Positions 1 through 64,000 of a DNA stretch of 64,000 nucleotides are shown piece after piece (the stretch's first letter is position 1; the number at the start of each line of letters is the position of its first letter). This DNA comes from Pseudo-nitzschia pungens (taxonomy: Eukaryota > Bacillariophyta > Bacillariophyceae > Bacillariales > Bacillariaceae): the NCBI GenBank assembly GCA_037355855.1, contig CM074766.1:3162001-3226000 (forward strand), read 5' to 3'. A program made the translations under genes and the position numbers. The notes under the pieces are model-generated. The model saw nothing but the letters and a program-made list of their open reading frames with translations. It was not told the origin of the DNA and made no database searches.

Positions 1-357
1 ACCGTTTTCGGAACCGTGGTCGGTCAAAAAGTGCCGATCAAGGAAGAAGGCACGTACCGAATGGTGATTGGGGACGAAGAAATAAGCGCGGAGCGGTCGA
101 GTTCGAAAGCCAAAGAATCCAACGAACTCCCCAACATTCCAATGCAGGAACTTGCCAAGCACAACACCGAAGAGGATTTGTGGGTAGCGATACACGGCGT
201 TGTTTATGATTTTACAGAATTCGCTCACGAACATCCTGCTGGTTTCAAATCAATATTTGATTTGGCGGGCACAGATGGCACCGCGGCGTTTGATGCCGTT
301 CACAATCTAGGAATGCTGGATGATTTCGAACAGGACAAACGGGGTGTACTCGTGTAA
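1..357 (+). CDS. C-terminal fragment of a fumarate-reductase-like flavoprotein with a cytochrome b5 tail
   Basis: This is a 5'-truncated gene: the frame is open from base 1, so the true start lies outside the window. The first residues read TVFGTVVGQKVPI, which resembles the end of the FAD domain of Osm1/FRD-type soluble fumarate reductases (LLECVVFGR-like). A cytochrome b5-like heme domain follows at about residues 45-118. It has the ELAKHNTEEDLWVAIHG opening, the first heme-ligand motif as HPAG instead of the usual HPGG, and a plausible second ligand in FDAVHNLGML. C-terminal b5 domains on fumarate reductases are known in protists. The family assignment rests on only about 13 residues outside the b5 domain and could be another b5-tailed oxidoreductase. 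The stop is 142 nt from the stop of the convergent neighbour. Confidence 0.6.
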   Translation, partial: TVFGTVVGQKVPIKEEGTYRMVIGDEEISAERSSSKAKESNELPNIPMQELAKHNTEEDLWVAIHGVVYDFTEFAHEHPAGFKSIFDLAGTDGTAAFDAVHNLGMLDDFEQDKRGVLV

Positions 358-499
358 CGATTCGACGCTTTGGCTTATTTTAGACCAATAAGATAAGTAT
401 TATCCTTGCAGCGAACTGCTCCTACTGTAATATTCACTACCAAATTGTAATACACATGCTCTACAACGGTGCTACTTTATCGTTCCAAACAGAAAAATC

Positions 500-3400
500 C
501 TAAACTAACCCCGAGGACGGGACCTCATCAGCCGTAGTATCGTCTGTGTGAGTTCTTTCTCCGTCAGCAGAGGCATCTGCGTCGGCTGCTAGCCTGCCCT
601 CCACACCGAAAAGGGCATCGAATTCTGAAATTACCAATTCAGCCTTGTCAGTCTTCAAATTACCAACAATTCCTTTGATGCGCTTTGAGTCGACAGCCTG
701 ATTGTCACCCTTCGCTTTCAGCCCATCAACTTCGAGTGAATCTGTAGGCTTCTCTGCAGGAGATTGGCTATACTTCTTGTCAAGGAAATCTACCATTCTT
801 TCTTCAAAACTATCTTTCACAACCAAACGGATTATTTCGACTGCCCTCTTCTGCCCTAAACGATGAATCCGACCGATCGCTTGCGCCTCCAGAGCTGGAT
901 TGAAAGATGGTTCCATCAAAAAGACCCTGTTGGCTTGAGTAAGGTTGATTCCAACAGCACCGGCTCTTTGATGAACACGAAAATAGAAAAGGTTTAACAA
1001 CGTTTTTGAGAGCAAAGCGCCACACTTCCATATCAAATCTTTGGTTTAGTAGTCATCATAAACTGACCTCATACTCAACAAGAAAATGGTGGTAGGCGGA
1101 TCATTCTGAAAGTCGGCCAGAGCTTTAGCCCGCTTTGTCATACTCATATCGCCAGAAAGCGTCCTGAATTGAAATCCATGCTTGGGTAGTTCAGTTTTCA
1201 GCCAATCGAGAGTAGAAGAAAACTGGGAGAACACAAGAGATTTCGCTAATTACATTTTGAAAGATGAGAGGGAAGGATAAGAATACCAAATCTTACTTCA
1301 TAGACGTAGCAGTATGCTCAAAACGAAGAATAATCATGAACTTACAATCTGGTTCGTTGACTTTGATTCTCTCTAGCTCTGAGAGCAACTTGTTTAGCTT
1401 GCTCTTGAATTCAAACTTGGAGTACACAGACCTTTTTTTACTCTTTGTATCAACATTCGTGGGAACACTGCACTCGCTTCCTTCATCATTGCACTCCTCG
1501 GAGTCAATGGGATATTTGCCTCCAGAGCATGCAATACGCATCGGAGTCAGCCTCGAGGAGAGTTTCAGGAAGTGTTTGGAGATACTGGAGCGATTCGTGG
1601 CGCGGAATTCCATGTACCACTTTTGCGCTTCTTTTTCGATCTTTCGAAATTCTTTCTTTTCTGTAGCGGTGAAGTTGATGATTTCTTTCCGTTCCGTCTG
1701 TATTGTTCATACCATAAGAATGTTGAGATTAGAGAAATGGATTACACGCATTGCCACAAGAGCGCAAAATAGTTAGTTCATCGACTGGGCTCGAATGGCT
1801 TACCTTCGGAGGTAATGACATGAGAGTAGTTGCTGTTCCCCGGTATTTCTGTTTTTGACTATGACGCATCATGATCGGTCGAAGATAGTAAAGAAGTTTA
1901 TCCATGTCGATTTCCTTCTTTGCCTTGAAAGATCTGGTATATGTGGTATAATAAATCTGGTTAAAGCTTTTTTCAATGTGCTCGAATCCCAGAAATTTCA
2001 GCTGGTTTTTTAAGTCAGAGACACTCGTGTTCATGGGTGTTCCTACGAAAGTTTCACAAGAGGATGGGCACGAGATGCCTGTGAGAATCATCAGTGTTGA
2101 GAGTGTTTGCCAACTAACTGTATCGTGAAAAGAAACTCACCTGAAACAATCCATTTGTGGTCAGCAACAAGACTAAGAACTGCTGCAGAGTTAAGTGTTT
2201 GGGCACACTTCAAGGAATGCCCTTCGTCGCAAATAATTCTCCACCAACGAACTTGTTCTAGTGGAGGACAGTAATCTTTGAAACGTGCTCCATAGTTGGG
2301 GTGGAACTTATCACTTGCAATCACGTTGTACGTCGTTACAACAATTGAATTCGCTGCTAGCACCTTGGGATCTCGTTTTCGGTTTGACCCGTGGTATGAA
2401 TACACAAGACCTGGCTGTTTCAATTTTGACTTCGCCTCGGATACCCATTGCCCCACAAGTGAAACTGGACAAATCACAAGCGTTCCCCTACAAATAATGC
2501 TACCTTTTTTCGTGTTTCCAGTAGATGTTTGTTCATACAAATCCTTTTCCCACCCGTACCTTTCAGATGGGACACAAGTCGAAGAGACGTCAGGAGACTT
2601 AGATGCTTTCAACACCGAGATTGGGCTCCCACTGAGCGGAAAGGCTGGAGCTGGGTTTTTCAATATCAACGCGAGCGATATGACCGTTTTGCCTAATCCC
2701 ATTTCCTCTGCAATAAAGCCTCCGCGAACCACCCGTGGTTTGTCCGATCGAAATTTTCCTAATAAAGGATTGAAGTAAAGATCATCTTGGTTTCGTTGGC
2801 CCCTACTGGGAAGTTTGGGCCAATGATAGGATTGAACCCCGCCAGAGACCTGTTCACGCTCAAGAGCCCACTTCAAAGACTGGCGTTGAAAGTCCAGTAG
2901 TTCAATCGTCAGACCTTCCACCACATCTTCAGATTCGTGACCTAGATTTTCAAGCTGAATCATCGCTTCTTGAATCGTCTGATTCTTACGGTGGGAATAT
3001 GAGTATTCAGAATCCGAGATGACAGCCGATTCAAATCCAAGAAGGGCATCGAGAATTTTCATGTTGTTACCTCTGTGAATTGCACCATGGCACTGTGCAA
3101 TCAAAGCCGAAGGATTAGGGTAACGTTCTACCAATGACACGAATCGTTCTCGAAACCAGCGAATGATGGCATCACGAAATGGATTTGCAGAACTACTTCG
3201 GACGCAAACACCTCCGGCGAAACGGGATCCATTGCTTGGCTCCAGACTAATTCGGTCATCATTCGGATTCCTCCTGTCGTTTTGATCACCCAAACGAGAA
3301 TTCAAGCTCTGGCGAACGACACGAATAGCATCCTCAACCGGCTTACGGAATGATGCAACGTTCATCGAGACTGAGCCGTGACGATTCAAGAATTCATAAA

Positions 3401-5440
3401 TTTCTTCGATGGTGTCATCTGAAGTCGATGTTTTCAAAGAGCCACGCAGTTCGTGCAGGGGGAAGAGGTCAAACCAAAGCCCCAAAATTGCAGGCAAGAA
3501 TTTTTGGAAATGGTCTCGGAAAGTACCGCCAGCGGATCCTCGAAAGGCTGTTTTAGGAAGCATGAATCGAACTTTGAAAATCCCGGTTCTCGTCTCCTTT
3601 TGCCAGGAAGCATTGACTTTGAAACAATCTTCTGCATTATCACCGAGTTTGGTAAGAAAGTACATGAGCTCCAGTTGCTTCGAATCATCGATGATTATAT
3701 CATCAGTCACTGGGGGGGTATTTTTCTCGATACCATGCGGAATTGAAATCAACATGTTTTTCAATTTAGGAGCTCTTCCGATGCGATGAAGAAAGACTTC
3801 CTCCTGTCGTTCGGCTTCGTTGTAATTCCATCCTGGGTTACCGGTGAATTTCTTCCATTGTCTTTTATATTGTCTAAATCGTCTCGGGTCGTGTGCTTTG
3901 ATTCGGAACGGGATAGATTTTTCTCCAAAGTCATAGGATTGATGTTCCTGAGGGGCATCTACACGTTGATCTTTTTCGAGGTCCTCAGCGGACGCGACAC
4001 GACCACAGTTTTGACACCAGTCAGAACAAGAAGGGCTGGAGCCGTAGTATTTATTCCGGAGCCGAACGAACCAAGAGCAGTGGCGGCATTTTGTCAAATC
4101 TCGATCTTTCGGTGCATCGGGATTAGTGGGTTCAAAAGGTCCCGGTTGATTATAGGTTGACAATTTCCTACGCTGCCGTTCGCTTTGACATTCACTGTCT
4201 TCAGGATCAGCACAAACGAATTCGCATCCGTATTCGTGGCATTCCATGGCTTCTTTATCACAAACGTGGCACCAACATTCGCCGCAAGGGGGAAGCTCAT
4301 AATCGTCATTGCTGGCAGCATACTCGCAATGCACATAAAAATGGTACCCAGTGGGGGCTTCTACCACAGTTGCTTCATTTTCGTTCGTAGAATTCTTTCT
4401 TTTCGCTGCTTTCGCCTCCGAACGCCTCCTTTCCCATCTTGAATCCTTCTCGGAAGCACAACAATGGTTTTTGTCAAGAGCGCTGGACGCTGACGAGTAC
4501 CATTGATTGCAATCCTTTACGGGAGAATCGCAGACGTAACAATAGCACAAATCACAATATTCGTGGTTGGTCTGGCGAACCGCTGTTAGGTAAACATTGC
4601 TCGAAGAGGTAACATGAGAAAAGGGATACGTCGTACAGTGTTGTCTCATGTGAGGCAATCTTGTCTCGTTCAATACGCCCTCGATCACCACATCATCATC
4701 ATAGTTATTGCTGGTAGTGGAAGACTTCTCGGATGCTGGTTTCGGTACCATGGTCAATTTGGGAGCCTCGGCTTGGACAATCTCGACGCCTTCTTCGTCC
4801 TCGTCGTTGCTCGCCAAGGATGTTTCCTTTGGTGTGGTCGACGTCGAAGTTGCTGGTTTTTCCCCCTCTTTCTTCACCCGATTCTTCTTAGAGGCCCTGA
4901 ATAGCGGAGCTAGAGGAGGATCTTTCTTGGCACGACTTTCCTTCGTACGAACTGACTTGGTGGCATTGTCTGTCGAATAAAAACGTTGGCATAGGTAACG
5001 ATGGAAACTTAGCGCATCGGTGTGGTTATTTGGTTCCAATAAAAAAAACTCACATTTCACATTTGTTACTTACCAGCAATGGAAGTTGAGTCTTCGTTGT
5101 TGCCGTTGTTGACTTCGGTTTCATCGTCACTGGAATCGAGAACAATGATTTCGGTGTGGTTCTCGTCGACCTGACTATCCAGCCCGGTCGTTTTCAAACC
5201 ACCGGTTCCTCTTTTCCGTTTTCGTCGGGAAGTAGGCCCCAATTCTCTCCGAACACTTCCAAGCCGACTCTGCTGTTGGGAGTCGAAAGCGTCCTCGGTA
5301 AGATCAATGCATTGAATTTCTGTCGTCCCAGCAATGCTACAAGGGGATGGTTTTTTGGCTTGTTCTTGTTGATGGCGCTTGCTGTTCACCGTGCTCGATG
5401 GCGATGATCGGGCACGCTCGGTTTTGTTTGTTCTCGGCAT
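500..5440 (-). CDS. SNF2-family DNA-dependent ATPase, Rad5/Rad16/HLTF-like, without a visible RING finger (6 exons)
   Basis: The proposed exons are 5440-5074, 4969-2141, 2042-1804, 1697-1346, 1245-1068 and 965-500. All have GT-AG junctions and matching phases, giving 1476 aa. The protein should be a nuclear ATP-dependent chromatin-remodelling or DNA-repair translocase. Motif I is EEMGLGKT (about residue 880), motif II is the variant DEGH (about 1036), and motif III WIVSGTPMNTS is created across the 2140-2043 intron. The helicase C lobe contains VFSQFSSTLDW, LLSMRAGAVGINLT (across the 1067-966 intron) and QAIGRIHRLGQ. Ahead of the motor are three Cys-rich modules: YCDLCYCYVCDSPVKDC near residue 258, CGECWCHVCDKEAMEC near 350, and CRHC with CSDWCQNCG near 415-450. 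Rad5/HLTF proteins usually carry a RING between the lobes. Here that insert is short and has no C3HC4 pattern. The acidic C-terminal tail is unrecognised. Confidence 0.85.
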
Positions 5441-6379
5441 GCTTCTCCCGATGCTTTCAATCTCGTCAATGCTTGTTCAGTATACTAGAGCTAGTTGTGT
5501 TTTTGCTTTAGTGATGTTCAACCTTTTCCCAAAGATGAAAGGAGACGGATACTGTGCGAAATGAAAGGAGGACGAAACTTGCTGCCAGCAATGGATTTCT
5601 TTTCTTGTGGATCGAAGGTCTACGTAGTTTACAGGTAACCTTAGTAGTAATTCTAGCGGTGTAATCGTGCTGATTTTGCGCTGCAACCTTGAAAACCGTG
5701 TGTGCCGCTTCTTCGGTTCGTTCCCCTCTTCAAACATCAACGGAATTATACGCGTAAGGCTTACTACTAACAAGATTACCTACTGTACACCGTAATGTTG
5801 AAATGAAGCATTGACTGCCATCTCAAGTCGATTTCCGCCCGAAATGACGCGCCACACAGCTCTCAATAGTAGCGTTCAACGCAATTAGTATGCGTAGCCG
5901 CCCACGCAATTACCGTATCTGTAGCAGTCCTGGATGATGATTCGGAACAACCAACAAAAGTTTTGGCGCGAAGCTCGAAAGCTGACTTCCGTCGTTGTTT
6001 GTACCGGTACATATCGGTAAGTTACGGTAAGGTTACCATGTGTCGGATGTCATATCATAAACCTTACCAGTAGATCCCCGTCGCTCCTGACAACCCATCA
6101 TCGTAAGTTTTTGCCGTACGAGTACTGCGTACGAGTACGTGCCTGGCCGAACTGCCACCGGCATGTGGATCTTTTCTTTCAAGAATACGTACGGTACGTA
6201 AGTAACTTACTCGTAAGACGACCAACGATGATGACAAGAATAAAAAGGCCTTGCCCAAAAGCAAGCAACGGGACGCAAAATCCATAAGGTTACTGCGCAC
6301 GATTTACGATTGATGTGGGAAGCTCTTCGTCTTCGATTGCCATCAGCCCATCAGCCCACCATATCACAGTTGATCGAAC
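5441..6379. other. Divergent intergenic region between SNF2 gene and P-loop gene
   Basis: These 939 bases separate two genes transcribed away from each other, so they should hold both promoters. I see no convincing coding sequence. The visible structure is short near-palindromic motifs: ACGGTAAGGTTACC at 6024-6037, clustered CGTACGAGTAC words at 6116-6145, and ACGTACGGTACGTAAG near 6188-6203. The same vocabulary recurs in other spacers of the window. Confidence 0.5.
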
Positions 6380-9300
6380 ATGGACGGTCGCGAAGCAGCT
6401 CCGAAATCCGGAGGCTTCACCAAGGGGATAACAAACGATGCGGAAAAAAAGGTACATCGGACCGCAATGACCGAGAACAGTGCCAATGACGAAGATTGCC
6501 CATCCCCGGAAAGCAAAAAGGCTCGATTGTCCGACACGTCCTTGGATACCGGCGGTGACAACGACAAGGATGGAACCGACTCGCAGCCACTTGATTCAGC
6601 GAGCAAGGGATCCGCCACGTCCTTGCATGCTGCAACAAAAGATAGCAGAGAACATGGTATTCGACGGAACGAAACTCTTTCCACGACGCGATGGCTGTTG
6701 ATACAAGACGGCAACTGCGATGGCGATGATTGCTTGGTAGCAAGAATACCACCCAGTCTTTTCTCTAAGGAACAAAAAGCAATCGGGCAGGATCTCAACA
6801 AGTTGAGAGCGTTGCTGGACCGGCACGGTCTTCGCACCTCCAAAATTTCGTCCCCTCGCGAAGCGGTATCTATATACAAGGATTCGTGCAGTGACGTCGG
6901 AAACGATCCTGCCGATGGGTCGGTGGAGGATGGAAGAGAATTCCTATTGATTGCTTTTGGACTTCATCCACAACAGCGGGATATAGAAAAGTATTACAAA
7001 GCATGTATCAAGAACGCGTACTGTCTCCTCTTGTTCTGCAAGAGGTTGAGACAAGAATACGGTGCCTTGTCGAAACCATCAACGCAATCGCTCTCGGGTT
7101 CTAGCGATATGACGAATGATTGTGGGACCACAGACAGCCCGGGCAATGAGCAGCTGCAAACACTCATTCTGGAGATCGAAACGACCACCGGCCGACTTTT
7201 CGGTGAGACGTCAACATTTACGGAATCAACAACGAAGAAGGATCGCTTTAGGGGTGTCTCTTCCAGATCTGCCCAGGAACAGGCCACTGCCCTTATCGAA
7301 CTTGCATCTGCTACAAAAGGAAACCGGCGGTATCGAGCGGAGGAATGGAAGAAGGAATACCAACGAATTTGTGTCTCCAACTCGACGATTTCCAATGCCT
7401 ACTTAGTCTTGCTTCAATCGACCCACAAGTTGTGCATCAAAGACATTTTATTCAAATACAACCCGAAAGAACCCAAATACGAAAGGATAACCATATACTT
7501 GTACGATCCATCTATCGACTATCGAAAACCAAACATGTTTCTGTTTATTCCCGGTTTGCACACGATTCTTACCGAAGGACCTCACGTGCTGGTATCGGCA
7601 ATGATCAAGTCCTTTTGGTCGCATGTTCTTCGAAATGGATACTTCCCAACAAATGCAATCCAGAAAGTTCTCGAATCGCAATTGCGATCTTTTTTTGAAT
7701 CTGGACTTATAACCGCTACAGCGAGAGGCAACAACAACAACGGCTACCTGTCTCTGCCTCTAAAAGCAAATTTCGTTCCATCGTCTCCCCTTTCCATATA
7801 CCTTCACGGAAAAGCAGGTGCAGGTATGTTGTGTATGCGTATTTTGCTTCGAAAACTACCATTGGCTTCGATTTTACGCCGTGCTAGGAAAGCAAAACCT
7901 AGAACGACGCAATATGCTTTCCGTTTTTTATCGAACGGTGAAATGTATTGCTCTCATTATTTCTTGTTCTTTATCAATCGATGTATTTATCGCACACACC
8001 AGGCAAGAGTTCGCTAGCGAAGGTCGTACCGATGGCATTGCAAACAACGCTAGAAGAGCACTTGGATCCCGAATGCATGGCGCGCTTTGTGAAACAGAAC
8101 CTCAACAAACCTTTGGAGACGCTTGAGTTGGAATTTCAACTTCGTCCGAACAACAATGACATGTCGGTAATGAGTATCATACAGGGCCGTCGGATGTCCA
8201 TGAGTCAGTCTAAACCAGGTATCGTGGTTTTGAATCTTGAGGAAATGCCCATGCATTCTTCGGAAGGGACTAACCCTAACCAAGAGGCGGTCGCACAGCT
8301 CATCAGCCAACGATTTGGGGGGCGGAAAGGAAACTACCAACAAGAACAAAATAATAATGGTGACAATAGGAACGGCACAGTTGGCAGTGGAGGTAGGATC
8401 AACCTGGCTCCCCGTAATTCAGACAAGCGAAGCATTGGACGAGATCACTCATTAGTAACGATCTTCACTTCAAATTATCCTATCGCGGAGACGTCAAAAC
8501 AAGCACTTGAGCACCTCGAACTATACCAATCTTTGATATCTATAGAAATGGCGTCTATAACGGGATCGGACAGAGAGCAATTTGCGAAGTCCTTTCTCAG
8601 GCAGTGTCTAGTGGATAAATTGGAAGAAGATTGGTCCGCGGGAATCTCAACACAAAAGATTTTTCTTGACATTGAGTCTATTTCCAGTAATGGAGATACT
8701 CGTCCTCTGGTGAGACAACTAAAAATGTTCTCCTATTACATCGGAAAGTTGCTTGTGGATGACGTACTCCTTCAAGCGGGAAGGATTGCTGTGAAAGAGA
8801 TCAGGGTATCGCAGTCCAATAGTGATTGTACTCTCACTGTACGAACGAATATCGAAGGGAAATCGAGCCAAGAAAGACATCAACAACTGATCATGGGAAG
8901 TCTCACCAACTGGTATCCTCTTCATTCATCCACTCATGATTCAAAAGTGAAAACCGTAACAGACAAAGTTCAAACAATTTTTGGGAATGAAAAGGCCACT
9001 GAACTCGCTGTCATTTTAGAATTTTGGATTTCGATGACCCTTGCTCCGGTGGTTATTCTTTCCACAAACAAAAAAACAATTGAGCATCTCATGGATGCTA
9101 TCGAGCTAATGGGCCATGGAGTCAATTGCATCCGGAGTGTTAATGCAGAAACATATAAAATGATACGGAGTTTGTATGATCCAAAAGATATGCCGAATCT
9201 TCGTGACGACATACTTAAGCTTGGTCGAGGCGCCCTTGTAGCCACGGAGCTCAATTGTCCTACGCAAACGTCTCAGCTTTGTGTTCGAGAAATGATTGAG

Positions 9301-9429
9301 GATAGTCCATCAATGACCGCTTTTTCGAGTGCGAAATCAGCTCTCTATAAGTCTGGGTTACTGTTTGCAATTTACGTCAAAGGTGATGTCACACCGGAAG
9401 TCATGTCACGAGTTTCGTTTATGATTTAA
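6380..9429 (+). CDS. P-loop NTPase with AAA-like motifs, function unknown (2 exons)
   Basis: Exon 1 is 6380-7823 and exon 2 is 8003-9429. The 179-nt GT-AG intron (7824-8002) splits the Walker A motif exactly. Splicing joins ..YLHGKAGAG to KSSLAKV.., restoring GKAGAGKSS, and gives 956 aa. A hydrophobic Walker B-like strand ending in two acidic residues (GIVVLNLEEM) is near residue 552. An AAA-type sensor-1 pattern, VTIFTSNYP, is near residue 636. Residues 1-110 are charged and low-complexity, with no signal peptide or membrane segment. The region from about 130 to 470 is conserved-looking but unrecognised. I cannot assign a pathway. The motifs support a nucleotide-binding ATPase, and the rest of the call is open. 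Confidence 0.75.
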
Positions 9430-9770
9430 CGCACTTTAAGACTACTCTATTCTACTCAAAGGTGTCGTCTTACCTGAGGTATTCATGAGAAAATCGATGT
9501 GGGTTGTATATTTGTCAATGACAACGTACCTCAGTGAAATAAATTGCATTCTTGACTTCCATTGGATTCAGAGAATATGTTTGTCTTCATAGTACTAATA
9601 GCAATACTGGCAAATATGATAAAAGCACTCTCCTAATCTAACTAATTTAATGAAGGCATCTGTCTCTATATGGATTCGTTTTCGCGGCACGATCGGCGAG
9701 ACAACAAATCCAGCTGAGAAGACAGAATTCCGATACTAATAAACATGGATATCACCCTAATTTTTTCTTG
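9430..9770. other. Convergent 3' intergenic spacer
   Basis: About 340 AT-rich bases separate the convergent 3' ends of the P-loop gene and the lipase gene. It presumably holds both polyadenylation regions. No gene, repeat or RNA is apparent. Confidence 0.5.
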
Positions 9771-12700
9771 TCAAAGTTCGATCCACGACCATTTAGCTTG
9801 TTCCGTAGATCCAGTCCCGTCAAGGAAGGCTTGTTCCTGCTCTTGACAAGCTTCTTTGAAGGAGCGTGTTGTATCTCCGATTGGTTCAGGTTCGGGGTAT
9901 TCTGTGTGAAAAACGAAAATGAGTTGATTAGTTGATGTGTGTGAAAACTCAAGTGTCTCGTGAGAGTGATTTCCCAAGAAATTGCACCCACAATTTGCGT
10001 AGACGTACTAAATTGGTAATGGCAACGGCAGACGACAGGCCTTCCATTCGAGCCGCAGCGATAACTAATCTCGCATACGCTGTTTCAATAATTATCAACC
10101 AAATTTTCGTCGTAAAGAATTTGACGTTAGTATGAAATCTCGTGGATTTTGAAAGATGAGAATCTCGAACCATCAATCTATCCGCACTAAATAATAGAAT
10201 GCTGCTTGACCTTACCTTCGCCACATACTGTGACATCCAAAAAAATTTGAGTTTCCTGCACTACACTGAGCTTCCTGGTGTTGACGAGGTCTTCCTCCAA
10301 TTCGAGCAATGTAATCTCGATCGGGTATAAAATTGAAAACGTATTGGTTAATATCATCCATAGTAACACGGGGATTGACGGCATTGCGAGCAAACTCGAC
10401 ACCTAGTCCCGAGATGGCAACTACAGGGGTTTGCGCCTGTGCCCCAGTGATGATAGCCAATCCTCCACCAAGAGATGCACCAGTTACACGCAGCTTCTTG
10501 TATGATTGTTTGAAGTGATTAGTTGCCGCAGTTGTCACTTGGTAATAAGCAATGTCACTCAGTTTTTGGCTTTGAATTAAACTCATGAACCAAACCAGCT
10601 GAGACAAATAAAGGAACAGCGAATTTATGAGCGAAAAGTGTGAAAAAATCAAGAATAATTCTTTTTAACAATACACACATTGATCTTGTTTCACTCACAT
10701 CATCCAGAATAGGTGTCCAAATCCACCCAAATGGGGTCAGCCATTTTACAATTTGAGCAAGTCCTGATGATGACCAAAGCTGCATGTTAACCATCCAATC
10801 CCACATAGTCTGCGACCCTCGAATTGAAAGAACCGCAATGTCGGGAATTGCTGGAAACGTGAATAGCTTGAAAGACTTCCATGCGATGAAACAAAAGGAA
10901 AATGAGTTTGGTGACAACTTCGGGGTTCAGTGTTTTGCAGTTGCTTTAGATAACTTACGACGGGGACGTCAGCATTTTCGTATTTTTCTCGGTATTCCTT
11001 CACTTTAGTGTCTTCGTCTACAACTTCCGTTCCTTTAAACCATTGTGGCAAAATGAAACTAGTCACATCTGTTGTTTCATAAGCAAGAGCAGATAGGAAC
11101 GCGAAGTCTCCGAGGGAAGCGTCGCTTTCTTCACCATCGGATGAAAATCGGAATCCTTTCGACATGGCACACGTCGGATACTGTAGAGTTGTTTCGCCAG
11201 GGTAAGCATAATCGTCCACTAAGATGATTGGAGGCCTATCTCCAAAACCATCATCTGAGGCAATCGCGCCCTCAAATAGAAAGTACGTGAACACCACCAA
11301 AGCTCCGAAGAAATACATCCAGCGGGTTACGGATTTGCTCATGCTGACGTTGCCGGCAATTTCCGCAAGCCGAGCTTTCGATTGAAGCGTCCGTTCGACG
11401 TCTTTTGGTTTTCGTTCAATGTCGATCGAACTCATCGAACCAAGTTCGCATAGTACCGCAGAAGCATTAAAATAAATTCTCAGAAAAGAGAAAAAAGAAA
11501 TGATTAAAAATAAAACACCGATTGCGTTGTTGCGGGTATTGAAGAGAGTCACGATCGGCCACAGGAAGAGGAACGAAAGTTGAAACAGGATTTCGACATA
11601 GCATACCCAAGCCTTAGGCTGGACAACTCTTGAAGTTTCCCACAGGCTGAACAAAGTAGTCTCCTCTTCCACGAACACTTGTTCACCTCCTTCCTCGATC
11701 AGCTGATCCTTGTTGACATCGGAATACATTTGAACAACACGTCGTTGGTTTCGGTATAATGGTACCGCAAAGCAGACCAGACACAGTAGTCCAACCACGA
11801 TGTAAGTTTGCACACCAGTACTCATCCATACCAGGAAGCCAACGCAGGAACACACGATGAGCAGTGCTCCGATGATGTTGCAACTAAAACTTGAAAAAAT
11901 TTGTTCGCGAGCGACGGCAGATGGACCCTTTGCACTAAGAATCGTGCGATTACGACCATTGCTGAAAAACATAGCTTCCAGGCTGAAGTTGTGCTTCGTG
12001 ATGAAAGGAAGGATATCGCGGACTTCTTCGATGGTATAAATACGTCGTGGTGGATCAATAATATCGTATATGCAACGGAGAAATCCGAGCTGTTTGAAGC
12101 GAGTCCCAAGGCTTCTCTTTACAGAAGTTGGAGTGTGTTTGTCACTAAAGGTATACCCTCCTTCCGGTGCCACGTCTTCACCTGTCACCATGTACTGTTC
12201 GCGTTTATAACCCGAGTATTTTTGTGTCTTTGACAGGATTATTGCGCGTTGGATTTTGCGAAGAGCCTTGACAAAAGATGAAAGTTCTTCACTGTCGTCT
12301 TCAACGTAGTAGATTGACAAAAGCTCGAAACAGGACGAAACCTCCCACCAAACAATCCCAAGTCCAAAGGAAAAAAAGACAAAAGCAACGCACCCAAGCC
12401 ATACGTAGCAAGCTGTTTCCCACGGATTCTCGATTTTTAAGAAGAGGGAAGAGAAGAAAGTAATGGTGGGTAAAAATAGGAAGAAATAAAAGTACACTCC
12501 TTCGGCCACGATGACTGGAGCTCCAAACACCGAACGAATGAGGTAGCCCCCAGACCAGGCATCCGTAACGAATGTGGTGGCAATAGCCATCAAAGAAGAA
12601 AGCCCGTAGATGAAGATTGGAATGCTCAACAAGGTGCTAACAAGCTGTAAATCAAAGTCGACGGTATAACCTTCGCCACGAGACGTTTGAATCACATGGC

Positions 12701-13139
12701 TGGCTAGGTTGACGAAAAGGAACAAGATTATCTGGAAGGAAAGGGCAAACGCGTACCCAAAGATAAGGAGAGCGATGAGAGTGTACGCCAATCGGAGAAG
12801 GCGCAAGCCGAAACCTGTGTATGGCAACCGCTTCACAGTGATTGTGTGGCGATGCTGACGATTTTTGCCGTTGTCGTCGAAATCACCGCTCGCATCAGCA
12901 CTTTTGGTGTCTCTGGAGGATCGTCGGTCTTCGAGAAGAAACTGCTCGTCGGTGGTGTTGTAAACATGGACACAAGTTCCACGAAACTTGACAGTGCTCG
13001 ATGGATCACGAAGGGAGAAATGATCCAAAAAAATTGGAGCGGTGAAGTCGTCGTCGTCGTCGTCGTCGTCGTCGTAATCCCGTCGACTTCTCGTCTCGTT
13101 CTTATCAGTCTCGACGACGGGGGATTCGTTCGGCGACAT
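9771..13139 (-). CDS. Multi-pass membrane protein with C-terminal class 3 lipase domain (5 exons)
   Basis: The exons are 13139-10959, 10875-10699, 10598-10216, 10079-10009 and 9901-9771, with consistent phases, giving 980 aa. The 71-nt exon 4 was found only by following the protein family. It supplies SVCEISYRCGSNGRPV after GCHSMWR. The start is the first ATG (MSPNES); the frame is open slightly upstream but only through GTG. An acidic N-terminus with a poly-Asp run encoded by a GTC/GAC microsatellite (13049-13075) precedes about eight or nine hydrophobic membrane spans up to residue ~640. The lumenal or cytosolic lipase domain has the GxSxG elbow TGASLGGG (~835), a likely catalytic Asp in IPDRDYIAR (~883), and the GCHSMW His region (~924). 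It is probably a triacylglycerol or galactolipid hydrolase on an internal membrane. The substrate is inferred. Confidence 0.85.
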
Positions 13140-13905
13140 CTTTGGGTACAGTAGCTTATCGCGCACGGCAGCAACACTCGGTTACCATTCAAGAACTGTT
13201 AGGTGCGATCGTCGGTGTAGAAGTGCGTTTGTGGCACACTCAAGATGCACCTGGGCGGTATTTTTTGCTGGTTTGCTTCACTTTCGCACAGGAATACGGA
13301 ATACGGTAACTGTAGAGGTGTACAGAGAGTTTGGTATTGTACTACCGTACGGAATTCCCATCAGCTGTCCCCCGGTTTCCGTAGAAATTAGCAGTTGGTT
13401 ATGTAGAACCAGGAGATAAGGTTTACTACGTAGTTGATTGAAAGGAATTTTGTAGTATCTTTTTATTCTTCATTCTGTTGACAGTTCTTGACGAGATCAC
13501 GTTACATAAGGTTACGTGTAATCTTACGAGTACGGTACCTAATTGTACCAAGAAATAATAATAATAGTACCGTAGAAGTAATATCCCAAACGAAGAATTT
13601 TGAACTTCATAAGTAATTCGCAGATTTCATGGTAGCGCTATGATATTTTCTCTATGCAATCTCACATTTTGAATAGACATCTCACAAAACACAGTGAACG
13701 AAGATAAATCCCCAACGAAGAATTAAACTTTAATTGGCAGCCCTTTCATTTCATGGTAGTTCTGATGCTATTATTATTATTTGTTTCTCTATCAAACTCA
13801 AGTTTTGAATTGACATCGATACATCCCCAAAGAAGAATTAATTAAACTTTAATTCGTACCGTTCTGTAATTCGCAAACCAGATAATTTTTTGTTTAAACA
13901 AAGAA
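13140..13905. other. Intergenic region upstream of the lipase gene
   Basis: No coding sequence is supported. It contains a palindromic MITE copy (13342-13430), CGTAAGGTTAC-type words at 13505-13540, and a diffuse repetition of segments reading GAAGAATT..AACTTTAATT followed by TTCATGGTAG (about 13590-13860). The right edge is a 10-bp target duplication of the Mutator-like element. Confidence 0.45.
13342..13430. mobile_element. Short palindromic MITE, copy 1
   Basis: The core matches the element at 27764-27867. The left side reads TTCCCATCAGCTGTCCCCCG followed by GTTTCCGTAGAAATTAG. The right side reads TATGTAGAACC followed by AGGAGATAAGG. In copy 2 the same words occur in inverted order, so the two copies are in opposite orientation. 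The termini carry TACTAC/GTAGTA words. This copy is more decayed than copy 2. No coding capacity. Confidence 0.6.
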
Positions 13906-14963
13906 GGCGCCTGGAACGCAGATACGACAAACGAAGTCGAAGGGAACGCAGATAAGGTATTTTGAGTCAAAATTTTTTGGTCAGTACGCTAATAGGTACG
14001 CAAATCTGGTAATGAAAACAGATGATACTTCCCGCTCTATCCATATATTCAGTAATGTAGTATATTAATGATGTTAGTAGGGCAATATTGCATGCACCGG
14101 GAGAAAAACACGCATGCGGAGAAAGATAACATGCACGATAACATGCACAATAGCATGCACAATAACATGCACAGTAACATGCACAGTAAAATGCACAGTA
14201 AAATGCACAGTAAAATGCACAGTAAAATGCACAGTAACATGCACAGTAACATGCACAGTAACATGCACGTAAATATCAATCATAGTAGTTTTAAAAATTT
14301 AACACGTAGATTCAAAAATCTTCTGTACGGGCCGACGGGTTAACCGGTCCGTTCTTACCGGGTGAAATAGTTTTAAAAATTTAACACGTAGATTCAGAAT
14401 ATTTTTGAATCTCTACATCTTAAATTTTTAAAACTATTTTTGAATCTACGTGTTAAATTGTACGAATTGTACTCGTACCGGAACAACCCGGTACAAGTAC
14501 ATACTTTGTAACAATTAACCTGGTCCACCCGTTAGCCCGTCTTAATTTGTAAACTATTCGCCGTGTTGTACCGGGTTAACCCATCGGCCCGGTACAGAAG
14601 ATTTTTGAATCTACGTGTTAAATTTTTAAAACTATTCAATGTTACGACAATGATTGATATTTACGTGCATGTTACTGTGCATGTTACTGTGCATGTTATT
14701 GTGCACGTTACCGTGCATGTTACTGTGTGTGTTTTTCTCCCAGTGCACGCAATATTGCCCTACTGCAAAATACTGTCAAGCACATACTACAAAATATCAT
14801 CTGTTTTCATTACCAGATTTGCGTACCGAATTTATCCCCATTTTGGTTTTTTACCCTATTAGCGTACTGACCAAAAAATTTCGACTCAAAATAAGATTAA
14901 GTAAGATCTTACCCTATCTGCGTTCCCTTCGACTTCATTTGTCGTATTTGCGTTCCGAGCTCC
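13906..14963. mobile_element. Mutator-like (MULE) foldback / long-TIR non-autonomous transposon
   Basis: This 1058-bp element consists of two ~400-bp inverted arms around a ~210-bp centre. It is flanked by perfect 10-bp direct repeats AAACAAAGAA at 13896-13905 and 14964-14973. The arms share in inverted order GGAACGCAGATACGAC, GTCGAAGGGAACGCAGAT, GGTCAGTACGCTAATAG, GCAAATCTGGTAATGAAAAC, GGGCAATATTGC and the AACATGCACAGT minisatellite. Outer ends are GGCGCCTGGAACGC (left) and GGAGCTCGGAACGC (right, read inverted). Target duplications of 8-11 bp with long TIRs are typical of Mutator-like elements. No transposase is encoded. The centre has nested inverted copies of TTTTAAAAATTTAACACGTA. The arms differ at many positions, so the element is not brand new. 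Confidence 0.8.
14129..14272. repeat. 12-bp minisatellite in left arm of MULE foldback element
   Basis: About 12 tandem copies of AACATGCACAGT with C/A variation (AAAATGCACAGT) are present. Because 12 is a multiple of 3, every frame is open for 60-90 codons on both strands, so these apparent ORFs are not genes. A shorter inverted array of the same unit lies at 14663-14735 in the right arm. Confidence 0.9.
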
Positions 14964-14973
14964 AAACAAAGAA

Positions 14974-16864
14974 CAATATAACTTTTTCGAATAATGCTCT
15001 TACATACGTGTGTACCGGTAGTCATCATTGGACCATACCTGAGTATCATACCTGAGTATCATACCTGAGTATGTAGAGAATGAAGCTTGGGTACTATTGT
15101 TGGTGACCTTCTCCACCATTCATATCTAACAGGTTGGAGAGAAGCGAAATGAAATGGTCAAAAAAAAGGAATTGCTGGGCATAGAATCAGAAGCAGCAAT
15201 GAAATGTTGACTCAGAGTTTATGGCGCTGTTGTACCCAGATATGACTATGTCCACTGATATGTTTGCTGCTCCCTTGGCAATATGTTTGTTGCTCCCATT
15301 GCAGTGATTTCTGAAGAGTTTGATGTGCCTCACTGATCAAATGAGATGCTGCAAGCAGGGGAAAACAGAGTGACAGTTGGAACATTTAAAATGTGTTGAA
15401 TGTGTGTGTTACACTCTAAGGTAGAAATACGCGATAGGAGTATTTTAAAGAGGTATGATTAATATATTGTGTTATAAAAGAGAATGGTTGAATACTTTAC
15501 GAGATGGGAATGATTTCTTGAGTATGGAATGAATGAACGATCGAACAATAATAATGTTCGTCGGGCATAATATCAATAATCAGTGAGTCATGGGAATCTT
15601 TATTTGAATTGTATGTGTATTCTGGTCCGTTGGATATTCAGTATATATACACGAATATCATAGATATTCTTGTGTATTGGAGCACATGCGGGATTCAATA
15701 ATCATTTAAAGCCTCTCGTAGGGTACCTACGTCAGCATGTAACAGTGTGTATGAGAGGTCCTTGATCAGTGACAAAAATGTGCTTGTCAAGCTCAAGACC
15801 ATGCTTTGAACAAGACTGAACAATCCAAGACAATTCTGATTAACTTCAGAATTATTGCCCACCAGGGGCAAAGTGTCGCTGAACATACTAGCTTTTGTTG
15901 CCAAAACAAAAGAGACTCCATCACATTAGTAGTTTTTCTCCTCATGACTAAACCAATTACCAACAGGAAACAAGTCATTTGTACATTATTTTTGCTGTCA
16001 AATACTTACTATCAGGACATGGACATATTGTCAGAAACAAGCTTCTGGAATGGAGGGAAATTGACAAGAAGGTTGTGATGCATTTTGTTGACCCCACATT
16101 TTTGCAACCATCAGAGGCTCCACTTGGTTGTTTCCATGGCGGTACAACAATATCCATTTTACAGCAGTTAACATGTGAAGCATCTTGTGTATCTATTGAA
16201 CCCTAGTGGTTGAAAAAATAAGAGGCAAGGTCTTATGCAAAGTGAAGAGTTGTGGAGGAGAAAGGAGGAGGGTTTTGATGGTATTCGTCTAATGGCAAGA
16301 GATGCCAAAATCGAATCTTGAGTCGTTATTTAATCGTAATACTATCTGCTCTTATTGCTTCGTTTCTGCGATGCAGTATCAACAATGCTAATCCGACGTT
16401 TCATTATTTTTGTCTGCATCTTGACTTTTTATCGATACAAATTTGGCAAGATCCAGAAGTTAGAACGTTGCCAAAACATGCCACACTGTTGTAGCAATGA
16501 CTGCTGTTCCCATGAGCACCATTCTGCAAGCCCGAGTTATTTTCACTGTGTATTGCAATAAATAGAAGGTTTGTTGCAATGCAAGTTGCACGTAGGACAT
16601 ACTACACACAGCTCGGGTTGTGTTGCGTCAACTATGCTGAGTATGACTTTTCACCGTAACAACCATTTGTGGAGATGGATTTTCCGTGAAAGATGTTCCT
16701 CTGAATGTCACGAAATCTACCAATATAATTCTGATACTATGCACCGCTTGGGTGGGGGGTTTTGCTAGAAGAGGCTTTGGTTCTCAAAAATTTCAAAAGC
16801 AATCAACAATCATAACCCAACCCAAGATTTTGTCTGTGTTGGATCGATCGACGCAATCCTGTTT
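14974..16864. other. Non-coding stretch with decayed transposase-like sequence
   Basis: No intact gene is seen. A 13-bp unit CATACCTGAGTAT is repeated three times in tandem at 15034-15072. On the minus strand, about 15690-16160, broken frames read fragments such as DTLPLVGNNSEVNQNCLG and LDKHIFVTDQGPLIHTV. These loosely resemble the DDE region of Mutator-type transposases but are interrupted by stops. I treat it as possible transposon debris. The rest (16210-16864) is AT-rich without features. Confidence 0.35.
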
Positions 16865-17941
16865 TCATTGTGCTTCGTTCTTATCCCTTCTTACCGATAG
16901 GTGGGGTTGGTTGTGGCGTACAATTGGCCAACCAACGAGAGGTAAATAGGCCTTGATTTGCGGATTTGCGAAAAAATAAACGTCCACTGGAAGATGATTC
17001 TCGACCTTCATTCCATCCAAAACAACTTTTGCAGCACGTCTTGTGATCACGTATCCCATTGCAGAATAACCGCTTACCACTCGCACCGCTGTGTTGATCG
17101 ATTGTGCGTAATTTTCTTCCATAGATTTGGTGGAAAGGTCCTCGACATCTCTTGTAGCGGGCCTCCGATAAAATGGGACACGTATGTGAGCCGAGGAGTA
17201 TTCCGTCAATAGAATCAAATCCGCGTTGTCCGGTCCGATGACGAATCCCCGATGAAGCAAGTGAGACGTCAAGACGGCGTCGTCCTCAAACACAAAGATG
17301 TACTCGTCATCGTTCCTGGTCTTGGCGACAAATTCTCCTAAAAGTTTCAAGTGTGATATAGCGCATCCGACCGAACCCTTTCCTTCGTTTTTGACGAGAT
17401 TGCGGAGGAAACGATACTTTTCCAAAAACTGATATTCTCGGTCGTCATCGTTCTTAATTTGAATGGAAGTTGCTGCAAACCGAGAAATGTTTTGCATTTG
17501 CTTCTGATTCAATTGTTGAAAGTCTTCCCACCTTTTCTTGTCGACGTCCAGATTTATCACAAACGATCTGTCGTGTCTCAGTGTGAATTTTCTAAGACCC
17601 GTCGGTTGTTGATCCACCCATTTGACACGAAGATACCGGATCGGCAGGAGCAACATGGCTCTCCAGTACTTGTCTTGCAACCGCTCATCAAAATAATCCT
17701 GGCATTGGTAAACCATCCAGATGACAAAGACTACGGCCGCTATCGACTTCCAAACAAAGACCTTCTCGCGTCGAAGAGATCGAAAGCGAAAACTACTTGC
17801 ATGGATTTTAGCATCGAGATTTCCGTCCCAGATCGTTCCTGATTCTTCATCCTTGTGTTCGCTTTTTGAAACGAGTGCATCTCCTCGAAAGCCGTTCTTC
17901 CTGCGGTGGCGAGATTCGTTTTTGTTATTCATGATCAACAT
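16865..17941 (-). CDS. GT25-type glycosyltransferase, type II membrane protein
   Basis: This is a single-exon gene of 358 aa. After a basic cytosolic tail, one membrane anchor (VWKSIAAVVFVIWMVY, about residues 63-79) suggests a Golgi type II topology. The lumenal domain shows the glycosyltransferase family 25 (LPS/collagen galactosyltransferase) signature order: FVINLDVDKKRWEDF, then GSVGCAISHLKLL, then YIFVFEDDAVL with its acidic DD pair, and the late VSGYSAMGYVITRRAAKVVL block before a PVDVYF segment. Length is normal for the family. Likely role: transfer of a hexose onto protein or glycan in the secretory pathway. The acceptor is unknown. The start ATG at 17941 is followed within 10 nt by another ATG. 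Confidence 0.8.
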   Translation of the reverse strand: MLIMNNKNESRHRRKNGFRGDALVSKSEHKDEESGTIWDGNLDAKIHASSFRFRSLRREKVFVWKSIAAVVFVIWMVYQCQDYFDERLQDKYWRAMLLLPIRYLRVKWVDQQPTGLRKFTLRHDRSFVINLDVDKKRWEDFQQLNQKQMQNISRFAATSIQIKNDDDREYQFLEKYRFLRNLVKNEGKGSVGCAISHLKLLGEFVAKTRNDDEYIFVFEDDAVLTSHLLHRGFVIGPDNADLILLTEYSSAHIRVPFYRRPATRDVEDLSTKSMEENYAQSINTAVRVVSGYSAMGYVITRRAAKVVLDGMKVENHLPVDVYFFANPQIKAYLPLVGWPIVRHNQPHLSVRRDKNEAQ

Positions 17942-18915
17942 TCATGAGTGTTGTGGTGTTGCATGCGAAGCGGACCGAAAACACAACATACCAGGAACAT
18001 CATCCCGAGCGATCGATCCATGATCTATTGCTTTCTGAAAATCGATGGATTTTGAGAATAAAAAAGTCAACGATCACATCTCAAAATAATCTCAAAACAA
18101 TACGGTAACCTTAGAACAACATGGAAGAAAAATACTGTCGTAAGGTACTTGTACGTTACCCGTACGTATTTTCTTTACTTCGTAATCATCGTCTTGTATC
18201 GTACCAAAGTGTGAGCATTGAAAGTGTTTTATGCATAAGTATTCGAAACTGTCGGTCCCAGAATCGGATGATAAGTCATAAGCCCTTTAAACCCGCCTTT
18301 TCTCTGTTTAGCAGTACAAGTAAGTTAAGTCTTACCGGATCGTATCGACAGATACACTACGAATTGAAGTACGAGTACTACGTATTTTTTTTTGGCTCTT
18401 TCTCTCATGAACGAGTAAGGTTACCGTAAGGTTAATTACCGTAGTTACTCGAACACAATTAATAATATGTCTCACCCAGTACCAGGTAAGGTTAAATTTA
18501 CTTGTACTCGTGAAAGAACGTGTAATTGAAATCTTACTGTAAGAAGATGGATTTCTCTCAAAATCAAAACTTAAAATTGCTCATCATCGTGGTAACCGTA
18601 ACTTATCCTTAACTCTACTACAACTCCAAATACCCCCGATAAAGCATACAACTCACACGTAACAGGACAACCATCACCTATGTCCTGTCGCATGTCCCCC
18701 AATCCCAAATCAACAAACCACAATAGAACACAACTTACATCGCAATAAAGAATACTTCGTACTTCGTAGTACGGTAGGAAGAACAATTATCCAACAGGAA
18801 ATGCCATGCCGACATATGTACAACATGATCCCTTGACTTTCGATTCGATTTGGTTGCATTTCTGTCTTCCATAGTGTAGTACTGTACAGATCACCGTCGG
18901 AACCCGATCGCCACA
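17942..18915. other. Divergent intergenic region between GT25 and CobQ genes
   Basis: This spacer of ~970 bases sits between divergent genes, with no coding sequence supported. It is rich in GTAAGGTTA/TACGGTAACC words (for example 18102-18115, 18415-18445, 18484-18495 and 18534-18543), again close to gene starts. Confidence 0.5.
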
Positions 18916-21900
18916 ATGGCAGAGGACTCCCATCCGATGGCCGAGGCAAATGCTTCTTCCCGGAATCCTCCCTACGAGGACAACGAGAACCACGACTACG
19001 AGGAGGTCTATGATTACGACATTGAGATCGAAGAAATCACCGTTGTGGACGGCGATGAATCCTACGAAGAAATCACCGTGGTGACGGAGGAGGAAGACGA
19101 AACGTACGAATTTGGGTCGAGCACCAACCACACCAACACGGTTGCAACCCTTGACGCAACGATCGGGAGATCGGCGGAATACAAACCAAATTCTGGCGAT
19201 AAGCACAGGAATTACAGCAATCACAGCAGTGCCTTGAGTTCCGACGTCGAAGAAGTTTCAGAAGTTCAGAACGAGGTCGATCTGGAGGAGCTGTGGGTCG
19301 ATGACGTTGAAGTGGAAGACGTCGATCCGGATGAAAACGACGAGTACGAGTTTTACGAATACGAATACGAAGAGCAGGAACAGGAACAGGAACAGGAACA
19401 GGAGAACGAGCATTCCGGAGAGCGCCACGAGGACACCGTGGGTGTCGAAGCGGCTGAAAACGGGACGGTCCGTCGCCGTCTGTCTGGTGGGAATCGAAGC
19501 GGTAAAACCGATGCCGTGGAACCGAACTCCCCCCACAGTGCCGCCAACGATTCTGCAAAGTCATTCTCTCCGGCACCTTCTCGTTCCTCCTCCGCGTCAC
19601 TGCGGAACGATGCCCCGATGCAGCTTGGAAGACGGGGGCGGGGAAGCGACAAGATGCTGACCAAGCCGAGACGAATGAAAAGCATCCACGAACACTCGAA
19701 CAACGCCACGTTCCGGGAATCACCCACACCGTCCACACCGGTTCCAAACGTCATTCTACAGCGAAACGGAAGGGCACCCGAAAACAACAATCTGCCCTCT
19801 CTTTCGCCCGTGAGCAGCAAGAGCGCGTCCACTCAAGCTCGCAGTAGCCGCCAAATACGGTCGGGATCGGGTGCCACCGCCGTATCGCGCAAAGTGCACA
19901 AGCCGCCCTCCCTATCCTCGATCAGCAGCCAAAGCGCGTCGACGAGTGCCCATAGCAGCCGCCAAGCAGATTCAGAAAAGCCAAACTCTGGGAATCAAAG
20001 TAGCTCGGAGCCACCCCAAACGATGCGATCGCAGTCCCACTTTCAACCGCGAAATCCCAATCGCAATCTCGATCCCAATCTCGATCCCAATTGCAGCCAA
20101 CCAAGAACCAACTCTTTGGAAAACACTCCGCTTCCAACCGGTGAACGGGTCAATCCATCGAGGAAAACACTCGGTCCGCAGCACAGAATTTTGAAGCATC
20201 CCTCGAAACCCACTCGTCAACGAGCACGCCGCGACCCCAACACGATGCGAATTTTCCCGGCAAGCAGCACCGTTACTACCACCACCACCACAAGCAGCCA
20301 CAACGACAGCAGTTGCGAGCGTAAAAGGGACAAACGCGGGGGACTTCGTTCGAAAAGCATTGCAGTCCTGGGAACCATGTCCGGTGTCGGCAAGAGCGTC
20401 GTTGCCGCCGGTATTTGTCGGGTGCTTTCCCGAGGTGGAACCCGATGCGCACCCTTCCGGGCGCAAAACACGGGGACTCGCACGTCTCCCGCGCTCCTTC
20501 CGGACCTGTCGCGACGAAAAGCCCTGTACGAATTCTTTGATGCCACCGTGACCAACACGAATGGCGAGGACGACGCGATCCGCAGAAAAACTTCTTCGGC
20601 GTCGCTGGCGATTTCGGTGGCTCCGACCGACGACCAGGGGTGGGGACAAGTCGGAATGACGCAAAGCCTGCAAGCCGAGGCCTGCCAGATCGTTCCGCGC
20701 GTCGAAATGAATCCACTCTTCTTCAAATCGGGGAGGAGAAGAGACCGAACGAACGAAAATGAAAGCAAAACCAACGAGGACGAGGACGATGTGCGTGCCG
20801 TCTTTGTCATGGGGAAGCAACTCCTCCGAGCCACAAAAAAAACGTGCTCCAAACGAGTCCAGGCCCTGAGGACCATAGTTTTAGAGTCCCATCGATCCCT
20901 GGTTGCGACCACGGGTGCCGAGACCATTGTCATACAGGGCGCCGGTTCGTGCTCGGAACTCCATCTTGCAGACGGGGACATTGCCAATCTTCCACTAGTG
21001 CGATGTCTACAGGTAAGTATTGCCTCCCGTCGCATCGCATCGTACAATTGAAAAGAAAAATTATAAAGAGAGTTTGGGTTGTTCTGGGCATGCGTGTATT
21101 CTTCGCGGAGGATCGAAGCGAAACAGATCTCACCCGAAGTTCCTTTCGTTCTTTGTTTCAAAGTGCCCGTGGCTGCTGGTTGCGAGCGACGAAAACGGTG
21201 GTGTTTTTGCTCAAGTCATTGGCACGAAGATGTGCCTTTCGAAACGAGACTGGGAGTTGTGCGTGGGTGTCATTTTGAACAAAGTGAAAGGTAATGTCGA
21301 AGCAGTCGCTTCGGGTTTGAAACGCCTCGAACAGATGACCGGAAAGCCTTTGTTTGTGATTCCGTTCTTAGACCATTGGAGCGCAAAACGTGAGAACGGG
21401 ATCGATGTCGAAAAACGATTGGCATGGGAGAAGAAAGGATACGACAAACCACATAATTGTAAAAGCGAGCGGGACGCAAGGGGGAAATCCACGAGAAAGA
21501 AACCAGTTGTGGTGGTCGTCACATATCCTCATTCCATCACGACCAACGATTTCGGCCCCCTTGAACACGATGGTCGATTTTGCATAGAGTGGCGAAGAAA
21601 ACATTTGCCCAAGCCGTATCCCGTTACTACCGGGGTCATTCTTCCGGACTCGAGACTTGCTTTGGTGGACCTGAAGTGGCTTCATGTAAGTAGTATGTTT
21701 GAAATGGTCCCGCGAGTCCTGCTCCGGTTCCTGTCTCAGGTACGGAAATGTTGCTTCCAAGGCGTCTAACCCGCCCTCGTTGGTATTTCAATTCCAAAGG
21801 ATTCTGGGTGGGCGGACTTTATACGAGAGCATGTTTCAGCGGGGGGGGCTGTTTTGGGGTTGTGCAGTGGCTATCAAATGCTTGGATGGAATGTAAAGGG

Positions 21901-22504
21901 AGAAATCGGTACGAAAAAAGGCATAGGCCTCTTGCCGATTTCTTCCACGGTGAAACCTGCGGAATGCAAACTTGGAAATCACCGGAAGGGACAACTGTAT
22001 CCATCCGGAGTTTCAATAGAAGGGTACGAAGTCAATTGTGGGTTCAGCAAGGTCATCTTTTCGAAGCAAAAGAAGGTGGCAGATATGTATCAAGGGATAG
22101 CTCCTCTCGTTGCGTACGACAACGGTAAGCGAACGAATGAACCCAAGCTGTATGCATGATCAGTTCCGCATTGTGGTCGTTGATGACTTAAAAATAAAAT
22201 GGTTCGCTAACTCGATGCAATTTTGATTCTGGTTGTACCGTCGTGGACCACAGGCAAACCGGAAGGCATGTTGCTCGGCCACGTGAAGGGGACGTACATT
22301 CATGGTATGCTACGATCTGCAAGAGCCCGATTGGAACTCTTGGTTCCGAGCGAGGATCGAAAACGATTTCGGTCCATTTTGTCCGAACGCGCCGTTGTCG
22401 CCACGGGAGACCCACTCGATGTTCTTGCCAACCATTTCAGTACGAGTGGACTCGATCACGACCGGCTTCGCAACATGATTTTCACAAAAGATACACCTCA
22501 GTAG
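18916..22504 (+). CDS. Cobyric acid synthase (CobQ) homologue with long disordered N-terminus (4 exons)
   Basis: The exons are 18916-21012, 21164-21685, 21800-22124 and 22254-22504, all GT-AG and in phase, giving 1064 aa. CobQ amidates four carboxylates of adenosylcobyrinic a,c-diamide using glutamine and ATP, in the lower half of B12 synthesis. Residues 1-480 are acidic or Ser-rich low complexity, including an (EQ)n tract from a GAACAG repeat (19366-19405). The enzyme follows. The P-loop is GTMSGVGKS (~487-495), then APFRAQN, and MTQSLQAEACQIVPRVEMNP (the CobQ-diagnostic QA..EP..DMNP region). VASDENGGVFAQVIGT is joined across intron 1. The glutamine amidotransferase domain has its nucleophile Cys in GLCSGYQMLG and the His in GTYIHG. 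The last four-codon junction GKPEGMLLGHVKG is restored by intron 3. CobB shares the fold, but the MNP block favours CobQ. Introns argue against bacterial contamination. Confidence 0.85.
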
Positions 22505-23265
22505 GAAATATCTTCGCCGCCCTCTGTAGAACCACTTGCAAAGTAGTAGAAAGACGCACATCATTCCAGCGGTTTTCACTGTATGCAACAAACTGAAAGC
22601 TACAGGGAGTCGTCCAATTCAATGCCTGCGAAAATTTCTCGTTGCACTCGGGCTTTGCTGAAGACTGTCCGCTCTGCAGTTTGACAGTTACCAATCTAAC
22701 TGTTCATTGTGTTGTAGCGTCTGACAAGTAATGGTTCACAAGGGCACTGGTACGAAATTACTATTGGAAGTGATCAGCTGGATTTTCGTATCACTTTTAT
22801 GAAAACCAATACTTGTACCGGTAACTTAGTTGTTTGTTGTTGCTGATTTTGTCATTCTAGTCTAGGATTAATTAACAGATTAGGGTACGTGAGGTAGGTA
22901 TGAATCCAACATAACTACTTTGCATGTCCCGCCATCTGAACATCAAACGTACGTACGCACGTACGTACAATACATTACCGGATAGATGTATCGTCGTATC
23001 CATTCCCTTTCGGTTCAGCGCTGAAGTCCGAAATCAACAACAAAATTCCACTTTGGTGTCTCATCACAGATCACCCATCACAATCTCTCTAAAAGAGGCA
23101 TCATCGATTATCGATGGAAACAGGATTGATTCGAACAAGCATCAGGTAATTCCCGCCCTGTTGTTAACCAATATTCGAAATCGAACGTGTTGTCATTGGA
23201 AAAATACATAGCCAAAATCGAATCGACTACTCTTCTACATACAAAAGGTATCATCACTCGTAGTG
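22505..23265. other. Intergenic region between CobQ and RsmB-like genes
   Basis: About 760 bases between two genes on the same strand. No gene is supported. It contains a CGTACGTACGCACGTACGTA near-palindrome at about 22948-22967, shortly upstream of the next gene. Confidence 0.45.
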
Positions 23266-25242
23266 ATGAGAGGCAATTACGCATTGCTTGCTCCTAGTAG
23301 GCTACTGTTGTTGATCGCAGTCATGGGATGCATATTATACGACAAATGCGATGGGTTAAGCAGCAAGAGCAACGTTCCGACGACGCCATCCGATGCTGGG
23401 AGACCAATCACCCATCGGGCGTCAGCGACCTTTGCTTTGATGGAAAGCATGAAACGAAAAAATGCGTTTGCCATTCGCGTGCTGGAGCAGGATCCTGCCT
23501 ATCTGAAATTGGATCGACGGGATCGAGCATTTGCCAGATTGCTATTGTCAACAGCGGAGCGGAGATCGGGACAAATCGAGATTGTCATCAAGAGTTTCCA
23601 ACGCAAAGAAAAGAAGAAGAAAAACTCTAGAGTAGGTTGCCGGTTCAAGCTTCCGGTTCGCGATGAGCGCCTCCTGTGTCTCTCACGCGTTTCGTCCTGT
23701 TCCCTGTTTTATGTCATCCTGAAACAATTCGAATGTGCCAAAAAGCCGCGTTTGACAGATATCCTGGTCGATGCTGCACTGCGAATAGGTGCTGCTCAGA
23801 TGCTGTTTATGGACGTCCCCAAATATGCAGCAGTTTCCGAAACAGTCGAATCTCTGCGGATGCATCCAAAAATCAAGGTGCCGTAAGTAGGGTACCACCG
23901 TACTCCAATCCAAGATAGTAGATTGAAGGTTGAAATCATTTTGCAAACGGGGATCCAATGTATTCAACAAAACGTTTGATTCGTCGCGTACTTACTGAAT
24001 GAATCAACTCGTTGCATCGGTATCGTCCGAGCGCTATAAATGGTGACGTTCCCAGTTAGTGCTCACTTCCATACTCGCTCCTACGTCTCGCACCTTTTCG
24101 CTTGCAGAAAGTCTCAGATCAGTTTTGTAAATGCGGTGCTTCGAAATATTGATCGAGAGGGAGGTCCCATATTAGAAGCAACGTCGACGATTGATAATGT
24201 AGATCCATGGTTGGCAAAACAGTGGATCAAACAATACGGAAAGGAGACGACAGAGACTATTGTTGAAGCTGCTATGTCCCAGTCTCCGGTGTTCGTCACG
24301 GTGAATCATATCATTGATGCCGATGACGATGGCCAAAACGAAAACGATAATTCTGTTTCGACTACCGCGATACGGCAGGACAAGATAAATGAACGGTTGG
24401 AACAAATCAGAGATGTCTTCACTAGTACCGACGATGAAGGCAACCCATTACCAGCAGAATTGCTTCCCGTTGGATCTATTCGAATCCCAGACAATCTCGG
24501 TGGTGCCGTGTCAAAGTGGCCACTGTACGACGAAGGAGCGTGGTGGGTTCAAGACGTGAGCGCGACACTCCCAGCAATAGCTCTTTTTAATAGCCTTTCC
24601 GATACATATGGAGAGGAAAAGTTACGAGACATGCACGTGGTAGACTTGTGCAGTGCTCCTGGGGGTAAGACCGCACAATTGTGTTCGATGGGATTTGGTT
24701 CTGTAGATGCCGTAGAATTCAGCCCACGTCGGAGTCGATCGCTTCATCAAAATTTGAAACGGCTCGTCATGGAAGACATTTGCAATGTCGTCGTGGCGGA
24801 TGGGAGAGAGTACGAGCCAGACATTGCATCTGGCAGTGTTCAGGGAGTACTGGTTGACGCTCCTTGTAGTGCCACCGGTGTTGGAAGCCGTCGTCCCGAC
24901 GTCCTGAGAAAATCTATCGATATGAATGAACTAACAACAATCCAACGGGAGCTGCTCGTGCATGCAGTGGACAATATTCTAGAAGTTGGGGGTGTACTTG
25001 TGTACGCCACGTGCTCCTTATTGAAACAAGAAGGAGAGCATCAAATAGATTGGTTGCTTTCCGAAAAAGGATGCAATGAATCCGGTACACATCTAGAGAC
25101 GATACCATTCACACCTGGTGAAATCCCTGGATTTGATGATTGCATTGACGAGAATGGTTGGCTTCGAGTTATACCTGGTATTTTGCCTGGCTCTTTGAGA
25201 TTTTGCGATGGGTTTTTTGTAGCAAGGTTAGCAAAAAGATGA
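23266..25242 (+). CDS. RsmB/Sun-type rRNA (cytosine-5) methyltransferase, probably plastid-targeted
   Basis: The coding segments are 23266-23882 and 24108-25242 (intron 23883-24107). An additional in-frame 114-nt intron at 23632-23745 is likely. Removing it joins the NusB-like helices (RDRAFARLLLSTAERRSGQIE) to RLTDILVDAALRIGAAQMLF, as in RsmB. Length is 545 aa spliced or 583 aa retained. The start is ATG 23266; the frame extends only to a GTG. The N-terminal NusB-like domain is followed by FVNAVLRNI and the methyltransferase domain with SAM motif DLCSAPGGKT, motif IV VDAPCSATG, and catalytic motif VI YATCSL. Both Cys residues of NSUN/RsmB enzymes are present. A hydrophobic signal (RLLLLIAVMGCILYD) followed by a Ser/Thr-rich stretch fits bipartite plastid targeting in diatoms. 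Target organelle is inference. Confidence 0.85.
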
Positions 25243-25476
25243 TAATAAAATTCAATTACAATAGAGTGAATCTTAGTGATATTTACTACGTGAACGTTCT
25301 TGTCCTGTAAAAAGTAGTAATACTACCGGTACTTGAAATGAATAATAATTATTTTAACACTGATGCTGTATTAAATTGACAATGTATATCTATGGTATTT
25401 GTGAAATATGAGCTGATCAGTAGCATATTACCCTGGATTTCTCTGTAGAATGAAGGCATGAGATGCAACGTTACCG

Positions 25477-27151
25477 TCATGGAGTAAAATCGATACCTGC
25501 TGCAGTCTTAGAAACGATTCCAGGAGGACCTCCCGAGATAGGGACAGGGCATTGGAGTTTGACATCAACCGGACATTTGAAATGAGTGGACTTTCCGTTC
25601 AGGGGCTTTCTAAAACTAAAGACGTGTATTTCGCCACCTTCAAAGACTGGAATGTAAATCTCTGTCATACCGTCGTTCCCGTTCCTATCATACCGAGTAG
25701 CAATAGCGCCGATGGTGCTTATACTGATCCCTGGTCTCTCTTGGAGGTTGGTTTGGGTCGCATTTGACCCATAAGCGTCATTTATATCAAAGATCACTTT
25801 TACTTCGTAATTCCATCCTCTCCAGCCCTTGGGTTTGAATATCCACACCTTCCCCGCCTCGTCTCCTCCAACTACAATCCATGGTCTTCCCTTATTGTTC
25901 TCCTCTCTTCGCGAAGGGTAAAATGTCGTCGCCTTTCCTAGCGCAAGGCGGCTAGCTCTAGCTCCGGGCATGGATGGTTGAGGATAGATATCATCCAACA
26001 AAACACGTTCAGTCCACTTGGATGCATCGAAAAAATGTTGCTTGTCCCTGGGAGGGGTGATAGCATAGACTCTCCCTGGAACTTTGGCTTCAAATTGGCA
26101 ATCATCTTCTTGGTGATTTGTTGCCAAAATATCAACGTGTCCGTCACCATCAAGATCCTCGACTTTGATGTCAAATGGCTTCCCCTGGTCTGTTGAGATG
26201 TCTACTGATCGAATCCCAGCCTCGCCTTTGGCTACGCTCGACCAATCCTTCCCCTCGCCACCGGAAACACCGTATATGGTGATCTTTTCTCCAGTGAAGA
26301 AGTGTGTGGTCACAAACTCAGGTACGCCATCATTATCGAAGTCATGCTTCCTGATCCCAATGTCAGGGCCAAGTCCATCCACGAGAATCGTCTCGTCCCA
26401 TGGTATTGTCTTGTTCAACTTTTCACCTGGATTCTTGAACCATACCAATTGTCCAGATACTGGAGGTACAGGAAAAGGGAAAGCGCGCTTTCCAGATCTG
26501 ACTGAAACGATGTCTACGATGCCATCTCCATCCATATCGTGAGATACTGAGTTGTGATAAAATCTACTCTCATTGCCCAGCCCAGTGCTCTGGGTGATGA
26601 TATATTCTTCTTCCTGTAGTCAGGTCTATGGCAGATATTCTCCCAGGGAGTCCAGCAATGTGAAATCCTTGCGCTATTACCATGGCTTCGAAAGGGAACA
26701 ATCCGTCTGGAGCGATAACTGCCTCATTAGGCCATATGATGCTAGGAGGGCTGAAGGACTCGCTTGAGTTTTTGTCAGTGAAAATGTCCGTGTCTTTCAA
26801 GTTGTGTCCCGTCACGATCTCGATGTCTCCTATGTTTTCAGGATCGAAACTTCGATCTTCATCGATAAAGATCCTTGCGACTAGGTCAGGTTCTAGGGAG
26901 ATAAGCTTAGGCGGACCATTACCAAACTGATGCTTGACATTGTAAAAACTCGTAATGACCAAAGCGTTTTCATCGTCATTGAAACCTTCAAAGGAAAGGT
27001 AAGCAGGATTCAATTCAGTCCTGATGATTCCAAGTTTGTTGAGATCGAAACATGACTCGCCTCTATTGTCTGTGGCGAAGACAACAACGATTACCATAAT
27101 GACAAATAGGCATAGTAGGGTTAGAATGAAGAATGTTTCTCCAGTATTCAT
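25477..27151 (-). pseudogene. Membrane-anchored FG-GAP/VCBS-repeat protein, apparent frameshift
   Basis: Two overlapping-phase open frames form one gene. The first (27151-26570, 193 codons) begins with a signal anchor (FFILTLLCLFVIMVIVVVFA). The second covers about 26605-25477. Near 26605-26617 the frame changes within a run reading GGAAGAAGAATAT. Dropping one A there would let IDLTTG continue directly into the downstream frame, which then runs through SVSHDMDGDGIVDI. The second part has FG-GAP/VCBS calcium-loop motifs DMDGDGIVDI, DFDNDGVPEF and DLDGDGHVDI, typical of beta-propeller extracellular proteins. No GT-AG intron at the breakpoint explains the shift without removing plausible protein. 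It is either a recent pseudogene, a sequencing indel, or an unusual isoform. Function is unknown; possibly a cell-surface propeller. Confidence 0.65.
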
Positions 27152-27763
27152 GGTTGAAATTTTTGATGAAAGGATATGTGGTGGGCTGCAACCGGGTATG
27201 TATAAATGGGCTCTTGTATCGCAACGAAGGTTGGATAAAATTGAATTTCAAGGATCAAAAATATTTTGCTGTTGCAAATCTAAAGAGAGAGGAAAGAGAC
27301 CACAAGATCCAATCTGGATCTGATCTGATCTGATTTGATTTGATTGATTATTTCGTTTTTGAGAATATAATAAACCATGTCGATAATGAAAAAGTGGGAT
27401 CCCCTGTCACTGCGGTCGTGTATTGAATAATGATGTAATTCAAACAAAGAACATGTTCGATTTTTCCGTTGTTACAATGAAATCCGAATAAGCTGCTTGA
27501 ACACCACTCGAATTCAAAACTGCTGACACGAATAATGCCATCAATCAAACGGTGACGTTGGATCATAATCCGGGACTGCTTTCACTGTTGGTCTTTGCGC
27601 CAAATGGTGAGGTTGATAAGCGTTTACTACCTCGAGAACAAAACATTCGCCCAGACGCAAACTCGGCGTGAAAAATACTCGTAACCTTACTTGTACGTGG
27701 TAAGTTAATCTCATTTGGCTCGGACAGCGATTCACAGACTAAGCTTACACACTTCTCATAATA
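27152..27763. other. Intergenic spacer with small microsatellite
   Basis: No gene is supported. A short GATCT/GATTT microsatellite occupies about 27308-27347, just upstream of the FG-GAP gene. GTAACCTTACTTGTACGTGG at 27681 belongs to the recurrent motif vocabulary of the window. Confidence 0.4.
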
Positions 27764-27867
27764 AAATACTACAAAGTTCCTATCAGCTGTCCCCCGGTTC
27801 TACATCCTCAACTACTAATTTCTACGGAAACCGGGGGAACAGCTGATAAGGAATCCGTAGTATTTCT
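27764..27867. mobile_element. Short palindromic MITE, copy 2
   Basis: A ~104-bp near-perfect inverted repeat. The left arm reads AAATACTACAAAGTTCCTAT then CAGCTGTCCCCCGGTT. The right arm reads AACCGGGGGAACAGCTG then ATAAGGAATCCGTAGTATTT, around a ~30-base centre. A second copy in opposite orientation is at 13342-13430. No coding capacity. It would fold into a long hairpin. Confidence 0.7.
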
Positions 27868-27953
27868 ATGGTCTTGCTTATCGCACCTGGCATCCTGGGA
27901 CAACATTGGACAAAAGAAAACGAAGATAATGTTGAAAATCGTTCTTGTAAAAT

Positions 27954-28025
27954 TGGAGGAGGCAGGAATCGAACCTGCGACTTGTCGCATGCAAAGCGAC
28001 CACTCTACCCCTGAGTTACACCCCC
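27954..28025 (-). tRNA. tRNA-Ala(UGC)
   Basis: A cloverleaf can be drawn on the minus strand. The acceptor 5' strand is GGGGGTG, D stem ACTC/GAGT, anticodon stem GTCGC/GCGAC around the loop TTTGCAT with anticodon TGC, T stem GCAGG/CCTGC with loop TTCGATT, acceptor 3' strand CTCCTCC, and discriminator A. The G3:U70 alanine identity pair is present. Pair 6:67 is a T-T mismatch. No intron and no encoded CCA. A- and B-box-like sequences are internal as expected. Confidence 0.9.
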
Positions 28026-30012
28026 TTTACGTCATCTGCTGAGATGCCGTTAACTTTCAATACGTAAACTCTTTAAGAACTTGATAAAAAGTAATGTGTG
28101 TACTTAAAATACGTACCTCTCTTCCAACTGTTGTAGACAGAGGTCCCCCTGTGTAAAAAAACACTCAGCGTGCACATCTCATATTTTTCAATTACAAAGG
28201 GGTGGACATGTGTCTACAAAAACCAACTCCAAGTGGTAGTGGAACAGCAGATGTGACATCCCCTTCTCCCCCTCCCGAGGCGAAAGCCAAGGAAAGAGAG
28301 CTGAGGATGTACGGCTGCATTCCCCATACCACAAGGAGGAGGAGAAGGAACAGAGATACCTTAGTATTATATGTAATACCATTGTGCTAACTGAGACCAC
28401 AATGGAAAGGTGGTCCCTGTCAGCTACCATTGCTTGCTATTTCATTGCAGCTGGAGGGTGTTTTGCTGCTGCTGCTTCTGCTGCCAAGCAATGCTGTACA
28501 TGGTACAGTACACAAAAACTTGGGGATAGAGGAGCTAGAGTATTTTACATCTGTATTTTTTTTTGTTGCTGTGGGACGCTGTAGTTGAACAGTACACAGA
28601 GCTCAAAGGCACATGGGATACATTTGTACTTCTTTTCCTTCTTCTTGCTTCTCTGGAACTGTTCACCACCATTTTCTGCTTCTTGCCATTGATTTCCTTT
28701 ATATCTGCAGCAACCATGTTTTAAACCATTTGAAATGGACACATTGTTTATGGACAACAGTACCAAATCTGCTCTTCATCTGCTCCAGCTTCTTCCCAGA
28801 GGACTTGGTCTGCGTCGGATGCTTCTTCTTCCCAGTCTTGGTTTGCTTGTTCATCTTCTTCAACATGGTTGACAACTGCTGTAAGGAGAAGACTCCTTTA
28901 GTTGCAATGTCTCAGCCTGTCACCAAGAGGAATAAGTGGACGTGTCACACTGTGCGCCCTGGATCTTCTGTGGATTTCCCTTGGCAGGTCTCTTTTGTAG
29001 ATAATGTCTACTACAAATATGATCATCCAACCACAGTGGAGGTTTGTTGCAGAATCTTGTTAGAATGGGGACGTCCAGATTCTTACTGGTTGTGTTGTAC
29101 AAGCTCTGTTCTATGTCTAGAAGAAGCTTTTTATATGTGCTGCAGCCCAGCAAGAGGCTGCAATCTCTACACTTTTTCTGTGGTGCAGCCAGCATGACGC
29201 TGTGATTTCTACAAGCTCAACAAGGTTGTTTTTTGTACAAGAAGTTATACATGCTCTGTTTTTGCACCACCATCATTTTTGGCGAGGATGAGTGTATTTT
29301 TGGCATCTACAGCCTTAATATTCACCATGGTACAGTCTCTGATAAGAAATTGGTCTATTGACTACTTTGGTTTGATTTTTGGCATGTACCATGGTCTCCA
29401 TTTGTTGGTGCGTCTATTGGTTCCTCTGGCAGTACCAAAAATGGGTTGCTCTCAAATTGAACCTGGGATGTTGTGATGTTTTTTGCTGCCCTCAAAGCTG
29501 CATGTGTGTTCACAAAGCAATGGAAACTACATTTTTTGAGTAACATGATATTTTGATTGCAAAATCTATCCGAGCTGAAATAAAACAAAACAAGAATGAT
29601 CAGATGTACAAATGGCTACAACTACTTCATTATATCATAATAAGTAATGTTCCACAGGTTGAATGAGAGAAATCAACCAAATTTGGTCATCAGGATTGGA
29701 TGTGGCCATCACAGCTTCTTGTTTCGGAGCTGCCAGTAGTCTGGCTGGATCCTGCCGACTACTACTATGATGCAGATGTCACTACAGTGCTGTAAGCACG
29801 GGGTTGAATCTCTTTTCGTGGTTTATCGGCCTTCAATGGTGCTCCGTCCGTTCTTCGCTTGACAAACATAGAGACAAATTAAGGCTAGTCCACTAGACAT
29901 GTGCTACAAAGATGATAGTGTTCTCATTAACTAATTCCCTTTGACGTCACGCATGTACACATACAGCATTGCCGAGCTTGAGATAAAACATTATGGCGAT
30001 GTAAAATATTCC
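28026..30012. other. Non-coding stretch, possible decayed piggyBac-like transposase
   Basis: No intact gene is seen. On the minus strand between about 29590 and 28560, interrupted frames include SKKKEKKYKCIPCAFELCV near the end. That resembles the Cys-rich C-terminal finger of piggyBac-type transposases (..Y.C..C...LCV..C). Upstream fragments are broken by many stops. The plus-strand ORF at 28613-29197 is Cys/Phe/Leu-rich and looks like an antisense shadow. The remaining sequence (29200-30012) shows nothing recognisable. Confidence 0.3.
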
Positions 30013-31215
30013 TCATATCTCGTCTCGTTCGAGTCTTAATTCGAAGGTAGATTCTCCTACATTATCGTATTTGCTTTCAAAGTTTGTAAGTGCAATGGAC
30101 TTATCTATGCGTTCGGTGGGTCCTTTTTTCGCAGAAGAAACATACGGAAGCGCCAAGTTAGCAGGACTTCTAGTGATGCCATCTTGGTTGTTGTCGTCTT
30201 CGTAGAAGTCGTTCGCCATGTCGATAGCTTGGGCGAATTCTTTCAAATATCCTTCCCAATTCGACCGAATAACCATGGTTGGAATACCAAGCTTCAGAAT
30301 CAAGGGAAAGCTTGGATGTGCGTACCATCGCGAAGACAAACGTGCTTTGGTCGGATATGGGTTTGGATACAACATGTAATGGTGTGTTACTTTCAGATTA
30401 GAACCACTGTCAGCATTCTCACGCTCCTTGTCATCGTCGCAGACCCAGCCCTGTTTTATGCAACATCTCCAAAAATCAACCAATTCGGCGCGAACAAGAT
30501 ACCCATTCTTGGAAACCCGATGACAATATGTCTCGCGCTCGGACGAAGACGCATTGTCATCCTTAGTGTTGGAGCTGTCGTCTTCGGCTTTTCGGTTGTC
30601 TTTTGTCTTTGTCAAGCGAGCTAGTGATCGATCCACTCCGATAACCAAATGCCGTGGATGCATGTTGTTGGCTAGCAATTTGGTGGACTTTCCAGTCCCA
30701 CAGCCACTGTCCAAAACAATGCCCTCGTAATCTATCGATACTTCCTCGCCAACCATTTCCACAAGGACTTCGAACGCGCGTCTCGTATGAGCAGCGACCG
30801 GCTTTTTCTCCATGTAAACGTCCAGTGAACGACACGCTTTGTGTACGGCTTTTTCGAGTGTTTCGGTCTTTGTGGGCTGGCAAACACTGTCGTCAATGGT
30901 GTACTGTGTCGAGGTACTAGCAAACAGAGGTGGGACAGTTGGCGTTGGCGCTGTGACGGAAGTGAAAAGATTCATCGATGTCGCCCCGGAACCCCCGAGA
31001 GAAAGACGGATTCCCCTCGACGATAGATTCGTTTTGAAGCATATTGTACTGAATGCCGAAGTCGTAACCATAGAAGGATTGCGAGCGGTGCAAAATAGCC
31101 ACGCAATGAGGTGAACCAGCCGCGTCGTCTTCCCAGATCGCCTTCGTATCACTCCGGTCTTGTGAGAAAAGAGCAGGTCGTGGCTATCGATCCGACTATA
31201 CAGGTATCGCGTCAT
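30013..31215 (-). CDS. TrmB-like tRNA (guanine-N7)-methyltransferase
   Basis: The start is placed at the first ATG (MTRYLYSRIDSH). The frame extends 22 codons upstream only through a GTG. 400 aa, single exon. The SAM-binding motif is VLDSGCGTGKST, followed by VIGVDRSLARL (acidic loop for the ribose). An Arg/acidic-rich insertion with low-complexity Asp/Ser follows. Then come RAELVDFWR and the substrate/catalytic region HYMLYPNPYPTKARLSSRW, corresponding to the PDPWPKKRH-type motif of TrmB/Trm8 (PF02390). The N-terminal ~90 residues contain a short hydrophobic stretch (LVHLIAWLFCTA) followed by SMVTTSAFST, compatible with an organelle leader. Probable role: m7G46 formation in tRNA of an organelle. 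The variant PNPYP motif and the insertion leave another RNA substrate possible. Confidence 0.75.
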   Translation of the reverse strand: MTRYLYSRIDSHDLLFSHKTGVIRRRSGKTTRLVHLIAWLFCTARNPSMVTTSAFSTICFKTNLSSRGIRLSLGGSGATSMNLFTSVTAPTPTVPPLFASTSTQYTIDDSVCQPTKTETLEKAVHKACRSLDVYMEKKPVAAHTRRAFEVLVEMVGEEVSIDYEGIVLDSGCGTGKSTKLLANNMHPRHLVIGVDRSLARLTKTKDNRKAEDDSSNTKDDNASSSERETYCHRVSKNGYLVRAELVDFWRCCIKQGWVCDDDKERENADSGSNLKVTHHYMLYPNPYPTKARLSSRWYAHPSFPLILKLGIPTMVIRSNWEGYLKEFAQAIDMANDFYEDDNNQDGITRSPANLALPYVSSAKKGPTERIDKSIALTNFESKYDNVGESTFELRLERDEI

Positions 31216-32601
31216 TGCTTTTCGGCCGTGATATATGTTGCTGTATCGGACGGTGTAAATAGAGTGGAAGGGGAGCTGCACGGGAATGGTATCATCGAAT
31301 TAATGTTGATGAAAGGAAGAAGTGGTGGCAGTTTTTCAGTGGTTGATTTTCCACTTCATTTTCTCAACAGATAATCTCGATAAGTACACGTAAGGCTTAC
31401 CGTAGTAGATCGAACTCGTAGACGCGAGTGGTACCGGTACGTACGGACTTCCAACTTGTACCTGACTTTTTTTGTGAAATATTTTCGTATTGGGGTAATT
31501 TTTTGCCATTTCTTTGACGCTTTTCGATGTCTACGGTAAGGTTTACACTCTCCTCTAATCTCTTTCATTTTGCCTGAAGATGTTCTATTATATTGAGCTC
31601 TAAAACTAGTAGTAAGAGCAAGAGCAGGAAAGACAGTGTACATTTTTCAGTGGGAGCATAGTACTATACAGGGGGACCACATTTGAGAATTAGTATTGCA
31701 CGCTATTCACAATTGTTGGATTCTACTTTTTCCTCCTTTTCGCAAGTCCACTCTTGGTTGACTGTCATGATTGAATATTTGTTATGAAACATTGTGCTTA
31801 TTGGTAGTGGTGATGGCTGGTACAGGTAGAACATCATTTGTAGACATATCAAAGAAGTATGATGGTCCTGCTCAGATAGAGAAGGAAAGCAGATTACTAT
31901 GGGCAAGAAGCTAAGGAGGTCTTTGGGGTGAACGTTTTGCAAACTCAGCATTCAATTCAAAAGTAGAGACAACCCCATAAGATATGTACAAACCATTGCC
32001 ATAATGTGTTAGAGCAGTCTCACTCAAACAAATACAACTTTGTGTGAAATACATTGAATAAGGGATCTTACTAGCCTTGTTAGGGGAAGACATATTGTGC
32101 ATTGCGTATAATACATCTTGCTATGCACAAAAAAGAAACCATTGTTTCACAAAAGTTGTTCCCAAAGATTGTAATAATTCCTACCCCTTGAAATGGACGT
32201 ACTTGACCACCGTACTTGACCATCACACTTAAGATTCTGATTTGTTAGAAGAAAGGGGGCTGGGGGATATCACTTTCACCAATTTTTGACATAATTTAAA
32301 GCATGTCATTTATGGATTATGCACATTATTAATTCATTATGCATAACATAATTTATAATTGATTTCATGCAACACCACTCAGCTTCACTAGATCCTCCTG
32401 TACAAACATAACCATAGTGTGCAAATTGCAAGTTCTAGTATTTCTTACCACTCCTGAGGTTGCATTTGTATTTGAGGTTGCATTTGTATTACAGCCTTCA
32501 AACTTATATACCAAAGATTGTAGGCTTTTCTATCCAATGTAATGTAATTTGGTTGTTGACTACTGCAGCCTCAAGGTTGCAATTTAGTTTCAGTCCAAAA
32601 T
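31216..32601. other. Intergenic region left of the copia element
   Basis: Motifs of the GTAAGGCTTACCGTAG type at 31389-31404 and ACGGTAAGGTTTACAC near 31533 lie just upstream of the TrmB-like gene. From 31640 to 32601 the sequence is AT-rich with a small duplicated phrase (GAGGTTGCATTTGTATT near 32456-32492). No gene is supported. Confidence 0.4.
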
Positions 32602-32603
32602 TA

Positions 32604-33449
32604 TGAAGATATTCAAGTGGTGCTATGATCTGTGCTAGTAAGGCTCCTGTGTAGGAGAGTGTACTGAGGCTACAGGCAGCAGCCTCCAGTAACTGAATAA
32701 CAGGTGCTGAGCTGAGTGCTAGGGCTGTGTGCTAATTGGTAGCAACAGGCTTAGCAACAGGCTTAGCAACAGGCTTAGCAACAGGCTTAGCAACAGGTCT
32801 ATCCTGTTTAGTATGGTTGCTAGCAGAGTTTACTAGGGTCGTCGTGTACGATTTGTACCAATCGTACGTACCCCGAGTAAAGCACCTTTATGGTGTAGCT
32901 AGATGCTACAGGGTTAGGGTTGCTAATGCTACGAGATATTGAAAGATGCTAACCTACCATGATACCATGCTAAGATACGATGCTACCGCCGGGGTCGGGT
33001 CATTGGTGTATATTATGTACCATGACTGGATACCAGGCCCAAACAGTTACCCAACGCGTTAGCAAGCAAGCACATGATTGAATTAAGCGGAGCTTAATTA
33101 AGCTACGCTACTCCGATACGCTACCCGTAGAATACAGTACCAGAGCTACGGAGCTCTGTTATTATACAAGTTATTATCGGAGCGCTGTCACGATACAATA
33201 CAGAGCTGAGCGCTTTGGCTCAGCTCCCTTTATTCACTCTTTATATTTCACTCTAAAATAACACATCCTATCACGCCCTCACCATGATCGATTCCGATGT
33301 ACCTCTAGGGAAGTACCTTGTAGTAACTAAGTGTATGCAATGGAGACTGAACAGTATCTTCTGTAGTCTCACTATTTGCCAGGACTCTATGTGGTATTAT
33401 TGTTATTGTTATCCCTTATTATTTTCGCTGACGAGCGAATATCAACGCA
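32604..33449 (+). repeat. 5' LTR of copia element
   Basis: An 846-bp direct repeat of 48595-49452, beginning TGAAGATATTC and ending ATCAACGCA. It holds a short array of CAACAGGCTTAG units (four plus a partial, about 32741-32797) and a TATA-like TTTATATTTCACTC near 33240 as a possible promoter. The small open frames inside are not genes. Confidence 0.93.
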
Positions 33450-34481
33450 GTTTATCAGACCCACCGCTCGAACCCAACTTCGAAGCCGGGACGCCGGCTA
33501 GAGCGTGTGACGAAACCCAGCAGCTGATCCCTGCTGGCATCCATGCCTACACTTGGATGTAAAAGAACCATCTGCTGGATGTAAAACTCAGTTCCTGGCC
33601 TACAGTGTAACACAAGGAACTGACATCGACGTGTCTCCAGTGGGTCTTTCGGACGATCGATACGCAGATACGGACGGCAAGTCCAGAGCGGACGCGAGAA
33701 GAGACCTACAGCGATGTAAATGAGGCTCCCTTTTGCTGGATACCGGGGCCTAGGGATCCTGAGCGGACCGGCTCATACTAGGTCTATGAAACAGAGCAGG
33801 GTGGTGGCTCCACCAAGTCTTGGCCCGGATGCAAAAGGGACCGATTGGGCAAGGGACCAAACGAAAGAATCCATACGAGGCGCCCTCCGATTGGAATCTT
33901 CAGCACGTTACGAGTGTCCAGGATGGAACGAAAGGCTTGCAGAGTCTTCAGCACGTTCGAACATCCAGCTGCTGGTAGTGGATTGTAGCCAAATGACTAT
34001 CCCAGGTGAAGGATTGAAAGACACGGAAGGTCACCTAGATAGATCCGGAAGGTCACCTAGATAGATCCGGAAGGTCACCTAGATAGATCCGGAAGGTCAC
34101 CTAGATCCGGAAGGTCACCAAGTTCGATCTTGTCTAGATCCAGAAGAACTATCCGGAAGGTCACCAAGTTTAATCTTGTCTAGATCCGGAAGAACCAACC
34201 CGGAAGGTCACCAAGTTTAGTCTTATCTAAACAGGATACGGAAGGTCATCGAGAGGTATTCTCGCAATTGTCAACACTACGTTACAGCGGCAACCACCAC
34301 CGACCGGAACCGGCAACCACCACCGGTCGGAACTATTTCTATTCCGGGACCGGCAACCACCACCGGTCGGAACTATTTCTATTATTCCAAGCAAGAGATT
34401 AACTTGGAACGAACATCATTCTTTGAAAAAGGAACGATTTACAAATCATCCAGAAGTCAATTCATCCGAAGCCTAGCCAAC
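33450..34481 (+). other. Copia 5' leader with tandem repeats
   Basis: This untranslated leader of about 1 kb lies between the LTR and Gag. I could not identify a confident tRNA primer site. From 34025 to 34248 there are eight spaced copies of GGAAGGTCA, mostly within CCGGAAGGTCACCTAGAT-type units of 18-47 bp. From about 34285 to 34390 three copies of CGGCAACCACCACCGGTCGG with TATTTCTATT occur. These may be packaging or RNA-structure elements. That is inference. Confidence 0.6.
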
Positions 34482-36440
34482 ATGCCTAATCCTACTGAAA
34501 AGGAACAGTCCAAGCAACCTCCCAAGGAGTTCATCAACGACCCTGCAATCCTTGAGGATGAGGAGCCCCCCGTCGAGGAACCCTCAAAGGAGGATGAGGG
34601 AATCCATAGAGGTGGATTGAATGATGAGGAGATCACCAACTCCTCTGAAGACGAGGAGTCTGAAGAGAAGGAACCGGAGGAGAAGGAGCAAGGACGCAAG
34701 AGGAAGAATGCACCAAGCAACTACAAACCGGTCAAGAAGGTCACCAGGGCAGCAGCAGCAAAGGCGGCAGCAGCAGCAAAGGCAGCAGCAGAAGCAGCGG
34801 CGAGGGCAGCAGAATCTAGGGTCCAGGCCGGAGACGATTTCTTTATCCAGCCACGTACCCAGAGCGACACTGCCATGGCTATGGTTGTTAAGCAACTCCA
34901 AATCCTACAGGACCGGATGGACGAGAAGTTTGGCACCCCCAAAGACAAGGAGGCCCTTATCGCTTCCAACAAGGCTGCTCAGGCAAGAGGAGGAATCTAC
35001 GGCTACAACGACGGCAAGCCACTCACCAGACGGGAAGAAGATCTCTTTGAGGTCTACGAATCTTTCTGTAATGAGGCGACGGCTGAAGAGTTATTCCGAT
35101 CTGATTTGTCCACGATTGATTCTATCCGTCGGCTCACCCCTGAGCGTGCTTCCAGATTCTCCAGAAACCTTGCCTCCTACAGGCACCCTGCTTGTCCTGA
35201 TCCTACGGCTGTTTATATCAGTGATTCCCTTATCGAGAAGCTAATGGTGTTTGCTGAATGGGTCCGCTACCAACCCCTCATTGGTGCTCGCCCCACTGCC
35301 AAGGAATGGTTAGAGCAACATGATTCTTATGAGCGAACCGAGAAGCGTCTAGTGGCGACGAAGAAGCAACGAGAGGCAACTCCAGTGACGACTCCCCCGC
35401 CTTCTTTGACGACCCTGCCCAAGTTTGCCGAATGGGACCGAGCATTCCGCCAAGACCTACGCGATCGTTTCAACAAGCATGGATTTCCCCTACTGTATGT
35501 GATCCGCGCAGAAGATGAAGCAGAAGTGACGGATGAAGACAGATTCAGTCCCATTGGCGGCAAAGACGGCTTCTCCAACTGGACCGAATACAATTTGCGG
35601 TGTGCAGTGCTTGAAGGTGAGCAGTTCGAAGAGGATAACCAGACGGTCTGGACGTTGCTTTGTGCTGCTGTACGAAGTGGTCCAGGCTGGGAATATATCC
35701 GGACCTTCGCATACCAAAGGGACGAGACACGAGGCAATGCCCGAGCGGCATACCTCCATATCTACGACCATGCCTTCACAGAGACGAATGTCGACGCGAT
35801 TGTCAGCAAGACCGTCAAAGCCATCGCGGACTCCAAGTATTCAGGCGACTCCCGTCACAACGATTTCGAGACCCACTGTCGAAATTGGTTGAAGTTCCGT
35901 ACCACTCTCATCAACTACGGTGGATTTGATCCAAAGAGAGACGAGAAGCGATTCATCTTGGACTTCTTCCGATCGGTCACAGACGAGCGTTTGAATAATG
36001 CCAAATCAATTGCTCTACGTGACAAGAAGAAATATATGTGGAATTTCAGGGAACTGATTGCAATGTTCACCAAAGAACTTGGTATCACGACCATCCACCA
36101 TTCAAACAAGCGTGGTCGATCCGTCTCAGCTTTCGTGGCTGGTGGAGGCGGGAATGGAGGTGGAAATGGGAACAAGAAATCCAAGTCCGTGGTAGGTACC
36201 TACACCGGTACGATTGAAGCCAAGAATTATCCCCTTTCTGTCTACAGGACCTTCTCCGCCGAACAACGAGAGAAACTAAAAGAGCTCCGTCGAAAGAAGG
36301 CTCAATCCAGAAGCGTCCAAGCTACAGAAACTCAACCAGCACCGTCCCCACAGGCAAGCGGCGCCGGCAACAGTTTCGGACCGAAGGGACGAAAGAAAGG
36401 CAAAAATGGCAAAGGAAAAGGCAATGGAAAGAAGGATTGA
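34482..36440 (+). CDS. gag: Copia Gag polyprotein
   Basis: 652 aa from the first ATG (MPNPTEKEQ); upstream in-frame codons begin only with TTG. The N-terminus is acidic (repeated E/D with PPVEEP). An Ala-rich helix AAAAKAAAAAKAAAEAAARAA spans roughly residues 85-110. A globular capsid-like domain spans about 190-560, and the C-terminus is a basic GKGKGNGKKD tail. No CCHC knuckle is visible, so RNA binding may rely on the basic tail. Gag ends at a UGA that lies in the same frame as Pol. Confidence 0.85.
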   Translation: MPNPTEKEQSKQPPKEFINDPAILEDEEPPVEEPSKEDEGIHRGGLNDEEITNSSEDEESEEKEPEEKEQGRKRKNAPSNYKPVKKVTRAAAAKAAAAAKAAAEAAARAAESRVQAGDDFFIQPRTQSDTAMAMVVKQLQILQDRMDEKFGTPKDKEALIASNKAAQARGGIYGYNDGKPLTRREEDLFEVYESFCNEATAEELFRSDLSTIDSIRRLTPERASRFSRNLASYRHPACPDPTAVYISDSLIEKLMVFAEWVRYQPLIGARPTAKEWLEQHDSYERTEKRLVATKKQREATPVTTPPPSLTTLPKFAEWDRAFRQDLRDRFNKHGFPLLYVIRAEDEAEVTDEDRFSPIGGKDGFSNWTEYNLRCAVLEGEQFEEDNQTVWTLLCAAVRSGPGWEYIRTFAYQRDETRGNARAAYLHIYDHAFTETNVDAIVSKTVKAIADSKYSGDSRHNDFETHCRNWLKFRTTLINYGGFDPKRDEKRFILDFFRSVTDERLNNAKSIALRDKKKYMWNFRELIAMFTKELGITTIHHSNKRGRSVSAFVAGGGGNGGGNGNKKSKSVVGTYTGTIEAKNYPLSVYRTFSAEQREKLKELRRKKAQSRSVQATETQPAPSPQASGAGNSFGPKGRKKGKNGKGKGNGKKD

Positions 36441-36483
36441 CTTCCCAGCCGGGGCCTGAAATTGAGTAAGGTGGGCCGGCTGG
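36438..36483 (+). promoter_or_regulatory. Candidate Gag-Pol stop-codon readthrough signal
   Basis: The Gag stop UGA (36438-36440) is followed in the same frame by an uninterrupted Pol frame. Four bases downstream, CCAGCCGG (36445-36452) is perfectly complementary to CCGGCTGG (36476-36483), with a 23-nt loop. The base after the stop is C (UGACUU), the most permissive +4 base. A structured 3' context plus UGA-C is known to promote readthrough in viruses and retroelements. Pol has no ATG until 36492, and its protease motif starts ~84 nt after that point. Confidence 0.6.
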
Positions 36484-39400
36484 TGTATCAAATGGATGTA
36501 CCAGCAGCACAATCTGCAAGGCCTGCAGAAAGCAACTGTGAGTTGGATAGTCATGCAGACACGACAGCTGCTGGTTGCAATATGATTTTATTGGAAGACC
36601 AAGTCACCTCCCATGTGGATGTTCATCCCTTCTCCCCAGAATATGAACCAGTGAAGAACATTCCGATCGGGACATGCGTCACTGCCTATACGGATACCAA
36701 TGGAAAGGTTTGGTTGATATATTTCCACGAGGCTTTGTATTTCGGGGACAGGCTCCAGCACAGCTTAATTTGCCCCAACCAAGTTAGAAGCTGTGGACAC
36801 AATCGTGTGGACGAAACACCGAGACAGTTTGATTCTAAATCGTCTCATTCCATCCATATTGAGCGTGTTGCTGAAGATGGAGAAGAAGAGGTCCCAACAC
36901 TGGATATTAAGCTCCGACTTAATGGTGTTATTTCCTACTTCCCCTCCAGACGCCCCACGAAAAGGGAAATGCGAACGTGTGATCATGTCATTGCAACCAT
37001 GGATGACCCATGGGATCCAGCCAGCACGAAGTTTCAGCAGGCTGAATCAGCAATCGATCAATCACATCCATATTTCCCTGATCCAACCAAGTTTGTTTCT
37101 GCTGTACAGCAGCAACAACAGACCATGGTTAATACCCCGACAGGCAATATGCCCACAGCAGGAATCGGACCGATTGAGAACCCTGCCCCGATTGAATCGA
37201 TTGAGACCCCTGCCACGACAGGAGTCGAACCACTCGATGCCCCAACACGATCGAACGTTCCGCCCGATTCGAACATCCCCATGTCCGATTGCACAAGCCT
37301 ACAGCCCCCCAACCACAGGAACCACTTCAAATCCTCCCTGTATTCCAAGAAGCTCCAGCTAAATCATATGCTGCCATCCAACGAGAAGTATTCCCACTAC
37401 AAACTGAGACATCTACAGCAGCTGTGTACATCCCGAGATCTGACCCCATGTTCAATTGCTTCCGATGACCGGCTCCATATGAGACTTTCAGCGGTTTACT
37501 CTGAACCCCAAGTTGTTTCTGAAGATGATTCATCTGAGACTTGCGGGGACAGGGAAAGGCCAAGCCTCAAGATCAATGCCCTTCATACACCCTTGTATGA
37601 GCCTGCCTACACTGATGGATTGGATAGATTTGAACTGGATCCCAATGTCAGGGATGCACCGGTTGCCCTATCTGCAGTGTACAAGGACAAGCAAATCGCT
37701 TGGGCTGATTTGGAAGAACCGATTCCCGATCCGGAGATCGAGACAACTCAAAGGCGAAAGCAATGGGGACCATCCATAGATACAGACCGGTACAGCAAGA
37801 TTGATTCAGACAGGCTCTCCAAGATATGGGATATATCTGATCGAAAAGCAAGAGCAACACTGAGAGTGACCACACAAAAAGGATTTAGGAATCCCCAACA
37901 TCCTTTGGTTAGAAGGCTCCCGACACAGAGCTTCAGAAACAAGCGAGTTGCAGCCGGCAAGTGGGGGACTGACACTTGGCATGCAAAGGTACCAAGTATT
38001 ATGAGACAAGATAAAGCCGCCCAAGTGTTCAGCAATGGTAAAGGATATGAAGAATTCATCCCTATCCACAGCAAGAAGCAAGCGGCGGATGGTCTCAAGA
38101 TCTTTATCCATGAGGTTGGAATTCCGGAACACCTGATATCTGATGGGGCTAAGGAGCAAGGCGCAGTCGGCACATACAAGACCCACTGGAATGCTGTAAT
38201 TCGGAAGAACAACATCCATCAGACATTCATCCAGCCACACTGCCCTTTTCAGAACAGAGCAGAATTGAGTATAGGGCATCTCAGCAGAAGCATTCGGAAG
38301 AAGACTGCAAGGAAGAGATCCCCCAAGAGGCTGTGGGCATTCTGTGGTGAGCTTGTGGCAGCTATCAGGCAAAGGACTGCTTCCAGTGATCCAGCATGCA
38401 TGGAAAGAACCCCATTCGAACTAGTCCATGGGCACATGCCGGATATCTCCCTGTATCAAGCTCATGAATGGTATGATTTTGTCTACTGGACCGACCTATC
38501 AGATGGTACAGAGAAGCTCGGGCGCTGGCTTGGACCGTGTGGAAGAATGTTTGGAGGTGGCGACTGCCACTGGATATTGACTGAATCTGCGCTACCAGTA
38601 AGCACTAACACTGTTAGAGCTGTCACTGAAGCCGAATGGCGTGCACATGATGTCAAGCGAGCCATGGACTCATTTGACCAAGCAGTTGAATCCAAGATCG
38701 GGGACAAACTCGAGGACACTGACGTTCAGTTCCAAGAGACATATCCGCAACCCCCAGAAGAACTATTTGAGAACCACCAGGATAGATGGCCAGACGATTC
38801 CACCACCATGGCAGAACCAGAAGCCTCTATCCCAGACGTGGATGAGCTCGTACCTGATGGGGATACCTATGATGAGTATATTGGGAACAAGGTCATGATT
38901 CAAAGAGGAGATGAACGCCTCAAATGCACCGTCAAAGCAAGAACCACTGATTTAAATGGCAATCCTTTAGGGAAGAGGGACAACAACCCTATCCTTGATA
39001 CAAGGATGTACGATTTGCAGCTCCCTGATGGTACAGTGGAGCAATATACGGCAAATATTGTTGCTGAAAACATGTACAGTTCTGTCGATGACGAGGGTCG
39101 TATGTTCACTCTACTGGACGAGATCATAGACCATGAGAAAGATGAAACCGCCGTGACCAAACAACAAGCGACCGCCAAGTCTAACAAGGTTCTTCCTACT
39201 ACAACCAAGGGATGGCGATTCCTAGTTAGCTGGAAGGATGGTACTGAATCCTGGTGCAAACTAGGTGATATCAAGGAGTCTTTTCCTGTTGAAGCTGCGC
39301 AATATGCGGTTGATAACCACATTGCTGATGAGCCAGCTTTCAAATGGTGGGTGCATCATGTACTCCGAAGGAAAAGAAGACTTCTGAAAGCCACCAAGAA

Positions 39401-41153
39401 ATCCAACAAGTACTGGGATCGTACACACAAGTATGGTGTGGAACTCCCACACTCAATCCCTGAAGCGCTTGCTATTGACAAGAAGACCGGAACCGACTAT
39501 TGGCAAAAGGCAATTGCTAAAGAGATGAAGAACAACGAGATGGCGTTTGAGTTTGACCCCAGCTACACCGTTGAAGGTCTCAAGGCTGAAGGATTCAGCA
39601 AGATCACCACCCACATGATATTTGATGTCAAGCTGGGATCCCTCACCAGAAAAGCTCGTTTAGTCGCCGACGGCCATAAAGTACAAGCCACAGCTAAGGA
39701 GCACACTTTCAGCAGCGTACCAAGCAGAGATTCTGTCCGGATATTCTTCCTGTTAGCAGCATTGAATGGATTGGATGTATTGTCTGCTGATATCCAAAAC
39801 GCCTACCTTACTGCGCCAATCAAAAAGAAATATTATTTGGTGGCACGGGCTGAGGACGGTTTCCCCCCTCATTTGGTTGGGCAAGTTTGCAAGATTGTAC
39901 AGGCTCTGTATGGTCTGCCGGTTGCAGGGGCTTCATTTAGATCCTATCTAACTAAGCACCTAAGAGAGCTAGGATACCAACCATGTAAAGCAGATCCTGA
40001 CGTACACATGCGAGTTGAGACCAAGAAGGATGGAACAAGATATTGGGCATATCTCATTGCTTATGTGGATGATATCGTCTGCTGCAGTGAAAATCCAAGG
40101 CGCCAGCTGGAGAGTATAGAACAGCGGTTTACGCTCAAGGATGGTACTATAGAAGTTCCAAAGCTCTACCTCGGCGCTGATGTTAGTCAGTACAAGATTG
40201 ACGATGACCCTATCCCTAAATGGGCCATGTCCTCTGAGAAATATGCCAAGAAAGCAGTGGATGCAGTCGAGCAGGAGCTTGGAACAGAGAAGTATGGATA
40301 CAAGTATCTCCCGAAGAAAGTAACCACTCCACTGACGAATGATTACAGACCTGAGATTGACTTGACCCAGGAGCTGGATCCACAGATGCAGAACTATTAC
40401 CAAGGCCTGATTGGAGTTCTTAGATGGCTTTGTGAACTTGGTAGATTGGATTTGGTGACGCCTGTATCCCTGATGTCAAGGTATTTGGCTCAAGCAAGGA
40501 TTGGTCACTTGAATCAGTTATTCCATATGTTTGCATATATCAAGAACCATGCCAGGTCAAGACTGGTATTCGATGACGCGATCCCTGATATTGACGAATC
40601 CAGTTTTGCTCAGTGTGATTGGAGTGAGTTCTATCCAGACGCCAAGGAGGTTATTCCACCAGATGCTCCAGAAGCCTTGGGCAAAGCTGTTGTTATGACG
40701 TGTTTTGTTGACGCAGATCATGCCGGATGCAAAGCAACCAGAAGATCCCATACTGGTATCATTATCTTCTTGAACAACGCTCCTATTCTTTGGTTCAGCA
40801 AGAGGCAAACCACAGTGGAGACCTCTACCTTTGGTTCTGAGATTGTGGCAATGCGCATTGCTGTTGAGATGATTGAAGGCCTCAGATATAAGCTCCGAAT
40901 GCTGGGTGTGCCCATTGCTGGATCCACCAATGTATTTTGTGACAACGATTCAGTTGTAAAGAATGTTACCAGACCGGAGAGTCCATGCGACAAGAAGCAT
41001 AACAGCGTTGCCTACCACAAGGCTCGTGAAGCCATTGCTGCTGGAACAATCCGTGTCGCGAAGGAGCCAGGTGAGAGCAACATTGCTGACCTATTCACTA
41101 AGTTGCTTAATGGTCCCATGTTGAAGAGCCACTGCGAACGATGCATGTGGTAG
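36441..41153 (+). CDS. pol: Copia Pol polyprotein (protease, integrase, reverse transcriptase, RNase H)
   Basis: The frame is open from the Gag stop to 41153 (1570 codons). The aspartic protease motif is CELDSHADT. The integrase catalytic triad is visible as TDTWHAK (D, ~510 from the Gag stop), ISDGAK (D, ~566) and NRAELSI (E, ~604). Reverse transcriptase shows KARLVADGHKVQ, SADIQNAYLTAP and the active-site YVDDIV (~1207). RNase H shows FVDADHAGCKATRRSHTG and FCDNDSVVKN, and the end is IADLFTKLL. All domains appear intact, consistent with the near-identical LTRs. Without an own ATG before the protease, expression as a Gag-Pol fusion is expected. Confidence 0.93.
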   Translation, partial: LPSRGLKLSKVGRLVYQMDVPAAQSARPAESNCELDSHADTTAAGCNMILLEDQVTSHVDVHPFSPEYEPVKNIPIGTCVTAYTDTNGKVWLIYFHEALYFGDRLQHSLICPNQVRSCGHNRVDETPRQFDSKSSHSIHIERVAEDGEEEVPTLDIKLRLNGVISYFPSRRPTKREMRTCDHVIATMDDPWDPASTKFQQAESAIDQSHPYFPDPTKFVSAVQQQQQTMVNTPTGNMPTAGIGPIENPAPIESIETPATTGVEPLDAPTRSNVPPDSNIPMSDCTSLQPPNHRNHFKSSLYSKKLQLNHMLPSNEKYSHYKLRHLQQLCTSRDLTPCSIASDDRLHMRLSAVYSEPQVVSEDDSSETCGDRERPSLKINALHTPLYEPAYTDGLDRFELDPNVRDAPVALSAVYKDKQIAWADLEEPIPDPEIETTQRRKQWGPSIDTDRYSKIDSDRLSKIWDISDRKARATLRVTTQKGFRNPQHPLVRRLPTQSFRNKRVAAGKWGTDTWHAKVPSIMRQDKAAQVFSNGKGYEEFIPIHSKKQAADGLKIFIHEVGIPEHLISDGAKEQGAVGTYKTHWNAVIRKNNIHQTFIQPHCPFQNRAELSIGHLSRSIRKKTARKRSPKRLWAFCGELVAAIRQRTASSDPACMERTPFELVHGHMPDISLYQAHEWYDFVYWTDLSDGTEKLGRWLGPCGRMFGGGDCHWILTESALPVSTNTVRAVTEAEWRAHDVKRAMDSFDQAVESKIGDKLEDTDVQFQETYPQPPEELFENHQDRWPDDSTTMAEPEASIPDVDELVPDGDTYDEYIGNKVMIQRGDERLKCTVKARTTDLNGNPLGKRDNNPILDTRMYDLQLPDGTVEQYTANIVAENMYSSVDDEGRMFTLLDEIIDHEKDETAVTKQQATAKSNKVLPTTTKGWRFLVSWKDGTESWCKLGDIKESFPVEAAQYAVDNHIADEPAFKWWVHHVLRRKRRLLKATKKSNKYWDRTHKYGVELPHSIPEALAIDKKTGTDYWQKAIAKEMKNNEMAFEFDPSYTVEGLKAEGFSKITTHMIFDVKLGSLTRKARLVADGHKVQATAKEHTFSSVPSRDSVRIFFLLAALNGLDVLSADIQNAYLTAPIKKKYYLVARAEDGFPPHLVGQVCKIVQALYGLPVAGASFRSYLTKHLRELGYQPCKADPDVHMRVETKKDGTRYWAYLIAYVDDIVCCSENPRRQLESIEQRFTLKDGTIEVPKLYLGADVSQYKIDDDPIPKWAMSSEKYAKKAVDAVEQELGTEKYGYKYLPKKVTTPLTNDYRPEIDLTQELDPQMQNYYQGLIGVLRWLCELGRLDLVTPVSLMSRYLAQARIGHLNQLFHMFAYIKNHARSRLVFDDAIPDIDESSFAQCDWSEFYPDAKEVIPPDAPEALGKAVVMTCFVDADHAGCKATRRSHTGIIIFLNNAPILWFSKRQTTVETSTFGSEIVAMRIAVEMIEGLRYKLRMLGVPIAGSTNVFCDNDSVVKNVTRPESPCDKKHNSVAYHKAREAIAAGTIRVAKEPGESNIADLFTKLLNGPMLKSHCERCMW

Positions 41154-41756
41154 GAGCTGTCAGCTGCATTATTCGGGGTACCTCTGGTCCCTAACAAGCA
41201 GCTCGGACGCAGCAGATTTTTTTGATTTCGATTACGGATTTCAGTTCCGGGGACTTCGATTTCGGACGCAACCTTACTTCGATTTCGGACGCAACCTTAC
41301 TTCGATTTCGGACGCAACCTTATTTCGATGGTTTCGATTGCAACCTTATTTCGATGGTTTCGATTGCAACCTAATTTCGGATGCAACTGATTTCGATCCG
41401 ATTACATGTTATATTTGGGAGTCTCCGGTACACCGGTTCCGGGGACTATAAACTTGAAACAACAATAGGCTGATTGATTCCCTTGTACGTGTCAAGGGAT
41501 GGAACCAAGGGCAAAACGTCCTGGGCAAAACGTCCTCCGGTTCACCCCCCTTTTTCTTTTTTTACTACGAATCAGCCGGGCCTCTGATAGAGAACTGCAA
41601 TATTTGATGCAGTTTTGATCTCTGATAAGTGACATGGATACATCCCTGAATTTCTGTTATGACCCATCCAAGTGTCCTGGTACAGCAAGCAAGAGTATTG
41701 GTGTCCCCCTGGGAGTATATGTTTCCGGGGACCAATGTAGTTGTTCAGTACAGGCA
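41154..41756 (+). other. Copia 3' untranslated region with short repeats
   Basis: This is non-coding. Between 41225 and 41400 a 21-24-bp unit TTCGATTTCGGACGCAACCT recurs about six times with variation. A polypurine-like CCGGGGACTATAAAC at about 41442 resembles the ACGGGGACTATGAAG at the 3' LTR junction (48585-48601). The DNA element begins at 41757. Confidence 0.5.
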
Positions 41757-42170
41757 CTACGTCCGAAAACTGGTTCGCGACCCATCGCGACCAATCGCGA
41801 CCGGATCGCGACCCAATCGCGACTTGTCTAAAAAAAATTCGACCCCAATTTTTTATTTCACAACCTTTTTTCCATTATTCTCCACTTTTTTCCATTATTC
41901 TCAACCACATTTCTCCCTTTTCTCAACTCCCCCAACGTGTCGACGGAAATGTTCTGTTCTAGACCCTGACATTCAGTCCCTCTTCACACTTTCATTCCAT
42001 TTTACACATTTGACACACTTGACTCAACACAACAAATAATTTTTAATCCAATTTACTTCAATCACACCAAAGTGTTACGTCGTGCACCTTTGTGAACTTT
42101 TTTTTTCAGTGGTGTCACATCACATACCGGTACCCCAGCTAAGAATCGCATCACAAAAACACACACCACC

Positions 42171-42476
42171 ATGCCGAAAGCTTCCTCCGACCCAAGGCAC
42201 TTTGCCAATGAGCCCAGAATACCCAAGACATTCCATTGTCGCAACTGCATTGCCTCTGGAAGAAGAAGAAAATCAAAATCCTTCAAGGGATACAAACAAG
42301 AATCGAGCCACTTTCACACCTACCGATACGTATCTCAAGGCCTCTCCAGGCATCTCTATTCCAACAGCGATTGCCGAACTTATTATGTTAAGAACGATCT
42401 TATGGATTTTATTTCTTCTGCGAAAGCCGAAGTCACCCTCCCTTTGGTCCGACACACACCATCACAGTATGGACTG
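42171..42476 (+). CDS. Possible N-terminal exon of an element-borne protein, running into a minisatellite
   Basis: An ATG in good context (CACCATGCCG) opens a ~100-residue reading frame that reads FHCRNCIASG, then a Lys/His-rich region, then GLSRHLYSNSDCRTYYVKND. The spacing C-x2-C ... H-x5-C suggests a degenerate zinc-binding module such as those at the N-termini of protist transposases. The frame then continues into the CAACGCGTCGATAATACA repeats and ends there. The frame could be what remains of a transposase or cargo gene. The coding call is weak and no homologue can be named. Confidence 0.35.
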
Positions 42477-42489
42477 ACAATGACACCAA

Positions 42490-44165
42490 GCAGCAAGCAG
42501 CAACACGTCGATAATACAGGGGGGACAGCAAGCAGCAGCAACGCGTCGATAATACAGGGGGGGACAGCAAGCAGCAGCAACGCGTCGATAATACAGGGGG
42601 GGGGCAGCAAGCAGCAACGCGTCGATAAAACAGCAAGCAGCAGCAACGCGTTGATAATACAGGGGGGGGACAGCAAGCAGCAGCAACGCGTCGATAATAC
42701 AGGGGGGGACAGCAAGCAGCAGCAACGCGTCGATAATACAGGGGGGGACAGCAAGCAGCAGCAACGCGTCGATAATACCCCCCAGCAAGCAGCAACGCGT
42801 CGATAAAACAGCAAGCAGCAGCAACGCGTCGATAATACAGGGGGGGACAGCAAGCAGCAGCAACGCGTCAATAATACAGGGGGGGACAGCAAGCAGCAGC
42901 AACGCGTCGATAATACAAACAGCAACGCGTCGATAATACAAACAGCAACGCGTCGATAATACAGGGGGGACAGCAAGCAGCAAGCAGCAACGCGTCGATA
43001 ATACAGGGGGGGGACAGCAAGCAGCAGCAACGCGTCGATGATACAGGGGGGGACAGCAAGCAGCAACAAGCAGCAACACGTGGATAATACAGGGGGGACA
43101 GCAAGCAGCAGCAACGCGTCGATAATACAGGGGGGGGACAGCAAGCAGCGGCAACGCGTCGATAATACAGGGGGGAACAGCAAGGAGCAGCAACGCGTCG
43201 ATATTACAGGGGGGACAGCAAGCAGCAACGCGTCGATAATACAGGGGGGACCAGCAAGCAGCAAGCAGCAACGCGTCGATAATACAGGGGGGGACAGCAA
43301 GCAGCAGCAACGCGTCGATAATACAAACAGCAACGCGTCGATAATACAGGGGGGACAACAAGCAGCAACCAACGCGTCGATAATACAAACAGCAACGCGT
43401 CGATAATACAGGGGGGACAGCAAGCAGCAACGCGTTGATAATACAAGCAACGCGTCGATAATACAAACAGCAACGCGTCGATAATACAAGCAACGCGTCG
43501 ATAATACAGGGGGAACAGCAAGCAGCAGCAACGCGTCGATAATACAAACGCGTCGATAATACAGGGGGGACAGCAAGCAGCAGCAACGCGTCGATAATAC
43601 AAGCAACGCGTCGATAATACAGGGGGGACAGCAAGCAGCAGCAACGCGTCGATAATACAGGGGGGGACAGCAAGCAGCAAGCAGCAACGCGTCGATAATA
43701 CAGGGGGGGACAGCAAGCAGCAGCAACGCGTCGATAATACAGGGGGGACAGCACGCAGCAACGCGTCGGTAATACAAGCAACGCGTCGATAATACAAGCA
43801 ACGCGTCGGTAATACAAGCAACGCGTCGATATTACAGGGGGGACAGCAAGCAGCAACGAGTCGATAATACAAGCAACGCGTCGATAATACAAGCAACGCG
43901 TCGATAATACAAGCAACGCGTCGATAATACAAGCAACGCGTCGATAATACAAGCAACGCGTCGATAATACAAGCAACGCGTCGATATTACAGGGGGGACA
44001 GCAAGCAGCAGCAACGCGTCGATAATACAAGCAACGCGTCAATAATACAGGGGGGACAGCAAGCAGCAACGCGTCGATAATACAAGCAACGCGTCGATAA
44101 TACAGGGGGAACAGGAAGGACCAAGCAGCAGCAACGCGTCAAACCCCAACGATAATACAGGGGGG
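42490..44165. repeat. 1.7-kb minisatellite with CAACGCGTCGATAATACA units and G-runs
   Basis: The array mixes a core AGCAACGCGTCGATAATACA (dozens of copies) with an optional linker GGGGGGACAGCAAGCAG. Some blocks lack the linker (for example 43860-43985, a run of GCAACGCGTCGATAATACAA units). G-runs of 5-8 occur on the plus strand at almost every linker. Stop codons are rare on the minus strand, so open frames up to 535 codons arise by chance and are not genes. No CRISPR-like unique spacers are present. Confidence 0.93.
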
Positions 44166-44199
44166 ATAATACACGAGAATATTTTTAAAGAACTATCGC

Positions 44200-44480
44200 C
44201 GTCTTTCAATCGTATCGGTCGTTCGTCGTTCCCCTCGTCGTCGTCGTCCTTGAAATCGTCGTTGCTCTTCGTTTCGATCGTGTTTGTTGTCCTTGAAGTC
44301 GTCGTTGCTCTTCGCTTCGATCGTCTTCGTCGTTGCTCTTTGCTACGATCTGTGTGTGGTTGTACAAAATAAACAACGGGCGGTTAGTCGTCATCGTCGT
44401 CCCCGTCGTCGGCGTCCTCAGCTCGCTCGTCATCGTCGTCCCCCTCTTCTACGATCGTACCTTCGTCGTACCTTTTAGTG
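44200..44480. repeat. Left arm of nested inverted repeat (CGTCGTTGCTCTTCG family)
   Basis: The segment repeats CGTCGTTGCTCTTCG and CTTCGATCGTCTTCGTCG words in tandem. The reverse complement of the same words fills 47770-48090. The two arms enclose about 3.3 kb including the 181-bp satellite, so they may be ends of a second, nested element. Local tandem duplication within each arm prevents exact boundary calls. Confidence 0.6.
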
Positions 44481-45303
44481 TCTTTGGTCTTCGTTGTTCC
44501 GATCGTCTTTGTCGTCCTCTGCAGGTTCGTTCGCGCGTCGTACTCGTCGTAGATATCTGGGTAAGCCAGGTGATTCGAGGACTGCAGCCCACCCTACCTT
44601 GATAGCAAAAGAAAACGGTAACAAGGATTTCAAGAGTGATCAGTTCTATACTTTCTTTGCCGTTTGTCTCTCCAAGATGGTACCAGGCGCCTCGCGGTTC
44701 ACTTTAAACTGGACCGGCCAGAAAATTCCAACGCTGAAAAATGAAAATTATGACACATCCTCCACGAGGGAGATGTGGGGCGGAAAATCGAACAACAAAA
44801 TTCACCGCGATGATGCACATAATGTACGTAGGTAACAGTACTGTTTGTACAGGCTGACTGGAAAAAATGACAGTAATGTACGTAGCTTACAGTACTAAGT
44901 CTACAGTCTTAGTAAAAGAAAAAATGACATGTCTGCATACATAGTACCTAGTAGTACGTATGTATGCATAGACAGAGGATGTGTAGGTTTCCAGTACGGT
45001 GTATACTGTATGTACGGTACTGGTACAAATCTTTTGGCGCGAAGCGGTGGAGGTACAGTACCTTACTGTTGGTGGTACATATTATACACGATGCGCCTTC
45101 CCCGAGATCGTAGTAGCATTATAGCATAGAGAGAACAACCTTCTGTCAGTAGTAGATAGTAATAGTGGCACCATTGGGTGCACAGAATGTGGTGTTGCCA
45201 GTTCAAGTCCCATCATGGGAATGTCTTTTGCTACATCACGATTCAATAGCAATATTTTGGCTGCGAAGTACATGTCACAATAAGTGAGCTATTCAGCTAT
45301 TCA
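44481..45303. other. Unassigned segment inside the DNA element
   Basis: No gene is supported. The short frame 44494-44835 has no recognisable motif. Around 44830-45010 there are repeated words such as AATGTACGTAG and AGTACTAAG/CAGTACTG. A T-arm-like GTTCAAGTCCC at 45200 is isolated and does not form a tRNA. Confidence 0.35.
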
Positions 45304-46915
45304 ACCAAATATTAATTATTCAGTGGTGACATCCATACCATTGGTGATTTTTGAATACTTCTTTTTGAATACTCTTACCCATGGATAGGATGAGGTATAT
45401 TCACACTGGAATCACACAAATATTGGCCAGAATCATTCAGATATGTGATTTGGTAATTTTTTCTAGTAAATTCTGCAGTAGTGGACCAAATATTAATTAT
45501 TCAGTGGTGACATCCAAATTATTGGTGATTTTTGAATACTTCTTTTTGAATACTCTTGCCCATGCATAGGATGAGAAATATTCTCACTGGAATCACACAC
45601 AGATTGGCCAGATTCATTCAGATATGTGATTTGGTACTTTTTTCTAGTAGATTCCGCAGTAGTGGACCAAATATTTTAATTATTCAGTGGTGACATCCAA
45701 ATTAGTGGTGATTTTTGAATACTTCTTTTTGAATACTCTTCCCCATGCACAGGATGAGAAATATTCACACTGGAATCACACAACTATTGGCCAGATTCAT
45801 TCAGATATTTGATTTTAGAGTATTTTCTACTAAATGCTGAGGTACTGGGCCAAATATTGATTATTCAGTGGTGCCATCCAAATTATTGGTGATTTTTGAA
45901 TACTTCTTTTTGCATACTCTTGCCCATGGATAGGATGAGAAATATTCACACTGGAATCACACAAAGATTGGCCACATTCATTCAGATATTTGATTTTACA
46001 GTATTTTCTAGTACATGCCGCAGTACTGGGCCAAATATTAATTATTCAGTGGTGACATCCAAACTTTCAATGATTTTTGAATACTTCTTTTTGAATACTC
46101 TTGCCCATGCACAGTATGAGGAATATTCACATTGGAATCACACAAATATTGGCCAGATTTGTTCAGATATTTGATTTGGTACTTTTTTCTAGTAATTTCT
46201 GCAGTAGTGGACCAAATATTAATTATTCAGTGGTGACACCCAAATTATAGGTGATTTTTGAATACTTCTTTTTGAATAGTCTTGCCCATGCATAGGATGA
46301 GGTATATTCACACTGGAATCACACAAAGATTGGCCACATTCATTCAGATATGTGATTTGGTACTTTTTTCTAGTAGTGAATTTTCCAGAAGTGGACCAAA
46401 TATTAATTATTCAGTGGTGACACCCAAATTATAGGTGATTTTTGAATACTTCTTTTTGCATACTCTTGCCCATGCATATGATGAGGAATATTCACACTGG
46501 AATCACAGGAATACTGACCAGATTCATTCAGGTATGTGATTTGGTACTTTTTTCTAGTAGATTCCGCAGTAGTGGACCAAATATTTTAATTATTCAGTGG
46601 TGACACCCAAACTATTGGTGATTTTTGAATACTTCTTTTTGCATACTCTTGCCCATGCACAGTATGAGGAATATTCACACTGGAATCATACAACTATTGG
46701 CCAGATTCATTCAGATATGTGATTTGGTACTTTTTTCTTGTAAATTCCACAGTAGTGGACCAAATATTAATTATTCAGTGGTGACACCCAAATTATAGGT
46801 GATTTTTGAATACTTCTTTTTGCATACTCTTGCCCATGCATAGGATGAGAAATATTCACATTGGAATCACACAAAGATTGACCACATTCATTCAGATATT
46901 TGATTTGATGGTATA
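45304..46915. repeat. Nine-copy ~181-bp tandem satellite
   Basis: Units begin with ACCAAATATTAATTATTCAG and recur at about 45304, 45485, 45666, 45849, 46030, 46211, 46395, 46576 and 46759, a period of 180-184 bp. Each unit contains GGTGATTTTTGAATACTTCT, CTTGCCCATGCATAGGATGA and CACTGGAATCACACAA. Copies differ by a few substitutions and 2-4-bp indels. The unit is AT-rich and roughly nucleosome-sized. No coding capacity. Confidence 0.93.
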
Positions 46916-47769
46916 TTCACTGAGGTAGTACTATTCTTGGTGCTTGTAGTAGTAGTACCACAGTTATACACTGCTGCTACATACTACTGCAGTGCGTAGG
47001 TAGTAGTACATAAGAGGTAGTCCAAAATTATGGCGCAGCGGGGCTGGCTCTCTATGGTTTAGGTGGCGCGCAATGATACCACCATCAGGTTTCTACTGCT
47101 GGTTTCTACTATTACTTCGGTACGGTACATACTACTAGTAGTAACTCTACTGCTATCATGTAGAAGAAATCAATTCTCAGCAAATAAATGCATGACAGAA
47201 AATGCATGTGTCGTAAATCTTACTTCACATAATTTTGGGTCGAAATGGAACAAGAAAGACGGCAACTGGAAATGGTAAGTGAACCACATCAAGGTTGGAG
47301 GAGGTATTACTTAATCATGGATTTTGATTCGTCTAACTGTGCATCATTGACTTGCCTGCTTGCTCCTGATAGGGAGGCGACCGCAACTGCTGATGAAATA
47401 GGATGCAACGGCAAATGAAATATAATGCAACGGTGAGTGAAGCACATCAAGATCTGGGGTATTGATAATGGATTTCAATTGTTCTAATTCTGAATTGAGT
47501 TGCCTGCTTGCTACTGATAGGGAAGAATCAACTTTAGTAATGCGACGGGGCAACTGAAAAATGATGCGAAACATGATGCAACGGGGCAACTGACACATAT
47601 TGCGATCACAAGACAAATATGATGTGATCGCAACTGACAAAATGATGCGATTGCAACTGATGAAATATGATGCGATGTGAGGAGACCTTTACTGGCAGTA
47701 CAGATACCGGTATGGATGAAATTATCACGATGACCATTATTTAAAAATTGTTTGAACCAAAATTTGTGT
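46916..47769. other. Unassigned segment inside the DNA element
   Basis: No gene is supported. From about 47380 to 47690 several GATGCAACGG/GATGCGA and CAACTGA phrases are repeated (GGGCAACTGA, CGCAACTGACAAAATGATGC), apparently a degenerate short tandem repeat. Confidence 0.4.
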
Positions 47770-48090
47770 GGTGTGCATGAGGACGAAGATGATCGGAGCA
47801 AAAAGCAACGACAATTTCAAGGACGACGAAGACGATCGAAGCATAGAGCAACGACAATTTCAGAGAGGACGACAAAGACAATCGAAGCGAAGCGAAGAGC
47901 AACGACAATTTCAGAGAGGACGACGATTTCAGGGAGGACGACGAAGAGGAAGGCAATCGGAGCGAAGAGCAACGATGACTTCAGGGAGGACGAAGACGAT
48001 CGAAGCGAGAAGCAACGACGACTTCAAGGACGATGAAGACGAGGACGATCGAAACGAAGAGCGACGACGTTTTCAAGGACAACGACTTCT
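47770..48090. repeat. Right arm of nested inverted repeat
   Basis: It is made of AGCAACGACAATTTCA and GGACGACGAAGACGATCGAAG words, the reverse complement of those at 44200-44480. The purine-rich strand gives open frames of about 90-120 codons that are repetitive Arg/Asp peptides and not convincing genes. Confidence 0.6.
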
Positions 48091-48594
48091 TCTAACGAAC
48101 CAAAATTTGTGTGTGCGTGTGTGAGAAAATTGAACAGAGAATAAACAATTATTAGAGTAATATCAATATTTATCAAAAGAAAGACTTATATTTTGCTTCA
48201 TAGTGTTTCAAAATTTTTTTTCATGGGGGTCGCGATTCCTGGGCTTCGGGTAATAATTGTGATTTTTGTGATGAATTTCTTGAGGGGTGTGATGGGAAAT
48301 ACTTTGTGTCGGGATGAGAAATCAATTTTTGGGAGTGAATTTCTGCAACAGTCTCATAATATATAATGATGGTAGGGTCGGTAATAATGAGTCAGATTGA
48401 AAAAAAATTTGGGTCGAGTTTGAATTTTATTTTTTTGAGGTAGTAACTGGGTCGCGATTGGGGTTGCGAATCGCGAGAGAGCTAGGAATCGAGCTACGTC
48501 AAAATGAGCCAGGAATAAATCGCGACCCCCCTAAATAAATTCTTGGGAGGGGTCGCGAACCAGTTTTCGGACGTAGCATGAATCACGGGGACTA

Positions 48595-49452
48595 TGAAGA
48601 TATTCAAGTGGTGCTATGATCTGTGCTAGTAAGGCTCCTGTGTAGGAGAGTGTACTGAGGCTACAGGCAGCAGCCTCCAGTAACTGAATAACAGGTGCTG
48701 AGCTGAGTGCTAGGGCTGTGTGCTAATTGGTAGCAACAGGCTTAGCAACAGGCTTAGCAACAGGCTTAGCAACAGGCTTAGCAACAGGCTTAGCAACAGG
48801 TCTATCCTGTTTAGTATGGTTGCTAGCAGAGTTTACTAGGGTCGTCGTGTACGATTTGTACCAATCGTACGTACCCCGAGTAAAGCACCTTTATGGTGTA
48901 GCTAGATGCTACAGGGTTAGGGTTGCTAATGCTACGAGATATTGAAAGATGCTAACCTACCATGATACCATGCTAAGATACGATGCTACCGCCGGGGTCG
49001 GGTCATTGGTGTATATTATGTACCATGACTGGATACCAGGCCCAAACAGTTACCCAACGCGTTAGCAAGCAAGCACACGATTGAATTAAGCGGAGCTTAA
49101 TTAAGCTACGCTACTCCGATACGCTACCCGTAGAATACAGTACCAGAGCTACGGAGCTCTGTTATTATACGAGTTATTATCGGAGCGCTGTCACGATACA
49201 ATACAGAGCTGAGCGCTTTGGCTCAGCTCCCTTTATTCACTCTTTATATTTCACTCTAAAATAACACATCCTATCACGCCCTCACCATGATCGATTCCGA
49301 TGTACCTCTAGGGAAGTACCTTGTAGTAACTAAGTGTATGCAATGGAGACTGAACAGTATCTTCTGTAGTCTCACTATTTGCCAGGACTCTATGTGGTAT
49401 TATTGTTATTGTTATCCCTTATTATTTTCGCTGACGAGCGAATATCAACGCA
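48595..49452 (+). repeat. 3' LTR of copia element
   Basis: 858 bp, identical to the 5' LTR except for two visible substitutions (CACACGATTG versus CACATGATTG; TATACGAGTT versus TATACAAGTT) and one extra CAACAGGCTTAG unit. It is preceded by ACGGGGAC, a plausible end of the polypurine tract. Confidence 0.93.
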
Positions 49453-50737
49453 AAATGAAGTCTGCTTATGGTGGTGGTTCACAGATTCTTCAAAACCCAT
49501 TGGTCTTTCTGCTCCTCCCACCAAAGGTTTATGCAGAACTCAAGGTTTCCAAACCTATTTTCTGTTTTGAGCCTATTGACAGAGATAACCACTTTGCAAT
49601 AACAATCTATTGATGGAGGATGGAGTTGCTTTGATCACAGCAATACTGCTAATAGTAGTACTAAAAGGCTTCTTTGAGATTGCCAGCTACAACAACATCT
49701 TTGAAAGCATCTGTAGATCCAGAAAATTTGACAGCAGTCATGGCTCTTTGTTTGCTTTGACTGCAGTTAGTGCTCCTTCTTAAGATCTAATAATAGTACT
49801 ATAATAGGAGAGGAACTTCTTCTTGTGTATTCTTGTACTAGTAGGGTGTCCAAACTACCAGCCGTCGTGTCTTTTCCATTAGTAGACTAGTACTAACATC
49901 ATGTGCATTTGTTGATACCAGACCGGGCAACCCTTGTTGTTTTCATTGCCACAAACAATTGTCATTCATGTCACATTAGAAAAGGTAGAACGGTGGGCAT
50001 GTTAGAAGGATGACAAGGAGAAATTGAATGGTGCATACAATGATATTGAGTTGTTGTTGCAACCAGTATGTGTAGTAGTAGTAGCTGTTCTTACACAAAA
50101 GAAACCTAGTACTAGTAGAGTAGTACTGGTAAAAGCAACACCACCAAGAAAATCAATTCATAGAATCTGCAGAAACGCCAGGAGACCAGGGGTTCCCAGC
50201 AGGTAGGGCGGGATGTTCCAGTATGTGCACCGGGCAGTGTATGGTTGTGATTTGGAAAGCGAGCTGCGAATCATCGGTAATTTAACTTACGTAGAGTGAA
50301 TTATTATTATTATTTGTCTGGTGTCTGTGTGAGACTGAACGGCAACCCTTACAGTAAGTGGGGGTTTTGCATTCCCCCCCCTTGTCTCCAGCTGACACTT
50401 TTCATTCGTGGCACGAATGCGAACGACATCAGTCGTGTTCTCGCCTTGCTTCCGCGATAAAATTACGATCCCCGACGTTCTCACTTCTCACCGAACTTGA
50501 GAACGACACCATTCGAAGAAGTAAGGTTACCGTAATCTTACCGTAACCGTAAACCGTACGGACTTAAATCATTTCCCAGACCCAGCTAGGATCCATCAGA
50601 GAAGATAGAAGTTTGGGTCTGTCGAATGCCTCAACCGTTACTAGTACACCACATCTCGTACCTTTGCACCCAGAAACAGTGTATCAACGACCGCCGGGGC
50701 AAAGAACGGACAAAAGTCATAACCAACGCCCATCACA
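49453..50737. other. Intergenic region right of the copia element
   Basis: No intact gene is seen. About 49600-49760 on the minus strand a short frame reads AMTAVKFSGSTDAFKDVVVA, protein-like but isolated, so possibly a gene relic. The 50520-50560 block GTAAGGTTACCGTAATCTTA with CCGTAACCGTAA is the densest example of the recurrent promoter-proximal motif. It lies 180-220 bp upstream of the HMG-CoA lyase start. Confidence 0.4.
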
Positions 50738-52643
50738 ATGATCCTTGCTTCTCACAACATTCGGCACAACCGAAGATCGGCAATGGAAGCGGCAATGGCA
50801 CTGTGTGCACGAGCTCCACGCTCTGATTCGTTGTCGTTGTCGTTGTCGTTGCCGTCGTCGTTGTCGTTGCCGTTATCGCTGTTGTCCTCGTCGAGCGGTC
50901 ACACCGGAAAGCTGCAAACGTCCCCGGCGCAAGCACGCACGCGGATCGCAAGGCCCTTCTCCACCGTCGCAACGACCGTCGAACAGAACCGGGCAGAGGA
51001 CACTGCTCGTTCTCGTTCTCGTTCGCCGCAACCGACGATCAAAATCGTCGAGGTGGGTCCACGAGACGGTTTGCAAAACGAGCCGCTCCCCATTGTTTCC
51101 GTGAAAGACAAGGTAGAACTCATTCGTAAATTGGAACGAGCCGGTTGTTCCGACATCGAGGTGGGAGCCTTCGTTTCGCCGAAATGGATTCCGCAAATGG
51201 GCGGTTCGTCGGAGGTACTCAATGGTCTCCGAGAAGAACGATCGGTGGAGAATGCAGGCGCTGCGAAGGGTACCGGGTCACGATATTCCGTGTTGGTACC
51301 AAACCTCAGGGGTCTGGAGCAGGCACTGGCAGACGGGGCGGGAGTCATAGACGAAATTGCTATTTTCGGTGCCGCAAGCGAGGAATTCACCAAACGAAAC
51401 ATCAATTCGACAATCGACGAATCGTTCGAACGCTTTCGTGCCGTTGTAGACCGTATCCGAGACGCACAGCACAACAACGATGACGACAACGACAACGACA
51501 ACGACGCGGACAACGACAACGACAACGACAAGCCCCTGCTTGTCCGGGGCTACGTATCGACGGTCATTGCGTGTCCATACCAGGGTGCGATCGAACCCAA
51601 CCAAGTCGCTCGGGTCGTGGAACGAATGTTGGAACTGGGTTGTCACGAAGTCTCTTTGGGAGACACCATCGGGGTCGGAACGCCTCTGTCGACCAGAAAC
51701 ATGTTGGACGAAGTTTTGGTGCGTGCCGGATGGAGTATTGACTGCTTTGAAAGAACGCTCGAAATTCGACGGACGATGCAGAGTGCGATCGTTCTTCGTT
51801 GAGTTGCTTTGGAGAATAATAAACGTGTCGAAAGGCAATACCCCACGCTGACATTCCAACTTTTTTGAATTGTTGCTCGACACTCCACCGTTTCGTTCCG
51901 TGCCATCCCCGCACCGTTCTGGCATTTGCGTGCGCACGTTTCTGTGCGGTTCTGATTGGAACCGCTCCGTTCGGAAAACAAACCGCAACCGCACGTCACG
52001 ATTGTACGGTAGAACGTCGCAAAACCATCCCAACTTGCCTTGCACTGCCACGACACATACGGACAAGCATTGGCCAACATTTTGGTTGGTTTGGAAAAGG
52101 AGATATACACAATCGACTCTTCGGTTGCGGGACTGGGGTGAGTACGAACATCCGTGTCAGTATCAGTATCAGTATGAGTATCACTACCACCTGGTGGACG
52201 GTCCGAAAATTCGATACGAGCAGCGGAATGCGGTCGTGGGTTGGCATCATACCGAACTCTGACCACTCCGTGTGTCTCATCGTTTCGTTTCGCTTCTTTT
52301 CCTTTCCTTTCCTTTCCTTTCGTTCCAACCAGGGGGTGTCCGTACGCAAAGGGGGCCTCGGGAAATGTTGCCACAGAAGATCTCCTGTACATGCTGTAAG
52401 CCAATTTTGTGAACGTGGGTCGTTCGATTTTTTTGGAGAGCCATGGATTAGCATTGCTCACTTGTGTGTGTGTTGTGTGCGTGCGTGTGTGCTTGTTCAC
52501 TCTTGCGCTTTCCCATCCAAAGGCACGGGATGGGTCTGTCAACCGGCATCGATCTGGACAAGTTGTTGGAAGCCGGGGACTTCATCTGCAGTGTACTGAA
52601 ACGTCCGACCCACAGCAAGGTAGCCAGGGCCTTGGGGTATTGA
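50738..52643 (+). CDS. Hydroxymethylglutaryl-CoA lyase, probably mitochondrial (4 exons)
   Basis: The exons are 50738-51718, 52013-52137, 52333-52395 and 52523-52643, all in phase, giving 429 aa. The enzyme cleaves HMG-CoA to acetoacetate and acetyl-CoA in leucine catabolism. The N-terminus is Arg/Ser-rich (ending [10 protein letters not shown]), consistent with mitochondrial import. Catalytic features are [12 protein letters not shown] (~105), [29 protein letters not shown], and the metal-binding [12 protein letters not shown] on exon 2. The catalytic Cys loop [12 protein letters not shown] is assembled across the exon 2/3 junction, and the end is [21 protein letters not shown]. There is no C-terminal peroxisomal signal. 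Unusual: a Ser-Leu repeat near residues 31-50 and an Asn-Asp insertion near 247-267, both from hexanucleotide microsatellites. The 63-nt third exon is very short. Confidence 0.92.
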
Positions 52644-53630
52644 ATAGAATTTGGACTGCCGACAAGCAGGTACCGTAACTCATTAAGTTCGTGTTGATTT
52701 GGAACACCAGCTGAACGAGCCGGAAACTTTCTACAGGAAAGAAAAAAGTCACATCACACCAACACAAGTGGTTGGTTGATCAATTGTACTCGTCAGATAT
52801 CTGTCTTCAATCACTATTTGTCTTTTGTCCATTGTCCAATGCCTGCTGTCTGCTGTCTGCCATCTGGCGTCACTTTTTTCGGTTCTTGTCTCTTGTTTGC
52901 TGTCCGTTTTCAGTTGTTCACTGTCAACTGTCTACCGTCTATCATCCGTCGTCCATTCTCCCATTTTCTGTTTTCTTGTTACAATTGACGATCACTGTCC
53001 GACGAAAAGCATCCTTGTGACTTCCTTGTATTTTCAAACTGCCGGTGGATTGCATCCTACATACTGCATCCGTTCCCAGGAAAAAAGGGGACAAAAACCG
53101 TCGCACTCTACCGGTATGTCTCGACGAGAGATTCATTGTACCTGCTATTCATATTCATGTAATCTGTACGAACATCTTTTGATTACGTGAAAGTTACTGA
53201 TTACAGTATTTTTTTTGCATTTAACGGTAACCTTTCAATCAAGGTTACGTCGTAAGGTTTACCGTGTAGTCGTGGGAGAAGATTGGCACGATTGATTCTT
53301 GCTTCCGATGGCTTTCGATGTTCGAACGCTCAGGGTGTGACCCAAGAAAGAAAAACAATACGTAAGATTACCGGTACGAGTATCTTACTACGAAGTAATT
53401 ATCGATAGTACAGTCCGCCGTACGAATACGAGTACGAACAAGTGAGAAATGCTTTCAATATTCGTGTGTCGAGTGTCACCTGACAATCGCTAAACTCGAG
53501 AACGATGCAGAAAAATTTTATTTCGACAAATATTATGCTTTGATGAGACTACCGTATAGAAAGCCAAAGTTGACAAAACAAGTTTTGTAATGTACGGGAA
53601 TCGCTCCGAAAAGAAATAGCGCTTACTTCC
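52644..53630. other. Intergenic region between HMG-CoA lyase and hydrolase genes
   Basis: No gene is supported. A pyrimidine-rich stretch with CTGTCTGCTGTCTGCC-like and TTGTCC words lies at about 52810-52975. The motif cluster ACGGTAACC...AAGGTTACGTCGTAAGG is at 53224-53262, and TACGAGTATC/CGAATACGAGTACGAAC is near 53375-53440. Both lie within 600 bp upstream of the next gene. Confidence 0.45.
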
Positions 53631-54947
53631 ATGAACGAATCGATTCCATCACATCGCGCGTTTGATGCGATGTATCCGTTCCTCTTTCGCACCGTTCCTC
53701 TTTCGTGCTTCAACCTTTTACGTCTTTTTCTGTTCGTAGTCTTTCTTTGTCCGGGGTTCGTTCGGTTTGCGTGGTATTACTTCGTTGCCTCCGATCGAAT
53801 TTCGGTCAGATACGGCGACGAAAGTGTCAGACAAAGAATAGATGTATATCGATCGTGCAACACCGAGGGAAATCGGCGCGAACGAATCCCGAGCAGAGGA
53901 CGCGTTGGTTCCGAAGAGGAATGCCGGTCAAATGCTCCAGTCATAATATTCTGCACTGGTGGTGCTTGGATGATTGGGTATAAAATGTGGGGTGCGCTAT
54001 TAGCCAGAGCATTGACAGCCGCCGGGGTAAGCAAGTCGGGGTATCGTAGAACAATAAATCCGAGCAACCTCTTCCGAACCAGAGGAATATCTCTCACCGA
54101 ACTGGTTCGTTCTTATCTTATCCTAAAGATTGTCGTTGTCATTCCAGATCTACGCAATTACCCTCTTGTTTATATACCACGCATGGTGGACGACGTAGAA
54201 TCGGCAGTGCAATGGACGAAAGATAATATTGCTCAATATGGAGGTGATCCTTCAAACATAGTTGTTGTCGGTCAATCTGCTGGTGGCCACGTCGCTTGCA
54301 TGGCTCTCTTTCGAAAGATTCGCAAAAAGGTCGCTCAAGAGAAAAGAATCAAATCAATCGAAAAACCAACGGGGCCAAACAGTTACCGGGAAAGAACGAC
54401 GAACATAAACTCGAATGGTGAATGGATGGCTTCTGATTTGAAGGGTTTCGCAGCAATATCATCCCCGCTTAATTTGGGACCGGTACTCACTGCGAGTTTT
54501 CGACGATTGGGATTTGATGATGCCCTGGTCGATCGCATGTTTGGATTCGAAAAGGACAATTATGATCCATATTTAGCATTGCAAGAGCTTCAAAGCTCGG
54601 AGCTAAAGCGTAGGTTCTTAGAAGAGCTTCCTCCAATTCGGATTTACCAAGGCACAGACGATAAGACAGTTCCCCAAGAGTGTTCGGAATCTTTTCATCG
54701 CGAAATCTTGAATATTGCATCGAAGGAAAAATCTGTTTCTTTCGTGTCCTACGAAGGTTGGAGCCACACAGATCCAATATTAGAAGGACCCATGGATGGG
54801 GACCACAGGTTGCACAAAGATCTGTTCGACAATGTTAAGGAGTGGACTACATCTCCTGGTTTGATTTGGCCAAATGATACAAGAATCAACGAGAGACTGT
54901 GTCCTCATTTTTTGGTAGAAATTAGTAGATATGTAAATCCATTCTAG
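53631..54947 (+). CDS. Alpha/beta hydrolase, isoprenylcysteine methylesterase-like
   Basis: The open frame is 438 codons. An in-frame 102-nt GT-AG intron (54027-54128, donor GGGGTAAGC, acceptor CCTAAAG) is likely. Removing it joins ALTAAG to IVVVIPDLRNYPLV, giving 404 aa. An N-terminal hydrophobic segment (LLRLFLFVVFLCPGFVRFAWYYF) anchors the protein in a membrane. The oxyanion-hole motif is FCTGGAW (~106), the nucleophile elbow is GQSAGGH (~178 spliced), and the likely Asp and His are in YQGTDDKTVP and EGWSHTDP. This layout matches ICME/ICME-like esterases that remove the methyl ester from prenylated proteins at the ER. Another carboxylesterase role is possible. Confidence 0.8.
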   Translation: MNESIPSHRAFDAMYPFLFRTVPLSCFNLLRLFLFVVFLCPGFVRFAWYYFVASDRISVRYGDESVRQRIDVYRSCNTEGNRRERIPSRGRVGSEEECRSNAPVIIFCTGGAWMIGYKMWGALLARALTAAGVSKSGYRRTINPSNLFRTRGISLTELVRSYLILKIVVVIPDLRNYPLVYIPRMVDDVESAVQWTKDNIAQYGGDPSNIVVVGQSAGGHVACMALFRKIRKKVAQEKRIKSIEKPTGPNSYRERTTNINSNGEWMASDLKGFAAISSPLNLGPVLTASFRRLGFDDALVDRMFGFEKDNYDPYLALQELQSSELKRRFLEELPPIRIYQGTDDKTVPQECSESFHREILNIASKEKSVSFVSYEGWSHTDPILEGPMDGDHRLHKDLFDNVKEWTTSPGLIWPNDTRINERLCPHFLVEISRYVNPF

Positions 54948-55461
54948 AAGATGCTGAAACCATGCAAGAAGTTGCAAAAAACGATGAATTCCATTCATCT
55001 GTTGGCGTTCATTTGATCACACCAGGAGGTTTCTCAGTTGTTTTCTTCCATTGATTCCAGAATCCAGACCATTTCTGTCCCACAAACTGTATCCAGAACC
55101 GGGTCTTCATTATAATTTCCATAGCTTGTCATTGCTGTGTGGAAGAATGGATTTCTTTTTAGATCGTTTTAAAGTAACTACAACAACAATTACTGGTGCT
55201 ACCAGCAACTTGCAGCACCCACTCTGTTGAAATGACTCAAATCTATCCAGTGGATTCATTTATTTTTATGATTAAAAGAAACAAGAAAATGAGAAGACTG
55301 AAGAGTGATAATCTGGGCATCAACAATGCGACATGAACTTGACAACAGAAGACAAACCAGAACACCATTTACAACAACAACAGCTGTCAAGTCAATGTCA
55401 ATATCACAATGATTGATTTACATATTTTCATGATCATACATGAAAAAACAATGTGATTACG
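54948..55461. other. Spacer before the gypsy cluster
   Basis: About 510 bases with no gene, repeat array or RNA that I can recognise. It is the 3' flank of the hydrolase gene and the flank of the older gypsy copy. Confidence 0.4.
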
Positions 55462-55649
55462 TGCCATACCCTGGGTCTACTAGTGATTAGAATAGTAGTG
55501 ATATGCAAATTGTGAGCTCTATTGATTAGCCTGTTTGCTACAGTTCCAGCAGCCCTCTGAATCGGCGATTCTATCGGCTCGCTGATCTTTTTATCCTTAT
55601 CCTTAATCCAGTCCCGAACGGGCTCGTGACTGTATTCCGGTGCACGGCA
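55462..55649 (-). repeat. 3' LTR of gypsy copy A
   Basis: 188 bp, TGCC...GGCA termini, similar to 58901-59077 but with several substitutions and an ~11-bp length difference around the ATCCTTATCC segment. It is much shorter than the copia LTRs. Confidence 0.8.
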
Positions 55650-55673
55650 TGCTCCTCCATGGGACTGTTACAA

Positions 55674-58600
55674 CTACTCCTCCATCTTGGTGCCATCCCT
55701 GCAATAATAGGGATCGACTCTCCTAATGTTAACCCGGTCGGTTACAAAGGGAGCAGTTTCAATAGTTACAGTTCCATTATCGTGGGCCTTGAGCACCTTG
55801 TAAGGTCCTTGCTGCGGGAAGGATAGTTTTGGGATAATGCCCTTCCTTTCCAGGGTGACATAGTCTCCTTCCTTATAGACATGGGGAATCCTCTTCTGAT
55901 TCTCCCGGATATTGCTCTTGTGGATACTTTTCTGTTTCCTTGCTTGGATTGCTTCCCAATCCACTGGGAAATTCACAGGCATAAACATGTCCCTTCTGAA
56001 CACCAATTGTGCCGGGGAGTACCCCAGGGTGGTGTGGATGGCGCTTCTGATAGCATATGCTGCCTTGGTGGTGAATTCCTCAAAGGGGTCCTTCTCATGG
56101 AGGTCCCTCTGCTCCAGGTTGAAGGACAATAGGCAGTCCTTCAGAACATGGTGGATCCTCTCCAACACTGAATTGGATTGTGGATTCGAAGCCCCACTAG
56201 GCTTTCTTTTCATCCCCATGTTCTCACAGAGCTCTTGAAACTCTGCTTTGAACTCACTCCTGCCATCAAAGCCAATCTCCTTTGGGCGCGGATATCTTGC
56301 TAGCCAGGTACTATCCAACAATCGTTGAGTTTCGGCTGCATTTGGTGAGTCCTTCAGGTGAGCCAGTTCAAACCATCCGGTGACTGGGTCCACCATGGTG
56401 AGAACATGGATGTGGTAGTCTTTACCATTTTTATTGTGGACAGTTGCAGGTCCCCAGAGGTCTACATTGACCCTCTGCCATTTGGTGATCTCAGCTGCTT
56501 TCTCCGGTAGTAGTCCATACTTCTTCCGGCCACTCTTTTTGAACATCTGGCACGTGTGACAGTGTTTACAGAGGTCCTGGACGTCCTTTCGGAGACCTTT
56601 CCAGGTGAACACTGAGCGAATGCTCTGTTCCGTTCTCTTTTCTCCAGGGTGGACCAACATGGTGTGGTACCACTCCATAACTCTTTCCTTGAGTTTGTCG
56701 GGAATCAGGATCTTTCCTTCTTTGTGGATGAGACTGTAACCTTCCACATTCTTGGTGGTTAGTCGGTTGTCTTTTTCCAGAGCACTTGTGATCTCTGTGT
56801 CCTTTTGTTGGTAGAACTGGATCATGTCCGGGGCAAGTGGGAATGCACTATTGCCCTGGAATTCTTCCGGTGATTCTCCAAGTGGGAATAGGAGTTGCCG
56901 GAGGTGCTCTTCTTCATCCGCGGAGGTGAGGGGCTTATTTGGTGGTAGCCATTCCACGGTGTCTGCTGGATCATCAGTGATGTCCAGTCGGGACAGCGCG
57001 TCTGCTGCATCATTGTCCTTGCCGGCAACGTGCTTGACTATTGGGTGGAACTCCTCCATAAGGAGTCTCCACCGGACCATCCTTTGGGTGGGCATCCGCT
57101 GGTAGAGCAGGTTAAGGTGGTCTGTGTGGATAATCACATCTTGGCCTCGTAGGATTCCTTCGAACGCTTTTAGTCCTTCCACTATACCAAGGAGTTCTTT
57201 TTCCCCTACAGTGTAGTTGAGCTGCACTGAGTTCAGTTTCCTTGTGTAGAATCCAAGGGGTTTGCCATCTTGGCATACAGTTGCTCCCAGTTGCCCGTCA
57301 CTGGCATCTGAGTAGAGATGAAATGGTTTCGTAAAATCGCAGCAAGTTTTGCTTCCTCTGCGAGCATCCTCTTTGCCTCCATGAAAGCTTTCTGCTCTGC
57401 TGGGCCCCAATACCAGTTCATTTTGCCCTTTTTCCCTGCGAGTTTGTTGAGGGGGGCCAGGATGTGGGAGCGGCGCTTCCACATGTCCCTGTAGAAGTTT
57501 ACCATGCCAAGGAACATCTTGAGTTGCTTGGTGTTCTTGGGGGCTTCCAGACGCTTCATCGCCTCCAGCTTCTTTGGCTGGGGTTGAATGCCCACTGTTG
57601 TTAATAGAAATCCCAGGTACTCCACTTCTTTTTGTATGAAGAAGGATTTCTGGAGGTTGGCGCGAAAGCCAGCATCATCCAGTCTCTGTAGGACTGTGTC
57701 GATTTTGTTGAGGTGATCCTGTTCAGATTCGTCTTCTCTCTGGATGATTAGGATATCGTCGATGTAGACAAGAACATAGTCCAGATCCCCCAGTAGGTTC
57801 ATCATGACTGATTGGAAGATGTCAGGTGCACATGCAATCCCCATTGCCAGCCTCTTGTAGGCATATTTTCCCCACGGCAAGATGGTGGAGCAGATCTTTT
57901 GGCTCTCCTTGCAGATGGGAATGGTATAATATCCTTGAGATAAATCCAGCGCTGTAGCTGATTTGAACTTTTGCAGTCTTTGGATTGTTTCCCCTATTCG
58001 TGGTAGTCCAGCGCCGTGGCTGACTTGAATTTCTGCAGCCTCTGGATTGTTTCCCCTATTCGTGGTAGTGGGAATGGTTTCCTTTGGATTGCGGCGTTCA
58101 TCTTCCGGAAGTCCGTAAGGACCCGAATGTCACCTGTTTTCTTCGGTTGACAGAAGGTAGGAGATGCCCATGGCGAGTCATCATCATGGGGGAGTTTTTC
58201 TAGGACTCCAATATCACAGAGCCTATTGATCTCCTTTCGGAGTGCTTGTTCAAAGGCATGGTGCACAGAATAGTACCTCTGCCGGCCTGGTTTGACCCCT
58301 GGTTGGAGTTCAATCGATACCGGTTCAATGTTTTTGAGCAGTCCCAACCCTCCTCCAAAGAGAGTAGGGAACTTTTTCAATGTTTTCTTTAAGGCTTCCT
58401 TGGACTCGTCTGTGATCTCCAGGTCGTTGACCATAGCGTCTATATCAACCTTGGAGTAATCTGCGTCCAGAATTTTGGATTGCCTCTCTTCCTCCTGTTG
58501 GAGGATTGGACTTTGTGTGTTGGCAAAGAATACTGCCTCACATTTGTCCGGGTCAGCGAGCTCCCCCATTCCCTTCATGGGGATGGAGTCACCCTGCCAT

Positions 58601-58900
58601 TCGATTGTTCGGGAGCTGTATTTGATATCCAGTCCCAGTTGTGCCATCAGATCGGATCCTATGATCATGTCGTAGGGCACTTCCTCATGGTGGTGATATT
58701 CATCCACTTGGAAGGTCCTTTTGATGGTCTTGGAGTTTGAAAATTCTATCAGTCTTAGCCCCACTGAAGCCGCAGACTTGGTTCCAAACTTGCCTCCGTA
58801 CGTGTTATAGGTGAGAGTTCTTTGGTCCCGGTTCGTTAGTTGACTTCGGTTGACAAAATGCCTTAAGATGATGGATTTGGAGCACCCGGTGTCTAGTAGG
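55674..58900 (-). pseudogene. pol: Gypsy copy A pol, frameshifted
   Basis: The reading frame is broken twice relative to copy B. First, at about 57945-58068 a ~62-bp segment ending CCCCTATTCGTGGTAGT is tandemly duplicated in the RT domain. The two halves differ at several positions. Second, near 57325-57350 a small sequence replacement or deletion in the RNase H region shifts the frame. Before and after these, RT (YIDDILI), RNase H (LYSDASDGQLG, IIHTDHLNLLY) and integrase are recognisable. In the integrase, copy B FDGGSEF reads FDGRSEF. The 5' end is cut off by copy B. Confidence 0.85.
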
Positions 58901-59077
58901 TGCCATACCCCGGGTCTACTAGTGATTTAGAAAGTAGTAGTGATATGCAAATTGTGAGAGCTATTGATTAGTCTATTGCTATTGCTTTCCGGCAGTCTCC
59001 TGTATTCGGCGATAAGGAGACTCGCTAATCGTAATCCAATCACGAACGGATTCGTGACTGTATTCCGGTGCACGGCA
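58901..59077 (-). repeat. 3' LTR of gypsy copy B
   Basis: 177 bp with TGCC...GGCA termini: the forward strand begins TGCCATACCCCGGGTCTAC and ends GGTGCACGGCA. On the minus strand a purine-rich GGAGGAG precedes it, the likely polypurine tract. Confidence 0.82.
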
Positions 59078-59105
59078 TGCTCCTCCATGGTACTGTTACA
59101 ATTGG

Positions 59106-62100
59106 TTACTTGTTCGATTCAATGCCATCCCTGCAATAATAGGGATGTACTCTCCTAATGTTAACCCGGTCGGTTACAAAGGGAGCAGTTTCAATAGTTA
59201 CAGTTCCATTATCATGGGCCTTGAGCACCTTGTAAGGTCCTTGCCGTGGGAAGGATAGTTTTGGAATAATGCCCTTCCTTTCCAGGGTGACATAGTCTCC
59301 TTCTTTATAGACATGGGGGATCCTCTTCTGGTTTTCCCTGATGTTGCTCTTGTGGATGCTCTTCTGCTTCCTTGCTTGGATTGCTTCCCAATCCACTGGG
59401 AAGTTCACCGGCATGAACATGTCTCGACCAAACACCAGTTGCGCTGGGGAGTACCCCAGGGTGGTATGGATGGCGCTTCTGATAGCATATGCTGCCTTGG
59501 TGGTGAATTCCTCAAAGGGGTCCTCCTCGTGGAGGTCCCTGTTTTCCAGGTTGAAGGACAACAGACAGTCCTTTAATACCTGATGGATCCTTTCCAACAC
59601 CGAGTTGGATTGTGGGTTCCAAGCCCCGCTGGGCTTTCTTTTCATCCCCATGTTCTCGCAGAGCTCTTGGAACTCTGCTTTGAACTCACTCCCGCCATCA
59701 AAGCCAATTTCCTTTGGGCGCGGATATCTTGCCAGCCAGGTACTGTCCAACAATCGTTGAGTTTCTGCTGCATTTGGGGAGTCCTTCAGGTGAGCCAGTT
59801 CAAACCATCCGGTCACTGGGTCCACCATGGTGAGGACATGGATTTGGTAGTCTTTACCATTTTTGTTGTGGACAGTTGCAGGTCCCCAGAGGTCCACATT
59901 GACCCTCTGCCATTTGGTGACCTCAGCTGCTTTTTCCGGTAGTAGTCCATACTTCTTCCGGCCACTCTTCTTAAACATCTGACACGTGTGGCAGTGCTTA
60001 CAAAGGTCCTGGACGTCCTTCCGTAGGCCTTTCCAGGTGAAGACTGAGCGTATGCTCTGTTCCATTCTCTTTTCTCCGGGATGGACCAACATGCTGTGGT
60101 ACCATTCCATAACTCTATCCTTGAGTTTATCGGGAATCAGGATCTTTCCTTCTTTATGGATTAGGTTGTAACCTTCCACCATTTTGGTGGTTAGTCGATT
60201 GTCTTTTTCCAGAGCATTCACGATTCCTGTGTCCTGTTGCTGGTAGAACTGAATCATGTCCGGGGCAAGTGGGAATGCACTATTGCCCTGGAACTCTTCC
60301 GGCGCTTCTCCAAGTGGGAATAGGAGTTGCCGGAGGTGCTCTTCCTCATCCGCGTAGGTGAGGGGCTTATTTGGTGGTAGCCATTCCACCGTATCTGCTG
60401 GGTCATCCGTAATATCCAGTCGTGATAGTGCATCTGCTGCATCGTTGTCTTTGCCAGCCACATGCTTGACTACCGGGTGGAACTCCTCCATGAGGAGTCT
60501 CCACCGGACCATCCTTTGGGTGGGCATCTGCTGATAGAGCAGGTTAAGGTGGTCTGTGTGAATAATCACATCTTGTCCTCGTAGGATTCCTTCGAATGCC
60601 TTCAGGCCTTCTACTATGCCCAGGAGTTCTTTTTCTCCAACAGTGTAGTTGAGCTGCGCCGAGTTCAGCTTCAGGGTGTAGAAACCAAGGGGCTTGCCAT
60701 CTTGGCATACAGTTGCTCCCAGTTGCCTATCGCTGGCGTCTGAGTAGAGATGAAATGGTTTCGTAAAGTCCGGGAATGCAAGCTTAGCTTCATCTGCGAG
60801 CATCCTCTTCGCCTCCATGAAAGCTTTCTGCTCTGCTGGACCCCAATACCAGTTCATTTTGCCCTTTTTCCCTGCGAGTTTGTTCAGAGGGGCTAGGATG
60901 TGGGAGCGGCGCTTCCACATGTCCCTGTAAAAGTTTACCATTCCAAGAAACATCTTGAGTTGCTTGGTGTTCTTGGGGGCTTCTAGTCGCTTCATCGCCT
61001 CCAGTTTCTTTGGCTGGGGCTGAATGCCTTCTGTTGTTAACAGAAATCCCAGATATTCCACTTCTTTTTGCATGAAAAAGGATTTTCTGAGGTTGGCTCG
61101 GAAGCCAGCATCGTCCAGTCTCTGTAGGACTGTGTCGATTTTGTGGAGGTGATCCTGTTCGGACTCGCCTTCCCTCTGTATGATTAGGATGTCATCGATA
61201 TAGACGAGGACATAGTCCAGGTCCCCTAGTAGGTTCATCATGACTGACTGGAAGATATCGGGTGCACATGCAATTCCCATTGCCAATCGTTTGTAGGCAT
61301 ATTTTCCCCATGGTAAAATGGTAGAGCAGATCTTCTGGCTCTCCTTGCAAATGGGAATGGTATAATATCCCTGGGACAAGTCAAGCGCCGTAGCTGACTT
61401 GAACTTTTGCAGTCTTTGGATCGTTTCCCCTATTCGTGGTAGTGGGAATGGTTTCCTTTGGATGGCTGCGTTCATCTTTCGAAAGTCGGTTAGGACGCGA
61501 ATGTCCCCTGTCTTCTTGGGTTGACAGAAGGTAGGGGATGCCCACGGTGAGTCGTCATCGTGGGGGAGTTTTTCCAGGACTCCAATATCACAGAGCCTGG
61601 TGATCTCCTTTCGGAGTGCTTGTTCAAAGGCATGGGGTACAGAATAGTACCTCTGCCGGACCGGTTTGACCCCTGGTTGGAGTTCAATGGACACCGGTTC
61701 TATATTTTTGAGCAGACCCAATCCTCCTCCAAAGAGTGTTGGGAATTTCTTCAGTGTTTTCTTCAGCGCTTCCTTGGACGCGTCTGTAATCTCCAGGTCA
61801 TTGACCATAGCATCTATATCGACTTTGGAGTAGTCGGCGTCCAGGATTTTGGCTTGCCTTTCTTCCTCTTGTTGGAGGATTGGACTTTGTGTGTTGGCAA
61901 AGAATACTGCCTCACATTTGTCCGGGTCAGAGAGCTCCCCCATCCCCTTCATGGGAATAAAGTCACCCTGCCATTCGATCGTACGGGAGCTGTATTTTAT
62001 ATCCAGTCCCAGTTGTGCCATTAGATCGGATCCTATAATCATGTCATAGGGTACTTCCTCATGGTGATGATACTCATCCACTTGGAAGGTCCATTTGATG

Positions 62101-62375
62101 GTCTTGGAGTTTGAAAATTCTATCAGCCTTAGTCCCACTGAAGCCGCAGACTTGGTTCTGAACTTGCCTCCATATGTGTTGTAGGTGACAGATCTTTGGT
62201 CTCGGTTCGTTAGTTGACTTCGGTTGACAAAGTGCCTTAGTATGATGGATTTGGAGCACCCGGAGTCGAGTAGGCCCCGGAGCATCCTCCCCCTTCCCTT
62301 GTGGTCCAATACCTCCACACAGACGTCCGCAAATCGATTGATTATGCGTGGTCCGGTGTGGATGGTATTGGCCAT
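59106..62375 (-). CDS. pol: Gypsy Pol polyprotein (protease, RT, RNase H, integrase)
   Basis: 1089 aa from the ATG immediately following the gag UGA. Protease: LLDSGCSKSIILRHF (~37). RT: FCQPKKTGDIRVLTDFRKMN, SATALDLSQGYYTIPI, and the active site YIDDILI (~395). RNase H: HLYSDASDRQLGATV and IIHTDHLNLLY. Integrase: zinc module HPGEKR...CKHCHTCQ, then VDLWGP, IGFDGGSEF and SNSVLERIH supplying D, D and E. The C-terminal part YVTLERKGIIPKLSFPRQGP resembles the SH3-like tail. No chromodomain is visible. The frame is intact, so this copy may be active. Confidence 0.92.
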   Translation of the reverse strand: MANTIHTGPRIINRFADVCVEVLDHKGRGRMLRGLLDSGCSKSIILRHFVNRSQLTNRDQRSVTYNTYGGKFRTKSAASVGLRLIEFSNSKTIKWTFQVDEYHHHEEVPYDMIIGSDLMAQLGLDIKYSSRTIEWQGDFIPMKGMGELSDPDKCEAVFFANTQSPILQQEEERQAKILDADYSKVDIDAMVNDLEITDASKEALKKTLKKFPTLFGGGLGLLKNIEPVSIELQPGVKPVRQRYYSVPHAFEQALRKEITRLCDIGVLEKLPHDDDSPWASPTFCQPKKTGDIRVLTDFRKMNAAIQRKPFPLPRIGETIQRLQKFKSATALDLSQGYYTIPICKESQKICSTILPWGKYAYKRLAMGIACAPDIFQSVMMNLLGDLDYVLVYIDDILIIQREGESEQDHLHKIDTVLQRLDDAGFRANLRKSFFMQKEVEYLGFLLTTEGIQPQPKKLEAMKRLEAPKNTKQLKMFLGMVNFYRDMWKRRSHILAPLNKLAGKKGKMNWYWGPAEQKAFMEAKRMLADEAKLAFPDFTKPFHLYSDASDRQLGATVCQDGKPLGFYTLKLNSAQLNYTVGEKELLGIVEGLKAFEGILRGQDVIIHTDHLNLLYQQMPTQRMVRWRLLMEEFHPVVKHVAGKDNDAADALSRLDITDDPADTVEWLPPNKPLTYADEEEHLRQLLFPLGEAPEEFQGNSAFPLAPDMIQFYQQQDTGIVNALEKDNRLTTKMVEGYNLIHKEGKILIPDKLKDRVMEWYHSMLVHPGEKRMEQSIRSVFTWKGLRKDVQDLCKHCHTCQMFKKSGRKKYGLLPEKAAEVTKWQRVNVDLWGPATVHNKNGKDYQIHVLTMVDPVTGWFELAHLKDSPNAAETQRLLDSTWLARYPRPKEIGFDGGSEFKAEFQELCENMGMKRKPSGAWNPQSNSVLERIHQVLKDCLLSFNLENRDLHEEDPFEEFTTKAAYAIRSAIHTTLGYSPAQLVFGRDMFMPVNFPVDWEAIQARKQKSIHKSNIRENQKRIPHVYKEGDYVTLERKGIIPKLSFPRQGPYKVLKAHDNGTVTIETAPFVTDRVNIRRVHPYYCRDGIESNK

Positions 62376-63815
62376 TCAGTTGTGGGATCCTTTCTTTTTA
62401 AAGGTCTTTCTGTACTTTCTTCTGTACTCTTTGAGTTCCCGTTCGGAGATGTCGATCTCGTCATCGGAGACTTCGTGGTCAGCTTGGGCCGTGGCCAGTA
62501 CATAAGAGTACTCGTGGTTCGATAGGTTCCTTCCCCAGTGGGGTTTGGAGTGTTGCTCAGCGTCTGAGTCTTGTTCTTTTGCCACAAAATGCTCCTTGAG
62601 CAAGTTGATGGTCTCCCGGTCGAACTTTCCCTTCTTGGGGGGTCCGCCGGTTAGTTTCCAGCATTTGCCGGCATGGACCTTGCCACAGGTCTTGCATAGT
62701 TGTTTGTTGCTGTTGTCCATAGGGCGCTTCTTTTTGCCAGGGGATTTCCCGTGGTGGGTTCCTCCCCCAGATGCGGCCTTGGGGGTCTTCTTGGTGACAC
62801 CGGTCTGCTTTTCGAGGTCGGTGATGCGTTGTTGCATTACTGCTTCCTTCCGGATGGTGAGTTCCAGATTTTCGAGCTTGTCGATAGTGGTGTTAAAGGA
62901 GTGGGTGTAGAGGTCCCAACTAATGTGCTCCAGTTTCTCGCGTTGGGAGTGGGTCATGTTGGAATCCAGGATTTCCTTCATTTCTCCTTGGGTGAAACTT
63001 CTTGGTGTTTCCATTTGGTCACTGCCACATTCCCAGAGGCATTCTGGGAGGTAGCTTTGGAGTTCGGCCATTCGATTGGCCCAGGCTCTAATGCCATGTT
63101 TGAGGTCCACGCGCATGCCTCGCATGAATCGGCGGAGGACGATATACGAGCGCTTGCCGTGTTGGTCATTGCCAAAGATTTTGAGCTTGAGGGAATGCAT
63201 GCATTCCTCGATGACATCCTTTCTGTACTCCTGGGATTGGTAGTACTGGATGAGGGCGCTTGCGACCTTCTTCTTTGGGATTGGAGACTCGAGGTTGTCG
63301 GTCTCCGATTCTTTGTCCGATCTCGCCGTGGCTGTGTCGGTTTTGTCGGCGGTTGGAGATTTCTCCTTTGCCGTCTCCTTGGAGGCTCCCGTGGGAGTTT
63401 CGGTGGCGTCTTGCCCCATTGATAGTAGTATGTTTGCTTGGTCCCTTTGCTCGATCTCTTGGATCTTTTTCTGTACGTGTCTGGTGTGATGGACCTTATG
63501 GGTTGGTTCGGCCAAGTAGGTCCGCGCGAGCGTTCGCTGGACAAGTCCGAGTGCCTCAATAGAGAGGATTCTCTGTAGGACCTCCAATTTCTGGTCTCCG
63601 TTGAGTTTGTCATTGCCAGCAATTTTCTGGTCAAAGTCTCTCTTCCAGATAAGGAAGAGTTCTGGTCTTTCAGTACCATTGAGGACCTTCAGGTAGTCGC
63701 TGAATGCGATTCCACCTTGTTCGCTGTCTACATTCATCTTTACGGTGTTGGCGTCTTCCGGCCAGTCCTCCCGTGTGATGTTGAAAGGTTTCAGTTTGGT
63801 TCCTTTGGTCGCCAT
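62376..63815 (-). CDS. gag: Gypsy Gag polyprotein
   Basis: 479 aa starting MATKGTKLKP. Helical capsid-like region about residues 50-330 with a charged low-complexity insert (~145-180, SPTADKTDTATARSDKESE). A zinc-knuckle-like CKTCGKVHAGKC sits at ~400 (C-x2-C-x3-H-x3-C, shorter than the canonical CCHC). The C-terminal tail is basic, ending KKKGSHN. The stop UGA directly abuts the Pol ATG in the same frame. Confidence 0.85.
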   Translation of the reverse strand: MATKGTKLKPFNITREDWPEDANTVKMNVDSEQGGIAFSDYLKVLNGTERPELFLIWKRDFDQKIAGNDKLNGDQKLEVLQRILSIEALGLVQRTLARTYLAEPTHKVHHTRHVQKKIQEIEQRDQANILLSMGQDATETPTGASKETAKEKSPTADKTDTATARSDKESETDNLESPIPKKKVASALIQYYQSQEYRKDVIEECMHSLKLKIFGNDQHGKRSYIVLRRFMRGMRVDLKHGIRAWANRMAELQSYLPECLWECGSDQMETPRSFTQGEMKEILDSNMTHSQREKLEHISWDLYTHSFNTTIDKLENLELTIRKEAVMQQRITDLEKQTGVTKKTPKAASGGGTHHGKSPGKKKRPMDNSNKQLCKTCGKVHAGKCWKLTGGPPKKGKFDRETINLLKEHFVAKEQDSDAEQHSKPHWGRNLSNHEYSYVLATAQADHEVSDDEIDISERELKEYRRKYRKTFKKKGSHN

Positions 63816-64000
63816 GGTGATTTAATCAGCTGTTTATTAAGTTACTTTAGTTACACTATTTCTGTTATCTTTGCTGCTTGTGTTGAAATTGAGCAAAAAG
63901 TGATTGCTCAGTTCCTCCAGTCCTTTTGCTGGATTTTTACACTGTTCTCGTGATAACTCGTGTTGTAACTGATTTTCCCCCTGGTTTGTCCAGTGGTGGG
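63816..64000 (-). other. Gypsy copy B 5' leader (partial)
   Basis: This is untranslated sequence upstream of gag on the minus strand. No LTR terminus (TGCC...GGCA) is found before the window edge, so the primer-binding site and 5' LTR lie outside. No other feature is seen. Confidence 0.5.

Follow-up and report, generated by a model that had tools for sequence, protein, structure and literature searches.

The CobQ-like gene and its structure

The window analysed here is a stretch of 64,000 nucleotides from the Pseudo-nitzschia pungens contig CM074766.1 (GCA_037355855.1, positions 3,162,001 to 3,226,000). On its plus strand, at 18916-22504, lies a CobQ-like gene whose four exons give a single open frame of 1064 aa, without in-frame stops in any exon. 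Throughout, CobQ sequences are called E-type or Q-type according to whether Glu or Gln occupies the Glu column of the EGAGS motif. The features of the gene, numbered from the first base of the window, are:

18916..21012, plus strand: exon 1, acidic low-complexity N-terminal extension (residues 1-476), then start of the CobQ synthetase domain
20371..20397, plus strand: P-loop GTMSGVGKS (residues 486-494), Asp of SDxGKS replaced by Gly
20935..20937, plus strand: codon 674, Gln where EGAGS has Glu
21013..21163, plus strand: intron 1, 151 bases, GTAAGT...AAAG
21164..21685, plus strand: exon 2, remainder of the synthetase domain
21188..21190, plus strand: codon 708, Asp instead of Ile, the same in all six Q-type sequences compared
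21686..21799, plus strand: intron 2, 114 bases, GTAAGT...AAAG, crossed by transcript P0002
21800..22124, plus strand: exon 3, glutamine amidotransferase domain, with Cys895 (21863-21865) in GLCSGYQMLG
22125..22253, plus strand: intron 3, 129 bases, GTAAGC...ACAG, crossed by transcript P0002
22254..22504, plus strand: exon 4, with His998 (22301-22303) in GTYIHG and the stop at 22502-22504

All three introns begin with GTAAG and end with AG. The coordinates, the four exons, the GT-AG introns and the open frame had been proposed from the letters of the sequence (henceforth the original prediction) and are borne out here: the translated MMETSP transcript P0002, 95% identical over 57% of the query, is continuous across introns 2 and 3. 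The N-terminal extension is very probably coding, to judge from its sequence, though not alignable; its approximately 476 codons contain no stop, none of 2000 base shuffles was stop-free, and a BLASTP comparison of the extension with 11 relatives gave no match. Since the E-type relatives P0015, P0017, P0019 and P0073, as well as Nitzschia inconspicua, also open with long acidic extensions, an extension of this kind is likely to predate the residue changes described below.

Family assignment

The 598-aa core matched the Pfam families GATase_3 (75.3 bits) and CbiA (46.5 bits), with a CbiA-type synthetase domain followed by GATase_3, the domain order of CobQ. Against the NCBIfam model for cobyric acid synthase, PRK00784, it scored 294.3 bits, above the cut-off of 273, and against TIGR00313 (cobQ) 202.9 bits, under the model cut-off of 309.9. 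Competing profiles scored far less (CobB 28 bits; GatD 14.4 bits, with a cut-off of 400). Descent from CobQ, and not from CobB or GatD, is supported by these profile scores, in line with the original prediction; the tree described below consists of CobQ sequences only. This is the single CobQ of the genome, and an E-type CobQ query matched nothing but the window gene. A second GATase_3 match in the genome, considered as a further CobQ or CobB, turned out to be HisHF.

Structures were predicted for two relatives, the E-type P0027 (pLDDT 83.3) and the Q-type P0001 from Pseudo-nitzschia multiseries (pLDDT 77.5), and both models resemble solved amidotransferases. The top structural matches of one model were CTP synthase and MurT/GatD, and those of the other MurT/GatD and HisH, with CTP synthase at rank 12. 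Judging from these models of two relatives, the window protein not being one of them, the Q-type protein probably still folds.

Relatives, phylogeny and genomic setting

A protein search scored 7995 candidates, at least 1442 of them at E <= 0.001, and the best 120 of these were taken. Within this set we treated P0001-P0080 as diatom-type, while those from P0081 onward look bacterial. All the sequences among P0001-P0080 that bear a name or genome code are from diatoms (Pseudo-nitzschia multiseries, Nitzschia inconspicua, two Cylindrotheca, 'Bacillariaceae sp.', Attheya and Thalassiosira pseudonana); most of the 80 carry neither. With the full-length protein as query, 38 matches were obtained. 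CobQ is therefore not specific to the P. pungens genome.

The main tree (unrooted) contained 78 sequences: 48 bacterial (40 of them taken as every second locus), 24 E-type and six Q-type. The diatom-type sequences lie on one side of a branch with 100/100 support, apart from the 48 bacterial ones. The Q-type sequences form one clade (100/100) whose sister is N. inconspicua, and the window gene is nested with P. multiseries inside the diatom-type CobQs. A quick tree of 47 sequences gave the same result. The bacterial origin originally proposed agrees with this topology, the simplest reading of which, given an unrooted tree, would be one acquisition from bacteria; a nearest bacterial group that might represent the donor lineage was not found in the 78-sequence tree.

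The window lies within a 4.0-Mb contig of an assembly of 66.9 Mb in 28 contigs. A Pfam scan of 21 other open frames of the window assigned 12 to a family; these included SNF2, GT25, RsmB/F, NusB, HMGL-like and alpha/beta hydrolase, together with reverse transcriptase or integrase domains of retroelements. This supports the eukaryotic setting that had been suspected, in which the spliced gene lies among retroelements and genes of an ordinary eukaryotic kind. Bacterial contamination or a chimeric contig, for which the mainly bacterial distribution of the CobQ family and nothing else would speak, has next to no probability in our judgement, given the introns of the gene, relatives in named diatoms from several sources, the eukaryotic genes and LTR retroelements around it and the length of its contig in so contiguous an assembly; spliced relatives already contradict it.

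Replaced residues in the Q-type clade

The original prediction listed the Cys in GLCSGYQMLG, the His in GTYIHG and a P-loop, and it passed over altered residues in the motifs: SDxGKS reads SGVGKS in the window, FKAQN reads FRAQN and EGAGS reads QGAGS. The P-loop Lys and Ser, Cys895 and His998 are all intact. The Glu column of EGAGS was present in 65 of the 80 aligned relatives (P0001-P0080), 50 of which have Glu, 14 Gln and one Asp. The sequence with Asp, P0026, is also without the nucleophile Cys. Gln occupies this column in the window, P0088 and P0203 as well. The CobQ profile aligns the EGAG motif of solved dethiobiotin synthetase with EGAGS, weakly; the Glu of that EGAG motif presumably binds metal, and the Glu matching EGAGS in CbiA is one that we take to be functionally important. 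Replacement of a Glu by Gln can leave some activity. At position 674, where Glu was the residue looked for as a sign of CobQ function, the window has Gln, as do all six Q-type sequences of the tree, and because of this Gln we do not claim functional membership of CobQ for the window protein.

To see how far the replacements extend, we compared 87 bacterial sequences (from 79 of 80 loci with an open frame, plus eight proteins), 22 of the 50 E-type and five of the 14 Q-type sequences picked by length, and the window. Deep invariants were defined as the 64 columns with an identity of at least 97% among the bacteria and 90% among the E-type sequences. The window breaks 15 of 63, and the other Q-type sequences are similarly affected (P0001, 19/62; P0003, 8/48; P0004, 13/62; P0005, 16/64; P0006, 16/64). 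Among the E-type sequences 21 of 22 break between none and three, the remaining one being N. inconspicua with 6/64, the amidotransferase His among them. Sixty-two deep columns were represented by at least four Q-type sequences; 10 of them are lost in every Q-type sequence that has the column, 16 in some and 36 in none. One of the 10 always-lost columns is a gap in the window. These 10 losses tell against the complete, domesticated CobQ that had been envisaged.

Several of the 10 changed to one and the same residue: E674Q and I708D occur in 6/6 sequences, and L602F, L603F and H952N in 5/6 each. Others vary. Among the 13 Q-type relatives that have the column, nine carry Gly or Ala in place of the P-loop Ser, and near-full-length Q-type sequences have the nucleophile Cys replaced by Gly (2/6) or the His by Tyr (1/6); the window keeps all three residues. 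Between the window and P0005, identity is 79% at the deep columns and 55% elsewhere. From these alignments, a clade-specific loss of residues kept both in bacteria and in the other diatom-type CobQs looks new.

Other B12 genes of the genome

On contig C10, CbiZ (PF01955, 120.7 bits) is followed consecutively by CbiB, and removal of two GT-AG introns (340 and 262 bases) gives one frame for both, with GTLESLSENLSDG of CbiB restored. CobS and CobT share a single frame on contig C2, the CobS halves being joinable by a 105-base GT-AG intron (alternative joins are possible), and CobU lies about 10 kb away, with a PterinBD-DUF4346 domain on its exon 2. PduO-type adenosyltransferase gave two matches, one of which has an in-frame stop within the match that may be an intron. 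MetH was found, and the genome search gave no match to the MetE N-terminal domain.

The companion genes named by the original prediction were found in part: CbiB, CobU, CobS and CobT are in the genome, and CobB was not found, the GATase_3 matches of the genome being limited to CobQ and HisHF. CbiC gave 0 matches in the genome search, so that neither of the two markers of de novo corrin synthesis looked for (CobB/CbiA and CbiC) was found. Two nitroreductase-like frames were considered as BluB candidates. We do not call them BluB because their scores (42 and 36 bits) are under the cut-off of 150 and a control search gave matches in all 14 genomes, with scores above the cut-off in three of them; an own synthesis of the lower ligand is accordingly not indicated. 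The whole genome does contain CbiZ, CbiB, CobU, CobS and CobT, the set expected of CbiZ-type remodelling, and from these genes a recycling route is predicted, with no BluB over the cut-off.

A protein search with CbiZ scored 7994 candidates and gave at least 80 matches. Among the matches listed, 60 combine a CbiZ with a CbiB domain, and the nine of these that bear a name or genome code come from diatoms or 'Bacillariaceae sp.'; on this evidence of domain content the CbiZ-CbiB fusion is widespread in diatoms.

The same comparison was made for the other B12 enzymes of the genome, with bacterial controls drawn from the flanks of the CobQ loci (9-13 sequences each for CobT, the first half of CobS and the two CobU exons). 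The C-terminal half of CbiB broke none of 17 columns identical in 26 bacteria; its N-terminal half had 0 usable bacterial sequences and the second half of CobS one match. Because the flanks of the CobQ loci contained no bacterial CbiZ match, the CbiZ exon was compared among diatom-type sequences only (74 others), where it broke one of 46 conserved columns, that one being a clipping artefact at the frame end. CobT departs at 14 of 61 columns identical in nine bacteria, a small set, and in similarly small sets CobU exon 2 departs at 4/15, CobU exon 1 at 0/15 and the first half of CobS at 1/20. Residue change in this genome is, by the alignments of CobT and CobU exon 2, not confined to CobQ. With nine random bacteria as the reference, the departure of CobQ itself was 31% for the window, 15-16% for five E-type sequences and 19% for N. 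inconspicua.

A putative route around CobQ

CobQ converts cobyrinate a,c-diamide to cobyric acid by a fourfold amidation, CbiZ cuts cobinamide or pseudocobalamin to cobyric acid, and the products of both feed CbiB. The reading that we favour, with modest confidence, is that the window encodes a spliced CobQ homologue whose altered synthetase site is likely to be without the standard ATP-driven amidation, cobyric acid coming instead from scavenged corrinoids cut by CbiZ. An ancestral diatom would probably have acquired CobQ from a bacterium, and in a Pseudo-nitzschia-like branch Glu674 would have changed to Gln and Ile708 to Asp, accompanied by further replacements in motifs near the P-loop. 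The prediction is that the protein has lost the fourfold amidation of cobyrinate a,c-diamide or carries it out in altered form. Imported cobamides would be cut by CbiZ to yield cobyric acid, from which CbiB, CobU, CobT and CobS would assemble cobalamin again for MetH; a MetE back-up was not found in the genome search. No longer needed for its former task in this branch, CobQ would then have been re-tooled, and selection probably still acts on the protein, as an amidotransferase with a changed task or a corrinoid-binding helper. Some observations count against this reading: the P-loop Lys and Ser, the Cys and the His are intact and the PRK00784 cut-off is passed, Gln in place of Glu can leave some activity, CobT (14/61) and CobU exon 2 (4/15) also depart, N. 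inconspicua, outside the Q-type clade, already breaks 6/64 deep invariants, and no BluB scored over its cut-off.

The protein might instead be a working cobyric acid synthase that tolerates the changes, with cobyrinate a,c-diamide or partly de-amidated corrinoids imported and CobQ adding the missing amides by means of ammonia that its glutaminase half releases. The intact GKS, Cys895 and His998, the PRK00784 score and the presence of CbiB, the next enzyme, suit this account. We nevertheless consider it unlikely, with 15 of 63 deep invariants broken, Glu674 among them in all six sequences, with relatives of the same clade that are without the Cys or the His, and with CobB, the maker of the substrate, not found in the genome; for want of CobB the substrate would have to be external, and scavenged corrinoids can be used by CbiZ. 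Of the two roles originally suggested, a repurposed amidase fits the sequence better than a working salvage of cobyrinate. Under simple decay, CobQ would have become superfluous in this branch owing to CbiZ, and too little time would have passed since the loss for the frames to be disrupted. This would explain why losses vary between relatives (the Cys in two, the His in one, the P-loop Ser in 9/13) and would make N. inconspicua an early stage. Decay is improbable too, and if anything slightly more so: the window exons have no in-frame stop, a relative has a near-identical transcript, the window and P0005 agree more at deep columns than elsewhere, and the replacements common to five or six of the six sequences, the 36 deep invariants kept in all and the open frames together favour selection over decay.

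A more specific form of re-tooling can be put forward only tentatively, as a possibility more doubtful than the favoured reading. The Pseudo-nitzschia branch may have evolved a new enzyme: with E674Q and I708D a catalytic carboxylate would have shifted from 674 to 708, the amidotransferase would act on a different substrate, and cobyric acid would come from the diatom-type CbiZ-CbiB fusion. If true, this would be, with CobU and CobS-CobT, the first eukaryotic CbiZ-type route of B12 remodelling.

Earlier reports and significance

Vancaester et al. 2020 reportedly called five consecutive late cobalamin genes HGT, with the full suite in Fragilariopsis cylindrus, so that CobQ in diatoms has probably been reported there already.

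That late B12 genes were acquired by diatoms is already in print. The Pleurosigma genome paper (PMC12803021) describes seven diatoms with a CobU gained by HGT. For cobalamin genes in F. cylindrus it cites Vancaester et al. 2020 and, citing others, it places bluB in F. cylindrus and two Pseudo-nitzschia species. Helliwell 2016 (PMC4850488) gives CobT, CobS and CobC in some algae and T. pseudonana without CobT or CobS, and reports no cbiZ or cbiB from the algal genomes that it covered. For a MAST-3 stramenopile (PMC12614181), the available text predicts B12 auxotrophy and no more. A report of diatom CbiZ, of a CbiZ-CbiB fusion or of the CobQ residue changes was not found in a search that most subscription papers lie outside.

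An ability of phytoplankton to remake B12 from pseudo-B12 and corrinoid fragments would bear directly on ocean ecology. With CbiZ-CbiB, CobU, CobS-CobT and MetH present and MetE not found, the genome permits a direct growth test. The diatom CobQs, from intact to rewired, also form a natural series along which one can trace how a B12 enzyme is lost or changed.

Comparison with known systems

With CobQ/CbiP (PRK00784, TIGR00313; CbiA plus GATase_3) the window protein shares the domain order, the P-loop Lys, the MNP block and the amidotransferase Cys and His. It differs by Glu674 to Gln, Ile708 to Asp, Lys515 to Arg, Asp777 to Asn, His952 to Asn and others, falls under the TIGR00313 cut-off, and has introns and a long acidic extension. 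The nearest solved relatives of its two halves by sequence profile are MurT/GatD and dethiobiotin synthetase, the match to the latter being weak. MurT/GatD is near by fold as well in the predicted models of the two relatives, but the window CobQ scores 14.4 bits on the GatD model against a cut-off of 400, and the Pfam scan reported no Mur ligase domain.

The late cobalamin genes acquired by diatoms (PMC12803021) are likewise probable bacterial genes kept for late B12 steps, whereas the CobQ residue changes and the CbiZ-CbiB fusion are absent from that account in its available part. The closest parallel for the predicted route is the CbiZ-type corrinoid remodelling of bacteria, named in the available part of PMC4850488, as this genome also encodes CbiZ, CbiB, CobU, CobS and CobT. 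Here the genes are eukaryotic and spliced, with CbiZ fused to CbiB and CobS to CobT.

Altered CobQ proteins of diatom type

The Nitzschia inconspicua CobQ (P0007), placed by the tree as sister to the Q-type clade (the window's CobQ and its Pseudo-nitzschia-like relatives, with Gln for the synthetase Glu of EGAGS), retains this Glu and has Tyr for the amidotransferase His. It breaks 6 of the 64 deep invariants, i.e. columns at least 97% identical in bacteria and 90% in the Glu-retaining E-type rows. P0026, a JGI protein of 628 aa, is a further degenerate CobQ of diatom type; in the alignment of these proteins its synthetase Glu is replaced by Asp and its nucleophile Cys by Gly. The rows of the CobQ tree leave it out.

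Neighbours of CobQ in the window

Closely downstream of CobQ, an RsmB/F methyltransferase domain comes after a NusB domain; together they look like an exon-split RsmB of bacterial type. The tRNA gene (63.7 bits) was the only Rfam match above threshold in the window. Among the three LTR retroelement frames, recognized by domain matches, one has RVT_2 and two have reverse transcriptase/RNase H and integrase domains.

23263-25239, plus, NusB and RsmB/F domains
27954-28025, minus, tRNA gene
36462-41150, plus, LTR retroelement frame
55677-57482, minus, LTR retroelement frame
59109-62375, minus, LTR retroelement frame

Further loci of the same genome

Three loci (L015 to L017) lie in G000, the assembly containing the window.

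L015:2941-6101 (G000:C10:503940-507100), minus, CbiZ-CbiB fusion gene with two introns
L016:3202-4400 (G000:C2), plus, CobU, with a PterinBD-DUF4346 domain also on exon 2
L017:4591-7053 (G000:C2), minus, CobS-CobT fusion, a single frame for both, with an intron within CobS

The CbiZ homologue search found 80 hits, 60 of which carry both the CbiZ and CbiB domains in a single protein.
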